From Actinomycetota bacterium (GTDB lineage Bacteria > Actinomycetota > Thermoleophilia > Gaiellales > Gaiellaceae), in contig PLBK01000037.1 of the NCBI GenBank assembly GCA_003134505.1, forward strand, positions 29,047 to 89,531: 60,485 nucleotides of DNA, written 5' to 3'. A program made the translations under genes and the position numbers. Positions 1-60,485 of the stretch are shown one piece after another; position 1 is the first letter of the stretch, and every line of letters begins with the position of its first letter. The notes below the pieces were generated by a model, which had not been told where the DNA came from, ran no database searches, and saw nothing but the letters and a program-made list of their open reading frames with translations.

Positions 1-226
1 CCGGCCGCGAGCTCGTCACCGTCCCCGGCCGCTACCGCCCCGGCGCGAGCGAGGTGATCGCGCTGCGCGTCGGCTACGAGAAGCTCCAGCGCGAGACCGG
101 CTGGCAGCCGAAGGTGAGCTGGGAGGAGGGCGTCGCCCGCACGATCGCCTGGTACGCCGGCAACCGCGCCCGCTGGGCCGGGCGCGTCGATTGGTCGGCC
201 CCCGTCGCGAGTACGCTGCCTGCCTC

Positions 227-230
<4 letters not shown>
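1..230 (+). CDS. Nucleotide-sugar epimerase/dehydratase, C-terminal end (partial)
   Basis: Only the last 75 residues lie inside the window; the frame starts at base 3 and ends with TGA at 228-230. The tail contains [16 protein letters not shown] followed by TIAWY. This is the closing segment of extended short-chain dehydrogenases that act on nucleotide sugars, where a GWxPKVSxEEG helix precedes the C-terminus. The stop overlaps the next start as ATGA, so the two genes are probably translationally coupled. A GDP-mannose 4,6-dehydratase would be the metabolic partner of the next gene, but the tail is not specific enough to say so; an RmlB- or GalE-like enzyme is equally possible. Confidence 0.7.
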
Positions 231-1151
<921 letters not shown>

Positions 1152-1162
<11 letters not shown>

Positions 1163-2801
1163 CGACGCTCTGCCGGCCGCTCGTCGCATCGCGACGAGGG
1201 GCAGGGAGCCGTGGCGCGTGCTGGTGCCGCTGCTCGCGGTGCAGTGGCTGGCCGCGATCGCGTTCGCGTTCAGCGTCCACCACAACGGCTTCGTCTTCTA
1301 CCAGGGCGGCGACCAGATCTGGTACTACACGACAGGCTGGCTGACCGGGCACGGCGTGATCCCGAAGACCCTGATCTCGCCTGCCTGGTCCCTCCTGCTG
1401 GCGCCGTTCTCGCTGATCTTCGGGCCCGGCTACGTCTCGGCCCTTCCTGTCGCGATCCTGATCCAGGCGCTCGTCCTCGGGCCGATCGCGCTCTTCTGCG
1501 TCTACGACATCGCCTCGCGGATCGCCGGCCGGCTAATCGGCTACGTGGCCGCCGGGCTGTGGGTGCTCGGGCCGTACATCGCCATCCCGCTCTTCAAGCA
1601 GAGCTACCACGACAAGTACGTCGACCAGTTCCTGCCGCATCCACTCGGCCTGACGATGATGGGCGACTTCCCGAGCGTCGTCTGCCTGCTCGCCGCAGGT
1701 GCCCTGATCGTGCGCACCTACCAGACGCGCCGGGCCGAATGGGCGATCGTGGCCGGGCTCGTGACGGGCCTGGCGGTGCTGACGAAGGCGTCGAACCTGA
1801 TCTTCCTGGCCACGCCGCTCGTCCTCTTCCTGATCGGCCGGCGCTGGCGGGAGCTCGGCGTGTTCGCGCTCGCTCTGGCACCGGCGCTCGGCGCGCTCGC
1901 GCTCTGGAAGTACCGCGGCTACGGCTACTTGCCGGCGTTCGGCAACGGCTACGTCGAGCAGAAGCTCGCTCTCGGCCCCACGGGGTCGATCCTGACGCCG
2001 TACCACAAGTACGCCAACATCGACTGGTCGCACCTGCAGAACAACCTGGACGGGCTCGGCGAGGTCTTCTTCAGCCTGCGCGTGCTGCAGTTCCTGCCCT
2101 TCGCGGGTGCGATCGCGGTGGCGCGGCGATCGTGGCCGCTCGCAGCGGCGCTGTCGGTCTGGTTCTGGCTCTATTTCGTGATCAAGGGCTCCGACCTGGT
2201 CTCGTCGGTGGACAGCGGCTCGTTCTTCCGGCTGCTCCTGCCCGCGATCCCGCCGCTCCTGCTGATGGTCGCGTGCCTGCCCGTGCTCGTGCCGCGGCTC
2301 GGGCCGATGCTGGCGGAGCGGTTCCCCGCAGCGGCACCGCGCGTGCCGGGGAGGCGCGTGCTGATCGCCGCGGCCGTCCTGTTCGCCCTCGTCCCGCTCG
2401 TCGCGGCAGCCGCCGTCCAGCCGCTGTCCGGAACGTCCCGCTCCCTGATCCTGCACGACATCGCCGTGCCGGTCGACCCGGGGCTGGGGTTGCGGGCGGA
2501 GGTCCGGGGAGGGGCCGTGCACCTGCACTGGAGCGGGTTCAGCGCAGGTCCCAGCCACGTCTTCTACCGCGTCCGGAACGTCCGAGGCCCGAAGGACTAC
2601 TTCTGCCTGGGCTCGAGCGGAGCTTCTCTCTGCTACTACGCAGGCGTCCTCAGGCGGCGGACCAGGGGAACGGAGATCGTCGACAGACCGGGGCCCGGCA
2701 CCTGGACGTACCGGCTGGCGGTCGGTGCCAACTGGCTCGACGACCCGATGATGGGCGACCTGTTCCTGCTCAGCGCCCCGGTCACCGTCACCGTGCCCTG
2801 A
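1152..2801 (+). CDS. Multispanning GT39-like glycosyltransferase with C-terminal beta domain
   Basis: A 549-residue membrane protein. From about residue 25 to 420 it has some ten hydrophobic helices, with [11 protein letters not shown] after the first helix in the place where GT-C transferases carry acidic catalytic residues in the first outside loop. Such enzymes move sugars from polyprenyl-phosphate carriers on the outer face of the membrane. The last ~110 residues ([14 protein letters not shown] to the end) are non-membrane, look like a fibronectin-III-type sandwich and contain a likely disulfide pair ([13 protein letters not shown]). The start is a TTG at 1152 that overlaps the end of the fucose synthase gene; GTG at 1218 is a poorer alternative that would cut into the first helix. 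Substrate unknown. Confidence 0.7.
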
Positions 2802-2851
2802 TGGCCGCCCCGTGCGCCTTCTGCCGAATCGTCTCGGGCGGGAGGGACTAG
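2801..2851 (+). pseudogene. HIT-family protein remnant (N-terminal 16 codons)
   Basis: An ATG at 2801, overlapping the stop of the membrane transferase (TGATG), opens a 16-residue peptide [16 protein letters not shown] that ends at TAG 2849-2851. The CxxCRIVSG segment is the characteristic zinc-binding start of histidine-triad (HIT) nucleotide hydrolases, which normally run to 110-150 residues. The catalytic histidine triad is absent. The simplest reading is a HIT gene truncated by rearrangement; a short translated peptide cannot be excluded. Confidence 0.5.
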
Positions 2852-3195
2852 CGGTCTTTCAGGCGCTCCTCGAGCAGCGCGAGGCGCTGCGCCAGGATCG
2901 TGTTCTGGTCGGCGAGCTTGGAGATGACCGTCGAGTAGTCGAGCAGCACGAGCAGGATGAACAGCGTCGCGACGGCGAACAGCACCGCCGGCGGGTAGGT
3001 CCTGACGCCGAACCAGCCTGCGATCGTGCTGTTGCCGCTTCGCCACAGCGACAGCACGAGGAGCGACACGCCGCTCGCCAGCCAGAGCATGGCATAGCGC
3101 TCGCGGAGCCGGCCCTGGCGGATCAGCTCGAGGACGAAGAGCAGAAGCAGCACGGACGCAACAGCGCCCGCGATCGAGATGGCGACGGGAATCAT
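2848..3195 (-). CDS. DUF2304 family small membrane protein
   Basis: A 115-residue protein with three hydrophobic segments (about residues 3-22, 36-50 and 67-86) and a C-terminal helix rich in Leu/Gln (KLADQNTILAQRLALLEERL) that could form a coiled coil. RYAMLWLASGVSLLVLSLW is the hallmark stretch of DUF2304. Members of this family regularly sit beside DPM1-like GT2 enzymes in actinobacteria and are thought to be membrane partners of those enzymes. Here it follows the GT2 gene with an ATGA overlap. Its stop shares a palindromic CTAG with the stop of the HIT remnant on the other strand. Confidence 0.85.
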   Translation of the reverse strand: MIPVAISIAGAVASVLLLLFVLELIRQGRLRERYAMLWLASGVSLLVLSLWRSGNSTIAGWFGVRTYPPAVLFAVATLFILLVLLDYSTVISKLADQNTILAQRLALLEERLKDR

Positions 3196-3959
3196 CGGTC
3201 CTCCATGGGGACGACGGTACGGCGGAACAGCCCGACGAAGAGCGCGAGCAGCACCTTCGACATGAAGTAGACGGAACGAACGAAGCTGATCGAGGAACGG
3301 CCCGCGACCCGCTCGCGCATCACGACCGGGACCTCGACTCGCCGCAGCTGGTGTTTGGCGACCATCACCGTCGCCTCGACCTCGGGGAACTCGTGCGGGT
3401 AGTCGGCGGCGAAGAGCGCGATCGCGCGTCGGTTGAGCGCCTGGAAGCCCGAGGAGGGATCCGTCACCCGCTGGCCCGTGACGAGCGAGGCGGCCCCGGC
3501 GAAGATCCGGTTTGCGACGTGCCGCGAGCGGGTCGAGCGGTAGCCGGCCAGGCCGGCGAAGCGCGAGCCGACCACGATGTCGGCCTCGCCCGCGAGCAGC
3601 GGCTCGAGCAGTGCACCGAGCTGCGACGGGTCGTGCTGGCCGTCTCCGTCGACCCGGACGACGAGCTCGAAGCCGTTCTCGAACGCGTACCGGAAGCCGG
3701 TCTGGACGGCTCCGCCGATGCCGAGGTTGAAGGGCAGCCGAAGAACATGGGCGCTGCGTTCGGCGGCGACCTCGGCCGTCCGGTCGCGCGAGCCGTCGTC
3801 GACGACGACGATCTCGAGGTCCGGATCGAAAGCGCGGATCTCGTCGATCACCAGCCCGATGCCGCCCTGCTCGTTCAGAGCCGGCACGATCGCCAGGCGC
3901 TTCAGCGAGGCGAGGCGGGGATCTGCCCGCACGGTCGCCGTCCGGACCGCCTCAGCCAC
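3192..3959 (-). CDS. GT2 polyprenyl-phosphate sugar transferase (DPM1-like)
   Basis: A 255-residue GT-A fold enzyme. The N-terminal strand LAIVPALNEQGG, the nucleotide-binding VVVDDGSRDRT, the LPFNLGIGGAVQTGF segment and the metal-binding VDGDGQHD are typical of dolichol/polyprenyl-phosphate mannose or glucose synthases. One hydrophobic segment near the C-terminus (VLLALFVGLF) could anchor it. It would load a sugar from a nucleotide donor onto polyprenyl phosphate at the inner face, giving donors for the neighbouring GT-C transferases. The GTG start at 3959 overlaps the tail of a decayed frame, and its stop overlaps the DUF2304 start (ATGA). Confidence 0.85.
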   Translation of the reverse strand: MAEAVRTATVRADPRLASLKRLAIVPALNEQGGIGLVIDEIRAFDPDLEIVVVDDGSRDRTAEVAAERSAHVLRLPFNLGIGGAVQTGFRYAFENGFELVVRVDGDGQHDPSQLGALLEPLLAGEADIVVGSRFAGLAGYRSTRSRHVANRIFAGAASLVTGQRVTDPSSGFQALNRRAIALFAADYPHEFPEVEATVMVAKHQLRRVEVPVVMRERVAGRSSISFVRSVYFMSKVLLALFVGLFRRTVVPMEDR

Positions 3960-4092
3960 CGGCCACCGGGCTCACCACGGCCGGCTCGAGCGCTCTGGCC
4001 GCGAGGTTCACGCGAGCCTCGGAGATGACCCGGCTGAAGGTGTTGAAGGGCACGTCGGCGATCTTACGAGCCGTGCCCGGGACACGGGTGGC
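3952..4092 (-). pseudogene. C-terminal fragment of an unidentified decayed gene
   Basis: On the minus strand a 46-codon open stretch contains KIADVPFNTFSRVISEAR followed by VNLAARALEPAVV and ends in TGA at 3952-3954, inside the first codons of the GT2 gene. Its third codon positions are almost all G or C, as in real genes here, yet an in-frame stop lies immediately upstream and there is no start codon. The upstream DNA continues open in another frame (RERERGGDAVVLFTVPMSHP). I read it as the remnant of a gene that once preceded the GT2 gene. The family is not recognised. Confidence 0.35.
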
Positions 4093-4313
4093 TCATCGGC
4101 ACGGTGAAGAGGACAACGGCGTCGCCGCCGCGCTCGCGCTCGCGGTAGCACGGATTCGGCTGGCGCCGGCTCATCTGAACCAGTATGCCGCAGCGATCCG
4201 CGCCATCTCGGCCGCTTACAGAACCTTCACCCCGGAGCCGACTATCATCTCGCTTCTTCTTGCCGGCCGCTCGCCCGGAGCCCATTTCAGGTCCGCTGCG
4301 CCAGCTCGTCCGA
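3960..4313. other. 354-bp divergent intergenic region
   Basis: It separates the minus-strand GT2 gene from the plus-strand GT-C gene. The GT2-proximal part holds the decayed minus-strand fragment. A TATCAT hexamer at 4243-4248 fits TANNNT and could be a -10 box for the plus-strand gene with a leader of about 60 nt, but no convincing -35 or ribosome site was found. Confidence 0.35.
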
Positions 4314-6017
4314 ATGCTCGCGCCGTGGGCCTACGCCGACGACCGGCTGACGCGGAGGGCGGGGCTGCTCCTGTCCTGCTCGCTCGTCCTGCTGCTCGCG
4401 CAGGCGTTCATCCCGATCCGGAAGTTCGTGCTGCGCGCCGACGACGCCTACTACTACTTCGCGGTCGCCGCGCACTTTCCGAAGCTCGGGTTCTGGTCGT
4501 TCGACGCGATCCATACGACCAACGGCGTGCAACCGCTCTGGGCGGGAATCCTCACGGTGCTCGCCCAGATCCTGAGCTGGCTCGGCATCACCGGCGCGGA
4601 CGCGGTCGCGCGCATCTTCGTCGGCCTGGCGGTTCTCCTGGCGTTCGCGTCGGCGATGGTGCTCTTCGGCCTGCTGCGGAAGACGGTCAGCGCCGGCACG
4701 GCGGTCGCGGCGGCGGGCGCCTTCGTCTTTCCGATGGGCATGGTCTGGGCCCGCGCATGGGGCATGGAGAACGCGCTCTACGGGTTGCTGCTCCTGTCGA
4801 CGATCGCGTACTTCCAGCTCGTGTTCCGCCCTCGGGAGAGGACCGGCACGGCGGCCGTGCTCGGCGCGCTGCTCGGCCTCACGGTCCTCGCGCGCCTGAA
4901 CGCGGCCACGCTCATTCCGTGCCTGCTCGTCTTCTTCCTGCTGCGCGGCCCTTCGGCCGACCGGCAACGGCGGCTCCGGCTCGCCCTCGTGGCCGCCTCT
5001 GCCGCCGTGCTCGTCGCGCTTCCCTACTTCGCCGCCAACTACGCGATCACCGGGCATCCCACGCCGATCAGCGGGACCGTCAAGTCGATCGAGACACGCA
5101 ACTACCTCGCGCAACACCACGTCAGCAGCCGCTTCTCAACGGCCTTCATGGCGGACGTCTACGACGACTACGGCTCGAGCCTCTCCTGGTTCCTGCGCTC
5201 ACGGGCCGGAGACGGGCTCTGGATCGTGGGAGGCCAGGCGCTCACGACGAACGCCCCGCGCGCCGTCTGGCTCGGAGCGGCGCTCGCCTTCTTCGCACTG
5301 TTCCCGCTGCTACTCGGCCGGCCGCGGGAGTGGCTCCGGTTTCTCGGAGACCGCTTCGGCCGCCTGAGGCCCTTCGCGTATGTCCTCGTCTTCGCCGTGC
5401 TCGACGCGGCCATCTCGATCGCGCTCTACCCGACCGAGGTCGGCTACGCCATGACGCGGTGGTGGTTCGTGCCCCAGGAGATCGTGATCGTCGTGCTGGT
5501 CGCGACCCTGGTGATCGCATCGCTCGGCTACGTCGGCGCGCGGTTCTTCTCCGACAGCCGGCGCGTCCTGATCGCGACCGTGGGGCTGGCTGCGCTGTTC
5601 GTCTTCCACGGGCAGCAGATGTTCCGCTTCTACTGGTCGGACAACGTGCAGTACCGCGACTGGAACCAGTCCTTCAACGACGAGATGTACCTCGCGGCCC
5701 AGTGGCTGCGCGTCCACGCGCCGGCGGGTGCACTGGTCGGCTCGTGGAACGCCGGCGTGCTCGGGTACTACTCCGCGCAGCGGGTGGAAGACCTGGACGG
5801 GCTCGTCAACGGCTATTCGGTCGTTCCCTACCTGAGGAGCAACCGGACCGTCGACCTGATCAGGCACGAGAAGCTCGGCTACCTCGCCGACATCAGCGGC
5901 GAGTTCACGAGGCTCCACCCGGAGGTGCTGCGCCGGCTGAGGCTGCAGAAGGTGTACAGCCATTACTCCACCTTCGCCCGCCGCGACTACGTGATCTACA
6001 AGGTGTTGCGGACCTGA
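4314..6017 (+). CDS. Multispanning GT39/PMT-like membrane glycosyltransferase
   Basis: A 567-residue protein with about eleven hydrophobic helices. After the first helix comes LRADDAYYYFAVAAHF; the DD pair in the first outside loop matches the catalytic aspartates of GT-C enzymes such as PMT and ArnT. The C-terminal ~110 residues after the last helix are soluble (WLRVHAPAGALVGSWNAGVLGYYS and on). It probably transfers a sugar from a polyprenyl-linked donor made by the neighbouring GT2 enzyme. ATG 4314 is chosen because codons upstream do not look coding; an in-frame TTG at 4260 is possible. Substrate and acceptor unknown. Confidence 0.7.
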   Translation: MLAPWAYADDRLTRRAGLLLSCSLVLLLAQAFIPIRKFVLRADDAYYYFAVAAHFPKLGFWSFDAIHTTNGVQPLWAGILTVLAQILSWLGITGADAVARIFVGLAVLLAFASAMVLFGLLRKTVSAGTAVAAAGAFVFPMGMVWARAWGMENALYGLLLLSTIAYFQLVFRPRERTGTAAVLGALLGLTVLARLNAATLIPCLLVFFLLRGPSADRQRRLRLALVAASAAVLVALPYFAANYAITGHPTPISGTVKSIETRNYLAQHHVSSRFSTAFMADVYDDYGSSLSWFLRSRAGDGLWIVGGQALTTNAPRAVWLGAALAFFALFPLLLGRPREWLRFLGDRFGRLRPFAYVLVFAVLDAAISIALYPTEVGYAMTRWWFVPQEIVIVVLVATLVIASLGYVGARFFSDSRRVLIATVGLAALFVFHGQQMFRFYWSDNVQYRDWNQSFNDEMYLAAQWLRVHAPAGALVGSWNAGVLGYYSAQRVEDLDGLVNGYSVVPYLRSNRTVDLIRHEKLGYLADISGEFTRLHPEVLRRLRLQKVYSHYSTFARRDYVIYKVLRT

Positions 6018-7405
6018 TCTCCCGGATCGCAGCCGTCGTGGTCGTCGGCCTCGCTGCCGCAGCCGGCGCCGTGAGCGCCGGAGCCGGTATCGGAGCCGGC
6101 CCAACCCCGACGATCGCAACCGTCGCCGGCACGGGTGTCGTCGGTGTCAGCGGCGACGGCGGCCCGGCGACGGCGGCCGAGATCGACCTGCCTCGCGGTA
6201 TCGCCCTGGAGCCCGGCGGCGGCTTCGTCTTCGCGGACGCGTTCGCCCACGTGGTCAGGCGGGTCTGGCCGGACGGGACGATCACGACGGTGGCAGGGAC
6301 GGGCGGCGAGGGGTTCTCCGGAGACGGCGGGCCGGCCGCCTCGGCGGAGTTCGATCAGCCTCACGGGGTGGCGATCACGACCGACGGCACGTTGCTGATC
6401 GCCGATGCGCTCAACAATCGCATCCGCGGAGTGTCCGCGGACGGCACGATCAGGACCGTTGCCGGCACGGGCGCCCGGACCTTCTCCGGCGACGGCGGCC
6501 CGGCGGACCAGGCGGCCGTGCTCGCCCCGCGGGGCGTCACCGCCCTGCCCGGCGGCGGCTTCGTGTTTCCGGACAGCGATAACAACCGGATCCGCGTGGT
6601 GGCGCCCGACGGGACGATCACCACGGTCGCGGGGTCGGGCGTGGCCGGGTTTGCGGGCGACGGCGGCCCGGCAACCGCGGCCGAGCTCATGAGGCCGTTC
6701 GCCGTCGTCCCGACGTTCGACGGCGGCCTGCTGATCTCTGACGTCGGGAACAACCGCATCCGCAAGGTCGCCCAGGACGGGACGATCACGACCGTGGCCG
6801 GAAACGGCGTACGGGGCTACGCGGGTGACGGCGGGCCGGCGACGGCGGCCGAGCTGAACAGCCCTGCCAATCTGGCGGCGCTCCCCGACGGGGGATTCCT
6901 CGTGGCCGACGGCGCGAACAACCGTGTCCGCCGTGTCTGGCCGGACGGGACGATCACGACGATCGTCGGCACGGGCGAGGCGGGATTCTCGGGCGACGGC
7001 GGGCCTCCGTCGGCGGCCCAGCTGAGCAATCCGACGGCCATCGGCGTGCTCCCGAACCTGCAGGGCTTCCTGCTCGCGGACGCCGGAAACAGCCGCATCC
7101 GGCTCGTCACGATGGACCTGCGGCCGCAGATCGTGATCCGCCTGGTCGCGAAGTCGCTCCGCATCCGGAAAGGACGGAGCGCGACCCTGGTCTACGAGGC
7201 GTCCGCTCCCGTCGACGTGCGGCTCGAGGTCCGTCAGGGGCCGAGGCTCGTCGTGCGCATCCCTGGGCGCGCGAAGCTCGGACGGAACACCCTCCGCTTC
7301 GGCCGCGGGCTCCGGGCAGGCCGCTTCACGCTCGTTCTCAGAACCTGGAGCCCCGACGTCCAGCCCGCGGCCGCGACCGGCTCGCTGACGGTCGCGCGGC
7401 CCTAG
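6014..7405 (+). CDS. Secreted NHL-repeat beta-propeller protein
   Basis: The first residues ISRIAAVVVVGLAAAAGAVSA form a signal peptide. About six NHL-type repeats of ~53 residues follow, each with TVAGTG..GFSGDGGPA.AAE, then P.GVA..pdG.., then aD..NNRIR.v.PDGTI. They should close into a six-bladed propeller with a C-terminal beta domain (from RPQIVIRLVAKS) of about 95 residues. The best start is a CTG at 6014: it overlaps the preceding TGA as CTGA and has AAGGTG 8 nt upstream. The next orthodox start (GTG 6038) lacks a ribosome site and would shorten the signal peptide. The stop shares CTAG with the convergent Crp gene. It may bind carbohydrate or wall at the surface; its ligand is unknown. 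Confidence 0.75.
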   Translation: MISRIAAVVVVGLAAAAGAVSAGAGIGAGPTPTIATVAGTGVVGVSGDGGPATAAEIDLPRGIALEPGGGFVFADAFAHVVRRVWPDGTITTVAGTGGEGFSGDGGPAASAEFDQPHGVAITTDGTLLIADALNNRIRGVSADGTIRTVAGTGARTFSGDGGPADQAAVLAPRGVTALPGGGFVFPDSDNNRIRVVAPDGTITTVAGSGVAGFAGDGGPATAAELMRPFAVVPTFDGGLLISDVGNNRIRKVAQDGTITTVAGNGVRGYAGDGGPATAAELNSPANLAALPDGGFLVADGANNRVRRVWPDGTITTIVGTGEAGFSGDGGPPSAAQLSNPTAIGVLPNLQGFLLADAGNSRIRLVTMDLRPQIVIRLVAKSLRIRKGRSATLVYEASAPVDVRLEVRQGPRLVVRIPGRAKLGRNTLRFGRGLRAGRFTLVLRTWSPDVQPAAATGSLTVARP

Positions 7406-8064
7406 CTCGCGCGAGCTCGCCGGGCGAGCGCCTCCGGATCGAGGACGCTCGTCTTGCCCCGCCGCAGCTCGACCGTTCCGCGCTTCGCCTCGCTGCGGAG
7501 CACGCGGTTGACGGTCGCCCTCGACGTGCCCGCGAGCCCTGCGATGTCCTCCTGGGTGAGCGGCACCTCGGTCCCGGGCTCGCCGTGCCCGTACAGCTCG
7601 GCGAGCTCGCCGAGCCGGCGCAGCACCCGCGTCTCGGCGCTCACGAACAGCGCCTCCACGAGCAGCTCGCCCTGCCGGCGCAGCCGCTGCGCGAGCAGCC
7701 GGACCAGCACCTCGTTCACCGACGGGTACTGCCCCCGCAGCAGGTCGAAGTCGTCGCTCGTGATCGCGTAGGTCTCGCCCGGCTCGAGCGCGACGACGCT
7801 CGTCGACCTGCGCGCGCCTGCCTCGACCAGCGCCAGCTCGCCGAACGCGTCGCCCGGGCCCTGCACCGAGAGGGTGACGGTGTCTCCGAGCGAGGTGGTC
7901 AGCCTGCTCGCGAAGCGGCCGCGGGCGATCAGGTGGAGCGTGCCCGCCGGATCGTCCTGATGGAAGACGACCTCGTTGCGCGCGAACCGTCGCCGCCGCG
8001 CGATCGCGACCAGGCGGCGGAGCTCCGCCTCCGGAAGCTCCCGGAACAGCTGCATCTCGACCAT
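7402..8064 (-). CDS. Crp/Fnr-family transcriptional regulator
   Basis: A 220-residue regulator with an N-terminal cyclic-nucleotide-binding barrel and a C-terminal winged HTH. The phosphate-binding cassette reads FGELALVEAGARRSTSV and keeps the Glu, Arg and Ser that hold the cyclic phosphate in E. coli CRP, so cAMP or cGMP binding is plausible. A long dimerisation helix follows, then LTQEDIAGLAGTSRATVNRVL. The recognition helix keeps both Arg positions of CRP but has Ala where E. coli has Glu181. There are no N-terminal cysteines, so it is not an Fnr-type iron-sulfur sensor. A perfect CRP-like operator lies 11 bases before its start, suggesting autoregulation. Confidence 0.9.
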   Translation of the reverse strand: MVEMQLFRELPEAELRRLVAIARRRRFARNEVVFHQDDPAGTLHLIARGRFASRLTTSLGDTVTLSVQGPGDAFGELALVEAGARRSTSVVALEPGETYAITSDDFDLLRGQYPSVNEVLVRLLAQRLRRQGELLVEALFVSAETRVLRRLGELAELYGHGEPGTEVPLTQEDIAGLAGTSRATVNRVLRSEAKRGTVELRRGKTSVLDPEALARRARAS

Positions 8065-8074
8065 GCCGGGTGAA

Positions 8075-8092
8075 GTGTGACGGCCGTCACAC
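8075..8092. promoter_or_regulatory. Perfect CRP-type operator palindrome
   Basis: GTGTGACGGCCGTCACAC is an 18-bp perfect inverted repeat containing TGTGA-N6-TCACA, the classical CRP half-site arrangement. It lies between the start of the Crp-family gene (8064, minus strand) and the small secreted protein gene (8193, plus strand), closest to the regulator's start, which fits repression of its own gene and possible control of the divergent one. Confidence 0.8.
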
Positions 8093-8192
8093 CTGTTGTG
8101 TCAAGCACGCGCACGCGAGGAAAGAGGCTCGGCCGACAGCCCGTCTTGTGGGCATGAAGGCACAGACCCGAACCGGACAGGAGGAGACGACG

Positions 8193-8441
8193 ATGAAGCG
8201 CAGGAACCTCAGGATCAGACTGGCCCTCGGCCTCGTCGCCCTGGCCGCCGCCCTCGTGATGGTGTCGAGCGCGCCGGCGAGGGTCCCGGTCGAGCCAGGC
8301 GTGGGCAGCCCGGTAACCCACAAGGCGCCCCGGCACCCCGCGCGGCAGCACGTCAAGAAGGCCACCAGGCGGACCGACGGTGGGTATCCGGCTCTCTCGG
8401 GCGTCCACGTCAAGAGCGCCGGTGAAGCTCGGACAGAGTGA
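8193..8441 (+). CDS. Small secreted basic protein, unknown function
   Basis: An 82-residue protein. MKRRNLRIRLALGLVALAAALVMVSSAPA is a clear signal peptide with an Ala-rich cleavage region. The mature ~53 residues are rich in Pro, His, Lys and Arg (THKAPRHPARQHVKKATRRT) and probably unstructured. ATG 8193 is chosen because AGGAGGAG stands 6 nt upstream, the strongest ribosome site in the window; longer in-frame starts would remove the signal peptide from the N-terminus. It is divergent from the Crp gene across the operator and is followed by a strong hairpin. No family recognised. Confidence 0.6.
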   Translation: MKRRNLRIRLALGLVALAAALVMVSSAPARVPVEPGVGSPVTHKAPRHPARQHVKKATRRTDGGYPALSGVHVKSAGEARTE

Positions 8442-8464
8442 AGGCTGACTCCTTCCGTCCGAAA

Positions 8465-8486
8465 GCGGGCCCCGCAAGGGGCCCGC
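8465..8486. terminator. Bidirectional hairpin terminator
   Basis: A perfect 9-bp G/C stem (arms GCGGGCCCC and GGGGCCCGC) with a GCAA tetraloop sits between two convergent genes that end at 8441 and 8500. There is no long T-run, as is common in high-GC actinobacteria. Confidence 0.75.
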
Positions 8487-8499
8487 AGCACGACCGGAG

Positions 8500-10008
8500 C
8501 TAGTAGGCGCCGCGCTGGGCGAGGACGGCCGGGATGGTCTTGGCCAGGATCGAGATGTCGAGCCAGATCGACCAGTTGTCCAGGTAGTAGAAGTCGTAGC
8601 GGACGAGGTCGTCGAAGGACAGGTTCGACCGGCCGGAGATCTGCCACAGCCCCGTCACGCCCGGCAGCACGAGGTACCGCTTGCGGTGCCACTCCTCGAG
8701 CAGCGTGTAGTCGCGCACCGGCAGGGGCCTCGGGCCGACGAGGCTCATCTCCCCGCGCAGGACGTTGACCGTGTTCGGGATCTCGTCGAGCGAGTAGCGG
8801 CGGAGGAACCGCCCCACCGTCGTCACGCGCGGGTCGTCGCGGATCTTGAACAGGGCGCCGCCGGCCTCGTTCTGCGACTCGAGCTCCGCCTGGCGCTCGG
8901 GCGCGTCGACGAACATCGTGCGGAACTTGAGCATCCCGAACTCCTGCTCGCCGAGCCCGATCCGGCGGTCCGCGTAGAAGACCGGCCCGCGCGAGCCGAG
9001 CTTGATCGCCGCGGCGAGCGCAAGCCAGAGCGGCAGCCCGAGGACGATCACGGCGGACGACACCGCCATGTCGAAGGAGCGCTTGATCAGCCAGTCCGCG
9101 CCGACGAGCACCGGCGGCCGCAGCTCGAAGAGCGGCGCACCCTGGCCGGGCACGAACTCGGCCCGCTGGACGAGCAGGTCGGTCGTCTTCGGCGCGATCC
9201 GGATCTTGACGCCGGAGCGGTGCGCCAGCTCGACCATCTCGAGCAGCTGCCGATCGGTGAAGTCCGAGTCGGTGACGATCAGCTCGTCGGTCTCGTGCTC
9301 CAACAGGATCGCGCGGAGATTCTCCACCTGTCCGAGCACCGGCAGGTCGATCTCGCCGGGCGAGGCCGCGACGGCACCGACGAACTCGTAGTCGATGCCG
9401 CTCCGTCCCAGGCCCAGGGCCCGGTGCAGATGAACGAGGTGCTCGCCCTCGCCGGCCAGGATGGCGCGGCGGCGGACACCGAGCGCGTGCAGCACCTCGC
9501 GCGTCACGACGTCGTAGCTGGCCCGGAATAGGCCGAGCAGGATCGCGCTGATCACGAGCGTCGTCGGGATCAGCCCGAAGGTCGAGAACTTGTGCCCCGT
9601 GCCGAGACCGAACGCGAGCACGATCAGCGACACGATCACGAGCGAGGAGACGATCCGCCCGAAGCCGGGACGCTGCTCGCGCCGGGCGTAGAGCCCGGCC
9701 TGCCAGAAGACGAGCGCGGTGACGAGCAGCAGAAACGGGAGCCAGTCCGTCTCCTGGTCCCAGAGCAGCCCCCAGAAGATCGGCGTCGTGCCGTAGTAGA
9801 GCTCCCGCAGCACGAGCGCGCCGTAGAGGGCGAGGCCGACGCCGGTCAGGTCGAGCCCGATCAGCGCGACGAGACTGGCGGCGCGGATGACGAGCTGCCT
9901 GAGCGGCGAGCGCGCGAGGAGGAACGGCCTGCCCTTGCGGATGTCGCCGAGGGAAGCCGGCGGCTCGCGTTCCGGCGCGCCCTCCGTGGGAAGAGGCCTT
10001 GTAGCCAC
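8500..10008 (-). CDS. Polyprenyl glycosylphosphotransferase (WbaP/WcaJ type)
   Basis: A 502-residue initiating enzyme for exopolysaccharide. N-terminal hydrophobic helices (about residues 35-130) lead into a Rossmann-like CoA-binding-type domain (RRAILAGEGEHLVHLHRALG). The catalytic bacterial sugar transferase domain contains KRSFDMAVSSAVIVLGLPLWL, YADRRIGLGEQEFGMLKFRTM, RRYSLDEIPNTVNVLRGEMSL and VGPRPLPV, and ends LPGVTGLWQISGRS. It moves a sugar-1-phosphate from a UDP-sugar to undecaprenyl phosphate at the inner membrane face. GTG 10008 is chosen as start because it follows the stop of the upstream deacetylase-like gene closely and residues further upstream overlap that gene. A hairpin terminator follows. 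Confidence 0.9.
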   Translation of the reverse strand: MATRPLPTEGAPEREPPASLGDIRKGRPFLLARSPLRQLVIRAASLVALIGLDLTGVGLALYGALVLRELYYGTTPIFWGLLWDQETDWLPFLLLVTALVFWQAGLYARREQRPGFGRIVSSLVIVSLIVLAFGLGTGHKFSTFGLIPTTLVISAILLGLFRASYDVVTREVLHALGVRRRAILAGEGEHLVHLHRALGLGRSGIDYEFVGAVAASPGEIDLPVLGQVENLRAILLEHETDELIVTDSDFTDRQLLEMVELAHRSGVKIRIAPKTTDLLVQRAEFVPGQGAPLFELRPPVLVGADWLIKRSFDMAVSSAVIVLGLPLWLALAAAIKLGSRGPVFYADRRIGLGEQEFGMLKFRTMFVDAPERQAELESQNEAGGALFKIRDDPRVTTVGRFLRRYSLDEIPNTVNVLRGEMSLVGPRPLPVRDYTLLEEWHRKRYLVLPGVTGLWQISGRSNLSFDDLVRYDFYYLDNWSIWLDISILAKTIPAVLAQRGAY

Positions 10009-10021
10009 CGAAACGTTGATG

Positions 10022-10801
10022 TTACTGCCCGGGCTTCGCACTCCTGCCTCTGAACGCCGTGTCGAAAGGGACCTCCGGGGCGACATCGGCGGCGAGGCGG
10101 GCGAGCTCGTCGAGGTCGATCGGCTGCCGCCTCCGGCCGAGCAGCCGCAACGTCGCGTCGAGAGCGAGCCGCCGTCGCGCCGAGAGCAGGTCCGTGTCGT
10201 GGAAGTAGACGTGGATCACAGCGGCGTCGAGCGACGGGCGGACGACGGCCCGCGCCGCCCGCCCGAGCGAGTGCGTCGAGGGCAGCTCGAGCAGGCGGGC
10301 GCCGCTTGCGAGCGCGAGCCTCACGGGCTCGGCGGCGGCGAGCCGCGGCGCGTCGTCTGAGAGGTAGCCGGGCCGGAAGGCGGTGGCGCTGCAGTCGGCA
10401 TACCCGAGGTCGGCGACCGTCTCTGCGAGCGCGGCGTCCATGTACCAGCCGCCGGCGCAGAACAGCGTCGGCGCCAGTCCCTTCGCGCGCAGCCACTCCG
10501 CCTCCCTGCGCGCCCGCCCGGCGTTCTCGGGCCCCGGCGCAGCGGGCCGAGCATGGTCCGGTGAGACGAAGTGCGTGTGCTGGCCGAGGGGGCCCTGCGC
10601 CGCGGCCCGGCGGGCACGCTCGAGCCAGCGCTCCTCGTCCTCGCCGGCAGCCACTTCGGGCGGCCGCATGAGCGCGGCGATGCGGAAGCCGCCCGGCCGG
10701 CGGGCCTGCAGGGAGGCGAAGCGCGACCAGCACGCGTCGTCGAGCGGACGTTCGACGTGGCACGAGACGACCGCGTACCGTTTGTCCGGAATGTGCGGCA
10801 T
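10022..10801 (-). CDS. Polysaccharide-deacetylase-like TIM-barrel protein
   Basis: A 259-residue cytoplasmic-looking protein (no signal peptide). KRYAVVSCHVERPLDDACW near the start resembles the first strand of NodB-type deacetylases. QHTHFVSPDH resembles the metal-site His region, and LFCAGGWYMDAALAETVADLGYADCSATAFRPG resembles the later strands. AAVIHVYFHDTDLL near the end matches the final His strand. The canonical TFDDG aspartate motif is replaced by SCHVE, so activity is uncertain. Its ATG (10801) and the ATG of the divergent asparagine synthetase (10791) overlap by 11 bases. It is followed by the glycosylphosphotransferase on the same strand. A role in removing acetyl groups from a lipid-linked sugar is a guess from context. 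Confidence 0.6.
   Translation of the reverse strand: MPHIPDKRYAVVSCHVERPLDDACWSRFASLQARRPGGFRIAALMRPPEVAAGEDEERWLERARRAAAQGPLGQHTHFVSPDHARPAAPGPENAGRARREAEWLRAKGLAPTLFCAGGWYMDAALAETVADLGYADCSATAFRPGYLSDDAPRLAAAEPVRLALASGARLLELPSTHSLGRAARAVVRPSLDAAVIHVYFHDTDLLSARRRLALDATLRLLGRRRQPIDLDELARLAADVAPEVPFDTAFRGRSAKPGQ
10776..10781 (+). promoter_or_regulatory. Putative -10 box (TACCGT) of the asparagine synthetase gene
   Basis: A TANNNT hexamer ends 9 nt before the ATG at 10791, suggesting a very short or absent leader. It lies inside the coding sequence of the divergent deacetylase-like gene. Confidence 0.35.
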
Positions 10802-12662
10802 CTGTGGACTTCTAGCACCGTCAGGAACCGCCGACCCCTCGCTCGTCTCCCGGATGAACGCCGCCCTCGTCCATCGCGGCCCGGACGAGGGCTCGGTCGA
10901 CGCGTTCGGCCGCTGCGTGCTCGGCCACCGGCGGCTGCAGGTGATCGACCTCGAGACCGGGAGCCAGCCGGTCGCGAACGAGGCCGGCGACGTCGTCGCC
11001 GTCTTCAACGGCGAGCTCTACAACTTCCGCGAGCTGCGGGCCGGGCTCTCCTCGCACGAGGTGCGCGGCACCGGGGACACGCCCGTCATCCCGCACCTGT
11101 ACGAGGAGCACGGCGTGCGGTTCGTGGAGCGGCTCTCGGGCATGTTCGCGCTCGCGCTGTGGGACGCGGGGCGAGAGCGGCTCGTCCTCGCGCGCGACCG
11201 GGTCGGCAAGAAGCCGCTCGTCTACGCACGGCTCGCCGACGGGTCGCTCGCGTTCGCGTCCGAGGTGAAGGCGCTGCTGCAGCTTCCCGGGCTGCGGCGT
11301 GAGGCCGACCCGGCCCAGCTCGACGCCTACCTGGCTCTGCAGTACGTCCCCGGCGGCACCGGCCTCGCGGGCATCGAGAAGCTGCCGCCGGGTCACGTGC
11401 TGGTCGCCGAGGGCGGGAACGTGGCCGTCGAGCCGTACGCGGAACTCGGGGAGCTCGGGGAGCTCGAGCCGCGGAGCGACGAGGAGTGGCTCGAGCTCGT
11501 GCGGGCGGAGGTGGCCGCCGCGGTCGAGCGCAGGCTCGTCGCCGACGTCCCGCTCGGCGCGCTGCTCTCCGGCGGAATCGACTCGAGCGTCGTCGTGGCG
11601 CTGATGGCGCGCGCGTCGAGCCGGCCGGTGCGGACGTTCACGGTCGGCTTCGGCGAGCCGCGCTACGACGAGCGCGCTTATGCCCGCGCGGTCGCCGATC
11701 GCTTCCGGACGGATCACACGGAGGTCGTCCTCGAGCCCGACGTCGCGGCGACGCTGCCGCGCCTCGCCGAGGCCTACGACGAGCCGCACGGCGACGATGC
11801 CGCGCTGCCGCTCTACCTGATCTGCGAGGCCGCGCGTCGCGAGGTCACGGTCGCGCTGACCGGGGACGGCGGCGACGAGTCCTTCGCGGGCTACGAGCGC
11901 TACCTCGCGCACCGGCTCGCCGGGCGCCTTCCCAGGCCCGGCGCCGGCGCGGCCGCGAAGGTGCTCCGCAGCCTCTCGCGCGAGCCGCGCTCCACGGCGA
12001 CCCGGGCAGCCCGCTTCCTCGAGACCGTCGCTGCGCCCGCGGCCGAGCGGTACGGCCGGCTGATGGAGGTCTTCCCCGCCGCGCTCCGCGCCGAGCTCTG
12101 GGAGCCGGAGTTCGTCCCGCAGCCACGATCGGCCGCAGAGCTCCTCGGCGCGCCCGACCGCCCGGGGATCGCCGGCCTGCAGCGCCTCGACGTCCGCACC
12201 TATCTCCCGGGCGACCTGCTGCTCAAGGCCGACATCGCCTCGATGGCGCACTCGCTCGAGCTCCGCTCGCCGCTCCTCGACCGGCAGGTGCTCGAACTCG
12301 GGATCTCGCTCCCCGACCGGCTCAAGCTCTCCGGGCGGCGCGGGAAAGCGGCGCTCCGCCGGGCGTTCGCCGCCGACCTGCCACCCGAGGTCGCCGGCCG
12401 CGGCAAGAAGGGCTTCGGCGTGCCGCTCTCGGCCTGGTTCCGGGGCGAGCTGCGCGAGCCGGCGGCCGACCTGCTGCTCGACGTGCGCGCCCGCCAGCGC
12501 GGCCAGATCCGTCCCGCCGCCGTGAAGCGGCTGCTCGACGAGCACGTCTCCGGGCGGGCCGACCACGGCCACCGGCTCTGGTGCCTGGTGATGCTCGAGC
12601 TCTGGCAGCGCACGTGGGTCGAGGCCGCCCGGCCGGCCGAAGCGGCGGCCGCGGCCTCGTGA
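10791..12662 (+). CDS. asnB: Asparagine synthase (glutamine-hydrolysing)
   Basis: A 623-residue class II enzyme. The start is fixed by MCGICGLL, since Cys2 becomes the N-terminal nucleophile of the glutaminase domain; HRGPDEG, FNGELYNFRELR and SGMFALALWD follow. The synthetase domain carries the pyrophosphate loop LLSGGIDSSVV, then FTVGFGEPRYDE and LTGDGGDESFAGYERY. AsnB-like proteins in polysaccharide loci often amidate a sugar acid rather than make free asparagine, so a role in amidating a uronic acid is possible here. It heads a run of coupled genes: the TGA overlaps the GTG of the next gene. Confidence 0.9.
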   Translation: MCGICGLLAPSGTADPSLVSRMNAALVHRGPDEGSVDAFGRCVLGHRRLQVIDLETGSQPVANEAGDVVAVFNGELYNFRELRAGLSSHEVRGTGDTPVIPHLYEEHGVRFVERLSGMFALALWDAGRERLVLARDRVGKKPLVYARLADGSLAFASEVKALLQLPGLRREADPAQLDAYLALQYVPGGTGLAGIEKLPPGHVLVAEGGNVAVEPYAELGELGELEPRSDEEWLELVRAEVAAAVERRLVADVPLGALLSGGIDSSVVVALMARASSRPVRTFTVGFGEPRYDERAYARAVADRFRTDHTEVVLEPDVAATLPRLAEAYDEPHGDDAALPLYLICEAARREVTVALTGDGGDESFAGYERYLAHRLAGRLPRPGAGAAAKVLRSLSREPRSTATRAARFLETVAAPAAERYGRLMEVFPAALRAELWEPEFVPQPRSAAELLGAPDRPGIAGLQRLDVRTYLPGDLLLKADIASMAHSLELRSPLLDRQVLELGISLPDRLKLSGRRGKAALRRAFAADLPPEVAGRGKKGFGVPLSAWFRGELREPAADLLLDVRARQRGQIRPAAVKRLLDEHVSGRADHGHRLWCLVMLELWQRTWVEAARPAEAAAAAS

Positions 12663-13930
12663 CGCGCAGACAGTCGTACGCGGTCGTGCTGGCGGCCTCG
12701 ATCCTGCCGCGCCTCGGGGTGCTGCTGCACGAGCGCGGGGCGATCCTGTCCGCGTTCACCGAGAAGTCGGACAACTTCGCCGTGACGTTCGTCCACTCGG
12801 GGACGTTCGGCTTCATCCCCGGCCAGCCGTCGGCCTGGACGCAGCCCGCCTACTCGTTCTTCCTGATCCCGATCTACTGGATCTTCGGCCGCAATTGGCC
12901 GGCGGTGGGGCTGATCCAGATTGGCGCGGCGGCGGTGACGGCGCTGATCGTCTACGAGACGGGACGGCGGTTCCTGTCCCCGCGGGCGGGGCTGATCGCC
13001 GCGGTCGTCGCCACGCTCAACCCGTACCTCATCTGGCACGACGTCCACGTGAACCGGGAGATCGTCGACCAGCTGCTCGCCGTGGCGATCGTCTACCTGA
13101 CGCTGGTCGCCGCCGAGAAGACGGCCGGCCACGTGCGCGCCGTCGCCGCCGGGCTCGGCGTCGTGCTCGGGCTCGCGATCCTCGCGGACACGCGCATGCT
13201 GATCCTGCCGGTGCTGATCGCGGGATTCGTCCTCTGGCACCGGCGGGTGGTGCTCGTCCCCGTCCTCTGCATCGGAGCGTGCGTGCTCGCGCTGCTCCCC
13301 TGGGCGGTGCGAAACGACGTCTCGGTCGGCTGCTTCACGCTCTCGACCGACACGAAGGCGCTCTGGAAGGCGAACAACGCCGACACCTACGCGACGCTTG
13401 CGAGCGGCAAGTGGATCGACGACGTGCCGAACCTCCCCGGAGCCCCGCCCACGCCCGAGATGACCGGGGCCATCTACGCGGTGCACCACCAGCTGATTCA
13501 CGTCGACGAGTGCGCCCAGATGAGCTTCTACCAGCACAAGGCGCTCTCGTTCATCGTCGACCATCCCGCCGAGAAGGCGAAGCTGGCCGGACAGGCCGTG
13601 CGCATGCTCTGGGACCCGCGCGTGCAGAAGACCGAGGGTCGGCCCGGAAAGGGCGGCTTCGTCGACCGCGTCCGGACCTGGGTGCAGCCGGTGTACGAGA
13701 TCCCGCTGTACCTGCTGGCGCTGTTCGGGCTGTTCCTCGTCCCACGGCGGATCGCGGCGCTGGTCGTGCTGCTGCTCGGCTACCAGACCGTTGTCGCCAT
13801 GGGCTTCGCCGGCGACACGCGCTACCGCGTGCCGTGGGACTTCACGCTCTCGCTCGCGGCGAGCGTCGCCGTCCTGCACCTCGTGTCGCGGCTCGCGGCG
13901 CGGCGGCGAGCTACGCCGCCGGCGCAGTGA
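12659..13930 (+). CDS. Multispanning membrane glycosyltransferase (GT39-like)
   Basis: A 423-residue protein with about nine hydrophobic helices. The N-terminal region after the first helix contains TEKSDNFAVTFVHSGTFG in the position of the GT-C catalytic loop, although it lacks a DD pair. NPYLIWHDVHVNREIVDQLL and LADTRMLILPVLI are typical of this superfamily. A soluble loop (about residues 222-310, NADTYATLASGKWIDDVP onward) lies between helices, and a final helix group ends the protein. Starts with GTG coupled to asnB (GTGA) and ends coupled to the next GT4 (GTGA). Likely acts on lipid-linked sugars at the outer face. Confidence 0.65.
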   Translation: MTRRQSYAVVLAASILPRLGVLLHERGAILSAFTEKSDNFAVTFVHSGTFGFIPGQPSAWTQPAYSFFLIPIYWIFGRNWPAVGLIQIGAAAVTALIVYETGRRFLSPRAGLIAAVVATLNPYLIWHDVHVNREIVDQLLAVAIVYLTLVAAEKTAGHVRAVAAGLGVVLGLAILADTRMLILPVLIAGFVLWHRRVVLVPVLCIGACVLALLPWAVRNDVSVGCFTLSTDTKALWKANNADTYATLASGKWIDDVPNLPGAPPTPEMTGAIYAVHHQLIHVDECAQMSFYQHKALSFIVDHPAEKAKLAGQAVRMLWDPRVQKTEGRPGKGGFVDRVRTWVQPVYEIPLYLLALFGLFLVPRRIAALVVLLLGYQTVVAMGFAGDTRYRVPWDFTLSLAASVAVLHLVSRLAARRRATPPAQ

Positions 13931-14994
13931 GAGTCGTCCACGTTCACCGGATCCGGGGGATCGGCGGCTCCGAGCGGCATCTGCTGACGCTGCTTCCCGC
14001 GCTGCGCGAGCGCGGCGTGGACGTGTCCTTCGTCGGGCTCGACGACCCGGCCGGCGTGCCGGAGCCGTTCTACGCCGAGCTCTCGGTGCCGTTCGAGCGG
14101 CTGAGCGCTCCGCGCGATCTCGATCCTGCGCTCGCCGTGCGGCTGGCACGGACGCTCCGGTCTCTCCGACCGGACGTGGTGCACACGCACCTCGTGCACG
14201 CGGACGTCTACGGCGCCGTGGCGCCCGGCGCGCGGCTCGTCTCGACCAAGCACAACCCCGATCCGTTCCGCGCCGGGCCGTTCCGGTTCGTCGAACGGGC
14301 CCTGGCGCGGAGGGCAGCGCGCGTGATCGCGATCAGCGAGGCCGTGCGGCGCTTCTCGGTCGAGCAGGTCGGCCTGCCGGCGGAAAAGGTCGAGGTCGTC
14401 CACTACGGCCTGGACGAACTGCCCCGCGCGTGGGCCGCCAACCCACCGCTCGCGCTCGGAGAGCCTCTGCTCCTCGCCGTGTGCCGGCTCGCACCCCAGA
14501 AGGGGCTCGAGACCGCCGTTCGCGCTCTACCGGCGATCCCCGGCGCGACGCTGCTCGTCCTCGGCGAGGGGCCCGAGCGAGCTCCGCTGACGGCGCTGGC
14601 CGCCGAGCTCGGCGTCTCTGACCGACTGGTCCTGCCGGGCCGGGTCGGCGACGTCGCCGCGCTCTACCGCCGCGCGGACGTGCTCGTCCATCCGGCGCGC
14701 TGGGAGGGGTTCGGCCTGGCGATGCTCGAGGCGATGCTGGCCGGGAAGCCCGTCGTGGCCGCTCGCGCCGGCTCGGCCCCCGAGCTCGTCCACGACGGGA
14801 CGACCGGGCTGCTCGTCCCGGTGGACGATCCCGGCGCTCTGGCCGCGGCGGTCACCTCGCTGCTCGACGACCACGGGCGGGCCGAAGCGTTGGGCCGCGG
14901 CGGGCTCGAACGCGCCCGCGCGGAGTTCTCGGTCGCGAAGATGGCCGAGCACACGGCCCGGGTCTACGTAGAATCGCTGCATGGCAATCAGTGA
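13927..14994 (+). CDS. GT4 family glycosyltransferase
   Basis: A 355-residue GT-B enzyme. The acceptor domain starts VRVVHVHRIRGIGGSERHLL with the glycine-rich loop, and VVHTHLVHADVYG is typical of GT4. The donor domain has LLLAVCRLAPQKGLETAVRAL, LVLGEGPERAPL, and the nucleotide-sugar motif HPARWEGFGLAMLEAMLAGKPVVA, an E-x7-E arrangement. It is a close paralogue of the convergent enzyme at 15229-16356 (same GSE.HLL.LLP.LRERG segment and HTHLVHAD motif). Start GTG is coupled to the previous gene; the end overlaps a small gene. It would add a sugar to the growing lipid-linked oligosaccharide in the cytoplasm. Confidence 0.9.
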   Translation: MRVVHVHRIRGIGGSERHLLTLLPALRERGVDVSFVGLDDPAGVPEPFYAELSVPFERLSAPRDLDPALAVRLARTLRSLRPDVVHTHLVHADVYGAVAPGARLVSTKHNPDPFRAGPFRFVERALARRAARVIAISEAVRRFSVEQVGLPAEKVEVVHYGLDELPRAWAANPPLALGEPLLLAVCRLAPQKGLETAVRALPAIPGATLLVLGEGPERAPLTALAAELGVSDRLVLPGRVGDVAALYRRADVLVHPARWEGFGLAMLEAMLAGKPVVAARAGSAPELVHDGTTGLLVPVDDPGALAAAVTSLLDDHGRAEALGRGGLERARAEFSVAKMAEHTARVYVESLHGNQ

Positions 14995-15175
14995 CTGGTT
15001 CAAGAAGCTGTTCCGCAGCGACGGCGAGCAGGCCTACGACCAGGCCGAGGAGGAGCAGGACTTCGAGCCCCGCGTCGACATCGACGGGATCAGGGCCGAC
15101 GAGGAGTCTGGACGCATCGCCGGAGAGACCGGCCCGTCCGAGGCCGAGCGCCTGAGCGACCCCGACGCGCCGTAA
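14981..15175 (+). CDS. Small acidic protein with amphipathic N-terminal helix
   Basis: A 64-residue protein that begins MAISDWFKKLFRSDGEQ, an amphipathic helix of the kind that sits on membranes, and continues with a very acidic, probably disordered tail (DQAEEEQDFEPRVDIDG). It overlaps the end of the GT4 gene by 14 bases and has the codon bias of its neighbours, so it is likely real. No family recognised. It could be a small membrane-associated factor of the assembly complex, but that is speculation. Confidence 0.5.
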   Translation: MAISDWFKKLFRSDGEQAYDQAEEEQDFEPRVDIDGIRADEESGRIAGETGPSEAERLSDPDAP

Positions 15176-15196
15176 GCGCAGGGCCGAGCGGTTGTG

Positions 15197-15218
15197 GTGC
15201 CAGGCACGTGCCTGGCAC
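15197..15218. terminator. Perfect 22-bp palindrome between convergent genes
   Basis: Two 11-base arms (GTGCCAGGCAC and its complement) meet with no loop and CACGTG at the centre. It lies in the 53-bp gap between genes ending at 15175 and 15229, so a bidirectional terminator is the simplest role. The absence of a loop means an RNA hairpin would lose central pairs; a protein-binding site or a dispersed palindromic repeat is also possible. Confidence 0.5.
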
Positions 15219-15228
15219 TGACAGAGAG

Positions 15229-16356
15229 TCAGCGGCGGTCGAGCGCCGCCTCGTAGAGCTGCTCGGTCCGCTCGACGCAGCGGGACTCGAGGAACTCGGA
15301 GATCGCGCGTCGACGCCCCGCGCGGCCCATCTCGGCGGCGCGGCCGAGGTCGCCCGCCAGCTCGACGATTGCGCCGGCGAGCGGCTCGGCGACACCGGGC
15401 TCGACGAGCAGACCGGTCTCGCCGTGCTCGACCAGCTCCCCGAGCCCGCCGATCGCCGCCGCGATCACGGGCCGCGAGCGCTCCATCGCCTCGAGCGCCA
15501 CCATCCCGAAGCCCTCGCCCATCGACGGCACGACGATGATCGCCGAGTCTTCGATCGCGCCCTGGATCGGCGAGACATGGCCGAGGAAGCGCACCGCGTC
15601 GGCGACGCCGAGCTCCCGCGCGAGCGCGCGCAGCGCCGGCTCGAGCGGGCCACGCCCCGCCACGTCGAGTTGCAGGCCGGGCACCTGCTTCCGCGCCTCG
15701 GCAAAGGCGCGCAGGAGCACGATGTGGCCCTTGATCGGGATCAGTCGCCCGACGCAGAGCAAGCGCGGCTCCGAGCCCGCGTACGGCTCGGAGCCGTCGC
15801 GCGGCGCGATGCCGTAGTGGACGATCTCGAAGCTCCCCTCCTCGAACCCCTCCGTCTGGGCGAGGTAGTGCGCGAGGCCTTGCGAGATCGCGATGTGCAC
15901 GTGCGCGAGACTGGCAACAGCCCGGTCGGCGAGCGCGAAGGCGCGGCCCTCGCGGAACTCGTTGAAACCGTGCTTCGTCGACATCCGGATCGGCACGCGC
16001 GCCATCGTCCCGGCGATCTGCCCGTACGCGTCGGCGTGGACGAGGTGCGTGTGGAGGATCTGCGGTCGCGCGTCCGCGAGGTAGCGCACGAGCCCGAGGA
16101 AGGCGGGCGGATCGACGTCACGGGAGATCGCCACCGCATCGAGGGGCACGTCGCGAGCGGTGAGCGCGCGGGCGAACTCCCACGCGCCGGGCTCGTTCTC
16201 GTGGAGCATCAGCAGCCGCACGTCCCAGCCGCGCTCCCGCAGCCTGGGCAGGAGCGAGAGCAGGTGCGCCTCCGACCCGGAGATGCCGGCCACCTTCTGC
16301 ACGTGCAGGATCCGGACACCCCTGTCCTTCCTTGCAACACTCTGTTGCAAGGTCAT
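15229..16356 (-). CDS. GT4 family glycosyltransferase with repeat-derived N-terminus
   Basis: A 375-residue GT-B enzyme. The true domain starts at VRILHVQKVAGISGSEAHLL. HTHLVHADAYGQI, LLCVGRLIPIKGHIVLLRAF and PSMGEGFGMVALEAMERSRPV (donor-site E-x7-E) identify GT4. The first 13 residues, MTLQQSVARKDRG, are encoded by the 23-bp palindrome found three times in the window; no alternative start lies between it and the domain. The ATG overlaps the upstream gene's stop (ATGA). It is a paralogue of the convergent enzyme at 13927. It probably adds a sugar to the lipid-linked repeat unit. Confidence 0.88.
   Translation of the reverse strand: MTLQQSVARKDRGVRILHVQKVAGISGSEAHLLSLLPRLRERGWDVRLLMLHENEPGAWEFARALTARDVPLDAVAISRDVDPPAFLGLVRYLADARPQILHTHLVHADAYGQIAGTMARVPIRMSTKHGFNEFREGRAFALADRAVASLAHVHIAISQGLAHYLAQTEGFEEGSFEIVHYGIAPRDGSEPYAGSEPRLLCVGRLIPIKGHIVLLRAFAEARKQVPGLQLDVAGRGPLEPALRALARELGVADAVRFLGHVSPIQGAIEDSAIIVVPSMGEGFGMVALEAMERSRPVIAAAIGGLGELVEHGETGLLVEPGVAEPLAGAIVELAGDLGRAAEMGRAGRRRAISEFLESRCVERTEQLYEAALDRR
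16330..16352. repeat. 23-bp palindromic repeat, copy 1 (translated)
   Basis: Arms CCTTGCAACA and TGTTGCAAGG (10 bp, perfect) flank a 3-base spacer CTC on the plus strand. On the minus strand it directly follows an ATGA gene overlap and is translated as LQQSVAR at the start of the GT4 gene. The flank AGGACAGGG beyond the palindrome is shared with copy 3. Confidence 0.85.
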
Positions 16357-17402
16357 CGGCGCGCGACCTCGAGGACGGCGTCGGCCCAGTGCTCGACCGA
16401 GTGGTGCTCCGCGACGCGGTCGTGCAGCGCCCGGCCGACGGTGGCGCGGGCGTCGGGCGGGAGCGAGGCGAGCGCGCCGATCCGCTCCGCGAGGTCGGCG
16501 GGGTCGTCCCGTGCGAACATCAGCTCGGCTTCGAGGCCGCCCGTGAGCTCGTCGAAGACGGGGTTCGAGACCACCACCGGCAGGCAGCTCGAGGCCGCCT
16601 CGTAGACGACCTTGTCGGGCGCGCCGGCCTCCATGTTGTTCACGAGCGCACCCGCCCGGGCGAGGACGTCCGGCACCTCCGAGCGCAGCACGGCATGGCC
16701 GAGCCGGACGCGCTTCTCGAGCCCGAGCTCGGCGACCAGGCGCTCGAGCTCGCCGCGGTGCTCCCGCTCGGCCGCATTGAGCGCCGGCCCGAAGCATTCG
16801 AGCCGTACGTCGAGGCCGCGCTCGAGCGAGAGCTGTACGCCGCGGAGGATCGTCTCGAGCCCTTTCGCCCGGGAGTAGCGTCCGAGCGCGACGAGCCGGA
16901 AGTCGCCGGTCGCCTTCGAGCGGTCGGAGCAGGGGAACTCCGCGAGATCGATGCCGTGCCCGATGGGCACCACCTTGCGCGAGTCGATCGGGAACGAGCG
17001 GCGGTCGACCGAGACGATCGCGGTCGCGGCACGTGCGGCGGCGTCGAGCGTCCACGAGCGTGCCCAGTGCGTGTACCAGAGCAGCAGCGGAACGCGGAGC
17101 GGGCGGACGAGCGGTGCAGCGAGCACGGCGTAGATCGGGCACATGTGAGCGATCACGGCGACCGGCCGGGGCACCAGCTCGCGCGCGAGCAGCGACTCGA
17201 AGCGGGCACCGCGACCCGCGCGCGTGCGCGCGGCGAACGAGAGCGAGCGGCAGTTGTCCGGCAGCGTCCCGGCCACCGTGCGGTCGGCGAGCACGACGAC
17301 CTCGTCCACCCTCGCCGCGAGCGCGCGGATCTTCGGCACGGTCGCCGCCAGCGCCGGATGGCCGGGGTCGACCTGCTGCGTGATGAAGACGAGCCGGCTC
17401 AC
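16353..17402 (-). CDS. GT4 family glycosyltransferase
   Basis: A 349-residue GT-B enzyme. It begins VSRLVFITQQVDPGHPAL; the acceptor domain includes VIAHMCPIYAVLAAP and LLLWYTHWARSW. The donor domain carries RLVALGRYSRAKGLETILRG, LGHAVLRSEVPDVLARAGALV and the degenerate donor motif NNMEAGAPDKVVYEAASSCLPVV. GTG 17402 is chosen because GAGGAG lies 5 nt upstream and the start follows the previous stop by 8 bases. The stop overlaps the next ATG (ATGA), which opens the palindromic repeat. Sugar specificity unknown. Confidence 0.85.
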   Translation of the reverse strand: MSRLVFITQQVDPGHPALAATVPKIRALAARVDEVVVLADRTVAGTLPDNCRSLSFAARTRAGRGARFESLLARELVPRPVAVIAHMCPIYAVLAAPLVRPLRVPLLLWYTHWARSWTLDAAARAATAIVSVDRRSFPIDSRKVVPIGHGIDLAEFPCSDRSKATGDFRLVALGRYSRAKGLETILRGVQLSLERGLDVRLECFGPALNAAEREHRGELERLVAELGLEKRVRLGHAVLRSEVPDVLARAGALVNNMEAGAPDKVVYEAASSCLPVVVSNPVFDELTGGLEAELMFARDDPADLAERIGALASLPPDARATVGRALHDRVAEHHSVEHWADAVLEVARR

Positions 17403-17410
17403 TGAGCTCC

Positions 17411-18289
17411 TCAAAAGAAGTCGGTGTCGCCGAGCGTGAGGCGCCACGCCGCGGGATCGGTGCTCAGCGTGCCCGTGAGCGCCTTCCCCATCAGCCTGAG
17501 CGTGTACGGGGCCGGGACGAAGCCGAGCGAGAGGAAGATCGAGCGCTGCTCGGGGGCGGGGAGCGCGATCATCGCCCGGGCGCTCGAGAGAGCGGCCGCT
17601 CGCCGCACAAGGCTCCGCAGCTCGCCTTCGGGCGCGACCATGTCCGCCAGCACCGCGATCTCCACCCGCTTGCGCGCGCGCCCGACGACCGCATGCCCCG
17701 ACTCTGTGCGCACGACGCGATAGCCCCGCGGGGAGTCGACGAAGCGCCAGTTGAGGTGCTCCGCGTCGCGGACGACGTGGTTCGGCCAGTCTGCGGCCGA
17801 GTCGGCCGGGTCGTCGAACCGGGCCGCCGCCGCCGGCGCGGGAGCCTGCCCGATCAGCGGCCGGGCCCAGACGCGCAGCCGCCCGATCTCGGTCCACCCG
17901 AGCGGTCCGAGGAAGATCGGCGCCGTCAGCCCGTTGGCGAACACGAGCGCGACGACCGCGCCTCTCTCCGCAGCCTCCCGCTCGTGCTTCTGTTCCAGCG
18001 CGGGGAAGATTCCGAGCCCACGCGCCGAGGGGTGCGTAACGGCGTGGACCGAGAAACCGGCCATGCGCTCCTCTCCGCCCACGACCATGCGGATGAGCGA
18101 ATGCGCCGCGGCGCCGACGACGCGGCCGTCCTTGCGCGCGACGGACATCAGGCTGCCCGTCGGATTCCGCGCGAACCACCAGTCGAACTCGGCGCCGGAC
18201 ATCGCCCTGTCGCCCCATGCCTCCTGCAGCAGGCCGAGGTAGGCCTCGCGGTCGGCGGGCTCGTACGGCGCGAGCTCGAACGCCGGCAT
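17411..18289 (-). CDS. GNAT-family acyltransferase of polysaccharide locus
   Basis: A 292-residue protein. The N-terminal half is a GNAT domain: GRVVGAAAHSLIRMVVGG, GFSVHAVTHPSARGLGIFPALEQ with the acyl-CoA-binding R/G-x-x-G/A loop, and VVALVFANGLTAPIFLGPLGWTEIGRL. The second half is a divergent domain ending AAWRLTLGDTDFF, a C-terminus I associate with GNAT proteins of exopolysaccharide clusters. It likely acylates an amino sugar. Its ATG overlaps the upstream stop as TAATG, so it is coupled to the deacetylase gene, giving an adjacent deacetylation/acylation pair. Confidence 0.75.
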   Translation of the reverse strand: MPAFELAPYEPADREAYLGLLQEAWGDRAMSGAEFDWWFARNPTGSLMSVARKDGRVVGAAAHSLIRMVVGGEERMAGFSVHAVTHPSARGLGIFPALEQKHEREAAERGAVVALVFANGLTAPIFLGPLGWTEIGRLRVWARPLIGQAPAPAAAARFDDPADSAADWPNHVVRDAEHLNWRFVDSPRGYRVVRTESGHAVVGRARKRVEIAVLADMVAPEGELRSLVRRAAALSSARAMIALPAPEQRSIFLSLGFVPAPYTLRLMGKALTGTLSTDPAAWRLTLGDTDFF

Positions 18290-19182
18290 TACTTCGTGGA
18301 CGTACCGAGCGCCGCGTTGAACAGCCGCCGCGCGTGCGTGCCCGCGACCGTGTCCTTGAGCGCGATCAGATCGCAGGCGCCGGAGAGCACGAGCTCGAAG
18401 GTGCGCGTCGGATACGGCTCGACGTTGTAGCGGTGGAGCTGCAGCGGGTCCGTGTGCCGCCCGTTCCCGCCGGAGATCGAGGTGAAGGCGACGTCGTAGC
18501 CCGCCTGCTTGAGCAGGCTCAGGTGGACGGGACGGTAGTGCGCCTCCGAGCCCTTCACGTAGGCGAAAGCGCGCACCGGGCGACCGAGCGCGTCCTCGAG
18601 CCGCAGCTTGGAGAGCGTGATCTCGCGCGCCGCCTCGTCCACCTCCAGGTCGGCGAGCGGCCGGTGCCCGATGCCGTGCGACTCGACGCGAACGCCCGCG
18701 CGCTCGAGCTCGTCCAGCTCGCTCCAGTCCAGCGTGGGGTTGACGATGCCTCGCGCGGCGAGATGCTCGTCGTGCGGCAGCGCTCGGCCGCCGCCGAGGT
18801 AGCCGATCGGCGCGAAGAGGACGGCCGGATAGCCGTGGCGCTGCAGGATCGGGACGGCGTTCTCCAGGTTGTCGCGGTACCCGTCGTCGAACGTGATCAG
18901 CACGGCCCGATCCGGCAGCGGCTTCCGCTCGACGTAGTGGTCGAGCACGTCATCGAGCGAGACCGCCGTGTAGCCGAGGTCGGCGAGCTGTGCCATCTGC
19001 TCCTCGAACTGACCGAGCGAGACGGTGACCGTGTTGCCGGCGAGGTCGTTGACCTTGTGGTACATGAGCACGCAGAGGGTCCGGTCGTGGACGCCGTCGA
19101 GCGCGCCGACGCCCGTGGCGGCCTCTCCGATCGAGCGGTAGACGCCGTTCTTCAGGACCTGCTTGAGCTCGTCGGCACGCAC
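18289..19182 (-). CDS. Polysaccharide deacetylase (NodB fold)
   Basis: A 297-residue enzyme. CVLMYHKV starts the barrel, then AVLITFDDGYRDNLENAVPILQRHGYPAVLF supplies the catalytic Asp pair, and RVESHGIGHRPLADL supplies the metal-binding His-x3-His. RAFAYVKGS and the late segment complete the fold. No signal peptide is seen with the GTG at 19182, chosen because it lies 4 bases after the upstream stop; a cytoplasmic or membrane-associated role on lipid-linked amino sugars is likely. The stop overlaps the GNAT start. Peptidoglycan is another possible target. Confidence 0.88.
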   Translation of the reverse strand: MRADELKQVLKNGVYRSIGEAATGVGALDGVHDRTLCVLMYHKVNDLAGNTVTVSLGQFEEQMAQLADLGYTAVSLDDVLDHYVERKPLPDRAVLITFDDGYRDNLENAVPILQRHGYPAVLFAPIGYLGGGRALPHDEHLAARGIVNPTLDWSELDELERAGVRVESHGIGHRPLADLEVDEAAREITLSKLRLEDALGRPVRAFAYVKGSEAHYRPVHLSLLKQAGYDVAFTSISGGNGRHTDPLQLHRYNVEPYPTRTFELVLSGACDLIALKDTVAGTHARRLFNAALGTSTK

Positions 19183-19186
19183 GGGA

Positions 19187-20281
19187 TCAGTGTAAAGCGC
19201 CCTCGACGAGCGCCCGCAGGCGCTCGGCGAACTGGTCCGGCGCCTGGTTCCAGTCGGGGAAGCTCGCGAGCGCCGCGCTCCCGAGCCGCTCGGCCAGCGC
19301 GCGGTCGGAGAGGGCCCGCACGAGCGCGTCCGCCAGCGCGTCCGTGTCCTCCGGATCGACGAGCAAGCCCTGCCTGCCGTCCTCGACCAGGTCGAGGATG
19401 CCGCCCGCACGGCTCGCGACGACCCCGCGGCCGCGAGCGAACGCCTCGATCACGACCCGGCCTAGGCCCTCGAAGCGGGAGGGCAGCACGAGAACGGTCG
19501 ATTCGTCGAGCTTCTGCGCGACCTGCTCGGGCGAGAGCTCGGGGAGGTGCACGGCGAGGCCGTCGGCGACGAGCCGGTCGATCGTCGAGTGCCGCGATCC
19601 CTTGCCGACGACGACGAGCGTGGCCCCGGGGAGCCGGGGTGCCGCCCGTCGCCACGCCGTCGCCAGGCCGTCCACATTCTTGTAGGCCTCGAGCACGCCG
19701 ACGAACAGCGCCGCCGGCTGCTCGGGGAGCGGCTGCACCGGCCGGGCGGTGAACGCGGACACGTCCGTGTAGCCCGTGATCACCGCGTCCGGCCGCACGC
19801 CGCGCGCCCGCTCCACCAGGCCGGCGGTATAGGAGGAAACCGCGCGAACGGCGTCAGCGTGCCGGACGGCGTACTCGTCGAGCGCGTCGACGAGCGGCGA
19901 GAGGAGGCGGCGTGCGGTCGAGCCGTACAGCCGGGTCGCGTGCTGCCAGTTCCCGTGCACCTCCAGGATCACGGGCGGCTTGTCTCCCCGGGCCAGCACT
20001 CGCCCGGCGATGACCAGGGTGGCCGTGCGCGGATCCTCGACCACGATCGCCTGCGGCCGGAAGGTGCGGATCGCACTGCGGACGCGCAGCGGCAGCGCGC
20101 CGTAGAACGAGCCGCCGACCAACTCGAACCGCTCGTCTCCCTTGTAACAGTCTGTTGCAAGGCGGGCGAGGACCCGGTAGTCGAGCTGCCGCTCGATCGC
20201 GATCCACTTCCTCTCCAGAGCGGGCGAGAGCGGCAGCGAGTACCGCGTCGGCCCGACGAACAGCACGCGCGGCCGGCTCAC
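19187..20281 (-). CDS. GT4 family glycosyltransferase (tandem paralogue 1)
   Basis: A 364-residue GT-B enzyme beginning RPRVLFVGPTRYSLPLSPAL. ILEVHGNWQHATRLYGS and VRAVSSYTAGLVERARGV are in the acceptor half; AALFVGVLEAYKNVDGLA, LVVVGKGSRHSTIDRL and PSRFEGLGRVVIEAFARGRGVVAS are in the donor half. It is closely related throughout to the next gene upstream, so the pair arose by tandem duplication. Residues about 40-47 (RLATDCYK) are encoded by a copy of the 23-bp palindrome and align without a gap to SAREGSPV in the paralogue. The GTG start overlaps the upstream stop (GTGA). Confidence 0.9.
   Translation of the reverse strand: MSRPRVLFVGPTRYSLPLSPALERKWIAIERQLDYRVLARLATDCYKGDERFELVGGSFYGALPLRVRSAIRTFRPQAIVVEDPRTATLVIAGRVLARGDKPPVILEVHGNWQHATRLYGSTARRLLSPLVDALDEYAVRHADAVRAVSSYTAGLVERARGVRPDAVITGYTDVSAFTARPVQPLPEQPAALFVGVLEAYKNVDGLATAWRRAAPRLPGATLVVVGKGSRHSTIDRLVADGLAVHLPELSPEQVAQKLDESTVLVLPSRFEGLGRVVIEAFARGRGVVASRAGGILDLVEDGRQGLLVDPEDTDALADALVRALSDRALAERLGSAALASFPDWNQAPDQFAERLRALVEGALH
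20140..20162. repeat. 23-bp palindromic repeat, copy 2 (inside coding sequence)
   Basis: Plus-strand arms CCTTGTAACA and TGTTGCAAGG flank GTC; one base of the left arm differs from copies 1 and 3. It lies within the GT4 gene, about 40 codons from its start, and is read in a different frame from the other copies (LATDCYK rather than LQQSVAR). Confidence 0.8.
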
Positions 20282-21375
20282 CTCCGCACCTGCTCCACGA
20301 GCTCTCGCGTGCGCGCGGCGTAGTCCTCAGGCGTCGCGATCCAGGCCTCGGCGCTCGGCCGCGCCGCCGCCGCCAATCGCCCGACCAGCGCCCGGTCGGA
20401 GAGCACGCGCACGAGCGCCTCAGCGAGCGCCGCCGGATCGCGTGGCTCCACGAGCAGCCCGTTCTCGCCGTCGCGGATCAGATCGGTGATGCCGCCGACC
20501 CGGCTGGCGACGACGGCGCGTCCCCGGCAGAGCGCCTCGACCACGATCCGGCCGAGCCCCTCGGAGCGTGACGGCAGCACGAGCACGGTGGCCGCGTCGA
20601 GCACGCCGGCAATCTCCTCGTTCGGCAACTCGGGCGTCCACTCGGCCTGCCCGGGAAGCTCCCGCACGAGCGCCTGGACGACGTGCGCGCGGCTCCCGTT
20701 CCCGACGATCCGGAGCTTCACGCCCGGCACGCGCGGAGCCGCGAGCCGCCAGGCCTCGGCGAGCCCGTCGACGTCCTTGTAGCGCTCGAGGACGCCCACG
20801 AACAGCGCCTCCGGCTGCTCCGGCAGCGGCACGATCGGCCCCAGGAACCGATCGAGGTCCATGAACGCCGGGAACGTGGCCGTGGGCTCGACGCCGGCCG
20901 CGCGCACCAGCCCGGTCGTGTAGCTCGAGATCGTGCGCACCGCGTCGACGCGCCGGACGGCCGCGAGCGCGAGCCGGTCGGCCGCCGGCGCGAGCAGCTG
21001 CCGCGCGCCCGAGCCGTACAACCGTGTCGCCGTCCGCCAGTCACCGTGGACCTCGAGGACGACGGGCGGACTCACGTGCGCGAGCAGGACGGCGGCGGCC
21101 TCGTACGGGCTCTGGACGAGCACGGCGTCGGCAGGGAAGTCGCGGAGCTCCCGCCGCACCCGGAACGGCAGCGCCGCCCAGAAGCGCAGCCCGTCGAGGG
21201 GATTGCGAGGCGGCACGAGGTGGAACGTCTCGTCACGGACGGGCGAGCCCTCCCGGGCGCTCGCGAGCACGCGCACGTCGAGCTCGCGCGCCAGTGCGTC
21301 GAACTTCCGCCGGAGATTCGCATCGAGGGGAAGCCGGTACCGGCTCCGCCCGACGATCAGGACGCGCGGCTTCAC
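20278..21375 (-). CDS. GT4 family glycosyltransferase (tandem paralogue 2)
   Basis: A 365-residue GT-B enzyme with the same layout as the neighbour downstream: PRVLIVGRSRYRLPLDANL, VLEVHGDWRTATRLYGS, VRTISSYTTGLVRAAGV, ALFVGVLERYKDVDGLAEAW, LRIVGNGSRAHVVQAL and PSRSEGLGRIVVEALCRGRAVVAS. It lacks the palindrome-derived segment. Its GTG start overlaps the upstream stop (GTGA) and its own stop overlaps the next start. The duplication suggests two successive, chemically similar sugar additions. Confidence 0.9.
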   Translation of the reverse strand: MKPRVLIVGRSRYRLPLDANLRRKFDALARELDVRVLASAREGSPVRDETFHLVPPRNPLDGLRFWAALPFRVRRELRDFPADAVLVQSPYEAAAVLLAHVSPPVVLEVHGDWRTATRLYGSGARQLLAPAADRLALAAVRRVDAVRTISSYTTGLVRAAGVEPTATFPAFMDLDRFLGPIVPLPEQPEALFVGVLERYKDVDGLAEAWRLAAPRVPGVKLRIVGNGSRAHVVQALVRELPGQAEWTPELPNEEIAGVLDAATVLVLPSRSEGLGRIVVEALCRGRAVVASRVGGITDLIRDGENGLLVEPRDPAALAEALVRVLSDRALVGRLAAAARPSAEAWIATPEDYAARTRELVEQVRR

Positions 21376-22496
21376 GCGGCCGCGCGGGCGAGGATCTCTT
21401 CGAGCTGCCCGTAGATCCGCTCCGCCGAGAACCGCTCCGCCGACGGAGCCGCCGCGGCCGTCAGCCGGGCTCGCAACTCCTCGTCTGCGAAGAAACGGCG
21501 GATGGCCTCCGCCAGCGCCCGGGAGTCTCCGGGCGGCACCATCAGCCCGTTGACGCCATCCTCGAGCACCTCCGTGACGCCTCCGGCCGCCGTCGCGAGG
21601 ACCGGCGTCCCGACCGCGAGCGCCTCGACGACAACGTGCGGAAAGTTCTCCCAGCTGGACGAGAGCAGCACCGCGTCCGCGGCCCGGAGGAGCTCGAACA
21701 CGACCGACCGCGGCTGCGCGCCGAGGAAGCGGGCTCGTCCTTCGAGGCCGAGCTCACGGGCGAGCGCCTGCACCTGCTCGCGGTCGGGCCCGTCCCCGGC
21801 CAGAACGAGGGAGACGCCGTCGTTCACACGGAGCGCCTCGAGTGCGACGTCGAGCGACTTCTGGGGCGCGAGACGGCCCGCGAAGACAAGCGTCGGCCCG
21901 TCGAAGCCGTGCTTGCGCCGTAGCTGGTCGCGATCGGGGAGATCGGGCGCGATCACCGGGTTCGGGAGGACCGAGATCCGGGCGGGATCGATCCCCCACC
22001 CGGCGGCAAGGTCGCGCAGGGACGCGCTCGGGCAGACGAGCCCGGCCGTTCGAGCGAGAGCGAAGCCGCGCATCGCGCGGAGGACGCCCAAACGGATGCC
22101 GCGCGTGTGCTGGAACTCGTCGAGCGGGACGGGCGCGAGCCCGTAGCGCAGCGCACGCTCGTAGACCGGGTCGGCGGTCAGCTTGAGGACGAGCGGCGTC
22201 CGGGCGAGCGAGGCGCCGAGGCCGCTACGTCCGACCATCCCGGTCGAATAGACGACGTCGGCGCGGCGCGCGGCGGTGGAGACGAGCCCGACGGTTCGAA
22301 GGTGCCGGAGCCCGACGGGGATGCGCCGCGACGCCCACCGGACGGGGTATGCCTCCGGCGCCGGCGCGCGATCGGCCGTGGTCACGACCTCGACCTGGTG
22401 GCCGCGGGCGAGCAGGAACTCCGCCACCTCCGGGGCGTGGCTGGCCGGGCCCCCGACGTCGGGCGGCCAGATCCCCGAGACGATGAGGATCCTCAC
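21372..22496 (-). CDS. GT4 family glycosyltransferase
   Basis: A 374-residue enzyme beginning MRILIVSGIWPPDVGGPASHAPEVAEFLLARGHQVEVVT, the classic GT4 acceptor loop. TLVFAGRLAPQKSLDVALEAL, LVLAGDGPDREQVQAL, RFLGAQPRSVVFELLRAADAVLL and SSWENFPHVVVEALAVGTPVLA (donor E-x7-E) follow. The GTG start overlaps the stop of the flippase gene and the stop overlaps the next GT4 start, so four genes are read as one coupled run. It is probably a cytoplasmic, membrane-associated enzyme of repeat-unit assembly; sugar unknown. Confidence 0.9.
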   Translation of the reverse strand: MRILIVSGIWPPDVGGPASHAPEVAEFLLARGHQVEVVTTADRAPAPEAYPVRWASRRIPVGLRHLRTVGLVSTAARRADVVYSTGMVGRSGLGASLARTPLVLKLTADPVYERALRYGLAPVPLDEFQHTRGIRLGVLRAMRGFALARTAGLVCPSASLRDLAAGWGIDPARISVLPNPVIAPDLPDRDQLRRKHGFDGPTLVFAGRLAPQKSLDVALEALRVNDGVSLVLAGDGPDREQVQALARELGLEGRARFLGAQPRSVVFELLRAADAVLLSSSWENFPHVVVEALAVGTPVLATAAGGVTEVLEDGVNGLMVPPGDSRALAEAIRRFFADEELRARLTAAAAPSAERFSAERIYGQLEEILARAAA

Positions 22497-23821
22497 GGTG
22501 TCGTCGCTTCGGGGTCGAGCGGCGGCACGGCCGCGGCGGTTCGCGGCGCTCGTCGGATCCGCACCAGCAGCACCGACCAGAGCGCGCAGAAGACGACCGT
22601 CGAGACCAGAACGGCCCCGCCGGCACCGGTCACTCCCCAGGCGAGGCCGAACACGATCACGAGCGGGATCAGCACGATCGACTCGACGCCGTGGGCCAGG
22701 ACGCGCAGCCCGGGCCGGCCGATCGAGACGGGGAACGACTTCGACCAGCCCCAGATCACCTGGAGCGCGCCGGCGATCAGGATCAGCCGGGCCGCGCCGG
22801 CGGCCGAGGCCGCGTCGGCGGCGCCGTGCTTGCCGGGGTAGAAGACGATCCGCAGCAGATCCGGCATGAAGACGTAGAGCGGCGGGACGACGACCGCCAT
22901 CAGCGCCGTGGCGCCGATCGTGTACCGCCGCAGGCCGGCGAACACGTTCTCGAACGCGCCCTTCGACCAGTCGCGGGTCTGCTCGGTGAGCAGGATCAGC
23001 CGCACCGGCGACGAGAGGGAGGCGAATCCGTTCATCGGCGCCTGCGCGACGCGGAAGAAGCCGAGCGAGGTCGAGTTCGAGACGATGCCGAGCAGGATCG
23101 GCGACAGCGTCCCGCGCAGCGAGACGACGCCGGTCGCCAGGCTCGACTGCACGACGAAGTTGAGGATCCCGCGCCGGTGGGGGCCGAGCTGAGTCCGTTC
23201 GGCATGCGGGAAGCGGCGGAACGCGGCCACGCCGGCGCCGCCGAGGATCGCCGTCGCCGCGAGCTGGGAGACCACGAGGCCGACCACCGCCTCGGTGACG
23301 CCGTAGTGCGCCCCGATCGCGAGCCCGGCCAGTCGCAGCGCCATCGAGGACGCGAGCATCCAGCCGCGCACGTCGTAGCGGCCGTGCAGGATCAGCGCTG
23401 CGCTCGACACGCCCTCGGGGCTCTGCGCGAACGGCAGCAGCGCGGCGATCAGGAAGGGCGCCTGAAGCCCGTGGCCGTGGAAGATCCGGTCGGCGAACGG
23501 CGCCAGCGCGGCGAGCACGATCGCGGCGAGCAGGCCCCCCGCCGCCTTGACGGCGAGCGCCGCACGGAACAGCCGGCGCAGCCGGCCCCAGTCGCCGGCC
23601 GTCGTGTAGTCGAAGCCGTACTTGACCAGCGCCTCCTCGGCAGTGAAGTCGAGCAGCGTCTGGAAGAAGCCGGCGGTCACGATCACGGCAGAGAGAAAGC
23701 CGAAATGGACGTTGTCGAGCTGGCGCTTCGTCAGGACGGTTGCGAGGAAGCCGAACCCGACGGAGAGATAGATGCCCGCCGCAGCTGCGGAGCGGCGCCA
23801 GACAAGCGGCAAGCGCGCCAA
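22493..23821 (-). CDS. Wzx-type polysaccharide flippase (MOP superfamily)
   Basis: A 442-residue integral membrane protein with about 12-14 hydrophobic helices and a short basic start (ARLPLVWRRSAAAAGIYLSVG). The early FGFLSAVIVTAGFFQTLLDFTAEEALVKYGF segment and the charge distribution in the loops fit the MATE-like polysaccharide exporters that flip undecaprenyl-linked repeat units. The start is TTG at 23821; no other start is near. It is the first gene of a minus-strand run and shares a 23-bp divergent control region with the polymerase-like gene on the other strand, so flippase and polymerase can be expressed together. Confidence 0.85.
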   Translation of the reverse strand: MARLPLVWRRSAAAAGIYLSVGFGFLATVLTKRQLDNVHFGFLSAVIVTAGFFQTLLDFTAEEALVKYGFDYTTAGDWGRLRRLFRAALAVKAAGGLLAAIVLAALAPFADRIFHGHGLQAPFLIAALLPFAQSPEGVSSAALILHGRYDVRGWMLASSMALRLAGLAIGAHYGVTEAVVGLVVSQLAATAILGGAGVAAFRRFPHAERTQLGPHRRGILNFVVQSSLATGVVSLRGTLSPILLGIVSNSTSLGFFRVAQAPMNGFASLSSPVRLILLTEQTRDWSKGAFENVFAGLRRYTIGATALMAVVVPPLYVFMPDLLRIVFYPGKHGAADAASAAGAARLILIAGALQVIWGWSKSFPVSIGRPGLRVLAHGVESIVLIPLVIVFGLAWGVTGAGGAVLVSTVVFCALWSVLLVRIRRAPRTAAAVPPLDPEATTP

Positions 23822-23822
23822 A

Positions 23823-23842
23823 GCGGCCAGTATAGTGGCCGC
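23823..23842. promoter_or_regulatory. Divergent promoter within an inverted repeat (23-bp gap)
   Basis: Arms GCGGCCA and TGGCCGC flank GTATAG. The plus strand has TATAGT (23831-23836) 8 nt before GTG 23845. The minus strand has TATACT (23834-23829) 7 nt before TTG 23821. Both fit leaderless -10 boxes that overlap each other, so one symmetric element can serve both the flippase and the polymerase-like gene. Confidence 0.6.
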
Positions 23843-23844
23843 CG

Positions 23845-25230
23845 GTGGCCGTTCGACCGCACCACGTCCGTGCTCTGGCGGCTGGGCGGATTCTTCCGGT
23901 CTCCCTGCCGGCCTCGGCCGTGCTCGCCCTCGCGCTTCCGATCCTCTTCCTGCACGTCGACTACCAGCCGGGCTTCACCGTCCATACCGGCACGGCCAGC
24001 GAGCACATCGTGCTCTCCGACCTCGCCCTGCTCGTGGTGGGGGCGACCGCCCTCGTCGCCGGCGTGCGCCGAGGCTTCGCTCCGCTCCGCGCGGGCCTGC
24101 CGATCTGGATCGCCGGTGGGATCTTCCTCGCCGACGTCGGGGCCGCCAGCATCTACCCGAAGCTGTGGGCCTCCGGCTACGAGACGTCGACGCACGCCGT
24201 CACGGCGGCCAAGTTCGCGGAGTACGCGCTCCTGGCCGTCGCCGTCCCTCTGCTGCTGCGGACGCGCCGCGACGTCCAACTCGTCGTGGGGGCGCTCATC
24301 GCCTGGTCGATCGCGGCGACGGTGGCCGGCGTGGCCCAGATCTTCGGCGCCGACATCCTCGAGGCGTGGACGGCCGGCCGCCGTCAGCCTTCGTTCCTCG
24401 GACACCACGACTTCGCCGCGCTGTCGGGCGCGGCGCTCGCGATCTGCCTCGTCGGCATCGCGCTGCGACCCGTGTGGCGCCCCCGGACCGCCGTGCTGGC
24501 CGCGGCCGGCGTCTCGGGCATGATCGGAATCGTCATCTCCGCGTCGACCGCGGACGCTGCCGGCCTCGCGATCGCGGCCGCGGCGCTGCTCCTGGGCGCG
24601 CGGCTCCGCGGCTGGCTCGACCGGCGCCGCGCGCTCGCGATCGCCGCGATCACGGCAGTCGTGCTCGGCGGCGTCTTCGTCATGCGGGCCGGCGAGATCA
24701 ACCAGTTCCTGCGCTTCGTCGGGATCGAGCGGGCGAAGGTCGAGCAGAACGGCGTCCAGAGCTACGTCCAGCGGACGCTGCTCGTCTACATCGGCTGGCG
24801 GATCTTCGAGGACAACCCGATCGGGGGTGCAGGCTGGCAGGCGAGCTCGGAGCAACGCGTCTACGGCCCGTACCTGCCCGCCGCGCACCGCGAGTTCCCG
24901 GGGACGCCGGCGCTCGCGTTCCCGTCGCCGCAGCATCCGTGGGGCGTCCAGAACGCGTACGTCCAGGCCATGTCCGATCTCGGGGTGGTCGGTCTGATCG
25001 CCTTCCTCGGACTGCTCGCAACCGCGCTCGCAGTCGCAGCCCGCGCCGCCCTCCGCGCGCCGCCCGCGGTGGCCGTCACGGCGCTCGTCGCCCTCGTCTG
25101 GCTCGTCGTCGTGATGGGCGTCCTGAGCGCGCTCGGCCTGGTCGCCGGGATTCCGAGCGACGCGCTGCTCTGGCTCTCGCTAGGGTTCTGCGTCCTCGCG
25201 GCCGGAGGGAGGGAGCTTGTCCGTGCTTGA
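23845..25230 (+). CDS. O-antigen ligase/Wzy-type polymerase
   Basis: A 461-residue membrane protein with about eleven helices. Between late helices lies a large outside loop (about residues 300-375) with TLLVYIGWRIFEDNPIGGAGWQ and SPQHPWGVQNAYVQAMSDLGVVGLIAFL. The latter is the Wzy_C/WaaL signature region, where an N-x-Y-x-Q/H-x-x-x-x-x-G segment follows a long loop. It would polymerise or ligate lipid-linked repeat units outside the membrane. Start GTG at 23845, only 23 bp from the divergent flippase start. It overlaps the following methyltransferase gene by 14 bases. Confidence 0.82.
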   Translation: MAVRPHHVRALAAGRILPVSLPASAVLALALPILFLHVDYQPGFTVHTGTASEHIVLSDLALLVVGATALVAGVRRGFAPLRAGLPIWIAGGIFLADVGAASIYPKLWASGYETSTHAVTAAKFAEYALLAVAVPLLLRTRRDVQLVVGALIAWSIAATVAGVAQIFGADILEAWTAGRRQPSFLGHHDFAALSGAALAICLVGIALRPVWRPRTAVLAAAGVSGMIGIVISASTADAAGLAIAAAALLLGARLRGWLDRRRALAIAAITAVVLGGVFVMRAGEINQFLRFVGIERAKVEQNGVQSYVQRTLLVYIGWRIFEDNPIGGAGWQASSEQRVYGPYLPAAHREFPGTPALAFPSPQHPWGVQNAYVQAMSDLGVVGLIAFLGLLATALAVAARAALRAPPAVAVTALVALVWLVVVMGVLSALGLVAGIPSDALLWLSLGFCVLAAGGRELVRA

Positions 25231-25963
25231 GCAACGTGCCGCGGTGGCCGAGGACTGGCCCGGGGAGCGGCACCGGCATCCGAAGCGGAGTTCGGTCACC
25301 TATCCGACACGCGTCCATCTGGCGAGCTGGCTCGAGGACGAGGCGGCGCGCGCGGCAGCCGACTTCGGCCGGTACCGCGTGCTCGACATCGGCTGCGGCA
25401 AGAAACCCTACTACCCGTACTTCGCGGCCAACGCGGACGAGTACGTGGGCCTCGACATCGACACCGAGAACCCGCTGGCCGACCTGTACGGCCAGGTCGA
25501 GGACCTGCCCGTCGCGGACGACTCGTTCGACGTCGTGCTCTGCACGCAGGTGCTCGAGCACGCGGGCGATCCCGACCGGGCCGTGAGCGAGCTGTACCGG
25601 GTGACCGCGCCGGGCGGGCGCGTGCTCGCCTCGACCCACGGGGTGCAGGTCTACCACCCGGCACCCGTGGATCACTGGCGCTGGACGCACAGCGGGCTCG
25701 AGCTGCTCTTCCTGCGGAACGGTGCCTGGAGCTCGGTGACCGTGCGGCCGGCCGGAGGCACGGCAACGTGCCTGGCGGCGATGACGGGGATCTATCTCGA
25801 CCTGCTCTTCCGGCGCGCTCACCTGACGCCGCTTGCCAAGGGGCTCGTCTGGACGCTGAACACGACGGGAGCCGGACTCGACCGGCGTGTCCCCTCGCTT
25901 CGCGCGATGAAGCCCGGCTCGATCTTCCTCAACTACCACGTCGTCGCGGAGAAGCCGGCATGA
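25217..25963 (+). CDS. Class I SAM-dependent methyltransferase
   Basis: A 248-residue enzyme of the methyltransferase-11 type. VLDIGCGKKPYYPYF is the SAM-binding glycine motif, YVGLDIDTENPLADL carries the acidic residue for the ribose, VEDLPVADDSFDVVLCTQVLEHAGDPDRAVSELYRV is motif II/III, and TAPGGRVLAST follows. The C-terminal part (HPAPVDHWRWTHSGLELLF) is typical of sugar/lipid methyltransferases in polysaccharide loci. TTG 25217 lies inside the end of the polymerase-like gene, and the stop overlaps the next ATG (ATGA). Probably O-methylates a sugar. Confidence 0.85.
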   Translation: MSVLEQRAAVAEDWPGERHRHPKRSSVTYPTRVHLASWLEDEAARAAADFGRYRVLDIGCGKKPYYPYFAANADEYVGLDIDTENPLADLYGQVEDLPVADDSFDVVLCTQVLEHAGDPDRAVSELYRVTAPGGRVLASTHGVQVYHPAPVDHWRWTHSGLELLFLRNGAWSSVTVRPAGGTATCLAAMTGIYLDLLFRRAHLTPLAKGLVWTLNTTGAGLDRRVPSLRAMKPGSIFLNYHVVAEKPA

Positions 25964-26886
25964 CGCGCGTGCTCGTCACCGGCGGCGCGGGGTTCATCGG
26001 CTCGAACCTCGCTCGCGCCCTGCTCGAGCGCGGCGACTCCGTGCGCGTGCTCGACAACTTCTCGACCGGGAACCGCGCGAACCTCGCCGACCTCGACGTC
26101 GAGATCGTCGAGGGCGAGCTCCGCAGCTACGAGCGCGTGCACAACGCTGTCCGCGGCGTCGAGCTCGTCTATCACCTCGGCGCGCTCGGCTCGGTGCCGC
26201 GCTCCGTCCAGGACCCGCTGACGTCGAGCGCCGTCAACATCGAGGGGACGCTGAACGTGCTGCTGGCGGCCCGCGACGAGGGTGTGCGGCGCGTCGTCTT
26301 CTCGTCGAGCTCGTCCGTGTACGGGCCACGCCTCGAGCTGCCCGTGACCGAGGACCTGCCCCCCGACCCGATCTCCCCGTACGGCGTCGCCAAGCTCGCC
26401 GCCGAGCGCTACTGCGTCTCGTTCTCCCGCGTCTACGAGAGCTTCGAGAGCGTCGTCGTCCGGTACTTCAACGTCTTCGGCCCGCGCCAGAGCCCGCACT
26501 CGCAGTACGCCGCCATGGTCCCGCTCTTCATCACCGCGATCGCCGCGGGCGACCCGGTCACGATCTACGGCGACGGCGAGCAGTCGCGCGACTTCACCTA
26601 CATCGCGAACGTCGTCGACGGCACGATCCGGGCGGCCGGGGCCGCCGCCGCGAACGGCCGCATCTTCAACCTGGCCGCGAGCTCGCCCACCAGCGTCAAC
26701 GACGTCGCCGACATGATCGGGCGCATCCTCGGCAAGCCGGTCGAGCGGCGGTTCGCGCCGCCCCGCGCAGGAGACATCCGCGATTCGTGGGCCGACGTGT
26801 CCGCGGCTCGCGAAGCCTTCGGCTACGAGACGACGGTCGGCCTCGAGGAAGGCCTGCGCCTCACGGCCGAGGCCCTGCTTGGCTGA
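25960..26886 (+). CDS. UDP-sugar 4-epimerase-like SDR enzyme
   Basis: A 308-residue extended SDR. It has TGGAGFIGSNLARALL, VLDNFSTG, GALGSVPRSVQDP, FSSSSSVYG, the catalytic YGVAKLAAERY and YFNVFGPRQSPHSQYAAMVP, then IYGDGEQSRDFTYIANVVDG. The FGPRQ..hsqYAAMvP segment and the SVPRSVxDP motif are close to WbpP-type UDP-GlcNAc(A)/GalNAc(A) 4-epimerases; UDP-glucose/galactose 4-epimerase is the alternative. ATG 25960 is fixed by the ATGA overlap and by its position just before the Rossmann strand. It supplies a nucleotide sugar for the locus. Confidence 0.82.
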   Translation: MTRVLVTGGAGFIGSNLARALLERGDSVRVLDNFSTGNRANLADLDVEIVEGELRSYERVHNAVRGVELVYHLGALGSVPRSVQDPLTSSAVNIEGTLNVLLAARDEGVRRVVFSSSSSVYGPRLELPVTEDLPPDPISPYGVAKLAAERYCVSFSRVYESFESVVVRYFNVFGPRQSPHSQYAAMVPLFITAIAAGDPVTIYGDGEQSRDFTYIANVVDGTIRAAGAAAANGRIFNLAASSPTSVNDVADMIGRILGKPVERRFAPPRAGDIRDSWADVSAAREAFGYETTVGLEEGLRLTAEALLG

Positions 26887-28081
26887 GCGAATCCGTGTTC
26901 TTCGGGTCATCGCACGCCTGAACATGGGCGGGCCGGCCTTGCACGTCGCCTACCTCTCGGCGGGGCTGAAGGACCGTGGCTACGACACGACCCTCGTCGC
27001 CGGCAGCCTCGCGCTCGGCGAGGAGTCGATGTCGGCCGTCGCCGACCGGCTCGACGTCCCGATCGTGACGATCCCCGAGCTGCACCGCGAGATCTCGCCG
27101 CTCCGCGACCTGCGGGCGGTCTACCACCTCGCCGAGCTGATCCGGGAGCAGCGGCCGCACATCCTCCACACGCACACGGCCAAGGCGGGTGCGATCGGCC
27201 GGCTGGCTGCGCTGCTCGCGGGGAGCGCCCGACCGCCGATCGTCGTCCACACGTTCCACGGTCATGTCCTGCGCGGCTACTTCGATCCGGTGCGCTCCGC
27301 CTTCTTCCGCCTGCTCGAGCGCTGGCTCGCCCGGCGGACGACCGCGCTCGTCGCCGTCAGCCCCGAGGTGCGGGACGACCTGGTCGCGCTCGGCGTCGCC
27401 CCGCCCGAGAAGTTCACCGTGGTCCGGCTCGGGATCGAGCTGGACGAGCGGGTCGGAGCGAACGGCAACGAGGCGCAGGGAGCGGAGACCCGGCGGCTGC
27501 TCGGCATCCCGCCGGATCGCTTCGTGGTCGGCTGGATCGGACGGATGACCGGCGTCAAGCGCACCGACGACGTCCTGCTCGCCGTGCGGCGGCTGCGCGA
27601 GCGGGGCGTGGAGGCCGTCCTCTGCATGGTCGGCGACGGTCCCGACCGCGACACGACCGAGCGCCGGGCACACGAGCTCGGCATCGTCCGCGACAGCCTG
27701 TTCCTCGGCTACCAGGACGACGTCGCGCCCTTCTACGCCGCCTTCGACGCGCTGATCCTGCCGTCCGCGAACGAGGGCACCCCCGTTAGCGCGATCGAGG
27801 CGCTCGCCGCCGGCTGCCCGGTCGTCGCGACCCGGGTCGGCGGCGTTCCGGACGTGGTGCGCGACGGCTTCGACGGCTTCCTCGTCGAGCCCGGGGACGT
27901 CGACGCGATGGCCGAACGCCTCGCCCGGCTCGCCGCCGACCCGAAGCTCCGCCGCCGCATGGGCGAGGCGGGCCGCGCCTCCGTCCACGAGCGCTACTCC
28001 GTCGAGCGCCTGCTGGACAACGTCGACCGGCTCTACCGGGAGCTGCTCGAGAGAGCGACGACGTCCTTGCCGTCGAAGTAG
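26879..28081 (+). CDS. GT4 family glycosyltransferase
   Basis: A 400-residue enzyme. IRVLRVIARLNMGGPALHVAYLSAGL begins the acceptor domain, ILHTHTAKAGAIGRLAA and VVHTFHGHVLRGYF follow, and the donor domain has FVVGWIGRMTGVKRTDDVLLA, LCMVGDGPDRDTTE, LFLGYQDDVAPFYAAFDALIL and PSANEGTPVSAIEALAAGCPVVA. These features match the WcaL/EpsF branch that often adds an early sugar in exopolysaccharide repeat units. TTG 26879 overlaps the epimerase end by 8 bases. The last 49 bases overlap, tail to tail, the end of a broken membrane transferase gene. Confidence 0.9.
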   Translation: MAERIRVLRVIARLNMGGPALHVAYLSAGLKDRGYDTTLVAGSLALGEESMSAVADRLDVPIVTIPELHREISPLRDLRAVYHLAELIREQRPHILHTHTAKAGAIGRLAALLAGSARPPIVVHTFHGHVLRGYFDPVRSAFFRLLERWLARRTTALVAVSPEVRDDLVALGVAPPEKFTVVRLGIELDERVGANGNEAQGAETRRLLGIPPDRFVVGWIGRMTGVKRTDDVLLAVRRLRERGVEAVLCMVGDGPDRDTTERRAHELGIVRDSLFLGYQDDVAPFYAAFDALILPSANEGTPVSAIEALAAGCPVVATRVGGVPDVVRDGFDGFLVEPGDVDAMAERLARLAADPKLRRRMGEAGRASVHERYSVERLLDNVDRLYRELLERATTSLPSK

Positions 28082-29264
28082 GCGTAGCGGACGGGGTGGG
28101 CCGCCGGAGCGGCGCTGACCGCGACCGAGGACGCGCTTCCGAGGTGCGGCCCGCTGGGGCCGGGCCCGTAGGAGCAATCGGGCGTCAACCGGTCGGTCGC
28201 CCCGCTGAGCAGGAAGTGGAACCGGGCGCCCCCGCGCGCGTGCCCGACGTACGTCTCCGGCCCGGACGACCGGAACTCGATCTCTCGCCGACGGACGTGT
28301 CGAGATTGATGACCACGTTGAGCGTCGGCAGCAGGGGGACCACCGCGAACGCGACACCGACCGCCATCAGGCGACGGCGCTCGGGCCTCGCGACAGCCGT
28401 GCGCGCTCCGAGCGCCAGGACGAGCACCCACACGACGGCGGGGACGGTGAGGAGGGCAAGGTCGCGGAGAAGCGGGAGCTGCGGCGCAGAAGCGGCAGCG
28501 GCCACGTCGGAGGCGGCCGCCACGAGCATGCGCCAAGGCGTCCACGGGTGCCCCGGGTAGCCGCCGAGCTTGTGCAGGACGTCGAACCGCAGCGCGAGGG
28601 CCGCGAGTTGTCCGACGATCATCGCGCCGGCAGGCTCCCAGACCGCGCGCATCGGTTCGCGGCCCCTCCAGGCGGAGCGGGCCGTCAGCGACCGGCCGAG
28701 TCCCACGTGCACGATGACGAAGAGCGGCACGAGGACGAAGGCGCTCTCCTTCGAGCCCGCCGCGACTCCGGCCAGCACTGCGACGACCACGAGCCGACCG
28801 AGCCGATGCCACTTCTGCAGCGCGACGAGGAGCGCCGCGAGCCCGAACAGCGCCGCCAACAGGTCGGAGCTCCCGGCCACCCAGGCCACCGTCTCGGAGT
28901 GCCGCGGGTAGGCCGCGAAGAGAAGAGCCGCCGCCGCCGGTACCGGCGCCACGAGCAGGCGGAGCAGCAGCCAGACCTCGAGCACGACGACGACGTACAC
29001 GAGCACGTTCGCCGCGTGGAAGAGCGCCGGGTGGGCAGAGACTTGCCCGATCAGATCGTCGAACGCGAACCAGATCGGCCGGTAGAAGTTCCCACCGCCC
29101 GCGAAGGCGAGCGGATCGGACGTGAACAGCCTTGTGAAGCTCGAGTGGAGGCTCGCGTACCGGAGCAGGAAGTCGTCGGCCGCGAACGCCGACCACAGTG
29201 TCGGGCCGAAGGAGCCGACCGCCGCGAGAGAGAGCAACCCCGCGGCCAGCGCGTTGCGCCTCAC
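28033..29264 (-). pseudogene. Internally deleted, frameshifted membrane glycosyltransferase
   Basis: The 5' part (29264 to about 28290) encodes a membrane protein starting VRRNALAAGLLSLAAVGSFGPT, with FAADDFLLRYASLH in the GT-C catalytic loop and PRHSETVAWVAGSSDLLAALFG, ending in NVVINLDTSVGER. There the frame breaks. The reading frame 1 base over continues with coherent coding sequence (EIEFRSSGPETYVGHA, then ARFHFLLSGATDRLTPDCS) to a stop at 28033. Relatives normally continue past the GER motif for many helices, so the join suggests a deletion at a GAGAGA run plus a frame change. The frame as read would end at 28185 with an Arg/Ser-rich tail. GTG 29264 is preferred over ATG 29270 because a TACGTT box ends 6 nt before it. 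Confidence 0.7.
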
Positions 29265-29270
29265 GCCCAT

Positions 29271-29276
29271 AACGTA
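29271..29276 (-). promoter_or_regulatory. Putative leaderless -10 box (TACGTT)
   Basis: Minus-strand TACGTT ends 6 nt before GTG 29264 of the broken membrane transferase, in a 33-bp gap after the glycosidase gene. It overlaps the in-frame ATG at 29270. Confidence 0.4.
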
Positions 29277-29297
29277 ACGATCCTTGCGAGGGGCCGG

Positions 29298-30431
29298 CTA
29301 GTGCGGCAGATGCTGGAACGCAGAGTAGGCCGGCTTCTTCTGGCCCGTGACCGTCTCCAGGCCCGACTGCCAGCCGGAGAGGTTCGGCTCGTCCTTGAGC
29401 AGGAACCAGAGCATCAGCTGGATGCGCGGGTTCTTCCGGGCGATCGCGTACGCCTGGGTCAGGTAGCTCGCCTGCTTCGACCACGAGACGCCGAAGAACT
29501 TGTCGGGCGGATTCGTCTGCCAGCCGTACTCGGTGATCCAGATCGGCTTCGCCCCGTAGTACTTCGTCACCTGATCGATCAGGGTCTGGATGTTGCCGAG
29601 TGTGATCGTCTTCGCGGAGCTCGGCTTCGTGGACGGCGTCTCCGTCGGGCTGACGTAGTACGGGTGATGCGCCCAGGCGTCGAAGTGCTTCAGCCCGGCC
29701 GCGTGGACGGCCTTCAGGAACGTGACCGGCGAGACGGACGCACGCGACTGGCCGGGGTTGTCGTTGCCGCGCGGCGCCGTCAGCCCGCACGCGACGCGGT
29801 CGCTCGCGACGCGCGCCGCATGCACGCCCGCGTAGACCGCTTCGCAGATCTTCGCGTAGTCGATCGCGCTCTGGATCACCCACTTGCCGCGCACGTACTT
29901 GTACTGGGGTTGCAGGAAGACCGGGTTGTTCGGCTCGTTCCAGGCAGCCCACAGGTGCACGGCCGCCAGCCGGGCACCGCTCGTCGCCGTCCACGTCCCG
30001 CTGTACCGGGTCGCGGCGGCGAGGGCGAAGTCGCGCAGATCGGCGATGTTGCTCGGGATGTGGGTCCGGCCGGCACCCCCGTTCGCCCAGCCCGGCGTGT
30101 CGATGATGGAGAACAGCACCTGCAGCCCGTACTTCGACGCGTACTGCACCGACTGGTCGTAGAGGTTCCAGTTGTACGCCGAGTCGTTGGGATCGGTCGC
30201 GCTGAACGGCCTGCTCGGGGCGATGCTCGCCCAGTGCAGGTTGAGCCTGATCACCTGCGCGTGTAACGCCTTGAAGGCGGGAAACGTCGTCGTCGGCTGA
30301 CCGTAGAGCGTGAGGCCCTCGTCGTAGATGCCGACCAGCATGTGCGTGGACGTGGTCGACGCGGACAGGGTCGACACCGAGAGGGCCAGAGCCGCCACGC
30401 CCGCCGCCGCAACCGCGGCGAGCCTACGCAC
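29298..30431 (-). CDS. Secreted clan GH-A glycoside hydrolase (GH39/PslG-like)
   Basis: A 377-residue protein with the signal peptide [23 protein letters not shown]. The TIM barrel carries WAAWNEPNN with the likely acid/base Glu166, and [14 protein letters not shown] with the likely nucleophile Glu301; [16 protein letters not shown] and [14 protein letters not shown] are barrel strands. Such enzymes in exopolysaccharide loci (PslG is the known example) trim or release the polymer outside the cytoplasm. GTG 30431 overlaps the stop of the UDP-xylose synthase gene by 8 bases. Substrate unknown. Confidence 0.85.
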
Positions 30432-31368
30432 CGAGGATTTCCGCTCGGATCTGGATCGATTCGACGAGTCGGCGCAGGCCGTCCTCGAGCGACACCTCCG
30501 GCTCCCAGTCGAGCACCTGGCGCGCGCGCGTGATGTCCGGCTGGCGCACCTTGGGGTCGTCCACGGGCAGGGCCTCGAAGACGATCTCGCTGGACGAGCC
30601 CGTCACCCGCAGCACGAGCTGTGCCAGCTCGAGGAGCGTGAACTCGCCGGGATTGCCGAGGTTGACCGGCAGATGCTCCTCGCTGGTCGCGAGCAGGTGG
30701 AGGCCGCGGACGAGGTCGTCGACGTAGCAGAAGCTCCTCGTCTGCGAGCCGTCGCCGAACACCGTCAGCGGGTCGCCGGCGAGCGCCTGGCGGACGAGGG
30801 TGGGGATCGCACGCCCGTCGTGAGGCCGCATGCGCGGGCCGTACGTGTTGAAGATGCGGACGATCGCCGTGTCGACGCCTTGCTGGCCGTAGTAGGCCAT
30901 CGTCAGCGCCTCGGCGTACCGCTTCGCCTCGTCGTAGACGCCGCGCGGGCCGATCGGGTTCACGTTGCCCCAGTAGCTCTCCGGCTGCGGGTGGACGAGC
31001 GGGTCGCCGTACACCTCGCTCGTCGACGCGAGCAGGAACCGCGCCCGCTTGTACTTGGCGAGGCCGAGGGCATTGTGCGTGCCGTAGGAGCCGACCTTCA
31101 GCGAGTGCAACGGCTGGCGCAGGTAGTCGATCGGGCTGGCCAGGGCCGCGAGGTGATAGACGACGTCGACCGGCTCGTCGATCTCGAGGTGGTCGACCAT
31201 GTCGTGGTAGACGAAGACGAACCGCTCGTCGCGGACGTGCTCGATGTTCCGGAGCGAGCTCGTCAGCAGGTTGTCGACGCAGACGACCCGGTCACCCTGG
31301 GCGAGCAGGTAGTCGCAGAGATTGGAGCCGAGAAACCCGGCTCCGCCGGTGACGACTGCCGTTGCCAC
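30424..31368 (-). CDS. UDP-glucuronate decarboxylase (UDP-xylose synthase)
   Basis: A 314-residue extended [94 protein letters not shown] and [16 protein letters not shown] are the signature segments of UXS enzymes, which turn UDP-GlcA to UDP-xylose with loss of CO2. Catalytic Tyr-x3-Lys is in YDEAK. GTG 31368 is preferred over ATG 31392: it lies just before the Rossmann strand and has TAGCAT 8 nt upstream. UDP-xylose implies a xylose or apiose residue in the polymer and consumption of UDP-GlcA. Confidence 0.9.
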
Positions 31369-31376
31369 TTCGGGCC

Positions 31377-31382
31377 ATGCTA
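31377..31382 (-). promoter_or_regulatory. Putative leaderless -10 box (TAGCAT)
   Basis: Minus-strand TAGCAT ends 8 nt before GTG 31368 of the UDP-xylose synthase gene, arguing for that start. A small hairpin (TCCCGG / CCGGGA, 31404-31420) lies further upstream in the same divergent gap. Confidence 0.4.
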
Positions 31383-31439
31383 GCCGGGGCATACGATCGC
31401 TAGTCCCGGAACCACCGGGATTTACCGACTTTTAACGCC

Positions 31440-32156
31440 GTGCACACACCGATCGAGAGCGACTTCCAGCCGGACTTCGTCGGGCCGCGGCACAGGCTGC
31501 GTGAGTCGCTGCTGCTGCGGATGCTGCTCTCGGGCCGGCCGGGGCCGGCGCTGCTCAACGCCGGCGCGGGCCAGGGCACGTTCTCGCAGCTGCTCGAGAG
31601 CCGTGGCTTCGAGGTGACGAGCGTCGACCCGTCGCCCGCGGCGGTCGAGCTGCTGCGCCGGCGCGTTCGCGGCCCGGTGCTGGCCGCGTCGGCGGGCGAG
31701 CTGCCGTTCGCGGACGCGTCGTTCGACGGCGCCGTCCTCGGCGAGGTGCTCGAGCACATCGAGGACGACCTCTCGGCGCTGCGCGAGGTTGTGCGGGTCG
31801 TCCGCCCGGGGGGCGTCGTGGCCGCGTCGGTCCCTGCGAACCCGGCCTGGTTCGGGCCGAGCGACGAGTGGGCGGGCCACCACCGCCGTTATACGCGCGA
31901 GGCGCTGCTCGAACTGTGCGCCGGGGCCGCGCTCGACGTCCAGCGACTCGAGCCCTGGGGCTTCCCGGTCTCGAGCTTCTACCACCGGCGGATCTACGAG
32001 CCGCGACTGTCGGCCGCCGGCCCGGCCGCGCCGCGCTGGTATCTGCGCCCCGCCGTCGCGGGCCTCGGCGCCGCGCTCCAGGTCGACCGCCTGTTCGTCG
32101 GCGTCGAGCGCGGGGCGCTCGGCTACCTCGTCCTCGCGCGGAACACCGCGCGATAA
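31440..32156 (+). CDS. Class I SAM-dependent methyltransferase
   Basis: A 238-residue protein. LLNAGAGQGTFSQLLESRGFEVTSVDPSPAAVELL gives SAM motif I and the ribose-binding acidic residue; AGELPFADASFDGAVLGEVLEHIEDDLSAL and RVVRPGGVVAASVPANP are the following motifs of the methyltransferase-11 type. The late GHHRRYTREALLELC segment is shared by methyltransferases acting on polyprenyl-linked or sugar substrates. GTG 31440; divergent from the UDP-xylose synthase gene across 71 bp. Acceptor unknown. Confidence 0.82.
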   Translation: MHTPIESDFQPDFVGPRHRLRESLLLRMLLSGRPGPALLNAGAGQGTFSQLLESRGFEVTSVDPSPAAVELLRRRVRGPVLAASAGELPFADASFDGAVLGEVLEHIEDDLSALREVVRVVRPGGVVAASVPANPAWFGPSDEWAGHHRRYTREALLELCAGAALDVQRLEPWGFPVSSFYHRRIYEPRLSAAGPAAPRWYLRPAVAGLGAALQVDRLFVGVERGALGYLVLARNTAR

Positions 32157-32168
32157 GCGCCGACCCGG

Positions 32169-33206
32169 CTAGCCGCCCTTCTTGCCGTCGGGGATGCCGT
32201 TGGCGTTGAGGTCGCTCGCCTTCTTGTCCACGAGCGCCGTTCGGGGGTCGAACACGAACGTGAAGACCTTGTCGGTCGTCTTCTTGCCCTGGCACTCGCG
32301 ATGGAGCCGCAGCTGCATCGACTTCACGACGCGGCCTCTCCGGTCACCCCCGAACTGCCGCCCCGCCGTCAGGACGAACATCTTCGTCCCGCTCAACGTC
32401 TTGCCGCAGGGGCCGTTGCAGTTGATGCGACCGAGGTTGGGCTTGAGCTTCGCGCGAAGCGCGATCGCAGGCTGAGGCGGGAGCAGGTCGAACCGGCCGG
32501 CGCAGCCGCCCCGCCCGGTCGAGCAGATCATCGTCCATGCAACGGTGAGCTCCATGTGCATCCCACCCGTCTCGCCCGGGTTCACGAAGTGGATCGAGCT
32601 CGGAGCGATCCGCGCCTCGAGCCGAAGGCACCTGCAGGGCCGGGGCGGAGGGGGCGGCGGCGGAGCGGCGGGCGTTCCGGTGCAGTCCGGTTCCGAGGCG
32701 GCATTCTGTCCGAGCGCAGCGTTCTGGTCGCTCGAGTACGTGCCCTTGTAGGTCGCCGTGCACTGCCATCCCTTGTTGTCGCTGACGACGACATCGATCA
32801 GCCCCTGGTGGCCCCACTGGCCCTGGAGATCATGGTTGCAATGGTCGTTGTGCTCCGGGTCGCCCTCATTGCCGTGGTGCCACACGAAGGTGGAGTCGGT
32901 ACCGCTGAGAACGCCGTGGTTGTTGCAGCTCGTGTCGACCTCTTTCGTCGAGTCGACGTTCGCGAGCGTCAACGTCCAGCGGTACGTGATCGTTGCCCCT
33001 GCAACGTCGTCCTTGACGTTCGGCGCACTGTAGGTCGTCGCGCGATCGGGGTCGGAGAACTCGGCGTGAATCGGATCCATCGAGAGCGTGGTCGCCCGTG
33101 TCTTGCCTGCGGTGCCGGTCGCGGGCGACACCACGAGCACGACCGCGCCGAACAGCAGCGGGAGCGCGTACCGGAGCATCCTCGGGCGGAGCGATCTTCT
33201 CCGCAT
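32169..33206 (-). CDS. Secreted protein of unknown function with proline linker
   Basis: A 345-residue protein. A basic start and one hydrophobic segment (LRYALPLLFGAVVLVVSPATGTAG) form a signal peptide or anchor; ATG at residue 10 is an alternative start. The first half (YRWTLTLANVDSTKEVDTSCNNHG, FVWHHGNEGDPEHNDHC) looks like an immunoglobulin-like or PKD-like sandwich with cysteines and many His. A Pro8-containing linker (PAAPPPPPPPRPCRC) leads to a second Cys-containing beta domain (MHMELTVAWTMICSTGRGGC) and a C-terminal DLNANGIPDGKKGG tail. No family is certain. Presence next to the GH26 protein suggests an extracellular role. Confidence 0.6.
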   Translation of the reverse strand: MRRRSLRPRMLRYALPLLFGAVVLVVSPATGTAGKTRATTLSMDPIHAEFSDPDRATTYSAPNVKDDVAGATITYRWTLTLANVDSTKEVDTSCNNHGVLSGTDSTFVWHHGNEGDPEHNDHCNHDLQGQWGHQGLIDVVVSDNKGWQCTATYKGTYSSDQNAALGQNAASEPDCTGTPAAPPPPPPPRPCRCLRLEARIAPSSIHFVNPGETGGMHMELTVAWTMICSTGRGGCAGRFDLLPPQPAIALRAKLKPNLGRINCNGPCGKTLSGTKMFVLTAGRQFGGDRRGRVVKSMQLRLHRECQGKKTTDKVFTFVFDPRTALVDKKASDLNANGIPDGKKGG

Positions 33207-33299
33207 CGTCCCGCGATTAGTGCAGAGCGCTCCGAGAATGTCAAGGACTTCGTCGGCGCTGAGTTGGACGAGAACAGCGCCGAGCGCGAGCCGGTCTCG

Positions 33300-35420
33300 T
33301 CAGGGCTTGGCCAGGTAGCTGCGGCCGGCCCTCACGCGGACGGTCCGCTTGTGCGGCAGGTCGGACACCTGGACGATGCCCTGCTTGACGCTGACGAGCG
33401 TGCCGTCGCAGCGGTCGGCCGTCAGCCACCAGGTGCCGCGAACGACCGCGGCGGCGTAGCGCCCACGCGTGCGGAAGCGGCCCTTGCCCTTGCCCCACAG
33501 CCGGCGCACCGTCTTCGGCGGCTTCGTCGCGCCCGCGGCCGAGGTCTTCCTCTTGCCGCAGACCTTGAAGTTGCCGCCCGTCAGGCGCAACTCCACGATC
33601 GGCTTGCCGCTGTCGGTGCCGCGGACGAGGATGAACGCCGCCGGAACCCCGGCGCCGTAGACGTTCAACGTCCCCGTGTCGGTCTTGAGCGTGACGGTGC
33701 CCTTGGTGACGTCGACCTTCGAGCCGTACGGGACCTTGCCGCCGGTGAAGGGCTTTCCGTTGACGAGCACGGTCCCGGTGCGGGTGGCGTTCGCGGGCGG
33801 TGGCTGGCTGCTCGTTCCGCCGGTCACCTCGACGTCGGCGGAGGCGACGAAGCGGCCGCCCGGCGACACGTCGACGATGAGGATCACCGGATAGCTGCCG
33901 GCGGTCTCGTACGTGTGCCCGATGAAGTGCGGCGGCGGGCCCGTTCCGCTCCGCGTGAAGCCGTCGCCGAGCACGACCTCCCAGTCGGAGACGGCACCCG
34001 GCAGGCTGAGGTCGGTCTGGAAGGACACGGCCAGAGGGCCGCGCCCGCCAGCCGGGGCCGCTTTGAACGCGACCAGAGGCGTCCCCGTGCCGGCGCCGGC
34101 CGTGAGGTCTGCCGTGGTGAGGAAGCGGGCGCCCTCGAGCTTGAACGGCGGGGACGGGTAGACGACCAGCGTCGCCTGGTAGCTGCCGTCCTGGGCGTAC
34201 GAATGCTTGACCGTCGCGGGCGGGGGCCCGTCCTTCTCGATCTGCGAGCCGTCGCCGAAGTAGAGCTGCCAGTGCTCGATCGGGACGCTGAGCTTCGCGA
34301 CGACCGCGAACTGCACCGGCAGCGGCGAGGTACCGGAGGCCGGGCTCGGTGTCAGCGTCAGGGCGATCAGCTTCGCTTCGACGCCCGCGGCCCAGGTCGG
34401 AACCGGCCCCGCGAGCGGAGTCAGGCACTGACTGTAGGCGGCCCTGCTCCTGGGCTTCGACGCGAGATCCGGTCTCGAGCCCGGATTGCCCTCGAAGTAG
34501 GCCTGCATCTCGGTTGCCGCGCTCGCCCGCAAAAACGAGCACATGTGCTCAACGAAGGCCGGGTCGTCGACGCTGAGCAGACCCCACTCCGGGACGGAGA
34601 ACGGCTTCCGATGCGAGAGCGCGAGCCGGTAGAGGGCCTCCAGATCCGACCACGGCGCCGTGTCCGTCAGGGCCTCGTCGTAGATGTCGCCGCCGTCGAC
34701 GTCCACGTACGCCGCGCCCGGGTAGTACGTCTCGGGCGCGTTGCCGGGCACACGCGGCAAGCCGCCGGCGAGCGGGCTCCAGACGACGCGGAGCCGGGGG
34801 AACGGGTTGACGGTGAGGTCGCCGCCGCCGAGGGGTGGCAGGCCGAGCGCGCGCAGCTTCGCGTCGATCGTGCTCGCAGTGCCGCCGTGCAGGATCAGGT
34901 AGATGCGGGCGAACGCCTTCCGGTAGCTGGCCGGCGAGTGCGCCGCGTCCCTGGGCTTGCCGTCCGCGTCGTAGCCGGCGTAGAGGTTCCCGGAGTTGTT
35001 CATCTCCGCCATGGGCCGGATGTAGATCCCCTTGCCCCACTCGGCGATCGCCTCGTTCAGAGCGGCGAAATAGGCGTCACCCTGGCCGGCGGCGATCGCG
35101 CCGGGAGTGATCCCCTCGCGGCCGTCGCGGCCCACCGTGCCCAGGTGGAGCATCGGGATCGGCGCCAGGGTCGGGAGGAGCGCGGCGAACGGCGAGCCGA
35201 AGGTGACGCCCTGTCCCCAGGACAGGAACACCTGGTCGACCTGGGAGTCCTGGCCGGTCAGGCTCCGGAAACGGGCGACGTTGCCGCTGACGCCCGGCAG
35301 GGGGCCCGAAGCGGCGACCGCGCTCCGGGCGGTGCCTCCCGAGGACACGACGCCGAGCGCGACCAACGCGGACAGGGCGAGGAAGGAGATAGCGACGGCG
35401 GCCCGGCGAGCCGCGCTCAC
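33300..35420 (-). CDS. Secreted GH26-like hydrolase with PKD repeats and C-terminal beta domain
   Basis: A 706-residue secreted protein. After a signal peptide (about residues 1-37), residues 40-330 form a GH26-like barrel: QVFLSWGQGVTFGSPF, GIYIRPMAEMNNSGNLYAGY with probable acid/base Glu139, VVWSPLAGG, and KPFSVPEWGLLSVDD with probable nucleophile Glu278. Two PKD domains follow (YFGDGSQIEKDGPPPATVKHSYAQDGSY; VLGDGFTRSGTGPPPHFIGHTYETAGSY). The last ~150 residues hold a FecR-like beta domain (TGTLNVYGAG ... SVKQGIVQVSD ... RAGRSYLAKP). GTG 35420 has AAGGAGAG 7-8 nt upstream. It likely cuts a beta-mannan-type or locus-made polysaccharide. Confidence 0.78.
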   Translation of the reverse strand: MSAARRAAVAISFLALSALVALGVVSSGGTARSAVAASGPLPGVSGNVARFRSLTGQDSQVDQVFLSWGQGVTFGSPFAALLPTLAPIPMLHLGTVGRDGREGITPGAIAAGQGDAYFAALNEAIAEWGKGIYIRPMAEMNNSGNLYAGYDADGKPRDAAHSPASYRKAFARIYLILHGGTASTIDAKLRALGLPPLGGGDLTVNPFPRLRVVWSPLAGGLPRVPGNAPETYYPGAAYVDVDGGDIYDEALTDTAPWSDLEALYRLALSHRKPFSVPEWGLLSVDDPAFVEHMCSFLRASAATEMQAYFEGNPGSRPDLASKPRSRAAYSQCLTPLAGPVPTWAAGVEAKLIALTLTPSPASGTSPLPVQFAVVAKLSVPIEHWQLYFGDGSQIEKDGPPPATVKHSYAQDGSYQATLVVYPSPPFKLEGARFLTTADLTAGAGTGTPLVAFKAAPAGGRGPLAVSFQTDLSLPGAVSDWEVVLGDGFTRSGTGPPPHFIGHTYETAGSYPVILIVDVSPGGRFVASADVEVTGGTSSQPPPANATRTGTVLVNGKPFTGGKVPYGSKVDVTKGTVTLKTDTGTLNVYGAGVPAAFILVRGTDSGKPIVELRLTGGNFKVCGKRKTSAAGATKPPKTVRRLWGKGKGRFRTRGRYAAAVVRGTWWLTADRCDGTLVSVKQGIVQVSDLPHKRTVRVRAGRSYLAKP

Positions 35421-35774
35421 CTATCGTCTCTCCTTGGCGCTCATTGCGCGGACAGGTCCAAGGGCCCGACTCACGACGGGACCGATACTCGCAGGTCTCA
35501 CCGCGACACGTGCCATGCCTGCCGGTTCCACGGCGGAACGAGCAACTACGGTGCACGGGAAGCCGGCTGTTCCTTGCGGCGCGCGTATGTGCTCCGACGG
35601 GCTTCGGAGCTTCGTGGCGACGGACGGCCACAGGGTGGGGTGTATGACCGGCTTCGGTGATGCTGTTGGCAACGCGGCGCGTTCGACCGTGTTGCGTCCG
35701 GCGAGCTGCTCGCGCAGGCGCACCAGTCTCGGGAGCTCGACCTGGAGTCGAGGGTTCGAGAGTGCTCCGCTTAG
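35421..35774. other. 354-bp gap before the GH26 gene
   Basis: It holds the ribosome site of the GH26 gene and probably its promoter, although no convincing -10 was seen. An imperfect minus-strand open frame reaches 35421 but has mixed third positions, so I do not call it a gene. A 6-bp stem hairpin (CTCGAC / GTCGAG, 35736-35752) could end the upstream cyclase transcript. Confidence 0.4.
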
Positions 35775-38225
35775 TCATTGCTTGAGGTTTGTGAGTGCGT
35801 GGTCGATCGCGTCCTTGACGGTGAGTGTGCGGCCGCGTTGTCTGGCCTGGTCGAATACGGCACCACAAACGGGGTCGAGGTAGGGCTCGTAGTCGGAGAG
35901 TGCCTGGTCGGTACTCGGTCTCGGCTCGGTCTCGGCGGCCGCTTCGACAGCGCCCCAGAGCAGTCCCGCCTGCGCAGCGTTTTCGTGTTGGGCGGCAAGC
36001 GCGGCTGAGGCTGCGAGCGCGATCGGGAGGTTGACGCGGTCGTCGACGGCGGCGAGGCTTGCGAGGCCAGCACGGAGGGGGTCGGTCGCTGCGGCGGAGT
36101 CGCCGGCGGCGATGAGGTATTCGGCGGCTTGGACGAGCGTGATGCCGTGCCACCAGCTGAAGTCGACGGCTTTGGCGATCGCGGCGCTCTCATACGCGAG
36201 ACGGAGGCCCTCCTCGGGGTTGCCCTGCTCGAACGCTGCTCGGGATAGGACGTTGAGCGCCATCGCCTCGTCGCGGCGGCGTCCGTGTCGGCGGTCCAGT
36301 TCGAGGGCGTCGGTTGCGATGCGGATTGCGCGGGCGACCTCGCCGTCGTGGAGTGAGCCGCTGGCGACGCGGTGCATGAGGTGGGCGGCCTCGGCTTCTT
36401 CTCCGAGTGACCGAAAGATCTCGATGGCGCGTTCGTATTCCGGCGCTGCGAGGTCGGTGCGCTGGGTCATGTCGTAGGTCGCGCCGCGCACGCGCAGCGC
36501 GTTCGCAAGAGTGCGTGGTTCGATGTCGTCCCCGGCGGCGGCGAGAAGCCGGTCGATCCGTTCCCGGCCCCCCACCGGGTCGTTCGTCGCCCAGTAGAGC
36601 TCCAAGAGGAGGACGAGGCTCAGCGCGGGCGTCATCTCGCCGGCCGTCGCCGCCCAGTCGAGCGCGACGTCGACGTTCGCCCGCTCGTCCTGCGCGAGCG
36701 CGATGTCCGGTTCGCCGGTCTGCTGCGGGCCGAGGTTCGCGGTCTCGAACAGATCCAGCAGATACTCGAGCAGACGGCGCGTGAGGTCATCGCGTCTTCC
36801 CGGTTCGAGCCGCTCGGCGGCGAACTCCCGGATCATCTCGAGCATCCCGAAGCGGCCCGACTCCCAGCGGCGGGCCAGGCTCTTGTCGATGAGCGAATGG
36901 AGGAGCTCGAGGTCCGCGTCCGCGACCCGCTCGGCGGCTTCGAGCGTCCAGCCACCGCGGAAGACCGAGAGCGCCGCGAGCAGCCTCCGCTCCTCGGGCT
37001 CGAGCAGCTCGTACGACCACTCGATCGTGGCTCGGAGCGTCTGCTGGCGCGTGTCCGCATCGCGCCCACCGCGGAGAAGGTCGAGACGGCTCCCCAGCCG
37101 GTCGAGGAGCTGCGCGGTCGTGAGCAGCGGGGCACGGGCGGCGGCGAGCTCGATTGCGAGCGGAAGGTCGTCGAGTCGGGCGCAGAGCTCGTCCACGTGC
37201 TCGTCCGGCTGGAAGTCCGGCTGCGCCGCGCGCGCCCGCGTAACGAAGAGCCGCCGCGCTTCCGCCCGCTCGAGCACCGGCACCGGGTAGACCTGCTCGC
37301 CTTGCACCCGTAGCCGCTCGCGGCTCGTCACGAGCACGTTGGCGTGCGGGCATTCGGTGAGGACGGCCGCCACCTCCGGTGCCGCCTCGATGACGTGCTC
37401 GAAGTTGTCGAGCAGGAGCAGTAGCCGCCGTCCGTCGACGAGCTCCGGCAGCGTCCCGCCGCCACCGAGCGCCCGGGCTGCAGCCGGTCCGACGTCAGCA
37501 GGATCGGCGAGCGGCGCGAGCGGCACCCACCACACGCCGTCCGGGTATGCCTCCGCCGCCTCGCCGGCCGCCTGGAGCGCGAGCCGCGTCTTCCCGGAGC
37601 CGCCGACGCCGGTGAGCGTCAGGAGGCGGGCGCCGTCGCGCGCGAGCAGCGCCCGCACATCTGCGAGCTCGTGCTCGCGGCCGAGAAATGGGGTCGCCGG
37701 GATCGGAAGGTTCGTCCGGTAGAGCGTCTTCAGCGGCGCGAACGCGTCTTCGCCGAGCTGGAAGATCCGCTCCGGCGCACTCAGGTCCTTGAGCCGATGC
37801 TCGCCGAGATCGCGGAGCTCGTCACGATCGACGAGCGCCGCCGTCGCCGTCGACACGAGCACCTGCCCGCCATGGCCAGCGGCCGCGATACGCGCGGCCC
37901 GGTGGACATCCGCACCGACGTAACCCTCCTCCGTCAGCAGCGGCGTACCCGTGTGGACGCCCATCCGCACCGGCAGCGCGAGCTCCCGCTGCGCCTCGCG
38001 CGCCGCATCGAGCGCACCGGGAGCGGTCGGAAAGGCAACGAAGAAGGCGTCGCCCTGCGTGTCGACCTCGACGCCGCCGTGCCGCTCGAACGCTTCGCGC
38101 AGGGCGCGGCGGTGCTCGGCCAGCCGGTTCGCGTAGTCCTCCGCCCCGAGCTCACTCAGCAGCCGCGTCGAGCCCTCGATGTCCGTGAACAGGAACGTGA
38201 CGGTGCCGGCGGGCAGATCGCGCAC
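35775..38225 (-). CDS. Class III nucleotide cyclase fused to STAND ATPase and TPR region
   Basis: An 816-residue signalling protein. Residues 1-160 are a class III adenylate/guanylate cyclase homology domain with both metal aspartates (FTDIEGST, Asp15; TQGDAFF, Asp59) and the VRMGVHTG and VHRAARIAAAGHGGQVLVS segments. From about residue 185 a STAND/NB-ARC ATPase starts: FLGREHELADVRALL, Walker A LTLTGVGGSGKTRLAL, Walker B LLLLLDNFEHV, VTSRERLRV and the LDDLPLAIELAAARAPLL GLPL-like motif. A TPR-like helical C-terminus covers the last ~300 residues. GTG 38225 directly precedes the catalytic domain. It may make the ligand of the Crp-family regulator in this window. Bases differ from the neighbourhood: the C-terminal part has more A/T third positions. 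Confidence 0.88.
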   Translation of the reverse strand: MRDLPAGTVTFLFTDIEGSTRLLSELGAEDYANRLAEHRRALREAFERHGGVEVDTQGDAFFVAFPTAPGALDAAREAQRELALPVRMGVHTGTPLLTEEGYVGADVHRAARIAAAGHGGQVLVSTATAALVDRDELRDLGEHRLKDLSAPERIFQLGEDAFAPLKTLYRTNLPIPATPFLGREHELADVRALLARDGARLLTLTGVGGSGKTRLALQAAGEAAEAYPDGVWWVPLAPLADPADVGPAAARALGGGGTLPELVDGRRLLLLLDNFEHVIEAAPEVAAVLTECPHANVLVTSRERLRVQGEQVYPVPVLERAEARRLFVTRARAAQPDFQPDEHVDELCARLDDLPLAIELAAARAPLLTTAQLLDRLGSRLDLLRGGRDADTRQQTLRATIEWSYELLEPEERRLLAALSVFRGGWTLEAAERVADADLELLHSLIDKSLARRWESGRFGMLEMIREFAAERLEPGRRDDLTRRLLEYLLDLFETANLGPQQTGEPDIALAQDERANVDVALDWAATAGEMTPALSLVLLLELYWATNDPVGGRERIDRLLAAAGDDIEPRTLANALRVRGATYDMTQRTDLAAPEYERAIEIFRSLGEEAEAAHLMHRVASGSLHDGEVARAIRIATDALELDRRHGRRRDEAMALNVLSRAAFEQGNPEEGLRLAYESAAIAKAVDFSWWHGITLVQAAEYLIAAGDSAAATDPLRAGLASLAAVDDRVNLPIALAASAALAAQHENAAQAGLLWGAVEAAAETEPRPSTDQALSDYEPYLDPVCGAVFDQARQRGRTLTVKDAIDHALTNLKQ

Positions 38226-38400
38226 AAACGAATCATGCGCTGCCGCACCCCACCGTGACAGGCAGACCCGTTTTCGCACTCGCCAAGGACCGGTGTTCGG
38301 GAACGTCCTTGAGCGACTCCGACCGCCAATCCAGCACGCGAGCTTGCGGACGAGCACTTCCTAGCAAGCTCGGGGCGGCGCCCTCCCGGAGCCATGACCG

Positions 38401-38805
38401 CTACGAGCCCGCGGCACTGGGCAGGTCTTGCGCGATCCCCCAGGTGTAGCCGCCCGGATCGGCGAAGCTCAGCGTACGCATGCCCCAGTCACGATCAGCC
38501 GGGCCGTTGATGACTGTGACACCGTACGCTTTCAACTCACCGTGCACGGCATCCACGTCCTCAACGACGATGGCGAACTGCCCGACACCCTTCTGCGCCA
38601 GGCGTAGGTATTCGTCTGCCGGGACAGCCAGGTGAGACGGATCGTGCCGCAACGCGACATACGTGTCCCCGAAGCGGAAGATTGCCAAGTCCTCCTCCTC
38701 GTCCAGCGGAGCTAGGCCGAACACCTCCCGGTAGAACGTCTTCGAGCGCTCGAGATCCCCGACGATCAGATTGACGGCAAAGATCTGCTTCTCCCATTCA
38801 GCCAC
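38401..38805 (-). CDS. VOC-superfamily (glyoxalase-like) protein
   Basis: A 134-residue protein of two beta-alpha-beta-beta-beta modules: FAVNLIVGDLERSKTFYREVFGLAPL, IFRFGDTYVALRHDPS, GQFAIVVEDVDAVHGELKAYGVTVINGPADR and TLSFADPGGYTWGIAQDLP. It has the usual fold and length of small VOC enzymes or resistance-type binding proteins, but the function cannot be told from sequence. GTG 38805 has GGGAGGAGG about 7 nt upstream. It stands alone between two non-coding gaps. Confidence 0.85.
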   Translation of the reverse strand: MAEWEKQIFAVNLIVGDLERSKTFYREVFGLAPLDEEEDLAIFRFGDTYVALRHDPSHLAVPADEYLRLAQKGVGQFAIVVEDVDAVHGELKAYGVTVINGPADRDWGMRTLSFADPGGYTWGIAQDLPSAAGS

Positions 38806-39132
38806 CCCGCGCCTCCTCCCACTTCTCTGCGTCGTCCGTTGATGTTGTTCTGAGGGTTAGACCACTCGGCGACCGTAACTCATCGATCGAGGCGAAATCG
38901 GCAGACGCTACGCCACTTTCGGAGTGCCGCAGCGTGCGGGAATGTCGCTTGAGCGAGGGCCAACTCTTGCTGGCGAACCCCTACCGTCGTGAAGCTGGAG
39001 GGCTGACCGGCCGGAACCAGGGAGGGGCTCGAAGGGAAGATCGGGCATCCCTACCTCAAGATGCGCCATGACCGGGGCGAACACCGGTTCCGGAGGCGGG
39101 GCGCGCAGCGGGGCGAGGGTGGGATACCGAGC
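38806..39132. other. 327-bp gap, no gene supported
   Basis: Base composition is less G/C-biased than around it. It contains the ribosome site of the VOC gene at one end. A short plus-strand open stretch (GKIGHPYLKMRHDRGEHRF) lacks a start and coherent codon bias. I see no hairpin, tRNA or repeat of note. Confidence 0.4.
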
Positions 39133-39753
39133 TCAGAACTCCGCAGAAGCACCCTCCCGCGAGAACCGCTCCAGCTCCGCGCCGCCGCCGTCGATGATCG
39201 GCTCGCCGTGCGCGAGCAGCAGGACCTCGGGGCGCAGCTCGCGCGCCAGCTCACCGTAGCGCTCGCGCAGGGCGGCCTTCACCGGCTCGGGGTCCTCGCC
39301 GATGAGGCGGTCCGGGACGAACGCCAGCGGGCCGCCGGGCGGATGGCGGATGGCGCCGTCGGCGATCGCCAAGGCACGGTGGGCGGGGAACCAGAGCGCC
39401 ATCTCGTCGGGGCACAGGTGGCCAACCTCGTGGACCACGGCCCCGCCGGGCAGTTCGTTGCCCGGGTCGTAGGGCGTGACCGGGCGGTCGAGGCCGAACT
39501 CGTGCAGGCCGGAACGCGGCACGTGGACCGTCACCCCGAACGCGGCGATGAGCTCCGTGCAGCCACGCCAGTGATGACGGTTCGTCAGCAGGACGTCGGT
39601 TGGCGGCGGGTCGCCGAGCACGCCGGCACCCTCCTCGGGGACCACAGGGTCGAGCAGCACCCGCTCGACAGCCAGGCGGTAGCCGCTGACCGTTATGCCG
39701 ATCGACGGGTGGATCGCCGTCCAGTGCCACAGCCCGGGCCGGATCTCGCGCAT
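39133..39753 (-). CDS. MBL-fold protein with degenerate metal site
   Basis: A 206-residue protein. MREIRPGLWHWTAIHPSIG, VSGYRLAVERVLLDP and DVLLTNRHHWRGC align with a metallo-beta-lactamase-type fold; HEVGHLCPDEMALWF, AIADGAIRH and LLLAHGEPIIDGG match later motifs. However the canonical T-H-x-H-x-D-H is reduced to TNRHHWRGC, so at most one metal-binding half is kept; it may not be a hydrolase. ATG 39753 is preferred over the more upstream ATG because TACGAT ends 7 nt before it. Function unknown. Confidence 0.65.
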   Translation of the reverse strand: MREIRPGLWHWTAIHPSIGITVSGYRLAVERVLLDPVVPEEGAGVLGDPPPTDVLLTNRHHWRGCTELIAAFGVTVHVPRSGLHEFGLDRPVTPYDPGNELPGGAVVHEVGHLCPDEMALWFPAHRALAIADGAIRHPPGGPLAFVPDRLIGEDPEPVKAALRERYGELARELRPEVLLLAHGEPIIDGGGAELERFSREGASAEF

Positions 39754-39760
39754 CCGCGGC

Positions 39761-39766
39761 ATCGTA
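39761..39766 (-). promoter_or_regulatory. Putative leaderless -10 box (TACGAT)
   Basis: Minus-strand TACGAT ends 7 nt before ATG 39753 of the MBL-like gene and overlaps the upstream ATG at 39762, which argues for the downstream start. Confidence 0.4.
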
Positions 39767-39919
39767 CGGCAGCACGAATTGGGCGCGCTCGATCCGCTGA
39801 GCAAAGACCTCGCCAATGCTGCCCTCGGCGCCGCCCGACCCCCCGAGTCTCGGTGCCGTCGACGTAGCGAAAGTCAGTCCTTCGCTATTCGGGTCCTCAA
39901 GCCCGCTCCGGAAGCGGCC

Positions 39920-40867
39920 TCAGCGCAGCTCCTTGTTCGACTCCATGTCGAACCACATGGCGAAGAGGGAGAACTGGACGCCGAAGATGAGCAGCAGCGC
40001 GATCAGGACGGACGTGGCCGTCGGGATCACGTTGCCGAGCGCGCGGAGGACGATCTCGGAGATCCCGAGGCCGAGGCCGGCGAAGAACAGCAGCATCCCG
40101 AGCCCGTAGAAGAAGACGAGCGGGTGGAAATCCCGGATCACGTACTTCTCCTTCATCCGCCAGAAGAACGCCCTCGTCAAGAGCCACGAGATCCGCGGCA
40201 CGACATGGTGGAGGCGGATGCCCGACGTCTCGCCGACGTTGTAGATCGGACGCGAGGGCATGTCGCGGACGCGGGCGTTCCAGACGTTCAGGTGCACCAG
40301 CATGTCGTTCGGAAAGCCGTAGCGCGGGTAGACCCGGCCGAGGTCGAGCGACTCGAGCACGGGCAGGGCGATCGCCGTGTAGCCGGCCTGCGAGTCGGCC
40401 ACGTGCCAGTAGCCGGAGGCGATCTTGGTCAGCAGCGACAGCACCGCGTTGCCGAGGTAGCGCGAGTGCGGGATCAGCTCCCAGGCCTGGCCGCTGAACA
40501 GGCGGTTCGCCTTCGCGTAGTCGACCTCGCCGGCCACGACCGGCTCCACCAGCGCGGGCAGCTCGGCGGGATCCATCTGGTTGTCGGCCGCCATCACGCA
40601 GGTGACGTCGACCCGCTCCTCGATCGCGCGCCGGTAGCCCGAGACGATCGCCGCCCCTACGCCGCGGTTGCGGTCGTGGGAGACGAGGACGACGCGCGCG
40701 TCGGACGCTGCGGCGGCGCGGGCGCGCTCGGCGGTGGCGTCGGTCGAGGCGTCGTCGACGACGTAGACGCGGTCGACGAAGCCCGGGATCCCGGCCAGCG
40801 TCTCCGGCAGGAGGACAGCCTCGTTGTAGGCCGGCACCACCACGGCGATGCGCTTGCCGTCGATCAC
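39920..40867 (-). CDS. GT2 glycosyltransferase with C-terminal membrane helices
   Basis: A 315-residue enzyme. IAVVVPAYNEAVLLPETLAG, YVVDDASTDATAERAR, HDRNRGVGAAIVSGYRRAI and the metal site MAADNQMDPAELP define a GT-A fold of the DPM/GtrB type. SQAGYTAIALPVLESL and YGFPNDMLVHLN follow, and two C-terminal hydrophobic helices (LVFFYGLGMLLFFAGLGLG; SVLIALLLIFGVQFSLFAMWF) anchor it, as in enzymes that load polyprenyl phosphate. GTG 40867 with TAGTCT 7 nt upstream; it follows the Wzz-like gene after 21 bp. Confidence 0.88.
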   Translation of the reverse strand: MIDGKRIAVVVPAYNEAVLLPETLAGIPGFVDRVYVVDDASTDATAERARAAAASDARVVLVSHDRNRGVGAAIVSGYRRAIEERVDVTCVMAADNQMDPAELPALVEPVVAGEVDYAKANRLFSGQAWELIPHSRYLGNAVLSLLTKIASGYWHVADSQAGYTAIALPVLESLDLGRVYPRYGFPNDMLVHLNVWNARVRDMPSRPIYNVGETSGIRLHHVVPRISWLLTRAFFWRMKEKYVIRDFHPLVFFYGLGMLLFFAGLGLGISEIVLRALGNVIPTATSVLIALLLIFGVQFSLFAMWFDMESNKELR

Positions 40868-40874
40868 GGAGAGG

Positions 40875-40880
40875 AGACTA
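40875..40880 (-). promoter_or_regulatory. Putative leaderless -10 box (TAGTCT)
   Basis: Minus-strand TAGTCT ends 7 nt before GTG 40867 of the GT2 gene, inside a 21-bp gap after the Wzz-like gene, suggesting an internal promoter. Confidence 0.4.
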
Positions 40881-40888
40881 GATTCTGG

Positions 40889-41782
40889 CTACGCCTGGTG
40901 CGAGCGAACCTGCGTGGCCACGGGCTCCCAGAACACGGCCGCGAGCAGGCCGAGCAGGAACCCGATGATCGCGCCGATCACGACGCCGGAGCGGCGGCTC
41001 GGCCCGCCCTGGTTCAGTGACAGCGCCGGCGCGACCACCCGCGCCTGCTCGATGTTGTTCGCGGCTGCGATCTGCTGCAGCGCCGTGTTCATGTCGCTCT
41101 GCAGCCCGAGCCGCTGGTCGGCGAGCGAGGCGATCACCACCTGGTAGTTCGAGAACACCTGGCTGCTCGCCGGTGACCCTGCGAGCGACGATTCGGCGCC
41201 CTCGGCCTGCTTCAGCCGCCGGTTGATGCCGGCGAGCTGGGACTGATCCGTCGTCACCTCGGCCTGAAGCACGGCGATCTTCTGGCTCGCGTACGGGAGG
41301 AAGACCTTCACGATCTGGTTGGCGAGCACGTCGGCCGCGTGCTGCACCCTGCCGGCCTTGGCGCCGGTCACCGAAAGCAGCATCAGCGGCGCCGGCTGGC
41401 CCACCTTGGTGCCCGTGAGGCCGAGGATCGGCTTGACTCCGATCTTCCCGCGGAGCTGCGCCGTCGGGATCCCGGAGTGCGCCGCGGTGTACCGGAGCGC
41501 CGCCTCGCTGTTGGCGTACGTTGTCGCGAGCGCGAGGCTCGTCGGCGGGCTGACGATCTGCGAGCCGGCGTTGGGCGCGAGCGGCGAGCCGAGATAGATC
41601 TCCGTGGTCGCCTTCCACTGCTTGCCGCCGCCGAGCGAGACCAGCAGGCCGATGATCGCGCCGGCGACGAAGCCGATCAGCAGGAGCCACCAGCGTGAGA
41701 TCGTCGCCCGCCAGAGGCGGCCGAGATCGATCTCCTGCTCGGCGTCGAGATCGCGCTCGCGCTTGTCCGGGGCGGCGCTCAT
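40889..41782 (-). CDS. Wzz-type chain-length determinant (no kinase domain)
   Basis: A 297-residue protein with two membrane helices (about residues 32-50, WLLLIGFVAGAIIGLLVSL, and 267-287, VVIGAIIGFLLGLLAAVF) and a large outer domain that contains long helices (KIAVLQAEVTTDQSQLAGINRRLKQAEG). The Pro-rich segment near the second helix (VAPALSLNQGGPSRRSG) fits the Wzz/YveK family, which sets polymer length with the Wzy polymerase. There is no tyrosine kinase domain or neighbour kinase. ATG 41782 overlaps the stop of the upstream epimerase gene (ATGA). Confidence 0.85.
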   Translation of the reverse strand: MSAAPDKRERDLDAEQEIDLGRLWRATISRWWLLLIGFVAGAIIGLLVSLGGGKQWKATTEIYLGSPLAPNAGSQIVSPPTSLALATTYANSEAALRYTAAHSGIPTAQLRGKIGVKPILGLTGTKVGQPAPLMLLSVTGAKAGRVQHAADVLANQIVKVFLPYASQKIAVLQAEVTTDQSQLAGINRRLKQAEGAESSLAGSPASSQVFSNYQVVIASLADQRLGLQSDMNTALQQIAAANNIEQARVVAPALSLNQGGPSRRSGVVIGAIIGFLLGLLAAVFWEPVATQVRSHQA

Positions 41783-42690
41783 CGCGCGGCGACTCTAGCC
41801 GAAGCCCACTCCCACTGAGCCGACAACCCGTCCTCGAGCGAGACGCGCGGCGCCCAGCCGAGCTGCTCGTGGATGCGCGTCGTGTCGGCGCGCGTCCGTC
41901 GCTGGTCGCCGGGCGCCGGCGGCCCCTCGCGGACCTCGAGGCGGAGGCCGGCGATGCGCTCCAGGATCGCGATCGACTCCCTCATCGAGGCCTCGACTCC
42001 GCCCCCGACGTTGTAGGTGCCCTGCCCGCTCTCCATCGCGAGCACCGTCGCCGAGACGACGTCGGCGACGTACGTCCAGCCGCGGGTCTGCGACCCGTCG
42101 CCGTAGAGGTCGAACGGCCGCCCCTCGGCGAGCGCGAAGACCATGCGCGTGAAGGCCATGTCCGGTCGCTGGCGCGGGCCGAAGGCGTTGAAGTAGCGGA
42201 GCACGACGACGTCGAGTCCGAAGCTGCGCTCGTAGGCGCGCGCCAGGTGCTCGGCGGACAGCTTCGTGATCGCGTAGGGCGAGATCGGCTGCGGCTCCGT
42301 GCCTTCCGGCGTCGGGAAGCGCTCGGCGGCCCCGTAGATCGACGACGAGGAGGCGAACACGACGCGGACACCGCTCTCGACCGCTGCCTCGAACACGCGC
42401 TGCGAGGCGAGCACGTTGTTGCGGAGGTAGTGCGGGAAGACGTCGCCGAAGCTGCGCACCCCCGGCTGACCCGCGAGGTGGAAGACGCCGTCGAAGCCGG
42501 ACAGGTCGATCGGGTCCTCGGCCAGGTCGAGCCGGAGCACGTCGAGCGCGCGCGCGTTCTCCTCCTTCAGCTGCGGGTCGTAGGAGTCGCTGAAGGAGTC
42601 GAGGCCGACGACGTCGTGTCCGGCTGCGACCAGCGCCTCGGCGAGATGCGAGCCGATGAAGCCTGCCGCGCCCGTGACCGCGTATCTCAT
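41779..42690 (-). CDS. Nucleotide-sugar 4-epimerase-like SDR enzyme
   Basis: A 303-residue extended SDR: MRYAVTGAAGFIGSHLAEAL, VGLDSFSDSYDPQLKEENAR, HLAGQPGVRSFGDVFPHYLR, FASSSSIYG, the catalytic YAITKLSAEHL, LRYFNAFGPRQRPDMAFTRM and LYGDGSQTRGWTYVADVV. The DxFSDxYDPxLKxxN and GQPGVRxS segments resemble UDP-glucuronate/UDP-glucose 4-epimerases and related dehydratases. With the C5-epimerase upstream, a uronic acid substrate is attractive but not proven. ATG 42690 has TATGGT 6 nt upstream. Confidence 0.82.
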   Translation of the reverse strand: MRYAVTGAAGFIGSHLAEALVAAGHDVVGLDSFSDSYDPQLKEENARALDVLRLDLAEDPIDLSGFDGVFHLAGQPGVRSFGDVFPHYLRNNVLASQRVFEAAVESGVRVVFASSSSIYGAAERFPTPEGTEPQPISPYAITKLSAEHLARAYERSFGLDVVVLRYFNAFGPRQRPDMAFTRMVFALAEGRPFDLYGDGSQTRGWTYVADVVSATVLAMESGQGTYNVGGGVEASMRESIAILERIAGLRLEVREGPPAPGDQRRTRADTTRIHEQLGWAPRVSLEDGLSAQWEWASARVAAR

Positions 42691-42696
42691 CGCGCC

Positions 42697-42702
42697 ACCA
42701 TA
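42697..42702 (-). promoter_or_regulatory. Putative leaderless -10 box (TATGGT)
   Basis: Minus-strand TATGGT ends 6 nt before ATG 42690 of the epimerase gene, inside the 22-bp gap that follows the C5-epimerase gene. Confidence 0.45.
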
Positions 42703-42712
42703 CGAGAACCGC

Positions 42713-44338
42713 TCAGGCCGGGCCTCCGGTAAGCGGGCCGAGGTCGACGGTGACGGCCTGGCGGCCCGAGTTCCCGGCCACGAGCGTCGCCATCCACGCG
42801 CCCGGCGGAGCGGCGAGGACGAGCCGGCCGGAGAGCGGCTGGTGCCCGAGGTCGCGGTAGCGCCGCTTCGTCCCGTCGTCGAGCCGCACGACCAGGTGCA
42901 GCCACGGCGTGCCGTCGTCGGTGGCGCTCCAGACGAGCGTGCGCTTCCCGGCGACGTGCGCATCGACGACCGGCGGGACGAGCGCCTTCATCACCACCTG
43001 CCTCAGCGGGACACGCGTCGTGTTCCCGGCCGCGTCCACGGCGGTCAGGTACGGGTAGTACGTTCCCGCGGCGCGGCGCCCGGGCGACCAGACGATGGAC
43101 CGGCTGCCGTGACTGAGCTCGGCCGACTGCGTCCGCCCGCCCGCATGGAGCGTCACCGTCGAGAGCTTCGACAGCCAGAAGGAGAAGCTCACCGTGTCCA
43201 GGTAGCCGTCCTGCGGGTCGGGGTAGATCACGACCGGGTTGGCCGGATCGGGCACGACCGCCGCCGACAGGTTCAGCACCGGCGGCTGGGTCTCGTAGCC
43301 CTGGAACCGGGTCGCGAAGTCGGTCCAGGTGGTGTCCCCGGTGCGGCTCGCGAGCCGCTCGAGCAGCGAGACGACGTAGTCGTGGTACGAGAGCGGGGCC
43401 TCTTTGCCGTCGAGCGAGTAGAGCGACCAGTAGCCCGTGTCGAACTTCGGCAGCAGCGCTTCGGCCGTCGCCTGGAGCTCCGCCGCGAGGCCGGCAGCGC
43501 CGGTGTTCCCCGTGATCTGGGCGTAGTCGCCGATCGAGATCACGCTCTGCAGCTGGGCGTTCAGGACGGGGGCGCCGTCGAAGCTGTACAGCTTGATCCA
43601 GGGCCCGGCGGGGAGCGCGCGGACGAGGCGGCCCGGGATGGCCGCGTAGGCCTGGTCGGCCGCGGCCAGCAGGCTCTGGTCGCCCAGCGCCTGTCCGAGC
43701 CGGGCGAGCCCCTGCGCTGCCACAGCCTGGGCCATTCCCGACCGCCACGGCGGCGTGCCGCGGCCGAACGGGAACGGGTACGACCAGACGAGCCGCCCGT
43801 CCCTCGGGTCGGCGCGGGCGACGAGTGCGGTCGCGAGCTGCTTCGCCTCGTCCAGCTTGCCGGCGAGGACCAGCGTGTTCAGCGCGCCGAAGTTGCCGAG
43901 CGGGTGGAACTCGAAGCCGTGCCCCTTGACGAAGCGGTAGAGCACCCCGTCGTCGCCGTAGACGTCCGTGCCCGACGGAGGCAGGGGGTGGGCGGCCAGC
44001 TCCTGCTCGTTGAACCGGAGCATCGAGAAGAGCGTCAGCGCCCACTGCGGCGTGTAGCTCCGCCGCTGGGCGGCGATGTCGCCCAGCATCGCCGCGAGCG
44101 TCTGGGCGCGAAGGGGCGGGATCGTGGGCAGCTCGGCCACGGCCTGCTTCGCGATCGTCGCGTAGCCGCTCGTCGTCGCCTGGTCGAGCTGCCCGGCCGC
44201 GACCGCCTGCGCGAGCCCCTGCTGGATCAGGTCGGGCGCACCCGGCTGTTGCGCGGGCGCGCCCGCGGGCACGGCGACGCCGGCAGACGAGACCGCGACG
44301 GCAAGCGCCACGACGAGGATTGCGCTACGGCTACGCAT
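42713..44338 (-). CDS. Secreted D-glucuronyl C5-epimerase-like protein
   Basis: A 541-residue exported protein. MRSRSAILVVALAVAVSSAGVAVPAGA is a signal peptide. The (alpha/alpha) barrel region shows the glucuronyl C5-epimerase pattern: HPLGNFGALNTLVLAGKLDEAKQLA, WSYPFPFGRGTPPWRSGMAQA, VLNAQLQSVISIGDYAQITG, GYWSLYSLDGKEAPLSYHDYVVSLLERLA. The last ~150 residues are beta domains (VDAAGNTTRVPLRQVVMK; WSATDDGTPWLHLVVRLDDG). Known members convert D-glucuronate to L-iduronate in heparan-type polymers. Acting outside the membrane, it would modify the finished chain. ATG 44338 gives the complete signal peptide. Exact substrate is inference; another beta-linked uronan is possible. Confidence 0.72.
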   Translation of the reverse strand: MRSRSAILVVALAVAVSSAGVAVPAGAPAQQPGAPDLIQQGLAQAVAAGQLDQATTSGYATIAKQAVAELPTIPPLRAQTLAAMLGDIAAQRRSYTPQWALTLFSMLRFNEQELAAHPLPPSGTDVYGDDGVLYRFVKGHGFEFHPLGNFGALNTLVLAGKLDEAKQLATALVARADPRDGRLVWSYPFPFGRGTPPWRSGMAQAVAAQGLARLGQALGDQSLLAAADQAYAAIPGRLVRALPAGPWIKLYSFDGAPVLNAQLQSVISIGDYAQITGNTGAAGLAAELQATAEALLPKFDTGYWSLYSLDGKEAPLSYHDYVVSLLERLASRTGDTTWTDFATRFQGYETQPPVLNLSAAVVPDPANPVVIYPDPQDGYLDTVSFSFWLSKLSTVTLHAGGRTQSAELSHGSRSIVWSPGRRAAGTYYPYLTAVDAAGNTTRVPLRQVVMKALVPPVVDAHVAGKRTLVWSATDDGTPWLHLVVRLDDGTKRRYRDLGHQPLSGRLVLAAPPGAWMATLVAGNSGRQAVTVDLGPLTGGPA

Positions 44339-44526
44339 ACGGGGCGACGCGCAGAACAGGGTAGCCGGGATCCGTCTGCTCCGACCGCCCTCTCGAGCCC
44401 GCACGCCTGTCCCCGGCGGCTGGGCGCTCGCGCGGCGGCTCGACCGGATCGGGCGGCTCTGTGCGTCTCAGGAGCCTCACAGGAACCTCGACGCCGATTG
44501 CCAGACCGCCCTGGTCTGATGTCTCC

Positions 44527-44877
44527 ATGGCAACCGAGCGACAGCCGCGAGAGACCAGGATCCGCACCGCGGGCCTGCGCCGGGTCAGGCGCATCACGCG
44601 CTGGACGGCGGCGACGGCAACAGCGGTCACAGCCCTGATCGCGGCAGTCGTCGGGACCGGCAAGGCGCATGTCGTCAAGTCGGCGGCGGGATCCACGCCG
44701 GCGAAGACGTCGACCGCGAGCACGGCCAAGCCGCAGACGTCGGCCCGGAAGGCGCGGACCCTGGCAACCGTGAAGGCGACGAAGACGACCGCCACCACCT
44801 CCACGCGGGTCCAGGCGCCGGCCCAGGCGCCGGCCCAGTCGAGCTCGGCGGCGTCGACCACCTCCGGAGGCTCCTAG
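44527..44877 (+). CDS. Small single-pass membrane protein with Thr/Ala/Ser-rich tail
   Basis: A 116-residue protein: a basic cytoplasmic start (ETRIRTAGLRRVRRITRW), one membrane helix (TAATATAVTALIAAVVGTG) and a low-complexity outside tail rich in Thr, Ala, Ser and Lys. It is the first gene of the ApbE redox operon, two bases before the apbE start. It has no flavinylation motif of the S/T-G-A-T type and no cysteine, so it is not an obvious redox carrier. It could be a wall-spanning partner. ATG 44527 is chosen; a palindromic CAGACC / GGTCTG (44502-44518) lies just upstream. Confidence 0.6.
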   Translation: MATERQPRETRIRTAGLRRVRRITRWTAATATAVTALIAAVVGTGKAHVVKSAAGSTPAKTSTASTAKPQTSARKARTLATVKATKTTATTSTRVQAPAQAPAQSSSAASTTSGGS

Positions 44878-44879
44878 CC

Positions 44880-45800
44880 GTGACCGTTGCGACCCGCAGG
44901 TTCCAGGCGCTCGGGACAACCGCCCACGTGTGCGTGACCGAACCGGCCGCACTCGACGTGGCCGTCTCAGCCGTCGAGGCCGAGCTGGGCGCCATCGATC
45001 TCGCGTGCAGCCGCTTCCGCGACGACTCCGAGCTCGCAGCGCTGAACCGATCGGGTGGCCGGGCCTTCGAGGCCGGGCCGCTCCTGCTCGAGGCGCTCGA
45101 CGTGGCGATCCGCGCCGCACATCTCACCGAGGGCGACGTCGACCCGACCATCGGCCGGTCGATCAAGGGCCTCGGCTGGGATATCGACTTCACCGTCCTC
45201 GTCAACCGCGGCGAGGAGAAGACCTTCGAGGTCGTTCCGGCTGCCGGCTGGCGCGCCATCCGCATCGACCCCGACCGCGGCCTCGTACGCATACCGGCAG
45301 GGGTCGAGATCGACCTCGGAGCGACCGCCAAGGCCCTCGCGGCCGACCGCTCCGCGCGGGCAGCCTCGCTCGCCGCCGGCACCGGCGTCCTCGTCAACCT
45401 CGGCGGCGATCTCGCCGTCGCGGGCCCGCCCCCGGCCGACGGGTGGTCGATCCTCGTCACCGACGACCATCGCAGCCCGTCCGATGCCGACGGCCAGACG
45501 GTCGCCGTCCGCTCAGGCGGGCTCGCCACCTCGAGCACGACCGTGCGCCGCTGGCGCGCGGGCGGCAGCGAGCACCACCACATTCTCGACCCGCGAACCG
45601 GCCTTCCCGTCGACGAGGTGTGGCGGACGGTCAGCGTCGCCGCCGCGACCTGCGTCGACGCCAACACCGCCAGCACGGCCGCCGTCGTCCGCGGTCACGA
45701 CGCGGTCTCCTGGCTCCAGCTCGCCGGTCTGCCGGCGCGACTGGTCGCCCTGGACGGCTCGGTCGCGTACACCTGCGACTGGCCCGAGGAGACACCGTGA
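44880..45800 (+). CDS. apbE: FAD:protein FMN transferase
   Basis: A 306-residue ApbE protein. RRFQALGTTAHVCV begins the fold, FSRFRDDSELAALNRSGG is the conserved FAD-site helix, VDPTIGRSIKGLGWD and IDLGATAKALAADRSAR are core motifs, LVNLGGDLAVAGP follows, and the metal-site region HHILDPRTGLPVDEVWRTVSV with TCVDANTASTAAVV closes it. It attaches FMN to Ser/Thr of a target protein via a phosphoester bond. No signal peptide is seen. GTG 44880 has GGAGG 9 nt upstream. Coupled (GTGA) to the cytochrome-like gene; no flavin-accepting protein is encoded nearby. Confidence 0.92.
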   Translation: MTVATRRFQALGTTAHVCVTEPAALDVAVSAVEAELGAIDLACSRFRDDSELAALNRSGGRAFEAGPLLLEALDVAIRAAHLTEGDVDPTIGRSIKGLGWDIDFTVLVNRGEEKTFEVVPAAGWRAIRIDPDRGLVRIPAGVEIDLGATAKALAADRSARAASLAAGTGVLVNLGGDLAVAGPPPADGWSILVTDDHRSPSDADGQTVAVRSGGLATSSTTVRRWRAGGSEHHHILDPRTGLPVDEVWRTVSVAAATCVDANTASTAAVVRGHDAVSWLQLAGLPARLVALDGSVAYTCDWPEETP

Positions 45801-46378
45801 GCTCGTTCGCCACCTCGGGCGGAGCCTGGTACCTGATGCGGGCGAGCGGCGTCGTCACCTTGATCCTGCTGACAGGCGTGTTCGTGCTCGGCATCGCGAC
45901 GACGAGCCGGTGGCGCACGCGGCGGCTTCCCGGGTTCGCCGCCCTGAGCCTCCATCGCAGCATCTCGCTGCTCGCGGTCGTCTTCCTCGCAGTCCACATC
46001 GTCACGGCGGTCGTCGATCCCTACGCGGCGGTCGGCGTCGTGGCCGTCGTCGTCCCCTTCGTGGCCGGCAAGAGCGCGCTGTGGGTCGGTCTGGGCGCGC
46101 TGTCGCTCGACCTGACGCTGGCGCTGATCGTGACCAGCCTGCTCCGGCACCGCCTGAGCCTGCGCGTCTGGCGCGGCATCCACTGCGTCGCCTATCTCTC
46201 CTGGCCGCTCGCCCTCGTCCACTCGCTCGGCATCGGCAGCGACACGGGAACCATGTGGCTGCGCGGGATCGCGGGCGCCTGCGTCGCGTTCGTCGTGACC
46301 GCAGTCGTCTGGCGCGTTCGCAGTGCAGAGGGAAGCGCCAAGCACCTCGAGCCGCGCGCCGCGCACCACCCGGCATGA
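45797..46378 (+). CDS. Ferric-reductase-like transmembrane cytochrome
   Basis: A 193-residue protein with five hydrophobic helices. SLHRSISLLAVVFLAVHIVTAVVDP supplies His residues spaced 13 apart on one helix, and RGIHCVAYLSWPLALVHSLG supplies a second pair, the usual two-heme ligand pattern of the ferric reductase/NOX/YedZ transmembrane domain. It would carry electrons across the membrane. There is no FAD/NAD domain; the next gene and the ferredoxin may be its electron donors. GTG 45797 overlaps the apbE stop and its TGA overlaps the next ATG. Confidence 0.85.
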   Translation: MSSFATSGGAWYLMRASGVVTLILLTGVFVLGIATTSRWRTRRLPGFAALSLHRSISLLAVVFLAVHIVTAVVDPYAAVGVVAVVVPFVAGKSALWVGLGALSLDLTLALIVTSLLRHRLSLRVWRGIHCVAYLSWPLALVHSLGIGSDTGTMWLRGIAGACVAFVVTAVVWRVRSAEGSAKHLEPRAAHHPA

Positions 46379-47667
46379 CCGCGCTCGCCGCCGCCTCTCT
46401 GGAATCGCCGCCCACCCGTGGGCTGCGCCGGCTGCTCCCGTCCGGCGACGCATCGTGGGCTCAGCACCTCGAACGGCACGGGCCACTGCCGCAGTTCGCC
46501 GGCCGGCGAGCATCGCTCATCGCCGAGGTCGAGCGCAGCGGCCTCGCAGGCCGGGGCGGCGCCGGCTTCCCCACCGCCGTCAAGCTGCAGGCCGTCGCGG
46601 CCGGCCGGGCGCCGATCGTCGTCGCCAACGGCACCGAAGGCGAGCCCGCGAGCGCGAAGGACCGCATCCTGATGACCCACAACCCGCACCTCGTGCTCGA
46701 CGGAGCGCTCGTCGCGCTCACCGCCGTGGGCGGCGACGAGGCTGTCCTGGCCGTGTCGCGACGAGCCCGCCCGGCGCACGCTGCATTGACTCGGGCGCTC
46801 GCAGAACGGCGCGCCGATGCGAGGCGCATCCGGCTCGTCGCCGTCCCGGACCGATTCGTCGCGGGCGAGGAGACGGCGCTCGTCAGCTGGCTGAACGGAG
46901 GCGAGGCGAAGCCGACGTTCACTCCGCCGCGTCCGTTCGAGCGCGGCGTCGGCGGCCGGCCGACCCTCGTCCAGAACGTCGAGACGCTCGCGAACCTGGG
47001 ACTGATCGCGCGGTACGGCGCCGGCTGGTTCCGGGAGACCGGGACCGAGGCCGAGCCGGGCACGGTGCTCGTCACCGTGCGCGGCGGCGTGCGCCGGCCC
47101 GGCGTGATCGAGGTCGAGCTCGGAACACCGCTGCGGCAGGTCGTCGACCGCTGCGGCGGACTCGCGGCACCGGTCCGGGCACTGCTCGTCGGCGGCTACT
47201 TCGGCACCTGGATCGACGCTGCCGGCAACCTCGACCTGCCGCTGGCCGACGCTGCTCTGCGCCCGCACCGTGCGGCGCTCGGCGCGCGCACGCTCGTCGT
47301 CCTCCCCCACGGCGTGTGCGGCGTCGCCGAGACGGCCCGGGTAGCCCGCTATCTCGCCGGCGAGAGCGCGGGCCAGTGCGGACCGTGCGTCTTCGGCCTG
47401 CCCGCGGTCGCCCAGGCGCTCGAGTCGATCGCCGCAGGAGCCCCGGACGCCGCCCCGCTCGCTGGAGCGTCTGCCACGGCTGAGCGCGCAGATCGCCGGC
47501 CGCGGTGCCTGCCGCCATCCCGACGGCGCGCTGCGCTTCGTCGACAGCGCGATCCGCGTGTTCGCGGACGAGATCGAGCTCCACCTCGCCGGCCGCTGCC
47601 CTGCAGGCCACGACGAGCCGCTCCTGCCCACGAGTCCCGAGAGCTCGGACTGGAGGTGAGACGATGA
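46375..47667 (+). CDS. NuoF/RnfC-like SLBB flavoprotein, frameshifted near its 3' end
   Basis: Residues 1-360 are intact: GRGGAGFPTAVKLQAV and NGTEGEPASAKDRILMTHNP form the FMN/NADH-binding core, FVAGEETALVSWLNGG follows, VRRPGVIEVELGTPLRQVVDRCGG is an SLBB domain, and ESAGQCGPCVFGL is the iron-sulfur motif (first Cys replaced by Ala). At about 47461 the frame jumps. In the +1 frame the DNA reads LERLPRLSAQIAGRG then ACRHPDGALRFVDSAI, the expected last Cys and tail, ending at TGA 47657-47659. The zero frame instead continues with an Arg-rich non-homologous tail to 47667. A single extra base would explain it. It probably oxidises NAD(P)H and passes electrons to the ferredoxin or cytochrome. 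Confidence 0.75.
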   Translation: MTALAAASLESPPTRGLRRLLPSGDASWAQHLERHGPLPQFAGRRASLIAEVERSGLAGRGGAGFPTAVKLQAVAAGRAPIVVANGTEGEPASAKDRILMTHNPHLVLDGALVALTAVGGDEAVLAVSRRARPAHAALTRALAERRADARRIRLVAVPDRFVAGEETALVSWLNGGEAKPTFTPPRPFERGVGGRPTLVQNVETLANLGLIARYGAGWFRETGTEAEPGTVLVTVRGGVRRPGVIEVELGTPLRQVVDRCGGLAAPVRALLVGGYFGTWIDAAGNLDLPLADAALRPHRAALGARTLVVLPHGVCGVAETARVARYLAGESAGQCGPCVFGLPAVAQALESIAAGAPDAAPLAGASATAERADRRPRCLPPSRRRAALRRQRDPRVRGRDRAPPRRPLPCRPRRAAPAHESRELGLEVRR

Positions 47668-47870
47668 GCGACCACCTGCGGGTCGACCCGATCCTCTGCG
47701 ACGCGCACGGTCACTGCGCCGAGCTGTTCCCCGAGCTGGTCTCACTCGACGAGTGGGGCTATCCGATCATCGACGACGGCCCGATCCCGCCCGGGCTCGC
47801 CAAGGAGGCGCGCCGGGCGATCTCGATGTGCCCGCGCCTCGCGTTGATGATCGAACAGCGAAGCCGCTAG
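47664..47870 (+). CDS. Small ferredoxin (3Fe-4S or 4Fe-4S type)
   Basis: A 68-residue protein with Cys12-x5-Cys18 (CDAHGHCAELF) and a third Cys in SMCPRLAL, the pattern of single-cluster actinobacterial ferredoxins that hold a 3Fe-4S cluster. LVSLDEWGYPIIDD lies between. GGAGGTGA stands a few bases before ATG 47664. It ends the redox operon; its TAG shares a palindromic CTAG with the stop of the convergent ATP-grasp gene. Confidence 0.9.
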   Translation: MSDHLRVDPILCDAHGHCAELFPELVSLDEWGYPIIDDGPIPPGLAKEARRAISMCPRLALMIEQRSR

Positions 47871-48877
47871 TCGTCGCGATCCGCGGCGACCGGGTCCGGC
47901 AGCTCCTCCGCGAACGGGACGAGCTGGCCGTCACGGTCCTCGGTCAGGCTCAGGTGCGAGAAGAACCGCGTCATGAAGACGCCCGCGTGGAACTCGCCGA
48001 GCTGCGGCTCGGGCCGCTCGCCGCGCGCCAGCGCGAGGGCGAGGGCGAGCTCCGGGTAGCGGCCCCCGGCGGCGCGAGGTAGCGGGAAGCCGCCGCCGAA
48101 GCGCGGGTTCACGTCGGTGACCGGCAGGCCGCCGTCCGGCTCTCGGAAGCACTGGATGTTCGCCGGCCCGACGATCCCGATCGCCTCCGCCACCCGGCGC
48201 CCGTGCTCGATCAGCTCCGTGTCCTTGATCGTCATGCCCTTGATCGACTCGCCACCCTTGGACTGGATCATCGTGCGCGGGATCGCGTTCAGGCAGCGGC
48301 TTTCCGTATCGCAGAAGACGTCGATCGAGAACTCCTCGCCGAGGCAGCGCTGCTGGACGAACGAATCGACGGGCGTATAGCCGAGAAAGAACGCGAGCTG
48401 GTCCGGGTCGTCCGCGCGGTAGATGTGGCGGGAGCCGAACCCCTCGCGCACCTTGACGAGCAGCGGATAGCGCACGTCTGCGGGCACCTCGCCCGGAAGC
48501 CAGCTCGGCGGGCTGGCGATCCCGAGCCTAGAGAACAGCCGGTGCGCAAGGTACTTGTCGCCGACCTCCCGGCAGATCTCCGCCGAGGGAAGCAGCACGA
48601 GCGCGGGCTCGAGCTCCTCCCGGGCCTCGGCCAGCGTGACGTGGTCGAGGTCCGTGAGCGGGACGACCAGCCGCACGTCGTGCTCGCGCACGAGCCCGGC
48701 GAGCGCCGGGATGTAGCCGGGGTCGCGGACGCGAGGAACGAGGGCGTGGTGATCGGCGTGGTAGATCGCGGGCGCCAGCCGGTCGGCCTCGGCCACGACG
48801 GTGGTCGCGCCCGCCCGGGCGAACTCGGTCACGATGTCGACCCGCTGGCCGGCGCAGGTGAAGAGCACCGCTGTCAC
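47867..48877 (-). CDS. ATP-grasp ligase (carbamoyl-phosphate-synthase-like fold)
   Basis: A 336-residue enzyme. The pre-ATP-grasp domain begins TAVLFTCAGQRVDIVTEFARAGATTVVAEADRLAPA; VPLTDLDHVTLAEAREE and GDKYLAHRLFSRLGIASPPSWL follow. The ATP-grasp domain has PLLVKVREGFGSRHIY, QQRCLGEEFSIDVF and the magnesium site VTDVNPRFGGGFPLP. It resembles PylC/CarB-like ligases that join a carboxylate to an amine. GTG 48877 has TACGCT 7 nt upstream. It is not clearly part of the polysaccharide or redox operons; substrates are unknown. Confidence 0.85.
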   Translation of the reverse strand: MTAVLFTCAGQRVDIVTEFARAGATTVVAEADRLAPAIYHADHHALVPRVRDPGYIPALAGLVREHDVRLVVPLTDLDHVTLAEAREELEPALVLLPSAEICREVGDKYLAHRLFSRLGIASPPSWLPGEVPADVRYPLLVKVREGFGSRHIYRADDPDQLAFFLGYTPVDSFVQQRCLGEEFSIDVFCDTESRCLNAIPRTMIQSKGGESIKGMTIKDTELIEHGRRVAEAIGIVGPANIQCFREPDGGLPVTDVNPRFGGGFPLPRAAGGRYPELALALALARGERPEPQLGEFHAGVFMTRFFSHLSLTEDRDGQLVPFAEELPDPVAADRDD

Positions 48878-48884
48878 GGGCCAG

Positions 48885-48890
48885 AGCGTA
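48885..48890 (-). promoter_or_regulatory. Putative leaderless -10 box (TACGCT)
   Basis: Minus-strand TACGCT ends 7 nt before GTG 48877 of the ATP-grasp gene. The identical hexamer precedes the gene starting at 57142. Confidence 0.45.
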
Positions 48891-48916
48891 GCCCGCTCAC
48901 CGGGGCAGCGCGGTCG

Positions 48917-49144
48917 TCAGGCGGCGGCGCTGCGCCCGTTGCCCTTCCGCCGGACGATGCCCCCCAGCTGGCTGCTCACGCGCTCGAGCTCGAGCCTGTG
49001 CTCGTCGAGCTCCGCCTCGCTCGCGCCGCGCTCCTCCAGCAGCCTGCTCACGCGCAGCAGGCCCTCGAAACGGACGATCAGGCGGTCGAGCTCTCCGTCG
49101 AAGAGCGCCTCCGCCTGGCGCAGCCGGTATGCGTGGTCGCCCAT
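48917..49144 (-). CDS. Small helical/coiled-coil protein, unknown function
   Basis: A 75-residue protein, nearly all helix: YRLRQAEALFDGELDRLIVRFEGLLRVSRLLEERGA and EAELDEHRLELERVSSQLGG show a heptad-like spacing of Leu/Val, ending in a basic tail (VRRKGNGRSAAA). ATG 49144 is chosen because AAAGGAGA lies upstream at normal spacing. It is divergent from the histidine kinase gene and 39 bp from the ATP-grasp gene. No family recognised. Confidence 0.55.
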   Translation of the reverse strand: MGDHAYRLRQAEALFDGELDRLIVRFEGLLRVSRLLEERGASEAELDEHRLELERVSSQLGGIVRRKGNGRSAAA

Positions 49145-49313
49145 CACGGTCTCCTTTCGCTCATGCCTGCCGTGAGGTCCACTGCAGCCAGGATGACCGC
49201 GCCGCCTGAGAGGCACCTGAGGGCCAGGTAAGAACTGCTGCAGGCGCCGAAAGATCATCCTCGAGGAGGAGAAGGATCGCTCTCCCGTGGGACGCCTGAG
49301 CCCCGGGTGGGAG

Positions 49314-49319
49314 TAGCCT
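49314..49319 (+). promoter_or_regulatory. Putative leaderless -10 box (TAGCCT)
   Basis: TAGCCT ends 6 nt before ATG 49326 of the histidine kinase gene. The same hexamer precedes the gene starting at 54079 on the minus strand. Confidence 0.45.
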
Positions 49320-49325
49320 CTCGAC

Positions 49326-50456
49326 ATGGTCTGGGAACGGCTCAGACGCAACCCCTGGCTGATCGACGCGGCGCTGGTCGGCCTCCTGCTCCTGTTCGCG
49401 GCCGGCTGGGCGGACCGGAGGGATCAGGGACTCGCGGTCGCGCTGCCGCTCTCGCTCGTGCAGGTGCTGCCCCTGCTCGCCCGGCGGCGTCAGCCGCTGA
49501 TCGTGCTCGGGATCGTGATCGCGGCGACGGTCGCGCTCACGCTCCACTTCCACTCGCTGAACCCCCTCCCGCCGTTCCTGGCCTTCTACTCGGTCGCCGC
49601 GCACGCGGATCGCCGGATCGCGCTGCTCGCGGGCGTGGCCGGGCTCGCAGCGCTCATCGTGCCCGTCCTGCACGAGACCGACTACGACTTCACCTCGTTC
49701 GCGTTCCACCTGCTCGTGTTCCCGGCCGCATGGGTGCTGGGGGACAACCTGCGGACGCGGCGCGCCTACTACGCGGCGCTCGAGGAGCGGGCGGCGCGGC
49801 TCGAGCGCGAGCGCGACGAGCAGGCGCAGCGAGCCGTGGCCGAGGAGCAGGCACGGATCGCCCGCGAACTGCACGACGTGCTCGCGCACAACGTCAGCGT
49901 CATGGTCGTCCAGGCCGCGGCTGCCGGTGACGTCTTCGACTCGCACCCGGGGCGCGCCCGCGAGGCCCTGCGCTCGATCGAGCAGACGGGCCGTGCGGCC
50001 TTGCAGGAGCTCCGGCGCCTGCTCGGCGCCGTCCGGACCGTCGACGACGAGGCGCTGGCGCCCCAGCCCGGCCTGAAGCTCCTTCCTGAGCTCGTCGACC
50101 ACGTCCGGCGCGCGGGGCTCGCGGTCGAGCTCAGCGTCGAGGGAGAGCCGCGCCCGCTCGCCGCCGGAGTCGACCTGTCCGCCTACCGGGTCGTCCAGGA
50201 AGCTCTCACCAACACGATCAAGCACGCGCACGCGTCGACGGCCGACGTTCGCGTCCGGTACGACGACGGACGGGTCGAGCTCTTCGTCGCGGACGACGGG
50301 ATCGGGCCGTCCGCGAACGGCTCGACCGACGGACACGGCCTGATCGGCATGCGCGAGCGCGTCGCGCTCTACGGCGGCGAGCTCGAGACGGCCGCGCGGC
50401 CCGAGGGCGGCTTTCTCGTCCGGGCCAGCCTGCCCGCCGAGCACGGGGTGCAATGA
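49326..50456 (+). CDS. NarL-type sensor histidine kinase
   Basis: A 376-residue kinase. The first ~140 residues are five or six membrane helices (LVGLLLLFAAGWA, LVVALPLSLVQVLPLL-type stretches) with very short loops, as in intramembrane-sensing kinases. A coiled linker (EERAARLERERDEQAQR) leads to the HisKA_3 domain with IARELHDVLAHNVSVMVVQA (phospho-acceptor His183). The ATPase domain has VVQEALTNTIKHA and VADDGIGPSANG, then GHGLIGMRERV. It is coupled by overlap (ATGA) to the LuxR-type response regulator. The signal is unknown; membrane or cell-wall stress is usual for the type. Confidence 0.92.
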   Translation: MVWERLRRNPWLIDAALVGLLLLFAAGWADRRDQGLAVALPLSLVQVLPLLARRRQPLIVLGIVIAATVALTLHFHSLNPLPPFLAFYSVAAHADRRIALLAGVAGLAALIVPVLHETDYDFTSFAFHLLVFPAAWVLGDNLRTRRAYYAALEERAARLERERDEQAQRAVAEEQARIARELHDVLAHNVSVMVVQAAAAGDVFDSHPGRAREALRSIEQTGRAALQELRRLLGAVRTVDDEALAPQPGLKLLPELVDHVRRAGLAVELSVEGEPRPLAAGVDLSAYRVVQEALTNTIKHAHASTADVRVRYDDGRVELFVADDGIGPSANGSTDGHGLIGMRERVALYGGELETAARPEGGFLVRASLPAEHGVQ

Positions 50457-51118
50457 CCATCCGCGTGCTCCTGGCCGACGACCAGGCGCTCGTCCGCAGC
50501 GGCTTCCGGATGATCCTCGAGGCGCGGGAGGATCTCGAGGTGGTCGGCGAGGCCGAGGACGGCCTGGAGGCGGTTGCGCTCGCGCGCTCGCTCCGACCGG
50601 ACGCGATCCTGATGGACGTGCGCATGCCCAGGCTCGACGGGGTAGAGGCGACCGGGCGGATCGTCGCCTCCGGCTCTCCGGCCCGCGTGCTGATCCTGAC
50701 GACGTACGACCTCGACGAGTACGTCTACGCCGCGATCCGCGCCGGCGCGAGCGGCTTCCTGCTCAAGGACGTCGAGCCGGCCCAGCTCGTGAACGCCGTC
50801 CGCGTCGTGGCAGGCGGCGACGCGCTGCTGGCGCCCACCGTGACGCGGCGGCTGCTCGAGCGCTTCGCGGACACGCTGCCCGGCGATCCTGCGGCGCCTC
50901 CGCCCGGCCTCGCGTCGCTCACGCCCCGCGAGCGCGAGATCCTCGAGCTGGTCGCGGGCGGGCTCTCGAACGCCGAGATCGCGGAGCGGCTGTTCCTCGG
51001 CGAGACGACGGTGAAGACGCACGTGTCGAGCGTCCTGCGCAAGCTGGGCCTGCGGGACCGCGTGCAGGCGGTCGTGCTCGCGTACGAGGCCGGGCTCGTG
51101 CAGCGCAGCACGGTCTGA
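50453..51118 (+). CDS. LuxR/NarL-type response regulator
   Basis: A 221-residue protein. The receiver domain has RVLLADDQALVRSGFRMIL with the acidic pair, LMDVRMPRLDG with phospho-acceptor Asp55, LTTYDLDEYVYAAIRAGASGFLLKD with the conserved Thr and Lys. The C-terminal LuxR HTH reads LTPREREILELVAGGLSNAEIAERLFLGETTVKTHVSSVLRKLGLRDR. Partner of the preceding kinase. It converges on the second polysaccharide block, three bases from the stop of the sugar transferase gene, so a regulatory link is possible but not shown. Confidence 0.95.
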   Translation: MTIRVLLADDQALVRSGFRMILEAREDLEVVGEAEDGLEAVALARSLRPDAILMDVRMPRLDGVEATGRIVASGSPARVLILTTYDLDEYVYAAIRAGASGFLLKDVEPAQLVNAVRVVAGGDALLAPTVTRRLLERFADTLPGDPAAPPPGLASLTPREREILELVAGGLSNAEIAERLFLGETTVKTHVSSVLRKLGLRDRVQAVVLAYEAGLVQRSTV

Positions 51119-51121
51119 GCT

Positions 51122-51706
51122 CTAGGCGGACTCGCGCCAGCCGCCGGCGGCGTCCTTGTACGTCCCGCTGAACAGGGCGAACGGCGTGCGGGCGAGGATC
51201 TTCAGGTCGACGACCGGCGAGCGGTGCTCTACGTACCAGACGTCGAGCTCGATGCGCTCGTCCCAGGGCAGCCGTGCGCGGCCGTGGACCTGCGCCCAGC
51301 CGGTCAGGCCCGGCTTCACCTCGAGCCGGCGGCGCTGGCGAGGCGTGTAGCGCTCGACCTGGTAGGCGAGCGTCGGCCTCGGCCCGATCACGCTCATGTC
51401 CCCACGGATCACGTTCCAGAGCTGCGGCAGCTCGTCGACCGAGAGCCGGCGCAGCGCCCGGCCGACGCGGGTGATGCGCGGGTCGCCGCGGTCGACGGCC
51501 GCTCCCGCGCCCTGGCTCTCGGCCCCGACGACCATCGTCCGGACCTTGACCAGCTCGAACTCGGCGCCGTCCCGGCCGACGCGCCGCTGTCTGTAGAGGA
51601 CGGGGCCGCCGTCCGTGAGCTTGACGGCCGCCGCAGCGACGGCGAGCGCGGGAGCCGAGAGCACGAGCCCGAGCCCGGCCAGCGCGACATCGCCCGCGCG
51701 GTTCAT
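51122..51706 (-). CDS. Minimal polyprenyl phosphoglycosyl transferase
   Basis: A 194-residue bacterial sugar transferase of the small (PglC-like) type: a re-entrant N-terminal helix (NRAGDVALAGLGLVLSAPALAVAAAAVKL), YRQRRVGRDGAEFELVKVRTM, RRLSVDELPQLWNVIRGDMSV, IGPRPTL, and VKPGLTGWAQVHGRA with WDERIELDVWYVEH. It transfers a sugar-1-phosphate to undecaprenyl phosphate and is the second initiator in this window, without the CoA-binding-type domain of the larger one at 8500. ATG 51706 overlaps the TGA of a 15-codon mini-ORF made by the palindromic repeat. Confidence 0.9.
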   Translation of the reverse strand: MNRAGDVALAGLGLVLSAPALAVAAAAVKLTDGGPVLYRQRRVGRDGAEFELVKVRTMVVGAESQGAGAAVDRGDPRITRVGRALRRLSVDELPQLWNVIRGDMSVIGPRPTLAYQVERYTPRQRRRLEVKPGLTGWAQVHGRARLPWDERIELDVWYVEHRSPVVDLKILARTPFALFSGTYKDAAGGWRESA

Positions 51707-51750
51707 AAAGCCCTGTCCTGCCTTGCAACAGACTGTTGCAAGGCAGTCAT
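51703..51750 (-). CDS. 15-codon mini-ORF made by the palindromic repeat
   Basis: MTALQQSVARQDRAL. Its ATG overlaps the stop of the GT2 gene (ATGA) and its TGA overlaps the start of the sugar transferase gene (ATGA), so ribosomes leaving the GT2 gene could pass through it into the next gene. The peptide repeats the N-terminus of the GT4 protein at 16356 (MTLQQSVARKDRG). A function as peptide is unproven; a coupling or attenuation role of the hairpin is at least as likely. Confidence 0.45.
   Translation of the reverse strand: MTALQQSVARQDRAL
51721..51743. repeat. 23-bp palindromic repeat, copy 3
   Basis: Plus-strand arms CCTTGCAACA and TGTTGCAAGG flank GAC; both arms are perfect. It lies between the GT2 and the sugar transferase genes and is translated as LQQSVAR on the minus strand. 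The flank CCCTGTCCT (plus strand) matches copy 1. Confidence 0.85.
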
Positions 51751-52844
51751 CGCGTGCCCTCGGCCTTGCTCCAGACGGCGGGCACGCCCTCGCGGGCGTA
51801 GTTCCGCAGCGCCTTGACCGTCGCCCAGGTGACGAGCGTGTAGTAGCGCGGCAGGCCCGGCCGCGCCGCAGCGGCGCCGAGGAACGCGAGTTGCGCAAGC
51901 AGCGCCGTGCGGTACACGCCGCCGCGCCGGGCGAGGGCCAGGCTGGAGCCGAGCAGCGCGAGGTGGAGGAGGCCGCTGCCGTAGCGCAGGTGGCGGTGCG
52001 AGACGATCTTCGCCAGGTAGCCGGGCGGCAGGCCGCGGAGCATGTCCCCCTCGGCGACGATCGCCCAGCAGTGCTCGAACATGCGCACCTTGCGCGCGTA
52101 CTCGTCCTCGATGTCGCGGGACGGCTTCTCGAAGGCGAGCGCCCCGGGCTCGTAGGCCGCGCGGCGCCCGTGCTGCACCATCAGGTACGGAAAGGACAGG
52201 TCGTGGCCGAAGCGCGGGTCGACGTCGACGTAGTCCGCCCGGCGGACGGCGTAGATCGAGCCATTCCCGCCCGTGACCGAGCCCGTCTCGGCCTCCTGCT
52301 CGCGGAGCCACGTCTCCAGTCGCCAGTACGCGCCTTCCACGTTCGTCCCGTCCGCCTCCTGCAGGACGAGGCGCCCGCAGACGTAGGCGACCTCCGGATC
52401 GGCGAAGGAACGCACGAGCAGGCGGAGCGCGTCGGGGGCCCAGGTGCAGTTCGCGTCCGAGAATGCGACCACGTCGGCAGTCGACTCCCTCACGGCGAGG
52501 TTCTGGGCCGCCACCTTGCCGCCACGGGGACAGCGGAGCAGGCGGACGCGCGGCTCGCGGGTCGCGACCTCCTGGACGATGGCGTCCGTGCGGTCGTCGG
52601 ACGCATCCGAGGCGACGACGATCTCGAGCAGCTCGGCCGGATAGTCGAGCGCGAGCAGGTTCTCGAGACGCCGCGCGATCACCGACTCCTCGTTCCACGC
52701 GGCCACGATCACCGCGACGCTCGGCGTCACGTCGCCACGCCCGGGAGGATCCGGGCGCAGCCGTGCCGCGAGGGCCGCGGCGAGCGGGTAGCCGACGTGC
52801 GTCCAGGCGAGCGCGCCGAGCGAGCCCCAGAAGAGCTTCTTCAT
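51747..52844 (-). CDS. GT2 family glycosyltransferase, membrane-anchored
   Basis: A 365-residue enzyme. An N-terminal hydrophobic stretch (LFWGSLGALAWTHVGYPLAAALAARL) precedes the GT-A core: VAVIVAAWNEESVIARRLENLL, IVVASDASDDRTDAIV, VVAFSDANCTWAPDAL with the metal-binding Asp, and ETGSVTGGNGSIYAVRRADY. Two more hydrophobic segments lie near the C-terminus (LLHLALLGSSLALARR; TALLAQLAFLGAAAA). This layout is common in processive or membrane-associated polysaccharide GT2 enzymes. Coupled by ATGA on both sides. Confidence 0.88.
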   Translation of the reverse strand: MKKLFWGSLGALAWTHVGYPLAAALAARLRPDPPGRGDVTPSVAVIVAAWNEESVIARRLENLLALDYPAELLEIVVASDASDDRTDAIVQEVATREPRVRLLRCPRGGKVAAQNLAVRESTADVVAFSDANCTWAPDALRLLVRSFADPEVAYVCGRLVLQEADGTNVEGAYWRLETWLREQEAETGSVTGGNGSIYAVRRADYVDVDPRFGHDLSFPYLMVQHGRRAAYEPGALAFEKPSRDIEDEYARKVRMFEHCWAIVAEGDMLRGLPPGYLAKIVSHRHLRYGSGLLHLALLGSSLALARRGGVYRTALLAQLAFLGAAAARPGLPRYYTLVTWATVKALRNYAREGVPAVWSKAEGTR

Positions 52845-54079
52845 CGCCGAAGCTCCTGCAGCACAGCGCGGTAGCGACCGACGGCCACGTCCCGGTCGGC
52901 CTCGGCGGTGACGTACTCGCGCCCGCGCCGTCCCATCTCCTCGAGGTCGAGGCGTCCGTCGTAGGCGTCGCGGATCACGTGCGCCACGAGCTCCGGGCGG
53001 CCCGGCGGGAGCACGATGCCGCAGCCCACCTCGGTCACGACCTGCGCCGTCTCGCTGTCGTCCTCCGCCGAGACGATCACGGGCCGGCCGGCGGCGAGGA
53101 TGCCGTACAGCCGGCTCGGCACGACGTACCCGGACAGGCCGCGGGCGAGGCCGACGAAGTGGAGGTTGCCGGCCGCGAGCGAGAGCGGCAGCACCTCCCG
53201 CGGCTGGTAGGGCAGGAACTTCACCTTGTTCGTCTCGAGCCTAGCCGCGAGCGACAGGATCTCGGCGTGGCGCGCCCCGAAGCCGACGATCACGACGGCG
53301 AGATCGTCGAGGTCGCGCAGGAAGGTCGTGGCGCGGACGAGCACGTCCAGGTCCTGGGCATGCCCGACGTTTCCCGAGTGCATGACGACGAACTTGCCGG
53401 CCAGCTTCTGCTCGAGCTTCCACTCGTTCTCGTGCTCCCGTGGCGTGATCGCCTGCGTGTCGATCCAGTTCGGGATCACGCGCAGCCGCTCGCCCGGCGC
53501 GCCCTTCGCTTCCAGGCGCTGCCGCATCGTCTCGCCGATCGCAACGACGCGGTCGGCGCGCTTCAGGTAGAGCCGGACGAGCTGGCGGAGGACTCCGACG
53601 AGCACGGGGTTCTCGAGCCGCCGCAGCTTGGTCGCGATCTCGGGGAAGACGTCTTCGCTGATCACGAGCAGCGGCACGCCGAAGCGCTTCGCGACCGCGA
53701 GCCCGACGTCGCCGATCATCGGAGGATCGGTCATGCACAGCACCAGATCGGGCTTGGGCCCGGCGAGCGCGCGTACGAGCGTCCCCCCGAGGTAGCTGAC
53801 GTAGTTGAGCCCGCGCAGGCCGAGTCGGGAGCGCTCGAAGGCGGTCGAACGGACGCGAACGATCTCGACTCCGTTCCGCACGACGCGGTGCGGCTGCAGC
53901 TCGTGGCCGTGCAGCATGCCGGTCAGCACGCGGATCTCGTATTCGTCCGCGAGCGCCTCGCAGAGATCGGTGAGGAGCTGCGCCGTCGCCTCGACCCCCG
54001 GCCAGTAGTACTGGTTCAGGACGAGCAGGCGCGGCTTGTCGTTAGAGCTCGAAAGGGGCTCATCGTTGAGCGCGGCCAC
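52841..54079 (-). CDS. GT4 family glycosyltransferase (WbuB-like)
   Basis: A 412-residue GT-B enzyme: RLLVLNQYYWPGVEATAQLLTDLCEALADEYEIRVLTG, MTDPPMIGDVGLAVAKRFGVP, ISEDVFPEIATKLRR, RVVAIGETMRQRLEAKGAP, VIPNWIDTQAI, KFVVMHSGNVGHAQDLDVLVRA and FVGLARGLSGYVVPSRLYGILAAGRPVI. These are features of the WbuB/FnlA-neighbour GT4 branch that often transfers fucosamine or a related sugar. GTG 54079 lies 23 bp from the divergent GT4 start and has TAGCCT 7 nt upstream. The stop overlaps the GT2 start. Confidence 0.9.
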   Translation of the reverse strand: MAALNDEPLSSSNDKPRLLVLNQYYWPGVEATAQLLTDLCEALADEYEIRVLTGMLHGHELQPHRVVRNGVEIVRVRSTAFERSRLGLRGLNYVSYLGGTLVRALAGPKPDLVLCMTDPPMIGDVGLAVAKRFGVPLLVISEDVFPEIATKLRRLENPVLVGVLRQLVRLYLKRADRVVAIGETMRQRLEAKGAPGERLRVIPNWIDTQAITPREHENEWKLEQKLAGKFVVMHSGNVGHAQDLDVLVRATTFLRDLDDLAVVIVGFGARHAEILSLAARLETNKVKFLPYQPREVLPLSLAAGNLHFVGLARGLSGYVVPSRLYGILAAGRPVIVSAEDDSETAQVVTEVGCGIVLPPGRPELVAHVIRDAYDGRLDLEEMGRRGREYVTAEADRDVAVGRYRAVLQELRR

Positions 54080-54086
54080 GTCACCA

Positions 54087-54096
54087 AGGCTAACGT
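54087..54096. promoter_or_regulatory. Overlapping divergent -10 boxes in a 23-bp gap
   Basis: Minus-strand TAGCCT (54092-54087) ends 7 nt before GTG 54079. Plus-strand TAACGT (54091-54096) ends 6 nt before GTG 54103. The boxes share two bases, so the two divergent GT4 genes would compete for, or share, polymerase at one spot. Confidence 0.55.
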
Positions 54097-54102
54097 CAGG
54101 CC

Positions 54103-55269
54103 GTGGACCGGGGGTTGCGCATCCTCTTCGCCGCTCCGGCATGGTGGCCCGCCACGGCGTTCGGCGGCCCGGTGGCGGTCGCGCGGGAGCTGACGACGCG
54201 CCTGGTCGCGCGCGGCCACACCGTCGAGGTGCTGACGACGAGCCTCAGCGGCGTCGACCGCCCCGGCTCGTGGCGCTCGCGGGTCGAGGAGCACGACGGC
54301 GTGCGCGTCCACTATCTCGCCACACCCGCCCGCTACCGCTGGATGGGCGTCACGCCGACGCTGCCGCTCGAGCTCGGCCGGATCGCGCGGCCGAACGTCC
54401 TACACGTGTTCGGGTTCCGCGACCCGGTCACCACGGGCGCCGCCGCCTGGGCCCGCCTGCGGCGCGTCCCGTACGTGTTCGAGCCGCTCGGGATGTTCCG
54501 CCCCCGCCTGCGGAAGGTGGCGCTGAAGCGGGCGCTCGACTCGACCCTGTACCGCGGGGTGGCGTCGGGCGCCGCGGCCGTCATCGTCTCGTCGAGTGTC
54601 GAGCGGGCCGACGTCGAGGCCGCGGGCGTCGTTCCGTCCGAGCGGATCCACGTGCGGGGCAACGGCTTCCCGGAGCCGTTCGAGACCCCGGCGGCGGATC
54701 GAGCCGCGCTAGGGATCCCGGACGGCGCGCCGGTGATCCTCTACGTCGGGCGGATCGCGGCCGGGAAGGGGATCGAGCACCTGGTCGCAGTGCTCGACGA
54801 ACTGCCGGAGGCGCATCTGCTGCTGGTGGGGCCGGACGACCGCCACGGCGTCGCCGAGACGCTCCGCGGCGAGCGGGTGCACGTGCTCGGCCCGACCGAC
54901 GGCCCCCCGCTCGCGCTCTACCGGCTCGCCGACGTCTTCGTGCTCCCGTCGGCCGGCGAGAGCTTCGGGATGGCTGCCGCCGAGGCAGCCGCGGCCGGAA
55001 CTCCCGTCGTCGTCACCGACCGCTGCGGCGTCACCGACTTCCTGGAGGAAGGCGAGGCGCTCGTCGTGCCGGACGACCGTCAGGCGATCGTCGACACGGT
55101 GCGCAGCCTGCTCGGCGACCCGCTGCTGCGCGCACGGCTGGCGGCCGGCGGCGTGGCTGCGGCGAGGCGCTCGTCCTGGGAGGCCGTGACCGACCGGCAG
55201 GAGGAGCTCTACCGGCTCGCGGTCGCCTCTCGAATGGCCTCGCGCAGGCTCTCGACCGACGGCTCGTAG
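54103..55269 (+). CDS. GT4 family glycosyltransferase
   Basis: A 388-residue enzyme: RGLRILFAAPAWWPATAFGGPVAVARELTTRLVARGHTVEVLTTS, FGFRDPVTTGAAAWARLRRVPYVFEPLGM, VIVSSSVERADVEAAGV, VRGNGFPEPF, VILYVGRIAAGKGIEHLVAVL, LLVGPDDRHGVAETL and PSAGESFGMAAAEAAAAGTPVVVTDRCGV (donor E-x7-E). GTG 54103 lies in a divergent arrangement with the WbuB-like gene. Its last 61 bases overlap the 3' end of the convergent GT4 gene. Sugar unknown. Confidence 0.9.
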   Translation: MDRGLRILFAAPAWWPATAFGGPVAVARELTTRLVARGHTVEVLTTSLSGVDRPGSWRSRVEEHDGVRVHYLATPARYRWMGVTPTLPLELGRIARPNVLHVFGFRDPVTTGAAAWARLRRVPYVFEPLGMFRPRLRKVALKRALDSTLYRGVASGAAAVIVSSSVERADVEAAGVVPSERIHVRGNGFPEPFETPAADRAALGIPDGAPVILYVGRIAAGKGIEHLVAVLDELPEAHLLLVGPDDRHGVAETLRGERVHVLGPTDGPPLALYRLADVFVLPSAGESFGMAAAEAAAAGTPVVVTDRCGVTDFLEEGEALVVPDDRQAIVDTVRSLLGDPLLRARLAAGGVAAARRSSWEAVTDRQEELYRLAVASRMASRRLSTDGS

Positions 55270-56354
55270 CCGAAGCCCTGCGCCAGCTCACGCGAGTGCG
55301 CGCCCATGCGCAGGCGCAGGTCGCGGTCGGCGGCGAGGCGGCGCAGCGCATCCGCCGCAGCGCCGACGTCGCCTGCGGGCACGAGCACGCCGTTCTCGCC
55401 GTCGCGGAGCAGGTCGCGCGCGGCGCCGACCCGGTCGGAGAGGATGAGCGGCAGCCCGCAGGCGGCGGCCTCGTTGACGACGACCGCCCACGGCTCGCGC
55501 TCGGAGAGCAGCGCGAAGACGTCCGAGGCGGCGTAGATCTCGACCACCGACTCCCACAGCCGATCGCCCGCGAACGTGGCCCGAACGCCGAGCTCGCGCG
55601 CGAGCTCCTCGAGCCGTCCGCGCTCGGGGCCTCCGCCGGCCAGGATCGCGACGAGACGCACGTCTCCGGCCTCCGCCACGGCACGGAGCAGGGTGTCGAT
55701 CCTCTTCTCCGGCGCGAGCCGGGCGACCGAGACGACCGCCACGTCGTCCGCGGAGACACCGAGGCCGTCACGAAGCTCGGCCCGGCGTTCCGCGAGCCCG
55801 TCCACCTGCTCGCCGAAGCGCACCACGTCGATCGTGTTCGCGAACACGCGCACACGCTCGGGCGAGGCTCCCAGGCCCAGCACGGACTCGCGCGCCAGCG
55901 ACCCGGTCACGAGTACGCTCGCGGCGCCCTTGACGATCGGCGGCACGACCGTCTGCTTGACGTGACGGCGCCAGCCGGGCTTCGGGCCCGCGTCGTGGCT
56001 CTCGACCAGCAGGACGTACGGAACGCGCCGCGCGCGGCACCAGGCGATCGCCGCCTGCGAGGCGAAGGTGCTCCAGCCGGAGACGACGACGCACTCGGGC
56101 TTCGCCTCGCGCAGCGCCCGCCAGATCCCCGGCGTCACGGGGTAGTCGTGGCGGAGGAGCCCGTGCGCGCCCGGCACACTGAGGCCGTCGAGGAAGACCG
56201 CGCGGTGCAGCGGCTCGACCTTCCACGTGCGGCCGGCGACCGTGTGGGCGGCGTAGATCACGGTCAGGTCGATGTCCTCGTCCGCGCTCACGCGGTCGAG
56301 GAGCGGCGAGCGGTACGGCGTCGGCTCGGGCGAGACGAAGGCGACGCGCGTCAC
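55209..56354 (-). CDS. GT4 family glycosyltransferase
   Basis: A 381-residue enzyme: TRVAFVSPEPTPYRSPLLDRVSADEDIDLTVIYA, GWSTFASQAAIAWCRARRVPYVLLVESHD, VLVTGSLARESVLGLGASPERVRVFANTIDV, VAVVSVARLAPEKRIDTLLRAV, AILAGGGPERGRLEELA and LLSEREPWAVVVNEAAACGLPLI (donor E-x7-E). The GTG start overlaps the stop of the upstream gene (GTGA). Its 3' end overlaps the convergent GT4 gene by 61 bases, which is unusual in this compact but otherwise cleanly spaced locus. Confidence 0.9.
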   Translation of the reverse strand: MTRVAFVSPEPTPYRSPLLDRVSADEDIDLTVIYAAHTVAGRTWKVEPLHRAVFLDGLSVPGAHGLLRHDYPVTPGIWRALREAKPECVVVSGWSTFASQAAIAWCRARRVPYVLLVESHDAGPKPGWRRHVKQTVVPPIVKGAASVLVTGSLARESVLGLGASPERVRVFANTIDVVRFGEQVDGLAERRAELRDGLGVSADDVAVVSVARLAPEKRIDTLLRAVAEAGDVRLVAILAGGGPERGRLEELARELGVRATFAGDRLWESVVEIYAASDVFALLSEREPWAVVVNEAAACGLPLILSDRVGAARDLLRDGENGVLVPAGDVGAAADALRRLAADRDLRLRMGAHSRELAQGFGYEPSVESLREAIREATASR

Positions 56355-57142
56355 CGGACGCCCAGCTTCCAGGCCGCCTTGCGCACGTTCTCGCGCCAGC
56401 GAAGCGGAGCTCCGGGATTGCGGTGGAGCCGCCCGCGGCGCAGGACGTGACTCGCGTCGTGCAGGGTGTAGAGCCGGCTCTTGCCGCCGGCGAGCTCGAG
56501 GTTGCGGGCGGCCTCCTCGCCGTAGTACGCCTCCGCCTTGCCGCCGGCGACGTGCGCGTAGTCGTGCCGCTGGTGCGCGGCGACGACGTCGGCGGTCGCG
56601 TCGACGACGATCGCGTCCTGCCGGGCGCGCCAGACGAGCCAGTTGTCGAAGCAGGCCCGGCCGATCGCCAACGGCGGCACGTCGCGGTAGAGGCCGGAGG
56701 GGAACACGAAGTAGTCGAGCGCGGCCGCTCCGCGTCGCTCGCCGCGCGCGATCGCGTCGTCGCGGCCGCGGGGCTCGTCCACGTCGACGGTCTGGCCGAC
56801 GATCAGGAAGCGCTCGGCCTGCTCGGCGACCCGGCGCGTGGCCGCGAGCAGGTCGTCGAAGAGGATGACGTCCGCGTTGACGAAGCAGCGAAGAGGCTGG
56901 CGCGCGGCCCGGTCGGCCGCGGCGAACGCGGCGTCGAGCCGGGGCGTCCCGAGCTCGGTGCGGGCGAGGTCGGGGAGATGCTCGGCGCCGGCCTCGCGGG
57001 CGGCCTCGGCGGCGCCGTCCTCGTCGCCGAGCAGCAGCACCTGCACGTCGTCCCCCAGCCGGGTCCAGCTCGCGAGTGCGCGGCGCTGGATCTCGCCGAT
57101 CGCGCCCAGAAAGGGCTTGGGCACGGAGAAGATCGTCAGCAC
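56351..57142 (-). CDS. Putative GT-A-fold glycosyltransferase
   Basis: A 263-residue protein. LTIFSVPKPFLGAIGEIQRRALASWTRLGDDVQVLLLGDEDGAAEAAREAG resembles a GT-A nucleotide-binding half, and CFVNADVILFDDLLAATRRVAE carries an NxD and DD in the place of the DxD metal site. FPSGLYRDVPPLAIGRACFDNWLVWRA and VVAAHQRHDYAHVAGGK follow. I have seen this layout in uncharacterised polysaccharide-locus proteins but cannot name a family. GTG 57142 has TACGCT 6 nt upstream. The stop overlaps the next GT4 start. Confidence 0.6.
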   Translation of the reverse strand: MLTIFSVPKPFLGAIGEIQRRALASWTRLGDDVQVLLLGDEDGAAEAAREAGAEHLPDLARTELGTPRLDAAFAAADRAARQPLRCFVNADVILFDDLLAATRRVAEQAERFLIVGQTVDVDEPRGRDDAIARGERRGAAALDYFVFPSGLYRDVPPLAIGRACFDNWLVWRARQDAIVVDATADVVAAHQRHDYAHVAGGKAEAYYGEEAARNLELAGGKSRLYTLHDASHVLRRGRLHRNPGAPLRWRENVRKAAWKLGVR

Positions 57143-57148
57143 CGGCGC

Positions 57149-57154
57149 AGCGTA
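57149..57154 (-). promoter_or_regulatory. Putative leaderless -10 box (TACGCT)
   Basis: Minus-strand TACGCT ends 6 nt before GTG 57142. It lies in the 184-bp gap after the GT4 gene that ends at 57327, so this gene likely has its own promoter. Confidence 0.45.
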
Positions 57155-57326
57155 GCCCGCTTCCCGCGACAGGCCCGGACGGGAGCTGGATCGGCCTGAG
57201 GGAGGCCTGCGCGCTGAATCGTCACGAAGTTGTCACGCTCGCGTGCGTACCGGCGTGGTATTTCCCATCCCTAACCCACCACCCACCCGGGGAGAGACTG
57301 CCTGCGTTCACCCGGAGGCGCGAGCC

Positions 57327-58550
57327 TCAGTGCTCGGCCGGGCTCGAATAGAGCTCGACGTAGGCGTCGATCTGGCGCTCGAGCGAGAAGCGCTCCCGCG
57401 CATCCGCCGTGCCCGCCGCGCCCATCCGCTCCCGGAGCGCACGATCGCCGAGCAGCGACTCGATCGCCGCGGCGAGCGCCGCCGGGTCGGCCGGCTCCAC
57501 GAGCACGCCGGTCTCGTCCCGCACCTGCTCGGGGATGCCGCCGACGCGGCTGGCAACGACCGGCGTTCCGCAGGCGAGCGCCTCGAGAACACCGCTCGGG
57601 AACGTGTCCGCGCGGGACGGGTGGACGTAGACGTCCGCCGCCCGCAGCCAGCCCGCCACGTCGTCCGGGGGCACCGTGCCGACGGCTCGCACCGTCGCCT
57701 GCCCGACCTGCTCCTCCCCGGGAACCGTGTCCCCGAGCGCGACGGCCTGAACGGGCGCGTCGAGCCGGCCGAGCGCCCCCTCGAGCGTCGGGAAGTCCTT
57801 GAACTCGTTCTCGCGGCCACCCTGCGCCGAGAAGACGACGAGCGGCACATCCCCGGGGACACCGAGCTCCTTGCGCGCCTGTGCCCGGTCTCCCGGCGAG
57901 AACACGCCGAGGTCGACGCCGTTCGGGATCACCACCCGTCGCACCGCGGCCGGGGCGAGCACGGACCGTTCGACCATGTCCATCAGCCAGCGCGACGGCG
58001 TCACCACCGTCAGCTCGACACCCGCGTAGATCGACCGCTTGCGCGCGAGGTTGAAGGCCGTGCCGTCGCGGAGCAGCGCAGGATAGGTGTCCAGGTGGGG
58101 ACAGTTGCCGCAGCCGCGGAGCCAGCCGTCCGAGTCGAACGGGTGCGCGCAGTGGCCGGTGAAGAGCCAGGCGTCGTGCAGCGTCGCGACGAGCGGGGCG
58201 CGCTCGGCCAGCCTGGGCAGCACGCGGAGGTCGAAGTAGCCGCCGTGCAGGTTGTGCATGTGCACGAGCTCGGGCGGCCGCGGCGGCAGCTCCAGCACGC
58301 GGCGCGACGCGGGAAAGCGGAAGTCCTCGCGGCCGCGGGCGGCGTCGATCAGGACGCCCGGATCGGTGAGAGCCCGGCGCCTCCGGGAGCCGGCCCCGCC
58401 GATCTCGAGCACCCCCTCCTCGGACGTGCGCCGGTAGCCGACCGCGAGCCACGCATCGTGTCCCCTTGCCCGCAGCGCCCGGTGCAGCGACAGCGCCACC
58501 GCCTCGGCGCCACCGCCGCGATCGGCCGTCGAGATCTGGAGGACGTTCAT
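57327..58550 (-). CDS. GT4 family glycosyltransferase
   Basis: A 407-residue enzyme: MNVLQISTADRGGGAEAVALSLHRALRARGHDAWLAVG, ELVHMHNLHGGYFDLRVLPRL, VATLHDAWLFTGHCAHPFDSDGW with CGNCPHLDTYP (a Cys-x2-Cys that may bind metal), VVTPSRWLMDMVERSVL, VIPNGVDLGVFSPGDR, VVFSAQGGRENEFKDFPTLEGAL and HPSRADTFPSGVLEALACGTPVVAS. The HxxxGHCxHP...GCxxCP segment is typical of the WcaC/colanic-type GT4 branch. ATG 58550 overlaps the upstream stop (ATGA). Confidence 0.9.
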   Translation of the reverse strand: MNVLQISTADRGGGAEAVALSLHRALRARGHDAWLAVGYRRTSEEGVLEIGGAGSRRRRALTDPGVLIDAARGREDFRFPASRRVLELPPRPPELVHMHNLHGGYFDLRVLPRLAERAPLVATLHDAWLFTGHCAHPFDSDGWLRGCGNCPHLDTYPALLRDGTAFNLARKRSIYAGVELTVVTPSRWLMDMVERSVLAPAAVRRVVIPNGVDLGVFSPGDRAQARKELGVPGDVPLVVFSAQGGRENEFKDFPTLEGALGRLDAPVQAVALGDTVPGEEQVGQATVRAVGTVPPDDVAGWLRAADVYVHPSRADTFPSGVLEALACGTPVVASRVGGIPEQVRDETGVLVEPADPAALAAAIESLLGDRALRERMGAAGTADARERFSLERQIDAYVELYSSPAEH

Positions 58551-59524
58551 CCGCGCATCCAGCCGACGAGCCGCCGGACCGATTCCCGCATCCGCCCGTG
58601 GCGCACGGCGCGCGCGAGCAGGAGCAGTTGCGCCTGCCGGGCGAGCGCCTGCCGCGAGGGTGCGCCGGCACCCGCGGCGGCCGTGTCCAGCAACGACTCG
58701 GCTTCCCGGTCGCGCCCCACACGCTGCAGCGTCGCCGCCCACTGCACGGCGTCCGACACGACCTGCCGTTCGACCTCCGAGCGCGAGACGCCCAGCCGCT
58801 CGGCGACCGCCTCGTCCAATCTCTCGACCCCGTCGAGCGGGTCCGGCCGCCCGGCCCGGCGCTCTCGCGCGGCCGCGCGCACGCACAGCGAGCCGAGCGC
58901 CTGCCGCTCGAGCTTCGTGACCGAGAACTGGCCTGGATGGAACCGGTAGCGGATCACGGGCTCTTCCAGCGCCGCGATCCCGGAGCGCTCGTCGAAGCGG
59001 AGCCAGAGGTCGTAGTCCTCGGACTGGTCGAGCCGGTAGCCGCCGAGCGCGCGGAACGCCTCGCTGCGCATCGCCACAGTCGCGTGGACGAGCTCGTTGC
59101 GCCGCGTCAGGTCGGGCGCGACCCGGCCCGGCTCGCGGTCGAACTCCCGGCCCGATTCGTCGACGAGGACGATGCCGCCGCCGAGCAGCGCGACGTCCGT
59201 GCGTGCGTCGAGATAGGCGAGCTGGCGCTCCAGCCGGTACGGGAGGGCCACGTCGTCGGCGTCCATTCGCGCGATGACCGGCGCCTCGGCGAGGGCGCAA
59301 CCCGCGTTGAGCGCGACCGTGAGCCCGCCGGGCGCCTGCGTCCGCACGCGAACGCGCTCGTCGCGACGCGCGAGCCCGGCGAGCAATCCGGGCGTCCCGT
59401 CGGTCGAGCCGTCGTCGACGACGATCAGCTCGAGATCGGAGAGCGTCTGGCCGAGGACGCTCTCGACCGCCTCGGTGAGGAACCGCTCCCCGTCCCGGAC
59501 CGGCATGACCACGCTGACCTTCAC
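58547..59524 (-). CDS. GT2 family glycosyltransferase
   Basis: A 325-residue enzyme: VSVVMPVRDGERFLTEAVESVLGQTLSDLELIVVDDGSTDGT, NAGCALAEAPVIARMDADDVALPYRLERQLAYL with the DADD metal site, LGGGIVLVDESG, ATVAMRSEAFRALGGYR and SEDYDLWLRF with the catalytic-base ED. The C-terminal ~100 residues are helical and variable (EAVAERLGVSRSEVERQVVSD). It is a typical non-processive GT2 of repeat-unit assembly. It is coupled to the genes on both sides by short overlaps. Confidence 0.92.
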   Translation of the reverse strand: MKVSVVMPVRDGERFLTEAVESVLGQTLSDLELIVVDDGSTDGTPGLLAGLARRDERVRVRTQAPGGLTVALNAGCALAEAPVIARMDADDVALPYRLERQLAYLDARTDVALLGGGIVLVDESGREFDREPGRVAPDLTRRNELVHATVAMRSEAFRALGGYRLDQSEDYDLWLRFDERSGIAALEEPVIRYRFHPGQFSVTKLERQALGSLCVRAAARERRAGRPDPLDGVERLDEAVAERLGVSRSEVERQVVSDAVQWAATLQRVGRDREAESLLDTAAAGAGAPSRQALARQAQLLLLARAVRHGRMRESVRRLVGWMRG

Positions 59525-60485
59525 GGCTCGACCAGGCTCCCGAACAGCTCGCGGTGCCGCGCCACCCAGGGCGCGAAGTCGAAGCGCTTCGCCCGGGCGC
59601 GAGCTTCGATCCGGAAGTCGTCGAGCCGTGCGAGGACATGCTCGACGCCGGCGGCCAGAAGATCAGGCGCAGGCGGCACGTCCTGCTCCCAGCTCGTGTC
59701 CGAGCCCACGCCGACACCGGCGTCCCCGACCAGCTCGGGCGTGCCGCCGCTCGCCGAGTGGACCACCGGGAGCCCGCAGGCGAGCGCCTCGAGCACGACG
59801 TTCGGGCACGGATCGTTCACCTTCGGGTGCAGGAGCACGTGTGCGCGCCGGTAGACGGACGGCGCGTCGCGCTGGGCGTAGCGGCCCGTGAACAGGACGC
59901 GGTCGGCGACGCCGAGCTGCTCGGCGAGCGCGAGGCCGTCCTCGATGAGCGCGCCCGTCACGAGCAGCCGCACCCCCGGCAGGAGGGCGAGCGTACGCAG
60001 TGCCGTCCCGAGCCGGTAGGGCTGCGTCTGGTCGCCGGCGAGCAGGAGGACGCGTCCGCCCGCGGGCGGCTCCCCGGCCGGCGTGAACTCGTTCGTGTCG
60101 ACGGCGTTGTGGAGCACCTCGCACGCGCCGGGCGGCTCGCCGAGGAACCGGTCGGCCGCCATCTTGCAGAACTCGCTCTGGTAGAGGACGTGGTCCGCTG
60201 CGGCGAGAACGTCACGGAGCCTCGCGTTCAGCTCGTCGGTGCGCTCGCCCGCCCAGCCGGGATACGCGACCCCGTTCTGGTTGACGACGATCGGCGCGCC
60301 ACGTCGCTTCGCGAGCCGGATCACGGCGCGCTCGTCGGCCGGGAGCGAGCTCGAGCCGAGGTAGAGCAGGTTGAAGTCGCGCGGTCGGTTCGGGAACACC
60401 GTCTGCAGCCGCTGGAACTTGACCATCCCTCCCTCGACCGGATCGCCCGGCGCGGGCAGCCGGCGATGGCCGTAGAAGACGGCGA
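59521..60485 (-). CDS. GT4 family glycosyltransferase (5' end beyond window)
   Basis: At least 321 residues are visible; the frame stays open to the window edge (AVFYGHRRLPAPGDPVEGGM precedes the internal ATG 60426), so the start lies outside. IVVNQNGVAYPGWAGERTDELN, VLYQSEFCKMAADRFLGEPPGACEVLHNAVDTNEF, GRVLLLAGDQTQPYRLGTALRTL, LLVTGALIEDG, LFTGRYAQRDAPSVYRRAHVLLH and PNVVLEALACGLPVVHSASGG are the GT4 donor-domain features. Its stop overlaps the GT2 start (GTGA type). Confidence 0.85.
   Translation of the reverse strand, partial: AVFYGHRRLPAPGDPVEGGMVKFQRLQTVFPNRPRDFNLLYLGSSSLPADERAVIRLAKRRGAPIVVNQNGVAYPGWAGERTDELNARLRDVLAAADHVLYQSEFCKMAADRFLGEPPGACEVLHNAVDTNEFTPAGEPPAGGRVLLLAGDQTQPYRLGTALRTLALLPGVRLLVTGALIEDGLALAEQLGVADRVLFTGRYAQRDAPSVYRRAHVLLHPKVNDPCPNVVLEALACGLPVVHSASGGTPELVGDAGVGVGSDTSWEQDVPPAPDLLAAGVEHVLARLDDFRIEARARAKRFDFAPWVARHRELFGSLVEP

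Follow-up and report, generated by a model that had tools for sequence, protein, structure and literature searches.

The palindrome between a GT2-type glycosyltransferase gene and a phosphoglycosyl transferase (PGT) gene in the window, by which we mean the whole analysed stretch of 60,485 nucleotides from a Gaiellaceae MAG (82% complete, 2.8 Mb, 56 contigs), is, as comparison with related genomes indicates, a recent insertion and one of a genome-wide set of near-identical sites. It probably serves as a binding site for a family of small DNA-binding proteins, which among the sampled genomes is found in Gaiellaceae only. The comparisons document a family of sites, one insertion, a small gene bracketed by sites, co-variation between this protein and its palindrome, positional conservation of sites, and a switch of palindrome type at two places. 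The junction reads GGCACGCG-ATGA-CTGCCTTGCAACAGTCTGTTGCAAGGCAGGACAGGGCTTT-ATGA-ACCGC on the minus strand, and the features of the window that concern us are the following:

51122-51706, minus strand: PGT gene, 70-81% identical to its best-hit relatives
51703-51706, minus strand: second copy of the ATGA duplicate, the mini-ORF stop overlapping the PGT start (sequence, orthologous junctions)
51703-51750, minus strand: putative ORF, a 15-codon open frame MTALQQSVARQDRAL*, product of the insertion
51707-51717, minus strand: tail GACAGGGCTTT
51707-51746, minus strand: 40-bp insert CTGCCTTGCAACAGTCTGTTGCAAGGCAGGACAGGGCTTT, missing from the equivalent junction of relatives
51718-51746, no strand: 29-bp palindrome with 13-bp perfect arms, CTGCCTTGCAACA-GAC-TGTTGCAAGGCAG (pattern search, 0 expected)
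51721-51743: palindrome core CCTTGCAACAGACTGTTGCAAGG, with CCTTGCAACA-GAC-TGTTGCAAGG at these positions
51747-51750, minus strand: first copy of the ATGA duplicate, the GT2 stop overlapping the mini-ORF start (sequence, orthologous junctions)
51747-52844, minus strand: GT2-type glycosyltransferase gene, conserved partner upstream of PGT (orthologous junctions)
16330-16352, no strand: second copy, at a GT4/GT4 junction, with the GGACAGGG tail, forming in frame the N-terminus MTLQQSVARKDRG of the next GT4 (pattern search)
20140-20162, no strand: third copy CCTTGTAACAGTCTGTTGCAAGG, within a GT4 frame (19187-20281, minus strand), read as LATDCYK (pattern search)

A sequence-only reading of the window had described a 23-bp palindrome between GT2 and PGT with ATGA overlaps at both ends, which holds on the minus strand; the 10-base arms that it gave are present, the true perfect arms being longer (13 bp, 51718-51746). 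Convergent on the PGT gene, plus-strand genes for a histidine kinase and a LuxR-type response regulator, joined by an ATGA overlap, occupy 49326-51118.

The GT2-PGT gene pair is common across Gaiellaceae. Among 30 PGT loci fetched from relatives, about 20 have GT2 directly preceding PGT with a single stop/start overlap (NTGA) and no intervening DNA, a few have 2-8 bp between the two genes, and some are without the partner or spaced otherwise. The junction of G198 is GGCACGCG-ATGA-ACCGC; in the window genome these words recur with 40 bp more, flanked by ATGA on either side. The simplest account of the window junction, the one insertion locus so compared, is a clean 44-bp insertion made of 40 new bases and a 4-bp target duplication (ATGA). 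As a consequence of this duplication the GT2 stop and the PGT start were both retained, and the mini-ORF is therefore a by-product. The idea that the repeat leaves the stop/start coupling layout intact is borne out by the junctions of relatives, a stop and a start being kept on each side via the duplicated ATGA; the idea that the palindrome supplies its own start and stop is not, the ATGA copies being the duplicated target. Within the tail, GGACAGGG occupies the position expected for the Shine-Dalgarno of PGT, a putative role. The same word is found at an identical offset beside 4 of the 32 sites of the window genome, including the junction copy and the copy at 16330, which suggests recent copying of one 36-40 bp unit.

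Two of the copies lie elsewhere within the window (16330 with exact arms, 20140 with one mismatch; shuffles expect 0.00), and at 16330 the frame runs on into the next gene, leaving no closed mini-ORF. The repeat extends beyond the window, as the sequence-only reading had supposed: the strict palindrome occurs 17-19 times genome-wide at two mismatches or fewer (19 sites against 0 for the reversed-pattern control). The window genome matches the pattern GYAACAGNCTGTTRC exactly at 26 sites and with one mismatch at 3 (control 0), and almost all of its sites match CC-WW-GYAACAGNCTGTTRC-WW-GG. A looser form, GYAACASNSTGTTRC, was counted across 399 genomes of the class, 103 of them Gaiellaceae. It is present in about half of the latter (36 with at least 5, maximum 46, and 51 with exactly none), and its count outside Gaiellaceae is 0 or 1; abundance of the palindrome is thus confined to some Gaiellaceae genomes and patchy even within genera. 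An Rfam search of the window gave no match, the palindrome was not found in the viral contigs searched, and a literature search on Gaiellaceae and palindromes returned no relevant paper.

Several relatives carry pairs of palindromes 370-400 bp apart that enclose a conserved frame of about 95 amino acids. The protein family to which it belongs (about 90-115 aa, motif PIAE-x2-RRVG-x9-GLPRPSYxxVR; invariant residues E, A, P-S-Y, R and R, no conserved His pair) is previously undescribed. Profile searches found homologues in 46, then 44, of the 103 Gaiellaceae, the sole match outside them in the 399-genome class sample being marginal (E 7e-4, one genome), and searches of Pfam, NCBIfam, PHROGs, PADLOC and PDB assigned no family; neither homology to ParB/Noc or MatP, nor an HUH or transposase motif, nor relatives in the viral contigs searched were found. 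The palindrome of the window, type 1, brackets almost every close homologue, and more distant ones are bracketed by others: GTGGCTC-N-GAGCCAC (type 2), GTGTTGA-N-TCAACAC, GTGTCGA-N-TCGACAC, GTGTGGA-N-TCCACAC and GTGTTG-TTC-CAACAC. Matched pairs of palindromes were found at 28 of 50 protein loci compared with 1 of 131 control windows, and protein type is associated with palindrome type (p 2.8e-6 and 1.3e-4). The type 2 palindrome is also dispersed; the genomes that have it, for the most part other ones, carry 5-57 copies. The genes that flank the bracketed gene differ between genera, in unrelated neighbourhoods, and the cassette has therefore moved, or been lost and regained. The small protein is more diverged than its neighbours in several syntenic pairs (e.g. 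45% vs 82% in L106/L109), but not in others. No homologue was found in the window MAG, where it may lie in the absent 18% or have fallen to assembly breaks at repeats, nor in the closed genomes G018 and G135, both of which have sites, and no diverged homologue was detected near the sites of G135, G018 and G000.

In all clear members of the family two variable residues come after PSY or a PGY-like variant, in a motif (PSYxxVR) which we take to resemble a LacI-type recognition helix. The residue after the Tyr co-varies with the palindrome: E or Q pairs with half-sites that begin with GTA, and V, A, S, H or G with GTG (GTT grouped with GTG). The counts over 41 hand-classified loci are 23/1/1/16, with a p of 2.7e-9 that is inflated because the loci are related and that becomes 2.4e-4 when collapsed by genus; the co-variation is partly phylogenetic, since the paralogues are related. 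The residues after the Tyr are probably those that read the DNA.

Not all sites arose as the junction copy did. Orthologues of glmM from 71 genomes are equal in length over the compared stretch, and its sites came about or decayed through substitution, with the length unchanged. G000, G003, G296, G026, G186 and G088 have an intact or almost intact type 1 palindrome in glmM, and in others it is degraded; the type 2 palindrome overlaps the type 1 place in G018, with very similar sequence in G022, G104 and partly G286. Several of the codon changes relative to site-free genomes are synonymous, e.g. CAG->CAA, ACC->ACT and GTC->GTT. In the linker of PDH E2, likewise, one aligned position is occupied by type 1 in G003 and by type 2 in G018. 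The palindromic elements of Rickettsia are insertions of 100-150 bp, in frame inside protein genes, that lengthen the protein. Gaiellaceae palindromes can also sit in frame within protein genes, but the tested copies add no residues: those in ALDH, sarcosine oxidase-like, GltB and ArgB genes show no extra peptide relative to PDB relatives. The ratio of exact to one-mismatch sites is 26:3 in the window genome and 25:14 in the closed genome G135, which has no detected protein (p 0.02). As separate observations, the glmM place in genus g33 (L131 = G325, L282 = G032) holds a perfect palindrome CCCTTCTCTCGCAC-GAA-GTGCGAGAGAAGGG that departs from the CWWGT architecture, and glmM of G126 has an imperfect palindrome similar to it.

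We propose that each small protein, which would be of HTH type, binds as a dimer to one site of 23 bp, whose outer half is constant (C-WW-GT) and whose inner half varies (AACAG, GGCTC, GTTGA, ...). Its gene lies between two such sites, spaced by about 380-400 bp, with further copies scattered over the genome, and sites form either by short insertion, as at 51703-51750 (40 bp plus the 4-bp target duplication), or by substitution in place, as in glmM. An active system would keep its sites near-perfect, and loss of the protein would let them decay. Binding might serve a chromosome-wide role, be it NBS- or MatP-like organisation or a block to transcription at gene boundaries, and the gene with its two sites might behave as a mobile or selfish cassette. 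The proposal predicts that, in a genome near the window MAG, two CCWWGYAACAGNCTGTTRCWWGG sites will flank a gene for a type 1 protein. More tentatively, the whole may be a new Gaiellaceae element, composed of a gene of about 100 codons and its bracketing palindromes, with 20-60 sites that accrue by insertion and in-gene conversion and a specificity that is rewritten repeatedly, hence the differences in glmM and PDH E2.

Several other explanations have to be weighed. On the one hand, the palindromes could be a purely selfish REP/MITE-like element whose copies and remnants were inserted by an unknown transposase, with the small protein a passenger or accessory. The clean 44-bp insertion with its 4-bp duplication, the extra GGACAGGG tail common to four copies, the patchy presence within genera and the recurrence of the bracketed gene in unrelated neighbourhoods across genera all accord with it. 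Nevertheless, we think it rather doubtful: the glmM sites are substitutions and partly old, no residues were added in the four genes compared with PDB homologues, the HUH or transposase motif is missing, and the co-variation of residue and palindrome implies recognition by the small protein. On the other hand, the palindrome could be the operator of an ordinary transcription-factor regulon, with sites in target promoters. A site upstream of the gene is what autoregulation would call for, and paired sites 53-118 bp apart show modest helical phasing (Rayleigh p about 0.008, with a few orthologous pairs included), but the gene has another site downstream, many sites are deep within unrelated housekeeping genes and a promoter bias was not found, so that this reading is unlikely.

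The sequence-only reading had also offered a hairpin that tunes expression, i.e. an RNA leader governing translation of the PGT, with the mini-ORF as coupling device. Perfect arms, a location directly ahead of the PGT start and an agreement between arms above the expectation of independence in pooled sites are what such a hairpin would show. In many sites, however, the arms are mixed and do not complement each other, genome-specific preferences may lie behind the pooled agreement, sites occur within genes too and in either orientation, and the ATGA pair is accounted for by the target duplication. Tuning by a hairpin found no specific support. That the palindrome co-varies with what is probably a recognition helix points instead to double-stranded DNA bound by a protein; we consider the hairpin very improbable.

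Known systems resemble the preferred reading, binding sites of a small protein, in different parts. In REP/RAYT (REP-associated tyrosine transposase) systems short palindromes are dispersed and a cognate gene of few copies is flanked by two of them (PMC2817692); the Gaiellaceae system is similar in its flanked gene with solo copies elsewhere, its paralogues with their own palindromes, its patchy spread and its site clusters. In contrast to RAYT, its protein has about 95 aa, no HUH motif and no Pfam match, and its copies are not limited to extragenic DNA, many being in reading frames; some arose by substitution, and no GTAG/CGTC tag was seen. By these features the layout is alike, and the nature of the protein and the copies inside genes both rule out membership. 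In ParB/parS and Noc/NBS, too, the chromosome has palindromic sites for a dimeric HTH protein, whose specificity is switched by a few residues, and NBS sites are spread over the chromosome (PMC7383237). No sequence relation to these was found, however, and the Gaiellaceae gene is bracketed by its own sites, which turn over fast among related genomes, with several specificities per genome. Repressors of Cluster A mycobacteriophages each have about 30 dispersed stoperators whose consensus shifts with the repressor between relatives, a further likeness, but these are 13-bp asymmetric sites of phage genomes with a predominant orientation (PMC6550527), unlike the symmetric, chromosomal sites within host genes described here. 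As for transposons and MITEs, one locus, compared with its empty counterpart, shows an insertion that duplicated its target, and the equal-length glmM orthologues contradict an insertion origin of every copy. What fits best is a set of sites of a fast-evolving small DNA-binding protein, which would combine a REP/RAYT-like layout with a Noc/NBS- or stoperator-like network. The system offers a natural and readable code of protein-DNA specificity, in which palindromes of several types go with a short stretch that varies within a small protein, and the empty-site comparison documents one insertion. The question of how dozens of sites on a chromosome shift their specificity jointly with that of a DNA-binding protein becomes testable.

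Placement of the sites was called with a crude codon-based score, by which 11 of 30 sites of the window genome fall within a frame; most of the remainder were assigned to junctions or to non-coding DNA, and several of these are probably in frame too. Assuming a mostly coding genome, junctions look over-represented. The earlier suggestion of insertion directed to gene junctions thus holds in part: a repeat was inserted at a junction and junction enrichment is apparent under this crude classification, but a similar number of sites is in reading frames, and those that could be compared are substitutions. The same score gave no clear rule for the orientation of genes around sites, and no pattern was established with respect to promoters, orientation or position on the chromosome. 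In the closed genomes G018 and G135 sites are spread over the genome. Site pairs 84-118 bp apart were considered as deletion derivatives of the gene cassette and rejected, their intervening sequences being unrelated by eye, and a pair in the window genome spaced by 518 bp encloses a methyltransferase, not the small protein. Closely spaced palindromes in Hymenobacter (L034, L047), GCAACAGCCTGTTGC and GCAACAACCTGTTGC among them, are probably unrelated. Between relatives, the spacing of one orthologous type 2 pair (L240/L249) goes from 69 bp to 78 bp, a difference of roughly a helical turn, and that of another (L245/L254) is constant at 78-79 bp. G003 and Gaiella sp. FR_16 share an in-gene type 1 site (L017/L046) in genes that are 73% identical at the protein level. 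A type 1 site next to groES is kept between the same two genes in G021 and G135 (L064, L231), and is the sole remaining one of its kind in G021.
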